Below the pieces are notes generated by a model. The model made no database searches. It had not been told where the DNA came from and saw only the letters and a program-made list of their open reading frames with translations. Of a DNA stretch of 34,706 bases, positions 1 to 34,706 are shown piece by piece. The position numbers and the translations under genes are program-made. Positions within the stretch are counted from its first letter, which is position 1, and the number at the start of each line of letters is the position of its first letter. The stretch is from IMG/VR virus record IMGVR_UViG_3300032278_000054, positions 1 through 34,706 of that record. The stretch is one strand, 5' to 3'. This DNA comes from a virus.

Positions 1-876
1 TCGTGTCGCCCACGTTCCCGCTCCAGCGTCGCACGCTCTATCGAGCCATCGTGGACCTCTTCCCCGAGGCGACCCGGTGGCCCTCGGGCGGGGCGAACGC
101 CTCGAAGTGTCTAGGGCCTCTGGTCAAGGACTGGTCGGCCCAGGACCGATGCCTCACCCTCTGGAATGGCTGCGAGTGGTTCTTCGCCAGCGCGGAGGAC
201 CCGGGCTCGCTCGAAGGCGCGACCTACGCTTTCGCTTGCCTGGACGAGCCGAGGCTGATCCGCCACGAGGCCTGGCGAATCCTCAACGCCAGAGTCAGAG
301 ACCCGAAGAGCGCCCAGCTCCGTCGCTCGATTGCCGGGGTGCCCTCGATGGGCTGGATGCACGAGGAGTTCGGCCGACCGCTCCCGGGCCGGCGACTGGT
401 CCGAGCCTCGACCACCGACAACCCTCACCTTCCGGCGGGCTATGTCGACCACCTCAACCTCTCCGACCGGATGGCGCGTGCCTTCATCCATGGCGAGTTC
501 GTGGTGTTGGAGGGGGCGGTCTACTGGACCTATGAGAGCGAGAGCATCGTTGACGTCAAGCCAGAGCCGGGCAGGCCCACCTACGGCTTCTTAGACTTCG
601 GTGGCCGTCGTCCCTTCTTCGGGCTGGTTCAAGATGTCGACGGCCTCGGTGAGGTGGTGGTCGAGGAGGTGGTGGCGGCTGACGTGCTGGAGAGCCGCCA
701 CGCCAGGGACTGCGCCGAGTTCGTGAGCAAGCTCGGGCTCGTGATGCTGGACTGCTACTGCGACCCGGCAGGCGGGGCCAGGAACGCCCAGACCGGGCTC
801 TCTAGCCTGAGCGTCTACCGGGATGCCTTCCTCGCTGCTGGGGTCCTGTCCGGTCGGATGGCCTCGCCCTCTGGGC
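1..876. repeat. Left copy of the terminal overlap (variant of 33831-34706)
   Basis: Bases 1-876 align without gaps to 33831-34706. A hand count gives about 52 mismatches, all before base 750, while 750-876 (127 bases) is identical to 34580-34706. Only six amino acids differ, so the two versions are under purifying selection. This looks like a strain variant of one locus at the closure point of a circular assembly rather than two genomic copies. Confidence 0.9.
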
Positions 877-1235
877 CCATCGAGCGCCATATCCCCAACG
901 GGGTTGAGGCGATGCGCGCCCGGTTCCAGGCGCACGACGGCACGCGGCGGCTCTTCGTCTCTCGTGACCTCACCGAGTCGGCCAGGCTGAGCCGCTACCC
1001 GAAGGGGGTGGTGGGCATCCACCAGAGCCTCCAGGGTTACGCCTATCCGGCCAACCGTCCCAACAACAACGTCCCCCTGAAGGATGGGGTTCACGATCAT
1101 GCCTGCGATGCGTTGCGGTACTACGTGGTAGCGCGCCACGGGGTGATCGATGCCCCCGACATCAAGGCGCTGAACCCCTCGATTGGCTTCTTCAACGGTG
1201 AGCCCTCGGGCGGCATCGCTGACAACTGGGCATAG
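3..1235 (+). CDS. terL: Terminase large subunit, 5'-truncated by the window start
   Basis: This is the C-terminal part of the DNA-packaging motor. The reading frame is already open at base 1, so the first GTG is an internal valine, not a start. The segment YAFACLDEP (about residues 75-83 here) is the Walker B region, and the acidic residues downstream (FLDFGG, CYCDPAGG, HDHACDALRYY) fit the RNase H-like nuclease domain of TerL. The N-terminal ATPase half is present in the second copy starting at 33662. Joining the two gives a protein of about 467 residues, normal for the family. The portal gene follows 31 nt later, the usual order. The first 876 bases are a diverged version of 33831-34706. 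Confidence 0.93.
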   Translation: MSPTFPLQRRTLYRAIVDLFPEATRWPSGGANASKCLGPLVKDWSAQDRCLTLWNGCEWFFASAEDPGSLEGATYAFACLDEPRLIRHEAWRILNARVRDPKSAQLRRSIAGVPSMGWMHEEFGRPLPGRRLVRASTTDNPHLPAGYVDHLNLSDRMARAFIHGEFVVLEGAVYWTYESESIVDVKPEPGRPTYGFLDFGGRRPFFGLVQDVDGLGEVVVEEVVAADVLESRHARDCAEFVSKLGLVMLDCYCDPAGGARNAQTGLSSLSVYRDAFLAAGVLSGRMASPSGPIERHIPNGVEAMRARFQAHDGTRRLFVSRDLTESARLSRYPKGVVGIHQSLQGYAYPANRPNNNVPLKDGVHDHACDALRYYVVARHGVIDAPDIKALNPSIGFFNGEPSGGIADNWA

Positions 1236-1236
1236 C

Positions 1237-1244
1237 TTGACAAT
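1237..1244 (+). promoter_or_regulatory. TTGACAAT motif upstream of the portal gene
   Basis: The octamer TTGACAAT contains a perfect -35 hexamer and sits in the 31-nt gap between terL and portal. The same octamer occurs at 3735 and 16776 in two other structural-gene gaps. No good -10 lies at 16-18 nt here (a TAGGGT is only 12 nt away), so promoter function is uncertain. Confidence 0.3.
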
Positions 1245-1266
1245 CTCTTTCTGATAGGGTTCGCGC

Positions 1267-3726
1267 ATGGACATCAACCAAGACCGCTACGCGAAGACCG
1301 AGAGCCACTGGCCCATCTACGTGCGCAAGGAGCACCTTGACGAGGCGAGGGCCGGCGGCGGTTCGGTGCAGGTCTTCCCCGCTGGAGCGGCGACAGCTCT
1401 GGCCGAGGCGAGCGGGCGCAAGATGGGGCGCACGGTGGGCTACACCGGGGTGCCCTTGTCCGGTGGTGAGATTGACCTCGATGCGAATCCCTGCTTGAGC
1501 CCGACTGAGTGGCGCGGGAGCTACGACCAGATCGGAATCGTGGACCGCATGGTGAGGGAGGACCCGGTTGCCCAGGCGATTCGGATGGCGTGGACGCTGC
1601 CCCTGCTCTCGGTGCCGTGGACGGTCGAGGCTGCGAGCGACGACGAGAAGGACATTGAGATCGCAGACTTCGTCCGGGCCGCTCTGTTCGAGCACCTTCA
1701 AGGCGGCTTCGAGCGGTTCCTTGAGCAGGCCGTTCAGTTCACCTGGCGGGGCTGGTCGCTGTTCGAGATTGTGGCGCGCTACGACAAGACGCTTGAGCGG
1801 ACGGTCATCGACCGGCTTGCGCCTCGGCTGCCCTGGACGGTCTACGAGTGGCTTCGGTATTCCGGCAATCGCTGGGGCTGCCGCCAGTACGGCTACAGCG
1901 GCGACGGGCTGGTTGGCACCTCTGGGTCCTTCTCCTCGGTGATGCCTCTGCTGCCTCCCGAGAAGCTCCTGCACTTCACCTATCAGCCCGACGGCGACAA
2001 TCCAGAGCCGATGGGGATCCTTCGCCCGGCCTACGGAGCCTGGCGACAGCGGGCCACCTACCTCAAGCTGGAGGCCACCGGCTACGAACGCGCAGCCTAT
2101 GGGATCCCCTACGTGGAGGTGGACGTCAACGCCAGCCCTGGAGACGTGGAGCAAGTCAACGTCATCCTCAGAGAGCTGCGGGCGGGCATCCGAGCCTTTG
2201 CGATGTTCCCGAGGGGCTACACGCTGAAGTTCGCGGACTTCCCGATGAAGGGCGTCGACATCCGAGAGGCTCGCATTGCGGCCGGCCAGGACATGGCGCG
2301 CGCGGCCCTCTGTCAGTTCCTATTCACGGGCGAACAATCCGGCTCCTATTCACTCGTGCGCGGGCAGCTCGATCATTATTCCGCAGCCCTTCAACAGGCA
2401 GCCAACCGCATCGCGGCCACTCTGTCCCAGGGTAAGGACTCTCTGATCAAGCGTCTGGTCAACTGGAACTTTCAAGGCGTCCAGAAGTACCCCGTCCTCC
2501 AGGCCGGCGAGGTCCGAGTCGGAGACCCGAAGCAATTGGTTGAGGCAATCCGCACGGCCACCGACGGGGGGATCATCATCCCAGACAGCAACATCGAGGC
2601 GAAGGTGAGGATGGTCCTCGCACTCCCGGCGAAGGAGGAGCGGATGGCACCCGAGGGCGAGGTGAGCGTCGAAGCTCCACCAGAGCCCCCGAAGGGAAGC
2701 CCTGCCCCGAGCGGCGAGGACTCCGAGCGGGGAGACGCCCAGGTGGAGCAGGAAGAGGAAGAGGTGACAGCCCACGAGCACGGGCCGGGCTGCGGGCACG
2801 TCCATCTTCTGGCCGAGTTCCCGCCCGAGCGTCTCGACGGTGATCGAATCGTGATGGGTCCATTGGGCCGCGACGTCCGACCGCTTGAGACGGTGGTGCG
2901 CTACTCCGAGACCCGGGGCGGGACGACCGATCTCTCTCGCTCGCTGGGCGTGGTGATCAGCCAATGGCGGGACAGCATCGCGGACGAGTATGCCAAGGCG
3001 GTCTCCAAGGCTCCGACGCTCGCGGCTGCGATGGACGTGGAGGTGCCTGGCAAGGAAGAGCTTGCCGCCGCTCTGAGGTCCGCGCTCCAAGACGCCTATG
3101 ACCAGGGCAAGGGCTCGGTCGATGCAGAGCAGAAGCGACAGGAGGAAGACCCCGAGCTTCGCGACGCAATCGCCGAGGGCGACGTCGAGCGAACAGAGGA
3201 CGACATCGAGGTCACCTCAGACCAGCCCCGGCTCCCGTTCGCTCTCGCAGTCGAGAAGCCAGAGCTTGCGCCTGGAGTGGTGCCCACCCCCATCGACGCG
3301 GCAGACCCAGAGGAGGTCATCGAGTCAGTCGTGGCGACGACGGTGAAGACTTCGGCGCAGCGAATCGAGGACGCCACGATCACCGCCCTTCAGAACGCTG
3401 GAGTCGGCGGGACGATGCCCGAGGCGGCAGTGGCCTCGACGGTTGTCTCAGACGCCCTCAAGCTGCTCTCCCCTGGGAAGGATGAGGTGGCCGCAGCTCG
3501 GGACGTCAAGAGCATCTTTGGTCTGGGCCGAGTGCAGGAGCAACGAGCCCTGGGAACGCAGCGGTTCATGTATTCGAACCTCACCGAGTCGGAGACCTGC
3601 GAGCCTTGTGCGTCGCACGATGGGGAGACGTTCGGGCTCGATGAGCTGGCGACCTACGCCACTCCGGCGGCGTGGTGTTTGGGCTATAGCAACTGCAACT
3701 GCATTGTAATCGGCATCGCACCGTGA
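1267..3726 (+). CDS. Portal protein with C-terminal MuF-like head morphogenesis domain
   Basis: The 819-residue product follows terL and precedes the protease, the usual portal position. Residues up to about 450 resemble Mu gp29/DUF935-type portals, which form the dodecameric ring through which DNA enters the capsid. Residues about 502-513 hold a metal-ligand-like cluster, HEHGPGCGHVH, in an otherwise acidic linker. The last 120 residues resemble the MuF/SPP1 gp7 minor head family, with the pattern TCEPCASHDGETF and cysteines at about 778, 781, 804, 810 and 812. In many phages portal and MuF are separate genes, so this is a natural fusion. A weak AGGG lies before the ATG. The assignment rests on motifs and context. 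Confidence 0.85.
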   Translation: MDINQDRYAKTESHWPIYVRKEHLDEARAGGGSVQVFPAGAATALAEASGRKMGRTVGYTGVPLSGGEIDLDANPCLSPTEWRGSYDQIGIVDRMVREDPVAQAIRMAWTLPLLSVPWTVEAASDDEKDIEIADFVRAALFEHLQGGFERFLEQAVQFTWRGWSLFEIVARYDKTLERTVIDRLAPRLPWTVYEWLRYSGNRWGCRQYGYSGDGLVGTSGSFSSVMPLLPPEKLLHFTYQPDGDNPEPMGILRPAYGAWRQRATYLKLEATGYERAAYGIPYVEVDVNASPGDVEQVNVILRELRAGIRAFAMFPRGYTLKFADFPMKGVDIREARIAAGQDMARAALCQFLFTGEQSGSYSLVRGQLDHYSAALQQAANRIAATLSQGKDSLIKRLVNWNFQGVQKYPVLQAGEVRVGDPKQLVEAIRTATDGGIIIPDSNIEAKVRMVLALPAKEERMAPEGEVSVEAPPEPPKGSPAPSGEDSERGDAQVEQEEEEVTAHEHGPGCGHVHLLAEFPPERLDGDRIVMGPLGRDVRPLETVVRYSETRGGTTDLSRSLGVVISQWRDSIADEYAKAVSKAPTLAAAMDVEVPGKEELAAALRSALQDAYDQGKGSVDAEQKRQEEDPELRDAIAEGDVERTEDDIEVTSDQPRLPFALAVEKPELAPGVVPTPIDAADPEEVIESVVATTVKTSAQRIEDATITALQNAGVGGTMPEAAVASTVVSDALKLLSPGKDEVAAARDVKSIFGLGRVQEQRALGTQRFMYSNLTESETCEPCASHDGETFGLDELATYATPAAWCLGYSNCNCIVIGIAP

Positions 3727-3734
3727 ACTAGGGG

Positions 3735-3764
3735 TTGACAATCCCAAGGCGCTGCTGTTGCAAT
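3735..3764 (+). promoter_or_regulatory. Candidate promoter in front of the protease gene
   Basis: TTGACA (3735-3740) is followed after 18 nt by TGCAAT (3759-3764, four of six matches to TATAAT). Transcription would begin near 3771, downstream of the ATG at 3763 but upstream of an AGGAGG (3776-3781) and a TTG start at 3787. Promoter and ribosome-binding site therefore agree on the later start. Confidence 0.4.
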
Positions 3765-3786
3765 GGCCGCGACGCAGGAGGCTCGC

Positions 3787-5247
3787 TTGTCGGACGTGGA
3801 ACAACTCGCAGAATGGACGACGGCGTTTATCAATACGCTGCCAGATACTGCGTTCCTCTACATTGCTCCAGGCGGCGAAAAGGACGACGACGGCAAGACT
3901 CAGCCGCGCTCTCTTCGCTACTTCCCTTATCGTGACGCCTCCGGGGAGATCGACCTCCCCCACCTCCGCAACGCCATCGCCCAGAGCCCCAAGGCTGACC
4001 TTGCCCGCGACGTGATCGCCAAGGTCCAGGCCAAGGGCCGCTCGATGCTAGAGAAGGCGCGGGAGGACATGGCAGAGGACGAGGACGAGAAGAAGGAAGA
4101 CGAGAAAGAGGAGAAGAAGGAGAAGAAGAGCAAGCAGCCCTTTGGTCCCTCTCTCGGCAATCCGGCCTCTCGGCGTTATTACTCAGACGCCTGCGCCTCT
4201 GCCCCCGTCGCCCTGGCAGACGGGGGCCCGAAGTGGGTCGAGCTTGCCCGGTCTGGCACGCACTTTGGTCGAGGCTCTGAGCGTCGAGTTGAGCTGACCT
4301 CGGACGATCTGCGGTCGATGGTTCGGGGCTACGACAAGATCAAGGCCGAGGGCTGGTTCCCGGTCGGCGCTCCGGTCGGTTTCAATCACGCCGCCATTCT
4401 CGGCTCCCGGGACCCGGAGAGCACGAAGGCCGCGGGGCGAATCATGGAAGTCCGCACCCAGGACAACAGCGACGGCAGCTTGAGCTTGTATGGTCTGGTT
4501 CAGTGGACCGACGAGGGCCGCAAGCGAATCCGGGCTGGTGAGTTCGACGGCTTCTCAGTGGAAATGATCCCTTCCGACGTGGCACGCAGCAAGAAGACCG
4601 GAGAGCCCCTGGGCGATGCGGCCTTGATCGGCGGCACGCTCACCAACGAACCCTTCGTCAGTGGGATGCAGGCAGTGGCGGCATCCGAGCAAGAGTCAAC
4701 CAACAGGAGTGACGACACAATGAGCACCACCCTTTCCATTCTTCGGGGCTCCGTTGCCCTGACCGAAGACGCCAGCGAGGCCGAAGTCATCGCGAAGGTT
4801 CAGGCCCTCGCCGACCAGGCCGCAAAGGTCGAGGCCCTCACCGAGTCCCTGGAGACTCTCACCGCCGACCGCGATGCGCTGAAGACTGAGCGGGACGAGC
4901 TGGCTGGCTGGAAGCAGGGCCAGATGCTTGACCAGGCTTGCGAGGATGGCCGCATCGCAGCAAGCGAGCGCGACCGCTACAGCAAGATCGTGGTGGCCCT
5001 CGGAGAGGAAGAGGCCAACGCCGTCTTCCCCGTCGGCCGCATCCCCGTCGAAGAGAAGGGCGCCACCGCTCCGGTTGAAAAGGCCGAGGCCAAGGGGCTC
5101 GGTGCCATCGACGCGGCAATCACTGCCCTCGCTGACCGGCTTGCCGGAGAGGGCCTGGATGCTGCTTCTGCTTACTCGCGCGCGATGTCTGAGGTGCTCT
5201 CGGATCCGTCGGTCCGCGCTGTCTACGAAACCGAGACCCTGAACTAG
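3787..5247 (+). CDS. Mu gpI-like prohead protease with C-terminal scaffold
   Basis: The protein matures the capsid. From the chosen start it has three parts. The N-terminal domain (about residues 1-90) resembles the DUF6582 domain found in phage head proteins. A very charged Lys/Glu linker follows. The middle resembles Mu gpI-like proteases, with GFNHAA (His about 201), AAGRIMEV, FDGFSVEM (Ser about 257) and GGTLTNEPF. The rest is a scaffold-like, coiled-coil-rich tail. The start was placed at TTG 3787 because AGGAGG lies 5 nt before it; an in-frame ATG at 3763 has no ribosome binding site. The His/Ser catalytic pair is inferred from the motif positions. The next gene is the decoration protein. 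Confidence 0.8.
   Translation: MSDVEQLAEWTTAFINTLPDTAFLYIAPGGEKDDDGKTQPRSLRYFPYRDASGEIDLPHLRNAIAQSPKADLARDVIAKVQAKGRSMLEKAREDMAEDEDEKKEDEKEEKKEKKSKQPFGPSLGNPASRRYYSDACASAPVALADGGPKWVELARSGTHFGRGSERRVELTSDDLRSMVRGYDKIKAEGWFPVGAPVGFNHAAILGSRDPESTKAAGRIMEVRTQDNSDGSLSLYGLVQWTDEGRKRIRAGEFDGFSVEMIPSDVARSKKTGEPLGDAALIGGTLTNEPFVSGMQAVAASEQESTNRSDDTMSTTLSILRGSVALTEDASEAEVIAKVQALADQAAKVEALTESLETLTADRDALKTERDELAGWKQGQMLDQACEDGRIAASERDRYSKIVVALGEEEANAVFPVGRIPVEEKGATAPVEKAEAKGLGAIDAAITALADRLAGEGLDAASAYSRAMSEVLSDPSVRAVYETETLN
4720..5247 (+). CDS. Nested in-frame scaffold protein (internal start)
   Basis: Inside the protease gene an ATG at 4720 is preceded by AGGAG (4705-4709) with a 10-nt spacer, in the same frame as the protease. 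Translation from it gives 175 residues beginning MSTTLSILRG. The product would have an extended heptad-like region (QALADQAAKVEALTESLETL) and lack the protease domain. Mu I/Z and lambda C/Nu3 use exactly this arrangement to make a separate scaffold from the 3' end of the protease gene. The internal ribosome binding site is visible; production of the protein is inferred. Confidence 0.65.
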   Translation: MSTTLSILRGSVALTEDASEAEVIAKVQALADQAAKVEALTESLETLTADRDALKTERDELAGWKQGQMLDQACEDGRIAASERDRYSKIVVALGEEEANAVFPVGRIPVEEKGATAPVEKAEAKGLGAIDAAITALADRLAGEGLDAASAYSRAMSEVLSDPSVRAVYETETLN

Positions 5248-5259
5248 GAGATTCTGAAA

Positions 5260-5634
5260 ATGAGTGTTCCATTCGAGCCTACTATTCTGACCCGGCGGAC
5301 TGCTCAGAACATGAGCGCTCAGGCCTGGCGCCTGGTGCTGTCTTCTGGTGACAACGACATGGTTCTCGGGGGTGCTGGTGGCGCTGTCATCGGCGCTCTG
5401 ACAAATGACGTGGCCGACGGGACAACCACCGCGGTCTTCTTGCCGGTTCAGGTCGGCGGGGTGATCAAGGTTATCTGCGGTGGCGCGATTGTGGCCGGCG
5501 CGGCGGCTACCTCCGACGCCAACGGCGGGGCTGTTGCAGCAGCCGGTGGTAACAGGGTCTTCGGCATCGCTCTTGAGACTCATGCAGCCGGCGATATCGG
5601 TTCTTTCCTCGTTGCCAACGGCGGCGCAATCTAA
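5260..5634 (+). CDS. Capsid decoration protein, DUF2190-like
   Basis: The 124-residue protein lies between protease-scaffold and major capsid, where lambda gpD-type stabilisers are found. It is rich in Gly, Ala and Val, with short beta-strand segments (DGTTTAVFLPVQVGG, GGNRVFGIALETHAAGDIG) resembling DUF2190 head-decoration proteins, which have a beta-barrel core. AGGAG lies 8 nt before the ATG. The call depends on position and composition as well as the family resemblance. Confidence 0.7.
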   Translation: MSVPFEPTILTRRTAQNMSAQAWRLVLSSGDNDMVLGGAGGAVIGALTNDVADGTTTAVFLPVQVGGVIKVICGGAIVAGAAATSDANGGAVAAAGGNRVFGIALETHAAGDIGSFLVANGGAI

Positions 5635-5667
5635 TCAGCGCCCAGCGCGGAAACAGGAGATCAGAAA

Positions 5668-6621
5668 ATGGCGAACGTTCATGGCTTTGTTCAGGACATC
5701 ATGCTCCAGAAGTACACGAGACTTCTGGCACCCACTCTGGAGTCGTTCATCGCGGATCGCGTCTTCCCGGCTACCGACGTGCCGACGAAGACCGGCCGCT
5801 TCTACGACGTGGCGGGAGGCTTTGCCTCACAGAGCCCCGGACACGGGATGGTCATGGCCGACGGCCAGGCATCCCCGCTGCTGGTCTCGACCACGATCAA
5901 CAAGGTCACCGGCTGGGAAGTTGAGCTGAACGGCCTCGGCTGCCAGATCAGCAAGTCCTCTGCCGAGTACGCCTCGGGCAACGGTCTCGACCTGCGCAAG
6001 GCAAAGGCGGCCATCCTCGCTCGCGAGACTGCGATCATCCGAGAGCGCACGGCCGCGGCCATCGCCTTCTCTCCGGTCGTCTTCGCGGGTGCCACGGCTG
6101 CCCTCGCTGGCCCGAGCCAGTGGAGCAACGCCGCCTCGGACCCCATCGCGGACGCTCAGACCGCTCGAACTTCGATCATGACTCGAAGCGGTGAGGGTCC
6201 CACGACTCTGATCATCAACCACAGTGTGTATGCAGCCTTGCGTCAGCATCCCCTGCTCGTGGAGTTCTCCTCGCGGACTCGCCACAGCAGCGGGCTGGTG
6301 ACCTACGACGACATCGCTGCCGCGCTGGACGTGGACGAGATCATCGTGGGCTCGGCAGTGGGCAACACGGCGGTCGAGGGTCAGGCTCCGGCCAACGCAT
6401 TCATCTGGGCGAATAGTGCGCTCTTCTGTCGCTTGCGTCAGTCGCCTGCCCCGATGACTCCCCAGTCTTGCCTCCAGCGGTGGCGATTCCAGGGAAGCAC
6501 CGACGGAGCGATTCGACGCTGGGAGCCCACGCCGTATGTCGAAGAAATCGACATGCTGTGGAACGACCAATTCTCGGCACCCACTCCGGCTCTCGGCTAC
6601 CTCTACACCACCGTGGTCTAA
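5668..6621 (+). CDS. Major capsid protein
   Basis: The 317-residue protein follows protease, scaffold and decoration genes and has a good AGGAG site. Its length and pattern fit an HK97-fold shell protein: an N-terminal arm (FVQDIMLQKYTRLLAP), a region corresponding to the spine helix and E-loop, and a P-domain segment (TTLIINHSVYAALRQHPLLVEF) followed by DDIAAALDVDEIIVGSA. The motif of a residue stretch predicting strand followed by 'DEIIVG' is typical of Mu gpT-like and minor-capsid-E-like shells. It is not preceded by an obvious propeptide, in line with a separate scaffold. Confidence 0.82.
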   Translation: MANVHGFVQDIMLQKYTRLLAPTLESFIADRVFPATDVPTKTGRFYDVAGGFASQSPGHGMVMADGQASPLLVSTTINKVTGWEVELNGLGCQISKSSAEYASGNGLDLRKAKAAILARETAIIRERTAAAIAFSPVVFAGATAALAGPSQWSNAASDPIADAQTARTSIMTRSGEGPTTLIINHSVYAALRQHPLLVEFSSRTRHSSGLVTYDDIAAALDVDEIIVGSAVGNTAVEGQAPANAFIWANSALFCRLRQSPAPMTPQSCLQRWRFQGSTDGAIRRWEPTPYVEEIDMLWNDQFSAPTPALGYLYTTVV

Positions 6622-6630
6622 GGAGTCGTC

Positions 6631-6957
6631 ATGGCGAAGTTTATCCAAGACAGGGTCGCTCGGGTTCCGAGCCAGAACGTGCGGTCAACCGGGGGCTTTG
6701 TTGCGCTGGTCCTCGGTGGAGCGCATTGGATCGGGGTCGACTCTGCCCAATTCCAGAACCTTGATGGTGGTGGGTCTCACCGAGACGTGAACCTGCCGCC
6801 CCCGCTGACTAGCGTGGGGGCGTGGTTTCGGATCTGCAACAAGGGCGGAACACACACCCTCGTCGTCAAAAAGCCAGACACGACCACGCTCGTGACGATT
6901 GCCGCTGGTGACACTGCGGTCGTCTTTTGTAGCGGGTTCGATTGGGCTTTTAGCTAA
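6631..6957 (+). CDS. Small beta-rich virion protein
   Basis: The 108-residue product follows the capsid gene with an AAGGAG site 5 nt before the ATG. The C-terminal half (FRICNKGGTHTLVVKKPD, then TIAAGDTAVVFCSGFDWAF) has the alternating pattern of a beta-sandwich seen in several phage decoration and fibre domains that end in 'DG..W'. A head-stabilising or head-fibre role is a guess from position. No exact family could be named. Confidence 0.6.
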   Translation: MAKFIQDRVARVPSQNVRSTGGFVALVLGGAHWIGVDSAQFQNLDGGGSHRDVNLPPPLTSVGAWFRICNKGGTHTLVVKKPDTTTLVTIAAGDTAVVFCSGFDWAFS

Positions 6958-6978
6958 GTGAACCGAGGAGTGCCCCTC

Positions 6979-7341
6979 ATGCAATACGAAGTCTGCGAAG
7001 GTCAATTGATTGTCTGCGGTCCCGTCCGTTACCCGGCAGGCTCTTTGGTGCCAGCGATGCCAGGCATCGAAGAGCTGTTGGCGTCGGGTGTTGTTCGGGA
7101 AGCGACAGCCAAGCAGGATAAGCCGAGGCCGGAGCCAGTTAAAAGGGAGGTCCTGGCCCCTCCTGACGCTGGCTTCGACCCGGCTGATCCTTCGAGCGTT
7201 ACGAAGATCCCACTGCGGCTCTTGACTGACTGTCTTGCCACCGTGTCCGACGTGGACGCCCTCAAGGCAATGCATGACGAAGAGACCCGCAAGGGGGGGC
7301 TCGACCGCATCGAGGAGCGAATCGGAGAGCTGACGGCATGA
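6979..7341 (+). CDS. Hypothetical head/connector-region protein
   Basis: Translation is placed at ATG 6979 because GAGGAG (6965-6970) lies 8 nt upstream; a GTG at 6958 in the same frame has no such site. The 120-residue product starts MQYEVCEGQL and ends in a predicted helical segment (LLTDCLATVSDVDALKAMHD, then IEERIGELTA) with a proline-rich middle. Its stop overlaps the next start (ATGA). The position between capsid and connector genes suggests a minor head protein; no family was recognised. Confidence 0.6.
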   Translation: MQYEVCEGQLIVCGPVRYPAGSLVPAMPGIEELLASGVVREATAKQDKPRPEPVKREVLAPPDAGFDPADPSSVTKIPLRLLTDCLATVSDVDALKAMHDEETRKGGLDRIEERIGELTA

Positions 7342-7514
7342 AGGTCGAGCTTCTCCACCCGCTCACCATCGGAAACGAGAGCGCAGAGGCCGGCTCGGTC
7401 ATCGAGACGACCGACTACTCAGGCCAGAAGCTGATCGCCCGAGGCCTGGCGAAGAAGGCCAGCAAGCCGAAGAGCAAGCCGAAGGACAAGAAGGCGGACA
7501 CCGCCGGGGAGTAG
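7338..7514 (+). CDS. Small basic protein in the head-connector cluster
   Basis: A 58-residue reading frame starts at an ATG overlapping the previous stop (ATGA) and ends at TAG 7512-7514, 9 nt before the next gene. The product begins MKVELLHPLTIG and has a lysine-rich tail (KKASKPKSKPKDKKAD). Tight coupling on both sides and normal codon use argue that it is real. Similar short proteins with a basic tail sit in this position in other siphoviruses; no function is known to me. Confidence 0.55.
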   Translation: MKVELLHPLTIGNESAEAGSVIETTDYSGQKLIARGLAKKASKPKSKPKDKKADTAGE

Positions 7515-7523
7515 GAGGACGCC

Positions 7524-8018
7524 GTGGCGTATAATCCAGACATCGCCACAGCGACCTCGATGGCTCCCCAGCTCGGGGTGCTCTCGGCCACCACCACCCC
7601 CACAGCCACTCAAGGCAATGTCATCTGGGGCCTCGCATTCAACGAGGTCCGCTTGGCTCTTCTGCGGGCTGGCCTGTCTGACGTGGTGACGGCAGCGAGC
7701 CGAGCCGCCGAAATGGCGCAGACTGCCGAGATGTTCCTGGCGAGTGGATACATCCTGCTCAGCAAGGGCAGCATTGGACCGCAGGCCCAGAGCACAGCCG
7801 AGGACCTCATCACCAAGGGCCGCGCTCTGCTGGATTCGATCTGGTCTGACCGTGCCGTGCTCCTGGGTCAAGGCGCAAGCGGTGCTCTTCCTGGGGCCTC
7901 CATCTTCGCCAAGTCGAACTGGACCGAGGACAGCGACCCAGACTTCGACTACACGCCCGGCACAGGCGACCGAGAGTACGACCCGCCGCCGGACTTCCAG
8001 ATGGGCGAGGACCTGTGA
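7524..8018 (+). CDS. Putative head-tail connector protein
   Basis: The GTG start has GGAGGA 5-6 nt upstream. The 164-residue protein is helical in its middle (FNEVRLALLRAGLSDVV, AAEMAQTAEMFLASGYILLS) and has an acidic, proline-rich C-terminus (DSDPDFDYTPGTGDREYD). Genes in this slot, just before the tail-completion gene, usually encode adaptor or stopper proteins that bind under the portal. The stop overlaps the next start (GTGA). The connector role is inferred from gene order. Confidence 0.55.
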   Translation: MAYNPDIATATSMAPQLGVLSATTTPTATQGNVIWGLAFNEVRLALLRAGLSDVVTAASRAAEMAQTAEMFLASGYILLSKGSIGPQAQSTAEDLITKGRALLDSIWSDRAVLLGQGASGALPGASIFAKSNWTEDSDPDFDYTPGTGDREYDPPPDFQMGEDL

Positions 8019-8659
8019 CTCTTCCGAGGTCATCCGGGAAGCAGTACGCCTTTGAGTTCCAGGCCTTCCCAAGCCTGGACCGGGTGGCCTTCGTGCTTGC
8101 CGAGTGGGGGGACGCCCTCAAGGACTGGTCTTCCGCATTCGAGGACATCGCCAAGCTCTTCTGGAAGCACGAGAAACAGCTCTTCGGCACGCAGGGGCGC
8201 GGGCGCTCCGCTAGCCCGTGGCCACAGTGGGCGGCTCTCACCGAGCGATACAAGGTGCACAAAAGCAGGGTCCGCCCTGGCCGTCCGATTCTCGTTTTCG
8301 ACGGGGCACTTCGTCGGGCCGCGACGGGCGGTCAGGGCTCTATCCAGAAGATTGGCAAGACGGCGATGGTCGTGGGCATCAGGCCCAACACCGAGGTCGC
8401 TCGATACGCGATGGCTCACGCCACAGGCGTCCCCTCCCGGAATCTCCCCAAGCGTCCGCCCGTCCGCTTCGATGGAGACCCGCGGCGAAGCGGCACCTTT
8501 GGCAGAGCGGTGCAGCAGATCATGCAATCCCATGTCGTCCTCGCCAGGAAGACGGCCTTCAGCCAGGACCCCGAGGTGACCAAGCGGATCTCCTTCGGAG
8601 ACACTCCAGCCAAAGCTCAACAGCAGATCAACTCGATCATGTCTAGGGGCTGGCGCTGA
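8015..8659 (+). CDS. Tail completion / virion morphogenesis protein (Mu gpG-like)
   Basis: The 214-residue product starts at a GTG overlapping the previous stop. It carries the signature of the phage virion morphogenesis family (Pfam Phage_tail_S): PWPQWAALTERYKVHK, then PILVFDGALRRA, then a beta segment with GIRPNTEVARYAMAHATG. Members act at the head-tail junction and in tail completion. The following gene begins 2 nt after the stop, so the two are probably translated together. Confidence 0.75.
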   Translation: MTLPRSSGKQYAFEFQAFPSLDRVAFVLAEWGDALKDWSSAFEDIAKLFWKHEKQLFGTQGRGRSASPWPQWAALTERYKVHKSRVRPGRPILVFDGALRRAATGGQGSIQKIGKTAMVVGIRPNTEVARYAMAHATGVPSRNLPKRPPVRFDGDPRRSGTFGRAVQQIMQSHVVLARKTAFSQDPEVTKRISFGDTPAKAQQQINSIMSRGWR

Positions 8660-8660
8660 T

Positions 8661-9212
8661 ATGCCCTTCTACGGTGCAGAAGCAGGCGTCGAGGCCGTGC
8701 GGGAGTTCCTGCAAACGGGGGCCGTTGGCTCGAATACCTACAATCAAGAGCTTGCGGTGCTGAGAGCCGACCGAGGCATCACCACCGCAGAGCTTCCAGA
8801 CGTGGCCCAGTTCGAGACCTTCTATCCCCGAGAGTTCCAGTCTCGGCAATACCCTCACCTGTCCATCGTGTACCTGAGCGACACCGCAGAGCAGGAGCGG
8901 AACTCCCGGATGGTCAACCTGGCCATCGAACTACGCCTGACGGTGCTCGATCTGAGCGTCGCAGGCTCCGAGGTTCAGATGGGCGAGGCCATGTGCCGCT
9001 ACAGAGACGCCCTCACTAAGCTCTTTTTTCGGCGCCTCCAGGGCGGACAGGGCTGGACGCTAAACAATGGCGGCACGGGAGACGCTCAAGGGCGTATTAT
9101 CCTGGCCAAAATCGAAGCTAACACCTTGACTTTTGACCCCGAGTTACAGGCCAACACTGCAAACATGCTTCTCAGGACTGCCTTGCTGGTCCGAATTCAG
9201 GAGGATTACTAA
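8661..9212 (+). CDS. Putative tail terminator protein
   Basis: The 183-residue protein lies directly before the tail tube gene, where tail terminators (lambda gpU-like) are normally encoded. The middle (EFQSRQYPHLSIVYLSDT) and the strand-helix pattern NLAIELRLTVLDL, then MGEAMCRYRDALTKLF fit the small alpha-beta fold of terminator proteins, with a beta hairpin and long helix. Sequence similarity alone would not prove this. The gene ends just before the strong AGGAGG of the next gene. Confidence 0.55.
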   Translation: MPFYGAEAGVEAVREFLQTGAVGSNTYNQELAVLRADRGITTAELPDVAQFETFYPREFQSRQYPHLSIVYLSDTAEQERNSRMVNLAIELRLTVLDLSVAGSEVQMGEAMCRYRDALTKLFFRRLQGGQGWTLNNGGTGDAQGRIILAKIEANTLTFDPELQANTANMLLRTALLVRIQEDY

Positions 9213-9214
9213 TC

Positions 9215-10651
9215 ATGACCGGCCCCAAAGTTGACATCGGCAGAGACCTCGTCTGCTTCGCTAGCTCTCAGGCGTCTTTCACAATCACCGACGCGGCTGG
9301 CGAGAGCTATCCAGAGGCCGCAGACGCCAACCGGGTAATCACTGGCTCGGCCGGTGGAGCGATTGCCTACGTTCCTCGCGAGGACAAGTTCGGCACGGCT
9401 ACGGCAGTCCCCGGCGTCCAGCAGAAGCGGACAGCAGAGGGCTCCATCGAGGGCTATGTCCTGCCGTCTGGGACTCGTACGCTTGAGCCAGACATGCACG
9501 ATCTTCTGATCACCTCCGGGTGGACGCCCGTCGACCGGTCAGGCACGACGACCGACGTGGCCGGTGGAGCTTCGACAGCCCAGCGAGTCAACCTCACCGC
9601 CTCGGCTGGCTTTGCTATCGGTGACGCGGTGATCGTCGAAGACACCGTTGCCGGCGCTGGCCTCTACGAAATGCGGCGGATCCGAGGCGTGGACGTGGTG
9701 GGCACGAGCATCGACGTCGAGCCCCCCCTGAGCTTCGCTCCTGCCGCAGCCGCTAACGTCCGAGGAGCCATTGCCTACAAGCCCAACGACACGCGCGACA
9801 CGGCAGAGGACGCCCTCTGCCTCTGGCTTATGAACAACAACAGCGCGGACCGCTTGGGCGGTTGGACTCCAAGCAGCCTTGCCGTTACGGCCGGCGGTGA
9901 GGATGCCGCTCGCTTCGTGCTCTCGGGAACTGCTCGGAGGCATGATCGACTCTTTCAGACCAGCCTTGACGGGGCGATCCTGATCGGTGCCCTCACGATG
10001 GTGGTGGACGATGGGCTGGCATCGGCTGGCGATCTCCTCAACACCTACTGGCAGATCGAAGACGAGGTAGTCAAGGTAACCGGAATAAGCGGGACGACGT
10101 GGACCATTACCCGAAACCAGCTCGGCACCGCCGCGGCTGGTCACGGCGACGGGGAGGCCGTGTATCCCTACCGGCCCGCCGGGACTTACGCCGGTTCCCC
10201 GGTGCCGAGCACCTCGGGCCAGGCAATGTTCGCGACCTACGCCAGCGCGACCGGCGTGGCCCTTCAGGTCAATCAGGCCTCGCTTGACTGCGGGATGGGC
10301 GTGACGGCGAGGGAGGATGTCCACGGGGACGCGTACAAGATGGCCGGATATGTCCTGGCGCAGCGGGAGATCCGAGCCACCCTCTCGGGCTGGACGCTCA
10401 AGGCAGAGAACATGAAAGCCGCGATGAAGGCTTGGCAGACCACCGACATTGCCGGGGCCAGTTCGCAGCAGATCAGCGTCGCCGTCGTCTCTGGTCGGAG
10501 CGAGGGCAACATGTTCGGCTGGGTCGCCCCTCGCGTCCGAGCCGAGGACCTGAGCCTCGACCGCGGGTCTGACGAGGTGACCTTGGACCTCACCGGACTG
10601 TGTGAAGGAACGAGCGCGGGAGCGGATGAGCTGATCTTGATGTTCGGTTAG
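9215..10651 (+). CDS. Major tail (tube) protein
   Basis: The 478-residue product follows the terminator and precedes the chaperone pair and tape measure, the canonical tube-gene slot. It is a Gly/Thr/Ala-rich beta protein throughout, with a C-terminal part ending in an immunoglobulin-like pattern (DEVTLDLTGLCEG). It is longer than lambda gpV (about 246 residues). The extra length probably reflects an inserted domain in the middle (DDGLASAGDLLNTYWQIE to about residue 320). AGGAGG lies 10-11 nt before the ATG. The tube call is by context. Confidence 0.72.
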   Translation: MTGPKVDIGRDLVCFASSQASFTITDAAGESYPEAADANRVITGSAGGAIAYVPREDKFGTATAVPGVQQKRTAEGSIEGYVLPSGTRTLEPDMHDLLITSGWTPVDRSGTTTDVAGGASTAQRVNLTASAGFAIGDAVIVEDTVAGAGLYEMRRIRGVDVVGTSIDVEPPLSFAPAAAANVRGAIAYKPNDTRDTAEDALCLWLMNNNSADRLGGWTPSSLAVTAGGEDAARFVLSGTARRHDRLFQTSLDGAILIGALTMVVDDGLASAGDLLNTYWQIEDEVVKVTGISGTTWTITRNQLGTAAAGHGDGEAVYPYRPAGTYAGSPVPSTSGQAMFATYASATGVALQVNQASLDCGMGVTAREDVHGDAYKMAGYVLAQREIRATLSGWTLKAENMKAAMKAWQTTDIAGASSQQISVAVVSGRSEGNMFGWVAPRVRAEDLSLDRGSDEVTLDLTGLCEGTSAGADELILMFG

Positions 10652-10683
10652 AGGCAACAATTAACCAAAGGGAGTGCCCCCCG

Positions 10684-11094
10684 ATGGACTTGAATACTTG
10701 GAAGAGACGCAAACTCACCCCCACCTGGGGAGGGAACGACAAGGAGCCGGAACCATGCCGCATCGTCTACCACCCTCCGAGCGTCGGCTGGATGGCTCGG
10801 TGGCGAGAGGTGGCGGTGAGGTCTCCGATTCTCGGAGCCGGAGACCTGACAGACCGACTCCAAGAGGAGGGCTTCCAAGAGAAGCTCTCCGAGTGGACCG
10901 AGGGCTTCCAGACATTCCGCGGCGAGCTGATCCGGGGGCTCGTGGTGGGCGTCGAGAACCTCACGATGGACGGCAAGGACGTCTCGCTCGACGAGGCCAT
11001 AGACTTCGTGATGGAGAACGAGGGCCTTCGAGAGGAGGTCTTCGCGGCAATCATCGCAGCCGGAGCGCTCGGGGAAGCCTCGGGAAAAGACTGA
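10684..11094 (+). CDS. Tail assembly chaperone, short form (lambda gpG analogue)
   Basis: The 136-residue protein precedes the tape measure. It is alpha-helical (LTDRLQEEGFQEKLSEWTEG, SLDEAIDFVMENEGLREEVF), as for the short chaperone that coats the tape measure during tail assembly. The last codons before the stop are GGA AAA GAC TGA, preceded by a G, so a GGGAAAA slippery site sits four codons from the end. Ribosomes that do not slip make this form. The ATG has a GGGAG site about 8 nt upstream. Confidence 0.8.
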   Translation: MDLNTWKRRKLTPTWGGNDKEPEPCRIVYHPPSVGWMARWREVAVRSPILGAGDLTDRLQEEGFQEKLSEWTEGFQTFRGELIRGLVVGVENLTMDGKDVSLDEAIDFVMENEGLREEVFAAIIAAGALGEASGKD

Positions 11095-11528
11095 GGGCGG
11101 CTCTGCACTATGCCTCGCGAGCTACGCCGACGCCCGAGCAGCTCGCGCACTGGGGCGACAACTGGAACGGCTGCAAGTTGTGGGGCTCGTGCCGGGGTGA
11201 GGACTGCTCTGGCAAGGGTCGCCCATGGAGATCTCCGGTTCTAATGCCCACAGGCTCCTCTAAGCCGCCCGGAGTCCGAGCCGAGGACCGGAGGGTGGAC
11301 AAGTGCCCTCGGATGGCTGTGACGCCGGCTGAGTGGTCCCTGGTTCACCTCTGGTCTGCGTGGCGACAGGTGGGCGGAATGCCTGGGCCGGGTTCGCTGA
11401 TTGAGCAGGAGGCTTTGCTGGTCGAGGCCTTCTCCGTGCTCGATGCGGAGCAGGAGTTGATCGGCCTCCATCACGCCGAGGCAGCAGAGCGTCGGGCAAA
11501 GGCGTCGAGAGGGGCTAGCCGTGGCTGA
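10684..11528 (+). CDS. Tail assembly chaperone, frameshifted long form (lambda gpGT analogue)
   Basis: The zero frame is read to AAA at 11086-11088 (135 codons); after a -1 shift, translation continues as AGA CTG AGG GCG and runs 146 more residues to TGA 11526-11528. The T-like part contains THPTPEQ-type helix sequence (TPTPEQLAHWGDNWNG), a cysteine-rich stretch (CKLWGSCRGEDC) and a helical end (EQELIGLHHAEAAERRAK). It overlaps the tape-measure start by 8 nt. In lambda the rare long form bridges tape measure and tube protein. The frame geometry and absence of an independent start are seen; the expression level is unknown. Confidence 0.8.
11082..11088 (+). promoter_or_regulatory. Programmed -1 ribosomal frameshift site GGGAAAA
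   Basis: The heptamer is read G GGA AAA in the zero frame and fits the canonical X XXY YYZ rule; lambda G/GT uses GGGAAAG. Slipping back one base opens a frame that runs to 11528. The continuation has no start codon of its own near the junction, so it depends on the slip. Confidence 0.85.
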
Positions 11529-13461
11529 CGGAATCAATCTAGCGGTCAAGGCGACAGGCGCCGACAAGGCTGCGCGAGATCTCAAGAAGGTCGGGCGCTC
11601 TGCGAAGGGGGCGGGCAAGGGCTTCAAGACGGCAGGAGCAGACGCCGCGAAGATGGGCGCAGCCCTCAAGGGTCCGCTTGCCGCTGGCCTGGTGGTCTTT
11701 ACTGGTGGGGCGCTGGCGGCTACAGCCGCGCTCGCTGGGCTCAAGCGGATCGCAGAGAGCGTGATAGCTGAGACCTTCGAGTTGGCTGAGAGCCTGGACA
11801 CGGTGACCAAGAAGGCCCAGAGCATCGGGGCCACGAACCGAGATCTTCAGCTCGTCACCAACGCTTTCAGCCTCTTTGGCGTAGAGGCAGAGCAGACGCA
11901 GAAGTCGATGCAGCGGCTCAACCAGTCGATGGGCGAGGCGATGTTGCCCGATGCTCCCAAGACTCTGCTGGACGCTTTCGAGCGGCTCGGAGTTGGGGCT
12001 GCCGAGCTATCGGAGATGCCGCTTGCGGACCGACTGGTTGCTATCTCGACAGCCTTCGAGAGCTATTCGGGACAGGCGACCCGGGGAGCCGACGCCAACA
12101 AGCTCTTTGGACGCTCTGCGAAGGACGCTCTGGTCGCCTTTGGCCAGGGTGCCCAGGCAATGCGAGGCGCCATCGCTGACGTCGAGCGCTATGGCATCGC
12201 CTCAGACCAGGCATTCAAGTCGGCAGAAGACCTACTAGACGCGCAGCTTCGGCTCAATCTCGCGCTAACCAACCTGAAGACCGAGGCGTTGACCCCGCTC
12301 ATGAAGGTCATGACGGGATTTACTCAGGCCCTTGCCGATACGGTGGCGGCTCTGCCTGTGGACGTCATAGAGGGCTTCGCGGAGGAGATCGCCGGGTTCG
12401 CAGAGGTGGCAATCGCACACCTTGTCGGCCTCGGCATGATGCTCGACAACGTCACCGAGATCGCCAAGCCCTTCATTTCGACGTTCCAGATGATCTTCGC
12501 AATGAAGCGGTGGGACATCGAGGGCACCAAGAAATACTTCGCTGAGGCGATCGAGGGATTCCACGGCCTGAACGACGAGCTACAGGCGAACCAAGACCAG
12601 TGGACCGAGCTGGGCGCGAGTGTCCAGATCGCCATCGCCCAGGCGAAGCTGTCTGCCCTCGCAGGCGCACCGGGAGCCAACGGAGCGCCGGGAGCCCCAG
12701 GAGACGGCAAGGGCAACGGCAAGGACGACGACGGCACGGCAGACCGAGTTAAGAAGCAGCTCGATGAATATCGCGAATACTACGCCGAGCTTCAGGTCCT
12801 CCAGCAGGAAGCCTACCTCGCAGAGCAAGAGCGGATGCGGATGCTGGACGAGCAGCGCCGGCAGTACCTCGCCAGCAGTCTCGACGCCACCCGAGCGGGC
12901 ATCACCGCAGTCGGTGACCTGGCGGGCAGCGTGTCCACGATGGTCACCGCACTGTACGGACAGAACAGCGCGGAGGCAAAAAAGGCAGCCAAGGCGGCGT
13001 TTTTAATACAAAAAATGGCAGCGATTGCGGAGGCTACGGTCAACCTCGGAGTCGCGATCTCTGAAGCCGCAGCATCTGCTCCCCCGCCCGCGAACATCCC
13101 CGCCATTATCGCAGCGTCAGTCATCGGAGGGGCGGCGATTGCGTCTATCGTTGCCACCACTATCGCGGGCGTCGCGGACGCTGGGCTCCCCCCGGGGGCG
13201 CTGCGTCAGGCGGGGCTGAACAATCACACCGTGCTCGCTGTCCGGAGGGACGAAATGGTTCTGGACCCGAAGGGGACCCAGGCGATTACCGAAATGCTCC
13301 AGGCCCGCCAGTACGGCGGAAGCTCTCAGCCGGTGGTAGTCAACACCCGGCTTGAGCTGGACGGGCGTGTGCTCGGTGAGACGGTGGACGATCACCTCGT
13401 GCGTTCGTCCGAGCGTGGGCTGAACTATCAAAGCCGCATTCGTTACGGGAAAGCATCATGA
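11521..13461 (+). CDS. Tape measure protein
   Basis: The 646-residue protein sets tail length. It starts with a basic, Ala/Gly-rich helical region (KAARDLKKVGRSAKGAGKGF) and has hydrophobic segments near residues 50-75 (LAAGLVVFTGGALAATAALA) and 525-555 (IPAIIAASVIGGAAIASIVA), a standard pattern. A Gly-X-Y collagen-like run (GAPGANGAPGAPGDGKGNGK, about residues 382-401) sits between helical parts and a coiled coil (EYYAELQVLQQEAYLAEQER) follows. At about 0.15 nm per residue the length predicts a tail near 95-100 nm. The start GTG overlaps the chaperone long form and the stop overlaps the next ATG. Confidence 0.9.
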   Translation: MADGINLAVKATGADKAARDLKKVGRSAKGAGKGFKTAGADAAKMGAALKGPLAAGLVVFTGGALAATAALAGLKRIAESVIAETFELAESLDTVTKKAQSIGATNRDLQLVTNAFSLFGVEAEQTQKSMQRLNQSMGEAMLPDAPKTLLDAFERLGVGAAELSEMPLADRLVAISTAFESYSGQATRGADANKLFGRSAKDALVAFGQGAQAMRGAIADVERYGIASDQAFKSAEDLLDAQLRLNLALTNLKTEALTPLMKVMTGFTQALADTVAALPVDVIEGFAEEIAGFAEVAIAHLVGLGMMLDNVTEIAKPFISTFQMIFAMKRWDIEGTKKYFAEAIEGFHGLNDELQANQDQWTELGASVQIAIAQAKLSALAGAPGANGAPGAPGDGKGNGKDDDGTADRVKKQLDEYREYYAELQVLQQEAYLAEQERMRMLDEQRRQYLASSLDATRAGITAVGDLAGSVSTMVTALYGQNSAEAKKAAKAAFLIQKMAAIAEATVNLGVAISEAAASAPPPANIPAIIAASVIGGAAIASIVATTIAGVADAGLPPGALRQAGLNNHTVLAVRRDEMVLDPKGTQAITEMLQARQYGGSSQPVVVNTRLELDGRVLGETVDDHLVRSSERGLNYQSRIRYGKAS

Positions 13462-14657
13462 GCCTTACCGCCTTTTTCTCCAATGATCTCCTGAGCGCTT
13501 CTTACATCGCAGACTCCACTCCGGCCGGGGCGGCGACGCCAGTATCCAACGCATGTGATCCCCGGCCGCGAAAGGTCTTCCAGGGCAACGCGGGCGGATG
13601 CTTCGAGGTGAGCACCGGGAGACAGTGGATCGACCTAAGCGAGACAGCACCGCCCGTGACCGTCGCCGTGGCCATTCCCGTCGGCATATACACAGGACCG
13701 GGCCTTGCGGGAGCAATCAAGAACGCCATCAACGCAACGGCGGGGCTCGCGAGCACCTATCACGTTGAGTGGGTGGGTGGCCGCTTCAGGTTCACCGCTT
13801 ACAACAGTTTCTCCCTGCTATGGGCCTCCGGGGTACATGGCTCGGCGGGGACGGACGACAACATCGGCAACCTGCTCGGCTTCCGCGATTTGGATGTTGG
13901 GCCGGGCAACGCCCTTGCGGGGCAAGACTACCGTTACGCCACTCACACCTTTATCCGTTGGCGGACCGCGAAGCCCACCACCGCGAACCTCGCCGCTTGC
14001 CATCTTTACGGGGACGGGGGCACCAGCTTTGCAAACGCCAACATCTACATCAACTCAAGCAACCTCGGTAACAGGCGGGAGGTCTGGGCTGCGAGCGCAA
14101 GCACGGCGCTTTCTTTCTCGACCAGGCCGGACGAGTCCGAGAATGTGATCCAGATTGCTTGGCCCAGCGCGGGAGTCTCATTGACTCATGTCTTCTTTTC
14201 TTGGGAGCATATCGACGAGAGCGAGGCGCATCAGGTCGGCCTGGTGTCGCTGCTTAGAAAGACCGGATCGACAACCCAGGCCGAGGGGTCTAGTGCCTCT
14301 CGGACCGTGACCCAGTTGCAGGGCCACGGGATTCTCGACGACTCCGCGGGGCTCAGTGTCGACAACTATTACCCGGCACGGGCGCTCAAGCGTTGGGCCA
14401 CTCCCCTCTCGTTCGACGCTTGGGAGCTTGCCGACTACCGGGCGGTGATTCACAAGCTTGTTCGCAATGGCAGGCAGAGGCCTTTTGTTTGGGCGCTCAA
14501 CTGGACGGACATTTACGCCGGCACCCGGGACCCGGACGACGAGGCAAACAACGGCTCGCTGTTTTGGGGGGCCCTTCAAGATTACTCGCTCGACGACCGT
14601 GGGGGGGCCACGTCCGCTTACCTGTCAGGGACAATCACGATCGAGCAGGTGAGGTAA
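13458..14657 (+). CDS. Distal tail-like protein
   Basis: The 399-residue product starts in the stop codon of the tape measure gene (ATGA). A gene of this size directly after the tape measure normally encodes a distal tail (Dit-like) or minor tail protein at the baseplate. The sequence is beta-rich with many aromatic residues (HTFIRWRTAKPTTANLAACH; RKTGSTTQAEG; LSGTITIEQVR). The N-terminal phrase FFSNDLLSASYIADSTPAG resembles openings of phage tail proteins that wrap a beta-sandwich. No exact family could be fixed. Confidence 0.55.
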   Translation: MSLTAFFSNDLLSASYIADSTPAGAATPVSNACDPRPRKVFQGNAGGCFEVSTGRQWIDLSETAPPVTVAVAIPVGIYTGPGLAGAIKNAINATAGLASTYHVEWVGGRFRFTAYNSFSLLWASGVHGSAGTDDNIGNLLGFRDLDVGPGNALAGQDYRYATHTFIRWRTAKPTTANLAACHLYGDGGTSFANANIYINSSNLGNRREVWAASASTALSFSTRPDESENVIQIAWPSAGVSLTHVFFSWEHIDESEAHQVGLVSLLRKTGSTTQAEGSSASRTVTQLQGHGILDDSAGLSVDNYYPARALKRWATPLSFDAWELADYRAVIHKLVRNGRQRPFVWALNWTDIYAGTRDPDDEANNGSLFWGALQDYSLDDRGGATSAYLSGTITIEQVR

Positions 14658-14660
14658 TCG

Positions 14661-16742
14661 TTGGCCATCGACTTTACAAAGCCAGACCTGGCACTTGCCT
14701 ATCTGGTCGAGGGGGAGTTTCACGTCCCCGGCCGCTTCGATGATGTCGTTCAGCGGGTCTTCTGGTGCGGTCCGACGGCCAGGACGGGCTCGGGACTCAC
14801 CACGCCTGATCCGGCAGCGCTGGGCCCCCGGGCAACGGATCGCGGATTCATCAATTGGGTTGGGAGGCTGTCGCGCTGTTCTCTGGACGCCACGCTTGGC
14901 AACCTGAAGGAGCACGTCCAGGCGATGTCGGATGTTTCTTTCACTGTCGCCTTCGGGGCTGTCGGGGTTGGCGGGAAGGCGCATCCTCGGGGGCTTAGCG
15001 TCTCGACGTTGGAGGGTCGTTGGGCGAACAAGTCGATGGCCATGTGGCTCTACGATATGGACAGCGGCGACTTTCAGCAGGTGGCCGTCGGTCGATGGGA
15101 CAGAGATCCCACAAACATCAAGCCCGGCTCTTTCCGGGTCTCGGCAGCGCTGGAGCTAATCCCGCCTGGCGCGCTGTGGCCGATGACAAAGATCCCCACA
15201 GCGGTTCCCGAAAACTGGAGCAGAGATCCATCGGTGTTACCTAACACCACCCCCGGAAGCTACTGGTTCCCAAACACCTACGGCCAAGGAAGATATGCAA
15301 TTTCTGATCAGCACGCAGGCGTCCATGTCGGGCACGTCTTCGGCATTCACGGCTACCCCGATCCGACGGACAGCAGCCCGGGCAGTGGTGAGGGGATCTG
15401 GCGGGAGATCGTGCCGTATGGCCAGGCGGACCAGGGCCCCTTCGCGCAGATATTCGCCCACGTCTCCCCGAGCGCGACCTGCTGGGTGCAGGAGGTCTAC
15501 TTCATCGACAACGGGGGAGAGGTCGTCAACGTCGCAAACGACGTGAGCGGCGGACTGATTGCAGTATTCGAAAACACCGACCCCAATCGAGGGCCAATCG
15601 GAACAAATGTCCGGTTCACCGCGACGAACTGCGACCCGTCGTCTACAGCGACCGGCTCCTATGCCATCGGCGTGGGGGGCAAGGTTTACGCCAGATTGGC
15701 CGGCAGGAACTTTGCGCTTAGACCGCCAGGGTGGGACCAGAACAACAATCCGTGGCTTGGCTTTGTTGGGATCGGCTCCCCACAGCCGGACCTGATAGGG
15801 CCCCCAAGGGCTGAGGCGGGCGAAATCTTTGAGGACGCCTTCGAGAGCCCGGAGCTTCTCGGCATACCCGACGCCCTCGGCACCAATGCCATCGCAGACT
15901 TCCAGGCGCAATACCCGAGCGCCATCCGCTCCTTCAAGCAAATGTGCTGCGCTGTGCCGCTGGAGGTTGGTAAAGATCCTATTGACTTTGCGGAGGTGAT
16001 TGGAGACCTGGCAAGAACAGTCCCGTGCGATCTGGTCGCCAGGTTCGATCCCGCGGTGGAGGAAATGCGCCTGTATCCCATCTGGAGAGGGCCTCGGCCG
16101 GGACAGGCCGCTGACCATACTTTCACCGAGGCAGACCTGGCGAACTCCAGCACGATCTCGTTGACTTTGCTCGACGACCCCGACGGCACTTACAACAACT
16201 CGTTTACTCACGAGCCGCCACCGCACTTCCTGCGGGGGACGCGCACCGTCAACGCCACAGACGAGCGGCAAGCCGCAGTGATCGACGTCGAAGACGTCCC
16301 CATCCAGTCTCAGACGGTGGACAGCGTAGAAGAGCAGGGGTTCGCTCACTTCGGCGGTGTGCGGGCAGAGACAGAGAAATCCTCGTACTGGATCAGGTGG
16401 AAGCCCGCGCACTCTATCGACGAGCCTGGAGAGCACGAGGGCGCCAAGCTCGCAGCCTTCTATGTCGCAGAGGAGCGCCAACAGAAGCAGAGGGTGATCA
16501 CTGCTCGCCACGGGTTCCAGAGCTTCCGGGTTCAGATGGGCGAGGTGATCCAGTATCAGATCCCCGGCGTCTGGGACGCTCTGGGGATGGTGCGAGCGAT
16601 GCGCTACAACCTAGACGCTCAGACTGTAGAGATCCGCAGCTATCACGTCGACGTGCTCGGGCGCACTAGGCGAAGCCCAGAGACCGCAGTGGTTGGCGTG
16701 AGCGACGAAGAGAGAGATCGCAGGGATGGCGGCACCAGATAG
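14661..16742 (+). CDS. Tail hub / tip protein
   Basis: The start is a TTG with GTGAGGT just upstream and a 3-nt gap from the preceding gene. The 693-residue protein is the largest tail-tip candidate. The N-terminal part (LALAYLVEGEFHVPGRFDD) and the C-terminal part (GFQSFRVQMGEVIQYQIPGV, then YNLDAQTVEIRSYHVDVLGR) look like baseplate hub proteins in which beta-barrels frame a binding module. The middle, around residues 190-370, is rich in Gly, Pro and aromatics and may bind receptors or cell wall. The function is by position and general architecture. Confidence 0.55.
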   Translation: MAIDFTKPDLALAYLVEGEFHVPGRFDDVVQRVFWCGPTARTGSGLTTPDPAALGPRATDRGFINWVGRLSRCSLDATLGNLKEHVQAMSDVSFTVAFGAVGVGGKAHPRGLSVSTLEGRWANKSMAMWLYDMDSGDFQQVAVGRWDRDPTNIKPGSFRVSAALELIPPGALWPMTKIPTAVPENWSRDPSVLPNTTPGSYWFPNTYGQGRYAISDQHAGVHVGHVFGIHGYPDPTDSSPGSGEGIWREIVPYGQADQGPFAQIFAHVSPSATCWVQEVYFIDNGGEVVNVANDVSGGLIAVFENTDPNRGPIGTNVRFTATNCDPSSTATGSYAIGVGGKVYARLAGRNFALRPPGWDQNNNPWLGFVGIGSPQPDLIGPPRAEAGEIFEDAFESPELLGIPDALGTNAIADFQAQYPSAIRSFKQMCCAVPLEVGKDPIDFAEVIGDLARTVPCDLVARFDPAVEEMRLYPIWRGPRPGQAADHTFTEADLANSSTISLTLLDDPDGTYNNSFTHEPPPHFLRGTRTVNATDERQAAVIDVEDVPIQSQTVDSVEEQGFAHFGGVRAETEKSSYWIRWKPAHSIDEPGEHEGAKLAAFYVAEERQQKQRVITARHGFQSFRVQMGEVIQYQIPGVWDALGMVRAMRYNLDAQTVEIRSYHVDVLGRTRRSPETAVVGVSDEERDRRDGGTR

Positions 16743-16775
16743 GCCCTCGCCGCCTGGTGAGGCCAACGGATAAAC

Positions 16776-16806
16776 TTGACAATTGACAGCCGGTCCGACT
16801 TACAGT
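16776..16806 (+). promoter_or_regulatory. Candidate promoter for the tail-fibre/lysis genes
   Basis: The 86-nt gap after the hub gene holds two overlapping TTGACA boxes (16776-16781 and 16783-16788) and TACAGT at 16801-16806, four of six matches to a -10 but with a 19-nt spacer from the first box. A GGGAGAG ribosome site follows before the ATG at 16829. The gap size and perfect -35 support a promoter; the -10 is weak. Confidence 0.45.
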
Positions 16807-16828
16807 CAACTGGCGAAGGGAGAGCAGC

Positions 16829-17404
16829 ATGCCGTCCGGGATATCGTACATTGGAAGCATGTCAGTGGTTGAGGCCTCTGGCGAGATCACCTCACAGGCC
16901 ATCGGGGACAAGGCCCTTCTCTCTGCTTGCGCGGATAATGCCACCCTTGAGGTCGACGCCGGCACCGGCAAGCTGCAGATCAAGGATGCAGGCTCCAGCC
17001 TCTCGAATGGTCTACAGCGGAATCAGGCCAGCAAGTATGCTGGCCGATGGATTCAGGGCGCCTTGACTGCGAGCGACGCAGTGGCTGGGGTCTTCCAAAT
17101 TCAGAACACGTACGGGACGACCCTGGTGGTGACAGACGTCATCCTGCTTGTCACCACGGGCTCAACCGTGGCATGTACTGTCGACGTTGGCAAAGGGCCC
17201 TCGGCGGTGACGAGTTACGACAACTTCATCACTGCGGCCTCGGTCGCCTCTGCTGACGCTCTGAGCAACCTCACCGACCCAGGGGCCAGCGGTGGCATCG
17301 GAGCATGGCCCGCCAACGATTACATCAATGCGTCGAGGTTGGCCGGGCCAACTGCCGGCCTCGTCGGCTTCTATGCCGTCCACGTTCTTGACATCACTTC
17401 CTAG
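16829..17404 (+). CDS. Putative tail-associated or decoration protein
   Basis: The 191-residue protein begins after the candidate promoter with AAGGGAGAG upstream. It is beta-rich, Ser/Thr/Ala-rich and hydrophobic in the middle (TTLVVTDVILLVTTGSTVAC). It shares a style of repeated beta strands with the next gene's product. The gene order (hub, then several beta proteins, then lysis) is typical of fibre, appendage or decoration genes. No domain was recognised with certainty. Confidence 0.5.
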   Translation: MPSGISYIGSMSVVEASGEITSQAIGDKALLSACADNATLEVDAGTGKLQIKDAGSSLSNGLQRNQASKYAGRWIQGALTASDAVAGVFQIQNTYGTTLVVTDVILLVTTGSTVACTVDVGKGPSAVTSYDNFITAASVASADALSNLTDPGASGGIGAWPANDYINASRLAGPTAGLVGFYAVHVLDITS

Positions 17405-17444
17405 CGGCTTGCGAGCACCGCTAGCTTGACCCAAGGAGACTCGA

Positions 17445-17831
17445 ATGGGCACCTCTCTTCCGATTTACGTTGACACCGCAGTCTCTGGCTCTGGCGCCCT
17501 TCCTGCGGTAGAGCCGGCAACGGCAACGCTCATCACCGACACCGCCGGGCGGGGCTGTGGCGGTTCGCTGATCCGCGGGTTCCACGGAACCCTGGCGACT
17601 GTGGGCGGGATCGTGACTGTCAATATCTACGACGGTCCGACCGTGGCCACTTCGCGGCAGTATTACTCTGTCTCGTTGGACTTCACTACACTCGCTCAGA
17701 CGAGCGATACTCAAGCCGCCGGGGTGCCAGCCCTCAAGGACATGTACGTGACCCTCACAGGAGACGCCACCGCAGCGACCAAGGCCTTTGAGGGTCTGGC
17801 ATATCTGCAAAAGCTCTCGATTGGGAGCTAG
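17445..17831 (+). CDS. Putative small beta-rich structural protein
   Basis: The 128-residue product has an AAGGAG site 7-8 nt before the ATG and lies 40 nt after the previous gene. It is rich in Thr, Ala, Gly and Val (TATLITDTAGRGCGGSLIRG; GGIVTVNIYDGP) and looks like a single beta-sandwich, similar in style to the C-terminal half of the preceding protein. The two may be related by duplication, but this was not tested. It ends 2 nt before the next start. Confidence 0.5.
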   Translation: MGTSLPIYVDTAVSGSGALPAVEPATATLITDTAGRGCGGSLIRGFHGTLATVGGIVTVNIYDGPTVATSRQYYSVSLDFTTLAQTSDTQAAGVPALKDMYVTLTGDATAATKAFEGLAYLQKLSIGS

Positions 17832-17833
17832 TA

Positions 17834-18808
17834 ATGGCGGTCAACAATCCTGACGGAGGCTCGGTAACCGTCAACCAACCGCCAGATCCCTCCGGCCCCA
17901 CGCCCCCGTCGGGGCTGAGTTGGAGCGTTGTCCACGAGGTTGATTTCACTGCCTGCGGCGGGGCCAAAGATACCGTCTGGACATCCGCGCCGGACGGCAC
18001 CACGGTAAGCATTGGAACGCCCGCTGTGGACTGGGGTGCTGCGGCTGACGGCGTGACCACCGCAGCAGCGATCACGGGTCGATGCAACCCAGCAACCCAG
18101 GGGAGCGGCGGTGGTCCCTTTGGAGCACTCAGGCTTGACGACGGCGTTGGCCTGACTGTTACACCGTCCGCCTGGACGCAGGAGTGGCACGCCGACACCT
18201 ATGCCCCGAGAGCGTATGCAATGGTCTCGGATCTTGTCCCTGGCGTGACAGACTCTGACACGGTTGCCTTTCAGCTCTACGCAAACGCCACTCAAGATCC
18301 GATGGTTCCGGCGGATAATTACGGTGGGATCGGTGGGAAGTATTACGGGCTCTCGCTCGGTAAGATTTCCTTCTATGCACCGAGCAGCGGTGGCCAATTC
18401 TGCTTCGCCTCAGCGCAGGCGATCTCCGAGGGTGGCCCTTCGGGGGGCTATGGACCAACAGGAGTCGCCGGCAGGCTTGCTCGTGGACAGGACCAAAAGA
18501 GCTACTTTCCCAAGACAAACAACCAAAACCTCTTTGAGATAGTCGCCCGGGGTCCGCTTGGATCTGTGGAGATTGCGACAGGAGAGTGGAGCGGCTCGTG
18601 GACAGACGTTGGAGCGTTGCCGGACAGGGCGTCCGCTCAGATAAACAGCCCTTATCTAGTCGGCGGCGTCGGCGCTGCCGCACAGGTCCCGCTCTCCGCA
18701 GCCGCCGTCTCATTCTTTGCGGCGTGGAATGGCCAGAGCTGGCCCGCGATTCAAACGGTCTTTCCGGCGGCTGTTGCCTTCAAATTTAGAGCACTCAAGC
18801 TGAGTTAA
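17834..18808 (+). CDS. Putative tail fibre / lectin-like protein
   Basis: The 324-residue protein has a low-complexity N-terminus (NPDGGSVTVNQPPDPSGPTP) that looks like a linker, followed by a long beta-rich domain with Gly, Ser, Tyr and Trp clusters (SWSVVHEVDFTACGGAKD, DNYGGIGGKYYGLSLGKISF, FFAAWNGQSW). This layout fits a receptor-binding or jelly-roll/lectin-like domain at the tail tip. The gene is coupled to its upstream neighbour (2-nt gap). Host-recognition function is an inference. Confidence 0.5.
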   Translation: MAVNNPDGGSVTVNQPPDPSGPTPPSGLSWSVVHEVDFTACGGAKDTVWTSAPDGTTVSIGTPAVDWGAAADGVTTAAAITGRCNPATQGSGGGPFGALRLDDGVGLTVTPSAWTQEWHADTYAPRAYAMVSDLVPGVTDSDTVAFQLYANATQDPMVPADNYGGIGGKYYGLSLGKISFYAPSSGGQFCFASAQAISEGGPSGGYGPTGVAGRLARGQDQKSYFPKTNNQNLFEIVARGPLGSVEIATGEWSGSWTDVGALPDRASAQINSPYLVGGVGAAAQVPLSAAAVSFFAAWNGQSWPAIQTVFPAAVAFKFRALKLS

Positions 18809-18811
18809 GCC

Positions 18812-19009
18812 ATGACAAAAGAAGAAAGCGCTAGGCTTGTTTATCTTAACGCTAGGGCGCTCGCTCTTGCCCGAGAGGAACTATCCCCGACCGACGCCGC
18901 CTCTGTGATCTCCACCGTCCTTTCAGACGGATCGGCTGTCGTTCAGTTCCTGAACAAGGCCGGCGGCGAGGTGGGCTCGATAACAGTGCCGCCAGAAGAA
19001 GACGAATGA
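18812..19009 (+). CDS. Small hypothetical protein
   Basis: The 65-residue product starts 3 nt after the fibre-like gene and overlaps the next small frame at its stop (ATGA). It has a helical N-terminus (KEESARLVYLNARALALARE) and ends with an acidic tail (VPPEEDE). A fibre-assembly or lysis-linked role is possible from position only. Confidence 0.5.
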   Translation: MTKEESARLVYLNARALALAREELSPTDAASVISTVLSDGSAVVQFLNKAGGEVGSITVPPEEDE

Positions 19010-19137
19010 TGGGCAACGGCATCGACTCGAAAGCTCTGGCGACGGCTGGGCCGGCTCTCTTTGAGGGCGTCGGGTCTGTCGTCTTTACTGCAACCGCCGG
19101 GCTTGGCGCCCCCGAGGCGTCCAAGCGCGCCCAATAG
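19006..19137 (+). CDS. Very small hypothetical protein
   Basis: A 43-residue frame starts at an ATG overlapping the previous stop and ends 3 nt before the next gene. The product (start MMGNGIDSKAL, end PEASKRAQ) has a mildly hydrophobic centre (ALFEGVGSVVFTATAGL). The tight spacing on both sides is what supports it. Its length is too short for family assignment. Confidence 0.4.
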   Translation: MMGNGIDSKALATAGPALFEGVGSVVFTATAGLGAPEASKRAQ

Positions 19138-19140
19138 ACC

Positions 19141-19467
19141 GTGGAGAGCATGATCGGAGATCTGGGCGGACTGTCCGCTGCTGGAATCTTCGCGCTTCTT
19201 TTGGTGCGGGAGTTCCTGAGCTTCTCCGCGAAGAGGGAGAAGCTGGCACCCGAGGAGGCGTGCCCCGAGGCTCAAGAGAAGCTCGACTCAATTGAAGACA
19301 ACCTCGCGAAGCTTGCCAGCTCAACGGGGGCTCTCGCCAAAGTCGTCGGCAAGACGGACTCCAATGGGATGCCGCTCATCTACCGAGACGGCGCCCTCGC
19401 TCGCGCGGTGGACCAGTTGGGCAAGAACGTCGACAAGCTGACCGACAAGGTTGACCGACTCAGATGA
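19141..19467 (+). CDS. Membrane-anchored coiled-coil protein next to the endolysin
   Basis: The GTG-started product (108 residues; an alternative ATG lies at 19150) has one N-terminal membrane segment (LSAAGIFALLLVREFLSF) and then a long charged helix (AQEKLDSIEDNLAKLASSTG and VDQLGKNVDKLTDKVDRLR). Its stop overlaps the endolysin start (ATGA). Proteins of this shape beside lysis genes are often holin-like or tail-tip-lysis accessories. A spanin role is possible but not shown. Confidence 0.55.
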   Translation: MESMIGDLGGLSAAGIFALLLVREFLSFSAKREKLAPEEACPEAQEKLDSIEDNLAKLASSTGALAKVVGKTDSNGMPLIYRDGALARAVDQLGKNVDKLTDKVDRLR

Positions 19468-20285
19468 CCATCCGACCCGGAACCCGAGGCGAGCACGTGG
19501 CGACGCTTCAGCGCTTCCTGATTTCCTGCGGCTACCTGGCCGAGGGTCAGGATGACGGGGTCTGGGGTGGAGTTTCCGCGGGCGCTCTCGTTGAGTTTCA
19601 ACGGTCCTACCGCCTGGAGGTGGACGGGGTGCCAGGCCCGGCGACCCTGGCGGCTGTGGCAGCCTCTGGTGGCCTCTCGCCGCTAATCAACGGCGGCAAC
19701 GAGCCCCCCGAAATCATCCAGCACGCCCGGGGTCTGGGCCTGGAGACCTGGGAAGAGCCCTGGAGGCTCTGGCTCTACGGCATTCGGTCGCCCAGTCGAA
19801 CCGCTGGGAGCTTCGACGACGAGCTTGGCTGCTGCTTCGTGGACAGTGCTGGCTTGTGGAATCACTACAGGTGGCCGGGGACAACAGATCCTGGCAGCTA
19901 CTACCTCACCGAGCCGCTCAACTCTTTGGGGTGCGCCATCCTCGTCGAGGGCCAGTACCTCGACACGTGGACCATAGACCTGCACGGCGGGAAGTACGAG
20001 GCGCTCTGCCAGCGAGCGGGTGAGGTGACGGTCTACCGGGACGACAGCAAGGACGACAAGCTAGACCTCGACCCGGAGACGATGGAGACGGGTTGGTTCG
20101 GGATCAACATCCACGCCGCGACCCAGACCGGCGGGGCGGTGTCCACCCAGGTCGGACGGTGGAGCGCTGGTTGCCAGGTCCACGCCTCGGCGGACGGCTT
20201 TGCCGAAATGATGCGGCTGGCTCACCAGCAGGTCGAGGAGACGGGGCGGGGGACCTTCTCTTATACGCTTGCCGACAAATGGTGA
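19464..20285 (+). CDS. Endolysin: PG-binding domain plus YkuD-like catalytic candidate
   Basis: The 273-residue product starts with a peptidoglycan-binding domain of the PG_binding_1 type (residues about 5-65: RPGTRGEHVATLQRFLISCG, then DGVPGPATLAAV). The C-terminal part contains FGINIHAA (His about 217) and RWSAGCQVHAS (Cys about 237). A conserved His followed by an S-x-G-C motif is the signature style of L,D-transpeptidase/YkuD-fold enzymes. A phage enzyme of this type would cleave or modify the cell wall at lysis. No classical amidase, muramidase or CHAP motif was seen. The Cys/His catalytic pair is inferred. Confidence 0.7.
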   Translation: MTIRPGTRGEHVATLQRFLISCGYLAEGQDDGVWGGVSAGALVEFQRSYRLEVDGVPGPATLAAVAASGGLSPLINGGNEPPEIIQHARGLGLETWEEPWRLWLYGIRSPSRTAGSFDDELGCCFVDSAGLWNHYRWPGTTDPGSYYLTEPLNSLGCAILVEGQYLDTWTIDLHGGKYEALCQRAGEVTVYRDDSKDDKLDLDPETMETGWFGINIHAATQTGGAVSTQVGRWSAGCQVHASADGFAEMMRLAHQQVEETGRGTFSYTLADKW

Positions 20286-20294
20286 GGGATCTGC

Positions 20295-20438
20295 TTGGTC
20301 GAGCATCCTTGGGACGAGCGGATAGTCTTTGCTCTGATATTGGTTCTGGTCACCGCGCTTGCTGCGAGTAGAATGTGCCCGCCGCCCGAGGGGGTATATC
20401 TGGACAGGCCAGTTCCGCCACCGTCGAGCGTTGAATGA
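20295..20438 (+). CDS. Small membrane peptide, Rz1-like candidate
   Basis: A 47-residue frame starts at TTG 20295, five nt after GAGGGA (20284-20289), and ends at TGA 20436-20438. It has one membrane or signal segment (ERIVFALILVLVTALAAS), a cysteine soon after, then a proline-rich tail (CPPPEGVYLDRPVPPPSS). Outer-membrane spanins are short, proline-rich lipoproteins, so the shape fits, but the lipobox (SRMC) is not canonical. It lies between endolysin and holin. Confidence 0.5.
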   Translation: MVEHPWDERIVFALILVLVTALAASRMCPPPEGVYLDRPVPPPSSVE

Positions 20439-20447
20439 GGAGGGATC

Positions 20448-20648
20448 GTGGACAAGCTCAAGAGCAGGAAGTTTTGGATCGCAGTGCTCGGCGCATTGAT
20501 GGGAATCGCGGCTCCGGTCATCAGCGGGGACATCCCCGCAGACAAGGGCATGGAACTCGCCATGGGCGTTCTTGTGAGCTATTTGCTGGGCCAGGGCTAC
20601 GCAGACGGACAGGCAGCGAAGGCAAAGAGCGATGCCGACGAAGCGTGA
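20448..20648 (+). CDS. Holin
   Basis: The GTG-started 66-residue protein has a perfect GAGGAGGG site and two membrane segments (RKFWIAVLGALMGIAAPVI and LAMGVLVSYLLGQGYADG), charged ends and the 'L.GQG.ADG' phrase typical of small phage holins. It lies next to the endolysin, and would form the membrane lesion that times lysis. The stop lies inside the next gene. Confidence 0.75.
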   Translation: MDKLKSRKFWIAVLGALMGIAAPVISGDIPADKGMELAMGVLVSYLLGQGYADGQAAKAKSDADEA

Positions 20649-21054
20649 GAAGAGGCTCCAGCGGGAGCGGACAGCGGCGGCATTCCTTGAGGAGAATCAC
20701 GGCCCGATGGCTGCGATCTTTGAGGACGTGTCTCGGGACCTAGGGGCGGAACTCGTGGGCCTGAAGAAGGCCTCCAGGCACGCCCGCATGGCTGCTGAAA
20801 TGGCCCACCGGCTCGACAAGATGATCGACCTCTCTGGGTTCAGTCCGATTGCGGAGGCTCTGGACTGGTTCGGTTTCTTCCTGGGCGCCCTGGGGTTCCT
20901 TGCCCTGGTGGACGCCGTGGAATCGGCAGCGAAGAGAAGAGGTAAGAAGATCGCCCGGCTTCAGCAGCGCCTGGACGTGGACGGTCCACGACTGAGCAAG
21001 ATGGCTCGGGTGAGACTAGAACGCCGGATCGCCCGGCTCGGGGTGGCTCGATGA
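20632..21054 (+). CDS. Small membrane protein of the lysis region
   Basis: The 140-residue product overlaps the holin by 17 nt. It has a basic helical N-terminus (PTKREKRLQRERTAAAF), a central hydrophobic segment (WFGFFLGALGFLALVD), and a strongly basic C-terminus (RRGKKIARLQQRLD; RLERRIARLGVAR). One or two membrane passes with basic flanks would fit a holin accessory or antiholin-like protein. The role is a guess from location. Confidence 0.5.
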   Translation: MPTKREKRLQRERTAAAFLEENHGPMAAIFEDVSRDLGAELVGLKKASRHARMAAEMAHRLDKMIDLSGFSPIAEALDWFGFFLGALGFLALVDAVESAAKRRGKKIARLQQRLDVDGPRLSKMARVRLERRIARLGVAR

Positions 21055-21392
21055 GCAAGGATCGGCTGTTGGGCATGGCGTCCGCTTTGATCGTGTCCGC
21101 GATTGGTGCCGGCTTTGTCTGGGTTCAGGATATCGGAACGCGCCTGGCTCTGGTTGAGGACGACCTGACCGAGACCGTTGACGTGATGATGGTGCTCCAC
21201 CCGAGGAGCCCGTCGGCATCACTGCCCCCCGGGTCGTTCTTCCTTGCCGACGGCAAGCAGCAACAGCACCAAGAGCGCAAACGCGCACTCAACCAGCTTA
21301 GACAGCAGACGGTTAAGCAGCCGCCTGGTGACGACGACGATTCTGCGTCGGGAACACCTCCCCCGCCCCCCGAGCCCCGCAAAGAGTCTTAG
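21051..21392 (+). CDS. Membrane protein with coiled region and proline tail, spanin-like candidate
   Basis: The 113-residue product starts in the previous stop (ATGA). It has one N-terminal membrane anchor (GMASALIVSAIGAGFVWV), a charged helical middle (KQQQHQERKRALNQLRQQTV) and an acidic, proline-rich end (DDDDSASGTPPPPPEP). The anchor plus periplasmic helix is the shape of an inner-membrane spanin. It is the last gene of the rightward late operon and is followed by a strong terminator. Confidence 0.5.
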   Translation: MSKDRLLGMASALIVSAIGAGFVWVQDIGTRLALVEDDLTETVDVMMVLHPRSPSASLPPGSFFLADGKQQQHQERKRALNQLRQQTVKQPPGDDDDSASGTPPPPPEPRKES

Positions 21393-21421
21393 GCTCGGCG
21401 CACCCCCCCGTGCTGAGCCTG

Positions 21422-21456
21422 GAGACCTCGCCCCCTGGGGCGGGGTCTCTTTCTTT
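21422..21456 (+). terminator. Rho-independent terminator of the late operon
   Basis: A 13-bp stem (21422-21434 with 21437-21449, one U-G pair) is followed by TTTCTTT (21450-21456) on the + strand. It stands between the last lysis gene and the convergent leftward gene ending at 21461, so it separates late from early transcription. Confidence 0.85.
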
Positions 21457-21460
21457 GGGT

Positions 21461-21634
21461 TCACTTCTTCGCCAGTGCTCGCGCGCGGATGAACTCAGAG
21501 AGGCGCATGCCCGCCTCTTCTGCTGCTGCCCTTACCTTCTCATATTCGGGGTCGCTGAATCGCACGGCTCGGATCTTCCGCAGCCTGCTGCGGTCCTCCA
21601 TCGGTGGGCGCCCCAGTGTCTTCACTTCTCCCAT
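21461..21634 (-). CDS. Ribbon-helix-helix-type small DNA-binding protein
   Basis: The start ATG at 21634 is preceded by AGGAGG, 5 nt away. The 57-residue product contains IRAVRFSDPEYEKVRAAAEE, then GMRLSEFIRARAL, the typical strand-helix-helix pattern of RHH (Arc/CopG or MobC-like) proteins. Such a protein is a candidate transcription regulator for the leftward promoters. It is the last gene of the leftward block. A perfect GCCCGG/CCGGGC hairpin lies just upstream of the ribosome site. Confidence 0.7.
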   Translation of the reverse strand: MGEVKTLGRPPMEDRSRLRKIRAVRFSDPEYEKVRAAAEEAGMRLSEFIRARALAKK

Positions 21635-21645
21635 CTTGTCCTCCT

Positions 21646-21665
21646 GCCCGGCTTGCCCCCCGGGC
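21646..21665 (-). promoter_or_regulatory. Leader hairpin before the RHH gene
   Basis: On the minus strand GCCCGG, loop GGGGCAAG, CCGGGC is followed directly by AGGAGG and the start. The stem differs from the equivalent hairpins at 21979 and 24628 (GCCGGC/GCCGGC) but base-pairing is retained and the GGGGCAA loop is the same. Confidence 0.6.
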
Positions 21666-21753
21666 GTGGGGATTGATTCTAGACCAGCGTCAGATCGCTG
21701 GCGTTGAAGGCGATCTCTTGGTGTCCACCGACGCCTCGATACCCGACGACCCC

Positions 21754-21963
21754 TCACTCCTCCTCGCAGAATGTTCCGCAGTCGCAGCAGAGAGAGCACT
21801 GGGAACACCCCTCGCAGACGCTCTGACCGTGCTCGTCCTCGCTCTCGACCATCCCGCAGCGGCAGCAGGTATGTCGGTCGAGCGGGCTCGCCGGGCCGAT
21901 CCGACCCGCAGCAAGCGAAGCCTCCGGAGCAGCGATGATGCTAGAAGCAAATTGAGTGTCCAT
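21754..21963 (-). CDS. Small cysteine-rich protein
   Basis: The start at 21963 follows the shared AAGGAGAACGAGAC leader. The 69-residue product ends in a dense cysteine set (HTCCRCG, then VCEGCSQCSLCCDCGTFCEEE-type spacing), enough for two zinc-binding sites. It has no other recognisable domain. Small proteins of this kind are frequent in the leftward block and may act as DNA/RNA-binding accessory or host-takeover factors. The metal binding is inferred. Confidence 0.6.
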   Translation of the reverse strand: MDTQFASSIIAAPEASLAAGRIGPASPLDRHTCCRCGMVESEDEHGQSVCEGCSQCSLCCDCGTFCEEE

Positions 21964-21978
21964 CGTCTCGTTCTCCTT

Positions 21979-21998
21979 GCCGGCTTTGCCCCGCCGGC
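21979..21998 (-). promoter_or_regulatory. Leader hairpin GCCGGC-loop-GCCGGC (copy 1)
   Basis: On the minus strand GCCGGC, GGGGCAAA, GCCGGC precedes AAGGAGAACGAGAC. The stretch from 21963 to about 22012 is nearly identical to 24612-24661, another leftward gene's leader, so this is a duplicated leader of about 50 nt. Confidence 0.6.
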
Positions 21999-22016
21999 TA
22001 GGGATGGGTGGGAGGA

Positions 22017-22469
22017 TTATGGGCGGTAGCACTCAGCCTGCCTCCGATAGGCGTCGGTTCCCCGGTAGTAGTCAGCGTCCTGTCCAACCCGGGCGTACCG
22101 GGCGGCGTCGGTCCTAGCGTCTCGGCGGATCCGCGCGGGATCGCAATGGCGATCAAGCTGGCGAGCACTCAGGCACTCGAAGCGAGACCATCCGAGCACG
22201 GAGAAGGCAGCAGCAGACCAAGCATCCCGAGCCAGAGAGTCTTTACGGTCCTCGCAGAGGTCCCGCCCGCTATCGCGGGCGGCAAGAGCGAAGGCCACGT
22301 AAGCGGTCGAGCAGCGATACCGGATCTGCTGCACGTCATCCGAGGTCACGCGGGTGCGGAGTCGAGCCTCATCGGCCCTCGCCTGTCGAGCCCTCTCAGC
22401 GCGGATCGCTCTCATCTCGCGGTAGAGATCCTCATCGCTCATAGTGGCTGCGGGGGCGTCCGTGATCAT
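22017..22469 (-). CDS. Hypothetical early protein
   Basis: Translation starts at ATG 22469 behind AAGGAGAACGAGACG. The 150-residue product is helical and rich in Arg and Ala (REMRAIRAERARQARADEAR; LRTRVTSDDVQQIRYR). A long amphipathic helix followed by a compact region (AWSAAAFSVLGWSRFECLSA) is visible. It has its own leftward promoter at 22513-22541 and leader hairpin. No known domain was recognised. Confidence 0.6.
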   Translation of the reverse strand: MITDAPAATMSDEDLYREMRAIRAERARQARADEARLRTRVTSDDVQQIRYRCSTAYVAFALAARDSGRDLCEDRKDSLARDAWSAAAFSVLGWSRFECLSARQLDRHCDPARIRRDARTDAARYARVGQDADYYRGTDAYRRQAECYRP

Positions 22470-22485
22470 CGTCTCGTTCTCCTTC

Positions 22486-22504
22486 GGGCCGCTCCGTGCT
22501 GCCC
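22486..22504 (-). promoter_or_regulatory. Leader hairpin with ACGGA loop (22469 gene)
   Basis: The minus-strand stem GGGC/GCCC plus an inner GC/GC separated by a one-base mismatch closes a loop of ACGGA, immediately 5' of GAAGGAG. The same architecture with different stem bases occurs at 24981-24999 and 27262-27276. Confidence 0.55.
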
Positions 22505-22512
22505 ATGAAGAA

Positions 22513-22541
22513 AGAGTATTCCTGTTAATCATGGAAGTCTA
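22513..22541 (-). promoter_or_regulatory. Leftward promoter P4
   Basis: On the minus strand TAGACT (-35, 22541-22536) is separated by exactly 17 nt from TACTCT (-10, 22518-22513). Upstream lies GAAATACGATTTC, a near-palindrome also found upstream of P3. The AT-rich patch stands out from the GC-rich surroundings. Confidence 0.55.
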
Positions 22542-22568
22542 GAGAAATCGTATTTCCCTGAAAAGAAA

Positions 22569-22808
22569 TCATTCGACAGGATGGGCAAAGCCTCCAGCCG
22601 CTTGGAGCAGCGACGCCAGGGCGTGAGCTGAGAACTCCTCGTTCGAGACCTCTGGGCCGTCGAGCAGAAGGCATCCATCGTGGTCGAAGCTCCCGCACTC
22701 CGGGCAGGCTCCTCGGAACTCCCGGAGCACCTCGACGGCCTCGTGGACTTCCTCGATGTAGAGGTCGACCAGGCTCACAAGTGCTTCTTTCTGCCGGCGC
22801 TCATCCAC
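22569..22808 (-). CDS. Small protein with a Cys-rich motif
   Basis: The 79-residue product starts at ATG 22808 and overlaps the previous gene by 34 nt. It has a helical N-terminus (EALVSLVDLYIEEVHEAVEV) and ACPECGSFDHDGC, a CxxC-type metal site. A GGGAG lies in front of the start. It is the last gene of the P3 unit, ending just before promoter P4. Function unknown. Confidence 0.55.
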   Translation of the reverse strand: MDERRQKEALVSLVDLYIEEVHEAVEVLREFRGACPECGSFDHDGCLLLDGPEVSNEEFSAHALASLLQAAGGFAHPVE

Positions 22809-23053
22809 TCGTTCCAGCTCCCGACACAGGGCGCGCAGAAGAGGCCACCCGTGATGGTCACCTTGCCAGAGATTCGGTCGACCTGGCCGTAGCTTGCCCA
22901 GTCCTGGGCTCGGCTGTCGGTGGCGGCTCCGCAGCGGACACAGACGCCAGGGCGGTCCACCTTGTCGAGGAAGCGAGCGAGGCTCGTCTCGTGAGTGGTG
23001 GCGTCGAGGTCTGGGGCAGTCACTGCGGCTGCGGCGGGGGATGTCTCGGACAT
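22775..23053 (-). CDS. Small zinc-ribbon-like protein
   Basis: The start at 23053 has the shared AAGGAGAACGAGAC leader. The 92-residue product contains VCVRCGAATDSRA, then FCAPCVGSW, four cysteines spaced as in a zinc ribbon, and ends with a basic tail (SAGRKKHL). Its leader includes a two-stage hairpin (23077-23124). Nothing beyond a nucleic-acid-binding or structural zinc role can be suggested. Confidence 0.6.
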   Translation of the reverse strand: MSETSPAAAAVTAPDLDATTHETSLARFLDKVDRPGVCVRCGAATDSRAQDWASYGQVDRISGKVTITGGLFCAPCVGSWNEWMSAGRKKHL

Positions 23054-23076
23054 GTCTCGTTCTCCTTGTGATGAGT

Positions 23077-23124
23077 GGAGCCCATCGCAGAGCGTAAGCC
23101 TCTCTGCGCTTCGGTCTGGGCTCC
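23077..23124 (-). promoter_or_regulatory. Two-helix leader structure before the 23053 gene
   Basis: Outer arms GGAGCCCA (23077-23084) and TGGGCTCC (23117-23124) enclose a second stem GCAGAG/CTCTGC (23087-23092 with 23102-23107). It lies in the 157-nt gap between the SSB-like gene and the next leftward start. No U-run follows on the minus strand, so it is not an ordinary terminator. Confidence 0.5.
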
Positions 23125-23210
23125 GCTTGACCTAGTCCCGCCCCCCTGCACGAACGATATCGCCACCGGATGCAGAGGTTGGGACGAAGGACCGGCGGCG
23201 ACTCCGGTAT

Positions 23211-23729
23211 CTAGAAGGGGATCTCGTCTCCGTCCACATACTCGACAGGCCTGGAGCCGGTGGGGGCGGCGGAATGCCCGCCACCGTCAGTGGCCAGCTT
23301 CACCGTGCCGTTGAGGTAGACCTTCGCGCTGGGTTCTCCCCTGTATTCTGAAGCGACCTTGCGCACCCGGAGCACGGCGCCTTCGATCTCCAGCTTCACA
23401 GAGCCAGACAGCCCGCGCTCCTCGTCCTTCAGCTCGGCCTCTGCCGGGTCCCGTCCGAGGCTCAAATAGAGGTCGTTCTTTAGCCACGCCATCTTGTCGT
23501 GGTCTCCCTCGTCGGGGAAGCGCTTGAAGTAGACGAGGACCTTTCCGGCCTGGTCTCCTCCCGCCACCGCCATCGTCCACTTCAAAAACCACTCACCCTT
23601 CTTGGAGCGGAAACAACGCCAGTCTCTCACCTCGGCGTCATATTCCCCGTCGGGGATGGTCATGTCCGTCTTCGGGTCTGGCGCTCTCGCGCTTCGTGGC
23701 CGACGCTCGACTTCATCAAAAAAGCTCAT
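23211..23729 (-). CDS. SSB-like single-stranded DNA-binding protein (DUF669-like)
   Basis: Start ATG 23729 overlaps the stop of the upstream gene (ATGA) and follows GGGAGAACGA. The 172-residue protein starts MSFFDEVE and contains EWFLKWTMAV and SVKLEIEGAVLRVRKVASEY, a fold pattern like DUF669 phage proteins. It ends DGDEIPF, the acidic-aromatic tip used by bacterial SSBs (DDDIPF in E. coli) to recruit partner enzymes. Neighbouring genes for an annealing protein and Gp157 support a replication or recombination role. The tail motif is seen; the DNA binding is inferred. Confidence 0.75.
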   Translation of the reverse strand: MSFFDEVERRPRSARAPDPKTDMTIPDGEYDAEVRDWRCFRSKKGEWFLKWTMAVAGGDQAGKVLVYFKRFPDEGDHDKMAWLKNDLYLSLGRDPAEAELKDEERGLSGSVKLEIEGAVLRVRKVASEYRGEPSAKVYLNGTVKLATDGGGHSAAPTGSRPVEYVDGDEIPF

Positions 23730-24382
23730 CTGTCGTTCTCCCGTTGCGCCCCATGGGGCTGGTTGTCCTCGCTGTTCCACCAGTCGAGAGCAGCATCAAG
23801 CATGCCCTCGTGACTCCTGCCGGCAGCCTCCCATGCGACCCGGACGCCAGCAAGCACGTCTGCGGGCCTGCCGTCCACGGCATCCACGCCCAGCCGCCCC
23901 TCGGTCACGAACCTCACCAAGGCTTCGGCCCTCGCTTGGTTGTCGACTCCGAGCTGCCCTCGCATGAGCTGGCGCAACCGCTCCGCGTCTTCCTCTGTCT
24001 CTCGCTGAGCGCTCATCGCGTCGGCCACCTCGTCGGCGCTGGCGAACTCCGAGCCCCCGTATCCGTAGCTGGCCAGGGCTCGGCCAATCGCAGCCGTCTC
24101 GCAGACCTCCAGGCACGAGGTGCGGGTGATGTGGGACTCGTTGCGGCGCTTCTCGGCGTGGCCGGTCGCCAGGACCCGGCCTCCTGCGGAGCTGAGAGAC
24201 CCCGGGCTCGGGATGTCCAGCACCCGCGCGACCATCACCACGCTCTCGTCGTTCATCTCCAGAATCTCGCTGACGATGGCGAGCCCCGGATGGTCCCGCC
24301 GGAACTCCTGCACCCGAAGGGCAACCGTCCGATATTCCCTGCCGTGGAGCATCACCACGCCGTCTTGCTTGTTGTTGTTCAT
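23726..24382 (-). CDS. Recombination (annealing-type) protein candidate
   Basis: The 218-residue product starts behind GAGGAGAACGAGCG. It contains SCLEVCETAAIGRALASYGY (about residues 88-107), a signature seen in a group of phage recombination-associated/ssDNA-annealing proteins, preceded by a hydrophobic beta core (LAIVSEILEMNDESVVMVAR). It is coupled to the SSB-like gene (4-nt overlap), as is usual for annealase/SSB pairs. I could not decide between ERF-, Sak3- and other annealase groups from sequence alone. Confidence 0.65.
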   Translation of the reverse strand: MNNNKQDGVVMLHGREYRTVALRVQEFRRDHPGLAIVSEILEMNDESVVMVARVLDIPSPGSLSSAGGRVLATGHAEKRRNESHITRTSCLEVCETAAIGRALASYGYGGSEFASADEVADAMSAQRETEEDAERLRQLMRGQLGVDNQARAEALVRFVTEGRLGVDAVDGRPADVLAGVRVAWEAAGRSHEGMLDAALDWWNSEDNQPHGAQRENDR

Positions 24383-24612
24383 CGCTCGTTCTCCTCGACT
24401 CGTTCTCCTCGACTCGCTGATCGCTCATCGCGACGACAGTCGTCGAGGTACTTTGACGCACACTCGACGCTGCAAAACTCCTCGGCCTCGGGGCAGACCC
24501 ACTCCTCGGCCTCCTCGTCCCAGTTGGGCTTGCCGCAGACGCAGACCTCGGCGCAGCCCTCGTCGGGAGGGCCACTGCAACCTGCGGGGTAACTCCATCC
24601 AAAGATACTCAT
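24379..24612 (-). CDS. Small cysteine-rich protein
   Basis: Start 24612 has the AAGGAGAACGAGAC leader with a GCCGGC hairpin (copy 2). The 77-residue product carries CVCGKPNWDEE and FCSVECASKYLDDC, four to six Cys spaced for a zinc site, and a charged C-terminal tail ending VEENER. That tail is translated from the ribosome-binding site of the next gene. The CDS overlaps the annealing-protein start by 4 nt. Confidence 0.6.
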   Translation of the reverse strand: MSIFGWSYPAGCSGPPDEGCAEVCVCGKPNWDEEAEEWVCPEAEEFCSVECASKYLDDCRRDERSASRGERVEENER

Positions 24613-24627
24613 AGTCTCGTTCTCCTT

Positions 24628-24647
24628 GCCGGCTTTGCCCCGCCGGC
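24628..24647 (-). promoter_or_regulatory. Leader hairpin GCCGGC-loop-GCCGGC (copy 2)
   Basis: Identical stem and TTTGCCCC loop (plus-strand spelling) to 21979-21998, with the surrounding 50 nt almost unchanged. It directly precedes AAGGAGAACGAGAC and the start at 24612. Confidence 0.6.
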
Positions 24648-24661
24648 TGGGGATGGGTGGG

Positions 24662-24964
24662 CTAGTAGCTGGTCTCGCCGTAGGACTTCGGGCCGATTGC
24701 CCAGGCGTAGTGATCGTCGCAGGAGAGGTCTTGGCCCGCCTGGTCGAGCAGCTCAAGGGCTGCGTCCTCTGCGCTCATGTTTCGGCAGTTGCGCTCGGCC
24801 CACCCGTCCGCAAGGTACTCGGCGGCGCGGGCCTTCTCTCGGTCGCTTCCGTCTTCAGCCTGATCGATTTCCCTCGCGATTGCCTCGCGAGTCATCCTGG
24901 CCCACGTCCTCTGGATGTTTGCGGGGACTGGAGGGAAGGCAGTGTCGGCGGCCTTGATAGTCAT
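24662..24964 (-). CDS. Hypothetical early protein
   Basis: Start 24964 uses the shared leader. The 100-residue product is helical and acidic (REAIAREIDQAEDGSDREKA, AEDAALELLDQAGQDLSCDD) and ends GPKSYGETSY. It is the first gene after promoter P3, so it is expressed with the SSB/annealing genes. No domain was recognised. Confidence 0.55.
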   Translation of the reverse strand: MTIKAADTAFPPVPANIQRTWARMTREAIAREIDQAEDGSDREKARAAEYLADGWAERNCRNMSAEDAALELLDQAGQDLSCDDHYAWAIGPKSYGETSY

Positions 24965-24980
24965 CGTCTCGTTCTCCTTC

Positions 24981-24999
24981 GGGGCTCTCCGTGAACCCC
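24981..24999 (-). promoter_or_regulatory. Leader hairpin with ACGGA loop (24964 gene)
   Basis: On the minus strand GGGG, one mismatch, TC, loop ACGGA, GA, one mismatch, CCCC (GGGG/CCCC outer stem). Compared with 22486-22504 the stem bases changed together but the loop and the one-base internal mismatch remain. Confidence 0.55.
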
Positions 25000-25011
25000 T
25001 CAACTGCTGAA

Positions 25012-25040
25012 ATTGTATATCCGACAAAGCGGGAAGTCTA
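25012..25040 (-). promoter_or_regulatory. Leftward promoter P3
   Basis: TAGACT (25040-25035) and TACAAT (25017-25012, five of six consensus) on the minus strand are separated by 17 nt. CAGTTGAGG begins 5 nt after the -10. GAAATACGATTT lies upstream. It probably drives the 24964-22569 gene block. Confidence 0.65.
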
Positions 25041-25083
25041 CAGCTAAATCGTATTTCTTTAAATTAGCTTCCACGCTCCCGGT

Positions 25084-25629
25084 CTACCTCCAGCGGATCC
25101 CCTCGACCTGCTCCCAGGCGAACCCATCCGGCACGTCCGCCCCTGCCTTCAGAGCGGCCTTCGCTGCCGTCTTGTCGGGCTCCGTCTTCGTGACTGTCCG
25201 CAGCCAGTCCTGCGGCCACTCAGAGGCCTCCTTCGGGCCTTCGAGCTTCCACGTCTTCGCCAGCCAGAAGGAACGCCCGTCGATGGCGAGCTTCGTGGTG
25301 CCCTTCGTCTCGGCAAGACCGACCATCAACGAGGTGGCCCAGGTCTTGACCCTTGCCAGGCTCTGAGCGTGGGACTTGCGGGCTCGGGAGATGACTGCGG
25401 CCTCTTGCTTGAGCATCTCGGCCTCGGCTTCGATGCGGCGGGCGACGGCTCGGAGTCTGGTGAGCTTGTCTTCGGCAGAGTCTCCGAGCAGCTCATAGAG
25501 GGCCTCGACCTTGGCGTCCAGGCGCTCCAACTCCTCGGCCTCCTGCTCCTCGCCGGCCTCGGCCATGAGGTGGCAGATCTCCTGCTGAATCTCGACAATC
25601 TCAAAGCTCGTGAGTTTTGGGGTTTCCAT
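25084..25629 (-). CDS. Gp157-like recombination-associated protein
   Basis: The start is ATG 25629 behind AAGGAGAACGAACC. The 181-residue product fits the siphovirus Gp157 family: LTSFEIVEIQQEICHLM at the N-terminus, a long coiled-coil middle (EELERLDAKVEALYELLG, RIEAEAEMLKQEAAVISR) and a beta C-terminus with TKTEPDKTAAKAALKAGADV. Gp157-type proteins accompany phage recombination genes and have been linked to resistance to phage in streptococci; the biochemical role is not settled. It is the last gene of the P5 unit. Confidence 0.75.
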   Translation of the reverse strand: METPKLTSFEIVEIQQEICHLMAEAGEEQEAEELERLDAKVEALYELLGDSAEDKLTRLRAVARRIEAEAEMLKQEAAVISRARKSHAQSLARVKTWATSLMVGLAETKGTTKLAIDGRSFWLAKTWKLEGPKEASEWPQDWLRTVTKTEPDKTAAKAALKAGADVPDGFAWEQVEGIRWR

Positions 25630-25825
25630 GGTTCGTTCTCCTTCTGGGTGGGCTCGCTCGGAGCCCGGTTGCACATACCAGGCACACAGGCCCAGGTCCG
25701 AAGGTTGAGGACTTGCCCACCGGGAGCAAGCAGCCCCAGCGTGAGCATCGTCCTGGGATGGTCTTCGCGTCCCTGTCCCAGGGCAGCGATAGCGAGCGGC
25801 TGAGGAACCTCACGACCGCCGCCAC
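25601..25825 (-). CDS. Doubtful small frame in the gap before the Gp157 gene
   Basis: The 180-nt gap between the 26226 gene and the Gp157 gene is open in two frames. This one (74 residues, GTG start at 25825) has small overlaps on both sides, high third-position GC at first and a CLVC pair (PVCLVCATG). The other, from ATG 25847 behind an AAGGG, runs on through Gp157 in a shadow frame for 100 codons more. Neither has strong coding evidence; a degraded gene is also possible. Confidence 0.3.
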   Translation of the reverse strand: MAAVVRFLSRSLSLPWDRDAKTIPGRCSRWGCLLPVGKSSTFGPGPVCLVCATGLRASPPRRRTNHGNPKTHEL

Positions 25826-26226
25826 GAGTCGTCTTCGTAGCAGTCATGACAGCCCTTGACGTCGAGAGCTTCGAGCGTGAGGAGGTCTTGTACGATCACC
25901 ATCGAGCCGCAGCCACCGCAGCGAACCGAGGCAGGGGGCCGGCTCACGGTCTCGGTGATTTCCAGGGGCGTGATCATCTGCTCACGGTTCAGGAGAGCCA
26001 CGACGAAGCGGCGGCCCTTGCCGAAGCGGTCCGAGACCTCGCAGCGGATCACGTCCACGTCGAAGGACTCACGCCGAGCCAGCTCGGAGTCAATCGAGGC
26101 GTCGTGAGCCATCTTGCGGGCGACCTGTCGGCACTCGGCTCGGGTGTCGACGAACTGCGAGACCTTGCCCCAGGTGCCGTCAGATCGGGTCTGGGCCCAC
26201 TGGGACCGGGCCAGGTAGACGCGCAT
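25810..26226 (-). CDS. Hypothetical protein with C-terminal zinc ribbon
   Basis: The start ATG 26226 overlaps the previous stop (TGATG) after GGGGGAG. The 138-residue product opens MRVYLARSQWAQTRSDGTW and has a beta-helix part and a C-terminal CGGCGSMVIVQD, CHDCYED set: two CxxC pairs that make a zinc ribbon. It is the last member of the coupled series A-E. Such ribbons often bind DNA or RNA; the exact role is unknown. Confidence 0.6.
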   Translation of the reverse strand: MRVYLARSQWAQTRSDGTWGKVSQFVDTRAECRQVARKMAHDASIDSELARRESFDVDVIRCEVSDRFGKGRRFVVALLNREQMITPLEITETVSRPPASVRCGGCGSMVIVQDLLTLEALDVKGCHDCYEDDSWRRS

Positions 26227-26588
26227 CACTCCCCCCATCCCTGGTCCAGAGCAATCTGGAGGACCTCACGGGGAATCATGATCGGAGCCTCGTCGCTGTC
26301 GCGGAATACGGCGGCAGTCGGCTCGCCCCGGAAGTAGCCGAAGGCGATCTGGACCTCCTGGCCGTCGGCTCCGTTGACGAAATGGAGCGCGGGTGGTGCG
26401 TCGACGTTGAGGACGCGCCTCAGTGCCGCAGCAACCATCCCTCGATCCGTCTCGGTGACCTTGTTGGCCTCAGCGGCTTCGAGCAGGCAGCCCCAAAACT
26501 CTGAGCGGGACGGCTGGGCCTTGAGAAGCCGGGCGACCGCTTGGCGGAAGGCGGCGGGGTCTGTCAGGTCGGGCTTGCTCGTCACCGT
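26226..26588 (-). CDS. Hypothetical protein D, start by ACG or GTG
   Basis: The C-D junction carries CGGAGGAGGCCTGAGACGG. An in-frame ACG (26588-26586) sits 9 nt after GGAGG and one nt after the upstream stop; a GTG follows directly (26585). From the GTG the protein is 119 residues, starting MTSKPDLTDPAAFRQAVARL, with a conserved-looking end (VQIAFGYFRGEPTAAVFRD, IPREVLQIALDQGWGE). An ATG at 26705 would force a 117-nt overlap into gene C in another frame and has no ribosome site. No family was recognised. Confidence 0.6.
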   Translation of the reverse strand, partial: TVTSKPDLTDPAAFRQAVARLLKAQPSRSEFWGCLLEAAEANKVTETDRGMVAAALRRVLNVDAPPALHFVNGADGQEVQIAFGYFRGEPTAAVFRDSDEAPIMIPREVLQIALDQGWGE

Positions 26589-26603
26589 CTCAGGCCTCCT
26601 CCG
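26585..26603 (-). repeat. Junction element 3 (C/D), CGGAGGAGGCCTGAGACGG
   Basis: Third copy. Here a GTG directly follows the ACG, so gene D could use either codon. Confidence 0.85.
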
Positions 26604-26826
26604 AGATAATGAAATAGTGCCTGACGCGGCACCCAGAGACAGAGCAGGATCCGATGTATCCGCGCCGGACAAGCGAGCGGAGCGCAGCTCTTCCTTCGCC
26701 GGCAACGGTCAATGCGTTCGCGCAAGTGATTCCCCCTTGGATGTCCTCATAGGCAAGCCGCTCGGCTGCCGAGAGGGGCCGTCTGGGGCTCTCTTCTTCG
26801 TTCCGGGCGTGGTAGTGAAGAACCGT
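26590..26826 (-). CDS. Small protein C, apparent ACG start
   Basis: From the ACG at 26826 the frame gives 78 residues ending YFIISEEA, with helices (LSAAERLAYEDIQ, RAALRSLVRRGYIGS) resembling a winged-helix layout and cysteines in CSVSGCRV. No ATG, GTG or TTG gives this frame in full: the first TTG is about codon 39, without a ribosome site, and no upstream start was found before a stop. The codon use and continuity argue for a real gene. The GGAGG (26840-26836) lies 9 nt before the ACG. Confidence 0.55.
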   Translation of the reverse strand, partial: TVLHYHARNEEESPRRPLSAAERLAYEDIQGGITCANALTVAGEGRAALRSLVRRGYIGSCSVSGCRVRHYFIISEEA

Positions 26827-26841
26827 CTCAGGCCACCTCCG
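26823..26841 (-). repeat. Junction element 2 (B/C), CGGAGGTGGCCTGAGACGG
   Basis: Second copy of the 19-nt element, same geometry: GGAGG, 9 nt, ACG in the downstream frame, stop of gene B in between. The variable base falls at a second codon position (Gly/Val/Glu), whereas silent positions are conserved. Confidence 0.85.
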
Positions 26842-27019
26842 TGGGCTCGGCGGCGAACTTCGCGGCGGCGAGGATGGCGTTGGCTTTCCCGAGGGCGCTG
26901 CTGAGCTGTCGCTTCTGATCGGGGGTCAGAATCCCACCCTCAGAGGAGGCCTTGGCTCCGCTCGCGCGGCGGATAAGCCTGTCCAGCTCTGCCTGAATCT
27001 TCGCGATGCTCGTGTCCGT
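26828..27019 (-). CDS. Small helical protein B, apparent ACG start
   Basis: From ACG 27019, 9 nt after GGAGG, the product is 63 residues: DTSIAKIQAELDRLIRRA, then LTPDQKRQLSSALGKANAIL and an Ala/Glu-rich end TEVA. It is a predicted helical hairpin. The only upstream in-frame ATG (27076) lies 55 nt inside gene A and has no ribosome binding site. The stop (TGA 26830-26828) is itself inside the next CGGAGGNGGCCTGAGACGG element. Confidence 0.55.
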   Translation of the reverse strand, partial: TDTSIAKIQAELDRLIRRASGAKASSEGGILTPDQKRQLSSALGKANAILAAAKFAAEPTEVA

Positions 27020-27034
27020 CTCAGGCCCCCTCCG
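27016..27034 (-). repeat. Junction element 1 (A/B), CGGAGGGGGCCTGAGACGG
   Basis: One of three 19-nt elements at successive gene junctions that differ at one base only. It contains the SD-like GGAGG, the stop TGA of the upstream gene and an ACG one base after the stop, in the +1 frame. Confidence 0.85.
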
Positions 27035-27245
27035 AGGGACGCCCGGGCATCCGGCCGAAGGAATCGTAGAAGGCATCTTGGACGTCGATCATCCGGTTGA
27101 CGGCCGCGCGGTAGTCGTCGTGGCGCCCCCGTCCGAGAGCGCTGTCGGCGTCCCGGTTCAGGCGGGCGAGAATGTCGAGCACTCGTTGCTCGGCCTTGGT
27201 CATCGACTCCGCGGGGCAGGCGCCAAGGGTCTTGTTGTTGGTCAT
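27021..27245 (-). CDS. Small protein A, first gene of the ACG-coupled series
   Basis: Start ATG 27245 has the GAAGGAGAACGAGACG leader. The 74-residue product (KAEQRVLDILARLNRDAD, DDYRAAVNRMIDVQDAFYDS) is helical and ends RPSEGA. It is transcribed from P5. The last codons GAG GGG GCC TGA form part of the repeated junction element. No family was recognised. Confidence 0.65.
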   Translation of the reverse strand: MTNNKTLGACPAESMTKAEQRVLDILARLNRDADSALGRGRHDDYRAAVNRMIDVQDAFYDSFGRMPGRPSEGA

Positions 27246-27261
27246 CGTCTCGTTCTCCTTC

Positions 27262-27276
27262 GGCGCTCCGTGCGCC
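27262..27276 (-). promoter_or_regulatory. Leader hairpin with ACGGA loop (27245 gene)
   Basis: On the minus strand GGCGC, loop ACGGA, GCGCC forms a perfect 5-bp stem immediately before GAAGGAG. It is the third leader with this loop. Confidence 0.6.
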
Positions 27277-27288
27277 TCAACTGTCCTA

Positions 27289-27317
27289 ATCGTATATCGG
27301 TTGATTGGCGCTGTAAA
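27289..27317 (-). promoter_or_regulatory. Leftward promoter P5
   Basis: TTTACA (27317-27312) and TACGAT (27294-27289) on the minus strand are 17 nt apart. CAGTTGAGG starts 5 nt after the -10. The surrounding gap (27246-27360) is AT-rich. Confidence 0.6.
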
Positions 27318-27360
27318 GCCAGAATCCGATCTTGTTTGACGATTTCTCGCAAAATCAAAC

Positions 27361-27942
27361 CTATTCTGCCTCCTGCTCCCGCTCCTCCATGGTTGCTCGG
27401 TACTCGTTCAGAGCCTTGCTCACTCCGATCTCAGTGGCCCGATTCTGGAGCCACTCCAGATGCCCATCGGGCAGAGGCTTCGGCTTCGGCCTGGCGAGCA
27501 CATACCCGGCATTCTTCAGGAAGTCCCCGGCTGGGGTCATCGCAGCCCACCGGGGCCGAGACATCCACCACTCTCCAGAAGAGCAAGAGCAGCGGGTGAC
27601 GAAGTCGTAACCGTCCGGGCCGTTCAGCTCGATGCGACCGTAATGACAACCGAGCGAGCAGTGAGGATTGAACGGGGGCCGGTCTCTGGCGACCTCGGGC
27701 GACTTCTGCCGAGACCACGCCATCAAGACATCGTCCGGCGTCAGCTTGCCCCACCGCTTCCCCTTGTCGGTCTGCTCGGAGTGGTGGGTCCGGGCCTCTC
27801 GGATGCAGGCGTCCAGCTTGTCGTCTGGGATGTCTTGCAGCTCGCGGAGCCAGACCCCCACGATGTCGCCGGCAGGCGAGCGTCCTCGGCTCGTGGCTTC
27901 GAGGTGGGCTCGGATCAGCCTCAGTCGGTCGTTGACGGTCAT
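27361..27942 (-). CDS. Hypothetical early protein with a Cys/His cluster
   Basis: The start ATG 27942 overlaps the methyltransferase stop (ATGA) and follows AAGGAGAACGAACG. The 193-residue product has a helical N-terminus (VNDRLRLIRAHLEATSRGRS, WLRELQDIPDDKLDACIREA), then HCSLGCHYGRIELNGPDGYD and RCSCSSGEWW, a likely metal site, and a charged end. The position after initiator and methyltransferase and the 'W..L..I..D.L' style opening would suit a helicase-loader-like protein, but this is only a guess. Confidence 0.5.
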   Translation of the reverse strand: MTVNDRLRLIRAHLEATSRGRSPAGDIVGVWLRELQDIPDDKLDACIREARTHHSEQTDKGKRWGKLTPDDVLMAWSRQKSPEVARDRPPFNPHCSLGCHYGRIELNGPDGYDFVTRCSCSSGEWWMSRPRWAAMTPAGDFLKNAGYVLARPKPKPLPDGHLEWLQNRATEIGVSKALNEYRATMEEREQEAE

Positions 27943-28736
27943 CGTTCGTTCTCCTTCTGGTGGTGGGGGTCGTCGTGGGGGCCTGGACATGGGCACTTTC
28001 CCCAGTGCTCCTGACAGAGGAGGCACCACCGCTCCTCGCAGTCGTCGCAATGCACAACATGCTTGTACGGATCGTCAGGGCCTTCCTTTGCCGCATCTCT
28101 GGTGGCAGCCCTTGGCAGTGGTAGCGTCGTCTGGACGGGCACCAGCCTCGCGTCACCCCACTGAGCAGCCATCGCCTCCGCGATGCCTGAGTAGGTTTCA
28201 CTCCGGATCTTCCATCGGCCCTCGCCAGGGCCGAGCCTGTTCTGCCCTGTGTCGGACTGGTTCGCCCACCTGGGCAGCCCGTCCACGATCCGGGGCCCGA
28301 CAAGGGGGCCTGTCGGGACAAGTGAAGGGAGCCCCTGGAGCCACAGACAGGTCGACTTGCTCGCGTCGTGTCCGAATTGCCACGGCTGGATGATCTGATC
28401 GGGTGGGCGGATTCGAGACGAGATCACCCCGACAGGATTCTCCAGGGCAATCCTCAGAATCGGAGCGTCCAGAAGCGTCCTCACAAACTCCAGAGCCTCC
28501 CGCTGCTCCTCCTGCTTCTCATCGAACCACCGGGCGCCGCTGACGCAGAGATGGGTACAGGGAGGATGGGCGACCATCAGGTCCCAGCCATCGTCCAGCA
28601 CGCCGAGCACGTCCCCCACAACGTGAGGCCCCGGAGCCTCAGTCGGCAGCAAGTCACAAGACACCGCATCGTGTCCGAGTCGCCGGAACGCATCCCGGAC
28701 CGTCCCGCTGTACTCGCAAGCCACCAGAACTCTCAT
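27939..28736 (-). CDS. DNA cytosine C5-methyltransferase-like protein
   Basis: Start ATG 28736 follows AAGGAGAACGAGCG. The 265-residue product opens MRVLVACEYSGTVRDAFRRL, a SAM-binding motif I style, followed by CDLLPTE, AHPPCTHLCVSGARWF (catalytic Cys about 60, in a PPC context) and ALENPVG (motif VI, residues 98-103). These mark the C5-MTase fold, in a shortened phage type that seems to lack the usual extended target-recognition domain. A Cys/His-rich tail (HCDDCEERWCLLCQEHWGKC) is added at the end. The likely role is protection of phage DNA from restriction. Confidence 0.75.
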   Translation of the reverse strand: MRVLVACEYSGTVRDAFRRLGHDAVSCDLLPTEAPGPHVVGDVLGVLDDGWDLMVAHPPCTHLCVSGARWFDEKQEEQREALEFVRTLLDAPILRIALENPVGVISSRIRPPDQIIQPWQFGHDASKSTCLWLQGLPSLVPTGPLVGPRIVDGLPRWANQSDTGQNRLGPGEGRWKIRSETYSGIAEAMAAQWGDARLVPVQTTLPLPRAATRDAAKEGPDDPYKHVVHCDDCEERWCLLCQEHWGKCPCPGPHDDPHHQKENER

Positions 28737-28841
28737 CGCTCGTTCTCCTTCTCTGTGCCGCTCTCTGCGGCGGTTGCTCCCTTTGCCCCTTGTCGGCATA
28801 CCCGAAAACCCGAAAAGGGCCTTAGAGCGGACGACAGGGCC

Positions 28842-29759
28842 TCAGAATGTAGCCCCTAGGCTCCGGGCTACGGCCAGTGCTTCGTCCTCCAGGGATGCCG
28901 GCGAGCTGCCGCCCCGCTCCTGAGCCCTGGACCACCAGTTGCCCAGGAAGCGCCTCACCTGCTTCTTCTTCCGGGTCGGATTCGACTGCTCCCAGGCCCG
29001 AGCCTTCCGAGCCTCTCCCAGCAGGTCGACATCCGGGTAGGCCTCGGCGCTCGACTCCAGCCAGCCCTCGAAGCTCTCGGGGTTCCCGGTCAGCTTCGGC
29101 CATGTGCTCCGGACGAACTCCTCCAGGGCCCCAGTAGAACCTAGAGAACCTAGAGAACCTAGAGAACCTAGAGAACGATCTATACCCTCTCCCCCTATAG
29201 TCCCCCTCTCCCTAGCAAGAGAACTACTAGAACCAATATCTATGTCAGGTGAGTAGGTACGAAGTACCTGCTCACAAGACCTCTCGCTAGAGAGGTCCTC
29301 TCCGGAGTCCGGAGTCCGGATAGGGGCGACCATTGGTTGACCTTTGGTCGTCCTTTGGTCGACCTTTGGTAAACCTTTGGTTGTCCTTTGGTCGACCAAG
29401 GGTTGTCCTTTGGTTGTCCTTTGGTCGTCCAAGGGGGGCTGAGGGCAGCTCGAAGCGGTCTCGTTTCGATGCGGTTTCTGGTGCTTCAGGAAGTTCGGCA
29501 GCGCTCCGAATCGTCTGCCGTTCACTTCGTAGAGCACCAGCACCTCAGCCCCCACCAGCTCGGCTCCGAGCGCCTGGACATCCAGGCCAGGCTCGTGAGG
29601 GAAGGCCTCGCCGAGGACACGGGCAGGGAGCCACCGGAGTCGGCCTTCCCGGTCGGCCTGAGTCCAGAGCGACAGGAAGAGCAACCGGGCGTGAGGTGAG
29701 CAGGCAGCGAGGTCCTCGTGCAAGAAGACCTCGGGGTTCAAGAGTCGGGTCCTTGCCAC
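28842..29759 (-). CDS. Replication initiator with embedded origin
   Basis: The start GTG 29759 lies one nt after the HTH gene stop, behind GAGGGG. The 305-residue protein has an N-terminal winged-helix-type region (TRLLNPEVFLHEDLAACSPH, LLFLSLWTQADREGRLRWLP, then FLKHQKPHRNE), as in phage replisome organisers related to lambda O or DnaD-like proteins. The middle is low-complexity and repetitive: 11-residue repeats (DQRTTKGQPLV style) are the protein translation of the DNA iterons, and SLG repeats come from the 9-bp tandem. The C-terminus (EEFVRSTWPKLTGNPESF, RRFLGNWWSRAQ) probably contacts the helicase or its loader. An initiator whose gene holds its own origin is the lambda O arrangement. 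Confidence 0.78.
   Translation of the reverse strand: MARTRLLNPEVFLHEDLAACSPHARLLFLSLWTQADREGRLRWLPARVLGEAFPHEPGLDVQALGAELVGAEVLVLYEVNGRRFGALPNFLKHQKPHRNETASSCPQPPLDDQRTTKGQPLVDQRTTKGLPKVDQRTTKGQPMVAPIRTPDSGEDLSSERSCEQVLRTYSPDIDIGSSSSLARERGTIGGEGIDRSLGSLGSLGSLGSTGALEEFVRSTWPKLTGNPESFEGWLESSAEAYPDVDLLGEARKARAWEQSNPTRKKKQVRRFLGNWWSRAQERGGSSPASLEDEALAVARSLGATF
29141..29176. repeat. Tandem repeat 4 x CTAGAGAAC
   Basis: Four perfect 9-bp units plus a partial unit upstream. In the initiator they encode repeated Ser-Leu-Gly on the minus strand. Confidence 0.9.
29249..29275. repeat. Inverted repeat in the origin region
   Basis: GTGAGTAGGTAC (29249-29260) and GTACCTGCTCAC (29264-29275) pair with one mismatch around a GAA loop. 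A second perfect inverted repeat follows at 29278-29297. Confidence 0.8.
29330..29436. repeat. Iteron array: ten 11-bp units, core CCTTTGGT
   Basis: Cores start at 29330, 29341, 29352, 29363, 29374, 29385, 29396, 29407, 29418 and 29429, exactly 11 bp apart. Seven match CCTTTGGT perfectly; 29330 (CCATTGGT), 29396 (CCAAGGGT) and 29429 (CCAAGGGG) are degenerate. The 3-bp spacers vary. The spacing approximates one helical turn, so initiator molecules could bind along one face of the DNA. Confidence 0.85.
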
Positions 29760-29760
29760 T

Positions 29761-29955
29761 TCAGCCCCTCGCCTCGCTGCTGTCTTCCTTCTCTTCGAGC
29801 CACTCGTCCAGGCGGGTCTCGCTGACTCGCCACTGGTTGCCGAGCTTGACCGCTGGGATGTCTCCAGCTCTGACCATCGTGTAGACCGTGCTCTCGCTGA
29901 GCTTGAGCAGGCTGGCCACCTCACTCACGGTGAGGAATTCTGCGCGCATTTCCAT
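29761..29955 (-). CDS. Excisionase-family (AlpA/MerR-like) HTH protein
   Basis: The start is ATG 29955 with AAGGA upstream. The 64-residue protein has the typical excisionase/HTH_17 pattern: EFLTVSEVASLLKLSESTVY, then MVRAGDIPAVKLGNQWRVSE, then LDEWLEE. It is the first leftward gene after the divergent region and is almost joined to the initiator gene, so it may act as an early regulator or an origin-linked protein. No integrase was seen, so excision is unlikely to be its job here. Confidence 0.8.
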   Translation of the reverse strand: MEMRAEFLTVSEVASLLKLSESTVYTMVRAGDIPAVKLGNQWRVSETRLDEWLEEKEDSSEARG

Positions 29956-30046
29956 CGCTGATCCTTGTCTGCTAGGATTGACTTCGGGCTGGTCATCATT
30001 GCCAACCGTTACCAAAGCTTAACAGAGATTGACAGGGAGCGGAACC
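29956..30046. promoter_or_regulatory. Divergent control region with an iteron-like box
   Basis: The 91-nt gap between the leftward HTH gene and the rightward ParB-methyltransferase gene is the only divergent start in the core. It contains GCTTTGGT on the minus strand (30018-30011), seven of eight matches to the origin iteron core, next to GTAACGGTTGG. The leftward strand has TTAAGC and AATGAT about 16 nt apart as weak promoter boxes. Initiator-dependent control is possible. Confidence 0.45.
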
Positions 30047-31813
30047 GTGCCGAGGAAATCGAAGGCGAAGGAAGAGGCAGAGGGAATCGATCCAGAAGTG
30101 ATTCAGCCGCTTGCTGAGCCAGAAGTCCGGGTCCGACTTGCCGACGCGCTTGAGCTGGGCTTCCGAAGAGCCAAAGAGAGAGAGGCCGCTGGCTACTGGA
30201 CGGACATCAACGACCTCACGCCATGGAAGGACAACCCCAGGAAGAACGACGGCAGGCCGGTCGAGGCTGTGATGGACAGCATCAAGCGGTTCGGGTTCAG
30301 CTCGCCCATCATCGCCAGGCAGGAGGACGGCCAGGTCATCGCAGGGCATACCCGGCTCAAGGCAGCGAAGGCGCTCGGCCTGGAGCAGGTTCCGGTCAGG
30401 TTCATGGACCTCGACCTGGCCGACGCGAAGCTCCTGGCTCTGGCGGACAACAAGATCGGAGAACTGGCCGACTGGGACAACGAGGTGTTTGCCCGCATCG
30501 TGGCCGACGTGGACAGTGCGGAGCTTCTTCTGGCCGGGTTCACCGAGGACGACTTGAGCGCCCTGCTGGACTCCGAGCCAGAGCCTGACCTCGATGCCGC
30601 CCTGGAGGCCGACGACGCCAGAGACGACGAGCTACCCGAGCAGGTCGAGCCCATCACCAAGCCGGGCGACGTGGTGGAGCTGGGGCCGCACGTCCTGCAC
30701 TGCGGGGACTGCATCGAGGTGATGCAGGGCATGGAGGAGAACAGCGTGGACGCCATCTGTTGCGATCCCCCGTACGGCCTCGGCTTCATGGGGAAGCAGT
30801 GGGATGCTCTCCCACCGGGAGAGGACTGGGCTCGGGAGTGTCTGCGGGTATTGAAACCGGGGGGGGCAATCGTGGCATTCGGAGGACAGCGGACCATCCA
30901 CCGATTGACCTGCTCTCTGGAGGATGCCGGTTTCGAGATTCGGGAGCTGTTTGGCTGGCTTCAGTGGCAGGGCTTCCCGAAGAGCCTCGACGCTAGCAAG
31001 GCACTTGACGCGCATCACGGGGCAGAGCGGGAGGTGGTGGGGACCTATGCGTCTCACCGACCCAATGATCACGCCGACACTAAGTACAGCGGGTCGATTC
31101 ACACCAACGGACAGGTCACCGCCCCCGCAACCGAAGACGCCCGCACCTGGGAGGGCTACGGCACCGCCCTCAAGCCTTGCCTTGAGCCTGCGGTCATCGC
31201 TCGCAAGCCTCTGGTGGGGACCGTCGCGGAAAACCTGCTGGAGTGGGGGACAGGGGCTCTGAACATCGACGGGTGCAGGTACGGGTACGGGGATGAGGCG
31301 TGGCCTGGGCCGCAGCGGTCGGCGGATGAGATCCGGGCCTTGGCGCGGCCCAACTCTAGCGGGGCGAGTCACATTGGAGCGGTGATGAACCGACCCCAGA
31401 CACCCACCGTCAACGTCTCCGACCTCGGCCGCTGGCCCGCGAACGTCTACGCCTGCCCGAAGGCATCGAGGGGCGAGCGGGAGGAGGGGTGCGAGGAGCT
31501 GACCCCGAAGCGGCGAGAGGACGTGACTGGGCGCAAGGAGGGGAGCGCCGGGCAGGAGCACGCTCGCAGCGGGATGACGCGGACCGGGGACATTGGCAAC
31601 CATCATCCAACCGTGAAGCCCGTCCGGCTGATGCGCTGGCTTGTGAGGCTTGTGGGGTGTCAATCCGGCTCGGTGATTCTGGAGCCCTTCGCCGGCTCGG
31701 GGACGACGATGCTGGCGGCAGAGCGGGAGGGCTTCGTGTGCATCGGCATCGAGCGAGAGCCGGCCTACTGCGACATCGTGCGGGCTCGGCTCGGGGCGGT
31801 GCTCGGTGAATGA
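30047..31813 (+). CDS. ParB-like domain fused to DNA methyltransferase
   Basis: The start is GTG 30047, with AGGGAG (30034-30039) upstream; a TTG at 30029 in the same frame has no site. The 588-residue product has an N-terminal ParB/Srx-like domain (WTDINDLTPWKDNPRKN, FGFSSPIIARQEDGQVIAGH, HTRLKAAKALGLEQVPVRF), an acidic linker, then a methyltransferase with DPPYGL (about residues 240-245) and a C-terminal FAGSGTTML (about 548). The DPPY-first, FxGxG-last order marks a beta-class amino-methyltransferase (N6-adenine or N4-cytosine). ParB-MTase fusions are known in phages. The ParB part may clamp DNA or a nucleotide, and the likely role is DNA modification against restriction. Confidence 0.85.
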   Translation: MPRKSKAKEEAEGIDPEVIQPLAEPEVRVRLADALELGFRRAKEREAAGYWTDINDLTPWKDNPRKNDGRPVEAVMDSIKRFGFSSPIIARQEDGQVIAGHTRLKAAKALGLEQVPVRFMDLDLADAKLLALADNKIGELADWDNEVFARIVADVDSAELLLAGFTEDDLSALLDSEPEPDLDAALEADDARDDELPEQVEPITKPGDVVELGPHVLHCGDCIEVMQGMEENSVDAICCDPPYGLGFMGKQWDALPPGEDWARECLRVLKPGGAIVAFGGQRTIHRLTCSLEDAGFEIRELFGWLQWQGFPKSLDASKALDAHHGAEREVVGTYASHRPNDHADTKYSGSIHTNGQVTAPATEDARTWEGYGTALKPCLEPAVIARKPLVGTVAENLLEWGTGALNIDGCRYGYGDEAWPGPQRSADEIRALARPNSSGASHIGAVMNRPQTPTVNVSDLGRWPANVYACPKASRGEREEGCEELTPKRREDVTGRKEGSAGQEHARSGMTRTGDIGNHHPTVKPVRLMRWLVRLVGCQSGSVILEPFAGSGTTMLAAEREGFVCIGIEREPAYCDIVRARLGAVLGE

Positions 31814-32222
31814 GTGGAGGGCGGTGATTCCGGGGCCTCCGGTCGGCAAGGGCAGGCCCAGGGCAACGGTGAGGGGCGGGCACGTCAGGACCTATACGCC
31901 GAAGAAAACGGCGCACTGGGAGGCGGTGGCGGCTTCTACGCTGATGGCAGGGTGGGACGGTCCTCCGCTGGACTGCCCGGTCTCGGTGGGGATCCTGGCC
32001 CTCTTCCCGAGGCCTCAGCGGATGCTCTGGAAACGCAAGCCGATGCCGAGGGAGCCCTACTGTCAAGCCCCCGACGTGGACAATGTCTGCAAGGCCGTCC
32101 TCGACGCTCTTGAGAAATCGGGCGTCGTCCGCAACGACAAGTTCGTCTGGTCCGTTGACGTGCTCGCGCTGTACTGTGATGGGGAAGAAACCCCACGGAT
32201 TGAGGTCCGAGTCGGGTGGTAA
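31806..32222 (+). CDS. rusA: RusA-like Holliday junction resolvase
   Basis: The GTG start (31806) overlaps the methyltransferase stop by 8 nt. The 138-residue product opens WRAVIPGPPVGKGRPRAT, a RusA N-terminus, and has PDVDNVCKAVLDALEKSGVV followed by RNDKFVW. Acidic residues at about 90, 92 and 111 have the same spacing (2, 19) as the catalytic D70, D72 and D91 of E. coli RusA. It would cut recombination intermediates or branched DNA before packaging. Confidence 0.9.
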   Translation: MNEWRAVIPGPPVGKGRPRATVRGGHVRTYTPKKTAHWEAVAASTLMAGWDGPPLDCPVSVGILALFPRPQRMLWKRKPMPREPYCQAPDVDNVCKAVLDALEKSGVVRNDKFVWSVDVLALYCDGEETPRIEVRVGW

Positions 32223-32234
32223 CAGGAGTTGACT

Positions 32235-32630
32235 ATGGCCGGGAAGCAGCCGAAGGCAGAGGAGGTCGTCCGCCGGATGGCGGTGGTCCAGAAGACCATC
32301 GGGGACCGGGGCTGGTCGCTCATGGTCCAGCGGGCTCTGGCTGCCGAGTTCGGCGTGTCGATGCAGACGATCAGCAACTACCGCAAGCGGCTCATCGACG
32401 GGATGAAGATCGAGCTGGACGAGCGGACCCGGGAGGAGAAGCAGGCCGAGTTCCTCGAACGGCTCCAGGGGCACCAGAGGGCTGCTCTCGCGGCAGGCAG
32501 GCTCGGGCCTCTAGCGGCGATGATGAATCTGGAGTCGAAGATCGTAGGCGTCGAAGCTCCGGTGAGCGCAGACCTGGGCGGCTCGGTCGAGGTGCTGCTG
32601 ACGGTGCCGAAGAGCAAGGGGAAGGGGTAG
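32235..32630 (+). CDS. Probable terminase small subunit
   Basis: The start ATG 32235 has AGGAG 7 nt upstream; a TTG six nt before it was rejected. The 131-residue product has an HTH-like region (VQRALAAEFGVSMQTISNYR, KRLIDGMK), a charged coiled helix (DERTREEKQAEFLERLQGH) and a C-terminal helix and strand (SADLGGSVEVLLTVP). This DNA-binding plus coiled-coil layout is that of TerS proteins, and the large terminase lies about 1 kb further downstream. TerL is separated by the cassette region, which may be a later insertion. The call is by structure and position. Confidence 0.6.
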   Translation: MAGKQPKAEEVVRRMAVVQKTIGDRGWSLMVQRALAAEFGVSMQTISNYRKRLIDGMKIELDERTREEKQAEFLERLQGHQRAALAAGRLGPLAAMMNLESKIVGVEAPVSADLGGSVEVLLTVPKSKGKG

Positions 32631-32657
32631 AACGACAAAGGCCCCCTTGCGGGGGCC
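32631..32657 (-). terminator. Leftward terminator 1
   Basis: GGCCCCC, loop, GGGGGCC (32640-32657) is followed on the minus strand by TTTGTCGTT. It terminates the leftward transcript of the 32960 gene. The identical sequence at 33241-33267 serves the next cassette. Confidence 0.7.
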
Positions 32658-32675
32658 GATGCGGTGCCGTGCGGC

Positions 32676-32960
32676 TCAAGATCGCTGCCCTGCGATCATA
32701 GCTCCCCAGGCTGCCTCGTTGCGAGTGCTGCCCGTGGCCGTTCCTTCGATGCCCCGACGACGAGCCCTAGCTTCCCAGGTTCGCGGGCCGACCCGGCGGA
32801 CGCGAAGGCCACACTTTCCTCGTCCACAAGCGGAAACCCATTGCCCCAAGTAATCCCACCCAGGGAGGTGCGACTTGCTCCACCAGCTCTCGCCGTCTCG
32901 GGTAAAGGTGGCGACGGTGTCGAAGTGCGGTGCTTTGATTGTTTCGGTGTCGATGGTCAT
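32676..32960 (-). CDS. Hypothetical moron-type protein
   Basis: Start ATG 32960 is preceded by GGAAGAACGAGACC, a variant of the shared leader. The 94-residue product is basic with many Trp and Gly residues: ESWWSKSHLPGWDYLGQW, CGRGKCGLRVRRVGPRTWEA. It has its own promoter (P2) and terminator, so it is a separate unit inserted between the two terminase genes. Its compact beta-rich character and location suggest an accessory or anti-host function; no family was recognised. Confidence 0.6.
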   Translation of the reverse strand: MTIDTETIKAPHFDTVATFTRDGESWWSKSHLPGWDYLGQWVSACGRGKCGLRVRRVGPRTWEARARRRGIEGTATGSTRNEAAWGAMIAGQRS

Positions 32961-32975
32961 GGTCTCGTTCTTCCT

Positions 32976-32989
32976 GGGCTTAATTGCCC
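32976..32989 (-). promoter_or_regulatory. Leader hairpin with AATTAA loop
   Basis: On the minus strand GGGC, AATTAA, GCCC lies right before AGGAAGAACGAGACC. The counterpart in the 33543 leader has GGC, AATGAA, GCC. Confidence 0.5.
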
Positions 32990-33003
32990 CTCAACTGATA
33001 AAA

Positions 33004-33032
33004 ATTGTATATCTGGTAACCAGGGATGTCTA
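33004..33032 (-). promoter_or_regulatory. Leftward promoter P2
   Basis: TAGACA (33032-33027) and TACAAT (33009-33004, five of six consensus) are 17 nt apart on the minus strand. CAGTTGAGG follows after 6 nt (32997-32989). Confidence 0.65.
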
Positions 33033-33039
33033 GACAATA

Positions 33040-33240
33040 ATGAGAAATACCGAAAAGAAATCAGAATCCACCCAGCGGGCCTGTGTTGCCTGCGATGCCG
33101 TCTACCTGGGCGAGCTGTCCTGTCCAGAGTGCGGAGAGCCTGGAGAGCCTATCTGTGGCTCCTGTGGCGGCTCTGAGTTGCGGTACGAGGCGACGACCGA
33201 CGAGGTGGACTGCGTGGGCTGCGGAGAGGCGCAGGAGTAG
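33040..33240 (+). CDS. Small zinc-ribbon protein
   Basis: The 66-residue product has four CxxC pairs (CVAC, CPECGE, CGSCGG, CVGCGEA), the sign of a double zinc ribbon, on the rightward strand. It lies between the two leftward cassettes and abuts the terminator repeat at its stop. There is no clear ribosome binding site before the ATG, only AGGG about 15 nt upstream, so initiation may be weak or leaderless. The cysteine spacing is strong evidence for a real protein. Confidence 0.6.
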   Translation: MRNTEKKSESTQRACVACDAVYLGELSCPECGEPGEPICGSCGGSELRYEATTDEVDCVGCGEAQE

Positions 33241-33267
33241 AACGACAAAGGCCCCCTTGCGGGGGCC
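33241..33267 (-). terminator. Leftward terminator 2
   Basis: Same hairpin as at 32640-32657; 31 bp (33238-33268 and 32628-32658) are identical, including the TAG stop codons of the flanking rightward genes. The minus-strand T-tract is TTTGTCGTT. Confidence 0.7.
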
Positions 33268-33288
33268 GAGGTCTGGGGTGGTGGGCGG

Positions 33289-33543
33289 TTAGAAGGTAAG
33301 GCTCGTCAGGGCGTAGATGGCCTCTTGGCTAAACTGTCCGTCTTCGGCCAGGTTTTTGGCCGAAATCCAGACCTCATCGACGCTCTCTTCGTTGCCATCA
33401 TAGTCTGTCTCGCTACAGGCACTGAGCAGATCGTTGTCTGCTATCAGTCGCACAGCCGGAGGAAGCTCCCCCTGATAGGCCATAGCTTTGATGCACAGGT
33501 CTGCTATCTGTTGGGGGGTAATGTTGTCGGCGTGGTCGCTCAT
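33289..33543 (-). CDS. Acidic moron-type protein
   Basis: The start ATG 33543 follows TAAGGAGAACGAGACG. The 84-residue product has 16 acidic and only about three basic residues by hand count (motif NDLLSACSETDYDGNEESVD). It has its own promoter (P1) and terminator, right next to the large terminase. Small acidic proteins in such cassettes can be DNA mimics or anti-defence proteins; that role is only a suggestion here. Confidence 0.6.
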   Translation of the reverse strand: MSDHADNITPQQIADLCIKAMAYQGELPPAVRLIADNDLLSACSETDYDGNEESVDEVWISAKNLAEDGQFSQEAIYALTSLTF

Positions 33544-33559
33544 CGTCTCGTTCTCCTTA

Positions 33560-33571
33560 GGCTTCATTGCC
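33560..33571 (-). promoter_or_regulatory. Leader hairpin with AATGAA loop
   Basis: A 3-bp stem (GGC/GCC) with loop AATGAA lies just before TAAGGAG on the minus strand. It is the weakest of the leader hairpins. Confidence 0.35.
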
Positions 33572-33585
33572 CCTCAACTGTCCTT

Positions 33586-33614
33586 ATAGTATATCCGCTT
33601 AATGGGGATGTCTA
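33586..33614 (-). promoter_or_regulatory. Leftward promoter P1
   Basis: TAGACA (33614-33609) and TACTAT (33591-33586) are 17 nt apart on the minus strand; CAGTTGAGG (33580-33572) follows 5 nt after. The -35 touches the inverted repeat 33614-33647. Confidence 0.6.
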
Positions 33615-33647
33615 GAGGGAAATACAAAAAAGATTAGATTTCCCTCT
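33614..33647. repeat. Inverted repeat ahead of the large terminase
   Basis: AGAGGGAAAT (33614-33623) and ATTTCCCTCT (33638-33647) form a perfect 10-bp inverted repeat around 14 nt. It abuts the -35 of P1 and lies 14 bases before the terL start, so it could be an operator for both directions or an RNA hairpin in front of terL. Confidence 0.7.
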
Positions 33648-33661
33648 GCTAGGCTGAAGCG

Positions 33662-34706
33662 ATGCGACGCCTGGAGGTTCCCTACGTCCCCTTCGGGGCT
33701 CAGATCACAGCCCACGAAGCGCCCGAGGACATCGTTCTCTTTGCTGGCGGCTGGGGCTCGGGGAAGACGTGGTGGCTGGTGGCCGAGGCCCTGCGGAACA
33801 CGGTCCAGAATCCGGGCCGAGCTGGCGTCCTCGTGTCGCCCACGTTCCCGCTTCAGCGTCGCACGCTCTATCGAGCCATCGTGGACCTCTTCCCCGAGGC
33901 GACCCGGTGGCCCTCGGGCGGGGCGAACGCCTCGAAGTGTCTCGGGCCTCTGGTCAAGGACTGGTCGGCCCAGGACCGATGTCTTACCCTCTGGAATGGG
34001 GCCGAGTGGTTCTTCGCCAGCGCCGAGGACCCGGGCAGCCTGGAGGGTGCGACCTACGCCTGGGCCTGCCTGGACGAACCGAGGCTGATCCGCCACGAGG
34101 CCTGGCGAATCCTCAACGCCAGAGTCAGAGACCCGAAGAGCGCCCAGCTCCGACGCTCGATTGCCGGGGTGCCCTCGATGGGCTGGATGCACGAGGAGTT
34201 CGGCAGACCGCTACCAGGCCGGCGACTGGTCCGAGCCTCGACCACCGACAACCCTCACCTTCCGGCGGGCTACGTCAACCACCTCAACCTCTCCGACCGG
34301 ATGGCCAGGGCCTTCATCCACGGTGAGTTCGTGGTGTTGGAGGGGGCGGTCTACTGGACCTACGAGACCGAGAGCATCGTGGACGTGAGGCCAGAGCCGG
34401 GCAGGCCGACCTACGGGTTCCTCGACTTCGGTGGCCGTCGTCCGTTCTTCGGCCTGGTGCAGGATGTCGACGGCCTCGGGGAGGTGGTGGTCGAGGAGGT
34501 CGTCTGCGCCGACGTGCTGGAGAGCCGACACGCCAGGGACTGCGCCGAGTTCGTGAGCAAGCTCGGGCTCGTGATGCTCGACTGCTACTGCGACCCGGCA
34601 GGCGGGGCCAGGAACGCCCAGACCGGGCTCTCTAGCCTGAGCGTCTACCGGGATGCCTTCCTCGCTGCTGGGGTCCTGTCCGGTCGGATGGCCTCGCCCT
34701 CTGGGC
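33662..34706 (+). CDS. terL: Terminase large subunit, N-terminal part, runs off the window
   Basis: The start ATG 33662 opens MRRLEVPYVPFGAQ, followed by FAGGWGSGKTWW (about residues 28-39), a Walker A motif, and later YAWACLDEP (Walker B, residues about 131-139). The frame is open to base 34706 (348 codons) and continues in the copy at position 1, where it reaches TAG at 1235. Only a weak ribosome site (AGG) precedes the start. The protein translocates DNA into the prohead using ATP and cuts the concatemer. Confidence 0.95.
   Translation, partial: MRRLEVPYVPFGAQITAHEAPEDIVLFAGGWGSGKTWWLVAEALRNTVQNPGRAGVLVSPTFPLQRRTLYRAIVDLFPEATRWPSGGANASKCLGPLVKDWSAQDRCLTLWNGAEWFFASAEDPGSLEGATYAWACLDEPRLIRHEAWRILNARVRDPKSAQLRRSIAGVPSMGWMHEEFGRPLPGRRLVRASTTDNPHLPAGYVNHLNLSDRMARAFIHGEFVVLEGAVYWTYETESIVDVRPEPGRPTYGFLDFGGRRPFFGLVQDVDGLGEVVVEEVVCADVLESRHARDCAEFVSKLGLVMLDCYCDPAGGARNAQTGLSSLSVYRDAFLAAGVLSGRMASPSG
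33831..34706. repeat. Right copy of the terminal overlap
   Basis: Matches 1-876 as described there; 34580-34706 is identical to 750-876. The offset between the copies is 33,830 bp, the probable genome length. Confidence 0.9.

Follow-up and report, generated by a model that had tools for sequence, protein, structure and literature searches.

Probable exchange of accessory-gene cassettes through common regulatory ends at the terminase junction of a phage

The stretch of DNA analysed here (the window), a viral record of 34,706 bases, comes from an uncultivated phage, probably marine. The ~34 kb record carries a Mu-type portal (PF06074) and a phrog_2 terminase; its structural genes run rightward, and a leftward gene block at ~22-30 kb includes a Gp157-type protein and a replication-initiator-like protein. 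The ends of the record overlap, positions 1-876 repeating 33831-34706 at 94% identity; given this level the record probably joins two TerL alleles, and strain variation within the sample is likely. At the right end the gene order is MTase, RusA, TerS, a gap of 1,031 bp and TerL. The small terminase subunit TerS (32235-32630, plus strand), at the left border of the insertion, is 47-68% identical to the gene that precedes TerL in relatives and has weak HTH matches, while the large subunit TerL (33662-34706, plus strand) forms the right border and continues over the record end because the record ends overlap.

The gap is made of two leftward units, each laid out as terminator, gene, leader and promoter, with a rightward gene between them; the preliminary description, made from the letters alone, had given this layout and its coordinates correctly. 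On the minus strand, terminator T1 (32629-32659) is followed by gene A (32676-32960), coding for a basic protein of 94 amino acids with six tryptophans, by its leader (32961-32997), with CAGTTGAGG, the hairpin GGGC-AATTAA-GCCC (32976-32989) and the Shine-Dalgarno-like AGGAAGAACGAGACC, and by its promoter (33004-33032), TAGACA-17-TACAAT, with the AT-rich upstream element TTTTCGGTATTTCT. The second unit, on the same strand, consists of terminator T2 (33239-33269), gene B (33289-33543; 84 amino acids), a leader (33544-33580) with CAGTTGAGG, the hairpin GGGC-AATGAA-GCCT (33559-33572) and AAGGAGAACGAGACG, and a promoter (33586-33614), TAGACA-17-TACTAT, with the upstream element TTTTTTGTATTTCC. Between the units, the plus-strand gene Zr (33040-33240) encodes the double zinc ribbon recognized earlier, of 66 amino acids with four CxxC pairs. 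The two leftward proteins are unrelated to each other, as had been noticed; B is strongly acidic, with 16 Asp/Glu against 3 Lys/Arg when read from the start at 33543, after its Shine-Dalgarno. A longer reading frame for B, starting at 33567 inside the leader hairpin, was rejected: its ATG is absent from the other leaders, and the position of the Shine-Dalgarno favours 33543 as the start.

The terminators had been described as identical over 31 bp. The identity is exact and the true stretch, GTAGAACGACAAAGGCCCCCTTGCGGGGGCCGA, is 33 bp long, since T1 and T2 are each preceded by GT (32627-32628 and 33237-33238); it includes the TAG stop of TerS in one copy and that of Zr in the other. In each copy a GCAA loop caps a 7-bp G+C stem; for leftward transcripts TTTGTCGTT, a weak U-tract, comes after it, and the predicted stability is about -20.6 kcal/mol. 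The element (AGAACGACAAAGGCCCC...) occurs twice, exactly, in the window, and for its 27-nt pattern no occurrence is expected in shuffles. In other contigs T1 is conserved in L051, L067 and L069: the module AGAACGACAAA(A/G)GCCCC plus hairpin was found at nine places on four contigs (two in the window, one in L051, three in L067 and three in L069), and the copy at L069 3217 matches that of the window through the whole hairpin. The loops vary (GCAA, TTCG and others) and the stem and TTTGTCGTT tail are kept. Two cassettes stand head to tail in L069, and both there and in L080, which lies on the same contig as L067, the T stem is followed ~40-50 nt on by the −35 of the next cassette, giving a composite terminator-promoter junction; in the window itself Zr separates T2 from the promoter of A. 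When the L069 junction (3105-3262, minus strand) was compared with phage records, only short partial matches were obtained, in Streptomyces and Bacillus phages. Those in Streptomyces phages, including Coruscant and Tomas, match the terminator part at about 89-93% and probably reflect a common terminator hairpin.

The other end of the units is likewise not confined to this pair. Its core consists of a TANNAT −10, ~5 nt, CAGTTGAGG, a short hairpin, a Shine-Dalgarno of the GGAG type and the start codon. Further copies on the minus strand of the window precede a 74-amino-acid reading frame (copy at 27243-27317, gene at 27245; hairpin GGCGC-ACGGA-GCGCC) and one of 100 amino acids (copy at 24962-25040, gene at 24964; hairpin GGGGTTC-ACGGA-GAGCCCC), and a degraded copy (22467-22543), which has lost CAGTTGAGG and kept the ACGGA loop and the Shine-Dalgarno, precedes one of 150 amino acids (22469). 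The leftward genes at 27245 and 24964, and those in L052, have the promoter-leader without T; the full cassette is thus not universal, and within this genome the terminators are the part special to units A and B. Pattern scans located the module in L006, L008, L009 (two copies), L011, L026, L042 (two) and L043 (four), L042 and L043 sharing genes with the window. In the alignment of 16 copies from eight contigs CAGTTGAGG is nearly invariant, and pairwise comparison of 17 downstream proteins (59-150 amino acids) gave no mutual similarity at E < 0.1. The promoters and leaders of A and B are the near copies that had been reported, their pieces being 77-81% alike; given a module found before so many unrelated genes, this likeness means membership of a regulon and not a recent duplication of the pair, and by itself it is no evidence that one unit was copied from the other.

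In L026, a 148-kb record, the single copy (locus L054, about 9854-9934) lies before a 139-amino-acid gene, and the 20-kb stretch around it shares nothing with the window; over ~32 bases it matches one of the window leaders, lacking a single G and differing in the last base. This copy may stem from transfer or from a host in common. A looser promoter-leader pattern gave only chance-like hits in viral contigs. A host-derived leader was considered and rejected, for CAGTTGAGGN{1,2}CAATNAAGCC had eight hits among 84,980 bacterial and archaeal species, none with a correctly spaced −10.

Across the copies the leader stem measures 3-7 bp. In the 5-bp class, with six distinct sequences, 100% of the cells are paired against 33-60% when the partner is slid; one pair is doubly changed (C-G to G-C) and one is changed to G-U. 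The covariation amounts to one doubly changed pair in six sequences, its score being reached by 33 of 500 shuffles. Single leaders are often not significant alone by shuffling, and neither is the sub-group L006/L008/L009/L011, where the stem has only 3 bp. Taken together these data are suggestive, not strong, of a hairpin conserved by pairing. It lies near the predicted start of the transcript, immediately ahead of the Shine-Dalgarno, as would suit a hairpin that stabilizes the 5′ end or insulates it, a role in keeping with what is generally known of bacterial mRNAs.

The comparison of related phages supports the earlier view that these units were inserted between normally adjacent genes. Among relatives collected at 68-76% TerL identity, TerS and TerL abut or overlap in 14 of the 16 records that show both genes (L003, L006-L014 and L084-L087). 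As adjacency is usual, the 1,031 bp of the window are a gained insertion. A DNA search with the whole gap against phage records returned no match. In G+C content B alone stands out (54.5%, against 62.8% for A, 63.5% for the genome and 68.0% for TerL). In L004 the TerS-TerL gap holds one rightward gene; it appears by eye to encode a putative DNA methyltransferase (606-1087), runs in the direction of the terminases and has neither leader nor T.

The gap of L080, the closest sister by its TerS (68%, the highest identity), measures 1,426 bp and reads TerS, Zr homologue, T, X1, leader/promoter, T, X2, X3, leader/promoter, TerL. Its Zr homologue is 60% identical to Zr (E 2e-28), whereas X1 to X3 are unrelated to A and B, X3 weakly resembling a cargo protein of L069 (E about 6e-5). 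L051 shows the order TerS, two small zinc ribbons, T, cargo, leader/promoter, TerL, and one of its zinc ribbons is 60% identical to Zr over one ribbon. Compared pairwise, its terminases have no detectable similarity to those of the window (E 0.28 for TerL and 0.24 for TerS), although the TerL of both matches phrog_2; TerS of L051 was assigned by position, HTH-like appearance and weak PHROG matches. Against Pfam, Zr itself gives only sub-threshold zinc-ribbon matches. Because its homologues occupy the same gap in L080 and L051, Zr is tied to the TerS-TerL site more firmly than the leftward cargo. The preliminary description had held that the same genes at the same place in distant relatives would speak against inserted accessory genes; this is what L051 presents for Zr, and nothing of the kind was found for A or B. 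The cassettes of the window, L080 and L051 are oriented opposite to the terminases; those of L069 lie away from the terminases and run with the late genes, and cassette orientation is therefore not fixed.

The sequences themselves establish that parts are shared, that the gap is an insertion, that the sister has other cargo at the same site and that relatives have head-to-tail cassettes with composite junctions. To account for these findings we propose, as the probable explanation, that the TerS-TerL gap is a conserved insertion site for standardized accessory-gene cassettes whose cargo is exchanged through common ends. In the model, a cassette has a promoter of the sigma-70 type, with an AT-rich element upstream of it, and a leader that starts near CAGTTGAGG and carries a hairpin of 3-7 bp immediately ahead of the ribosome-binding site; the small cargo genes, one or two in number, come next, and the conserved terminator closes the unit. 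Transcription of the cassettes by host RNA polymerase would be early and separate from that of the rightward terminase genes; the hairpin would stabilize the 5′ end or insulate the ribosome-binding site from the cargo sequence, and T would keep leftward transcripts from continuing antisense through TerS or Zr. Cargo would be swapped, added or deleted by homologous recombination at the common ends. Recombination between T1 and T2, which are identical over 33 bp and lie 610 bp apart, would, for instance, remove A and Zr and leave the TerS stop codon intact. The suggestion that the repeats mediate exchange stands in so far as the sister keeps the ends and differs in cargo, the outcome to be expected of repeats that drive exchange or keep a record of it; no event was caught, that is, no pair of genomes was found identical outside and different inside a cassette. 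A wider form of this model, in which any small gene can be plugged into a two-ended cassette and expressed at a number of sites, among them the TerS-TerL gap, where Zr is kept across terminase types, is a tentative possibility with the odds somewhat against it; it would represent an exchange like that of the PeSLs discussed below in another lineage and would make the gap a hot spot for host-interaction genes.

Selection on regulation alone could also account for the conserved ends. In that case A, B and the remaining genes would be ordinary resident early genes, which share their ends through common regulation with no part in exchange and differ in cargo by old illegitimate recombination and divergence. 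This reading, which we regard as somewhat unlikely, agrees with the use of the promoter-leader across the main leftward region and with the upstream element TTTTTCGGATTTCT, whose exact copies, in either orientation like a protein-binding site, lie above the −35 of eight promoters, A and B having weaker forms. The spacer of 17 nt that separates −35 from −10 (for example window 33592-33608) is 54% alike within a phage against 31% between phages (...GGATA in the window, GGGGTATCC in L067/L069), a pattern expected of a phage-specific operator; the same similarity could arise by copying within the genome, and it favours neither regulation alone nor cassettes. Against regulation alone, T keeps sequence beyond the needs of termination (AGAACGACAAA), identical in another phage, and even the closest sister has unrelated cargo at this site.

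As to what the cassettes carry, the comparison of A and B with PADLOC, Pfam, NCBIfam, PHROGs and PDB gave no hit beyond chance, and no homologues were found in IMG/VR with 8-residue seeds or in INPHARED by tblastn. The single-sequence model of A (mean pLDDT 57.6) has an alpha-beta-beta-beta-alpha C-terminal half, an order that suits a double-stranded RNA-binding domain (dsRBD), and an N-terminal third of very low confidence; its top fold matches are mostly dsRBD, none significant (best E 0.027), with the anti-CBASS protein Acb4 also among them (E about 0.3). For B, whose structure prediction had been suggested earlier, the model is all-helical at low confidence and the fold search returned no match. 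Small size, orphan status and turnover lead us to guess that the most likely role of the cargo is in host-phage conflict or takeover. An anti-defence function of A and B is possible, and it would add a function to the cassettes without competing with them. That they act specifically in this way, by anti-restriction, anti-CRISPR or similar activity, is in our judgement unlikely: small, single-gene units of fast turnover with their own promoter would suit such a role, as would the dsRBD-like and Acb4 matches of A, but those matches are not significant and come from a single-sequence model, and none of PADLOC, Pfam, NCBIfam or PHROGs yields a family. Very improbable is a packaging-linked element, in which leftward transcripts or Zr would tune terminase expression or DNA packaging with the cargo secondary, for although Zr accompanies even the dissimilar terminases of L051 and the cassettes of the window, L080 and L051 oppose the terminases, 14 relatives package without Zr or gap and cassettes also occur away from the terminases, with the late genes, in L069.

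Among known systems, the promoter early stem-loops (PeSLs) of T4-like myoviruses (Arbiol et al. 2010; Comeau et al. 2014; both as cited in PMC4503421) are the closest in design to the proposed cassettes, a likeness that we draw from their description there. As described, repeated promoter and stem-loop/terminator boundaries surround small variable genes, for which modular shuffling was proposed (PMC4503421), and the title of the 2014 paper speaks of composite conserved promoter-terminator motifs; in L069 and L080, likewise, the terminator leads into the next promoter and a composite boundary lies between small genes. The present phage is, however, not a T4-like myovirus, as its size, portal and terminase indicate, and in its cassettes, which lie between TerS and TerL, the 5′ leader adds a second hairpin. 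The SAS/ESAS of cluster K mycobacteriophages resemble them in that many genes, unrelated to one another and mostly non-structural, share a conserved sequence at their start codons, some copies having an upstream inverted repeat (PMC3203893). They differ in that their consensus is the 13-bp GGGATAGGAGCCC with 17-bp inverted repeats (PMC3203893), against CAGTTGAGG and a 3-7 bp hairpin at a sigma-70-type promoter here, with a conserved terminator in some units; no GGGATAGGAGCCC stands directly before the start codons in the aligned module copies. The promoter-plus-inverted-repeat motifs of the haloarchaeal virus HGTV-1 are a parallel of the archaeal TATA-box type, and the passage describing them has no terminator module (PMC3950731). 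None of these three is the family into which the present cassettes fall.

The comparison with the morons of lambdoid and other temperate phages, genes with their own promoter and terminator between genes that are adjacent in relatives, is closer to what had been suggested at the outset. Both features occur here, the insertion by comparison of the gaps and the promoter and terminator of each unit as predictions. The present insertion differs in comprising two units plus Zr, in having ends common to many units across the genome and across phages, and in that no tyrosine integrase was found in the window record or in any of six records checked. Phage genes that are small and act on the host easily escape detection, because they lack relatives. 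Scanning for leader plus terminator could list the accessory genes of a whole phage group without protein similarity, and gene swapping via common regulatory ends becomes testable beyond the T4-like phages.

Two other repeats were observed in the window. An 11-bp tandem repeat (29313-29441) within the replication-initiator-like gene translates to DQRTTKGQP-type repeats and has a similar counterpart in L007, a relative. A 52-nt repeat (21961-22012 and 24610-24661, 96% identical), without CAGTTGAGG and without an obvious promoter, combines a stronger hairpin (GCCGGC...GCCGGC) with the AAGGAGAACGAGAC start region shared with the promoter-leader module and constitutes a second leader type in the leftward block.
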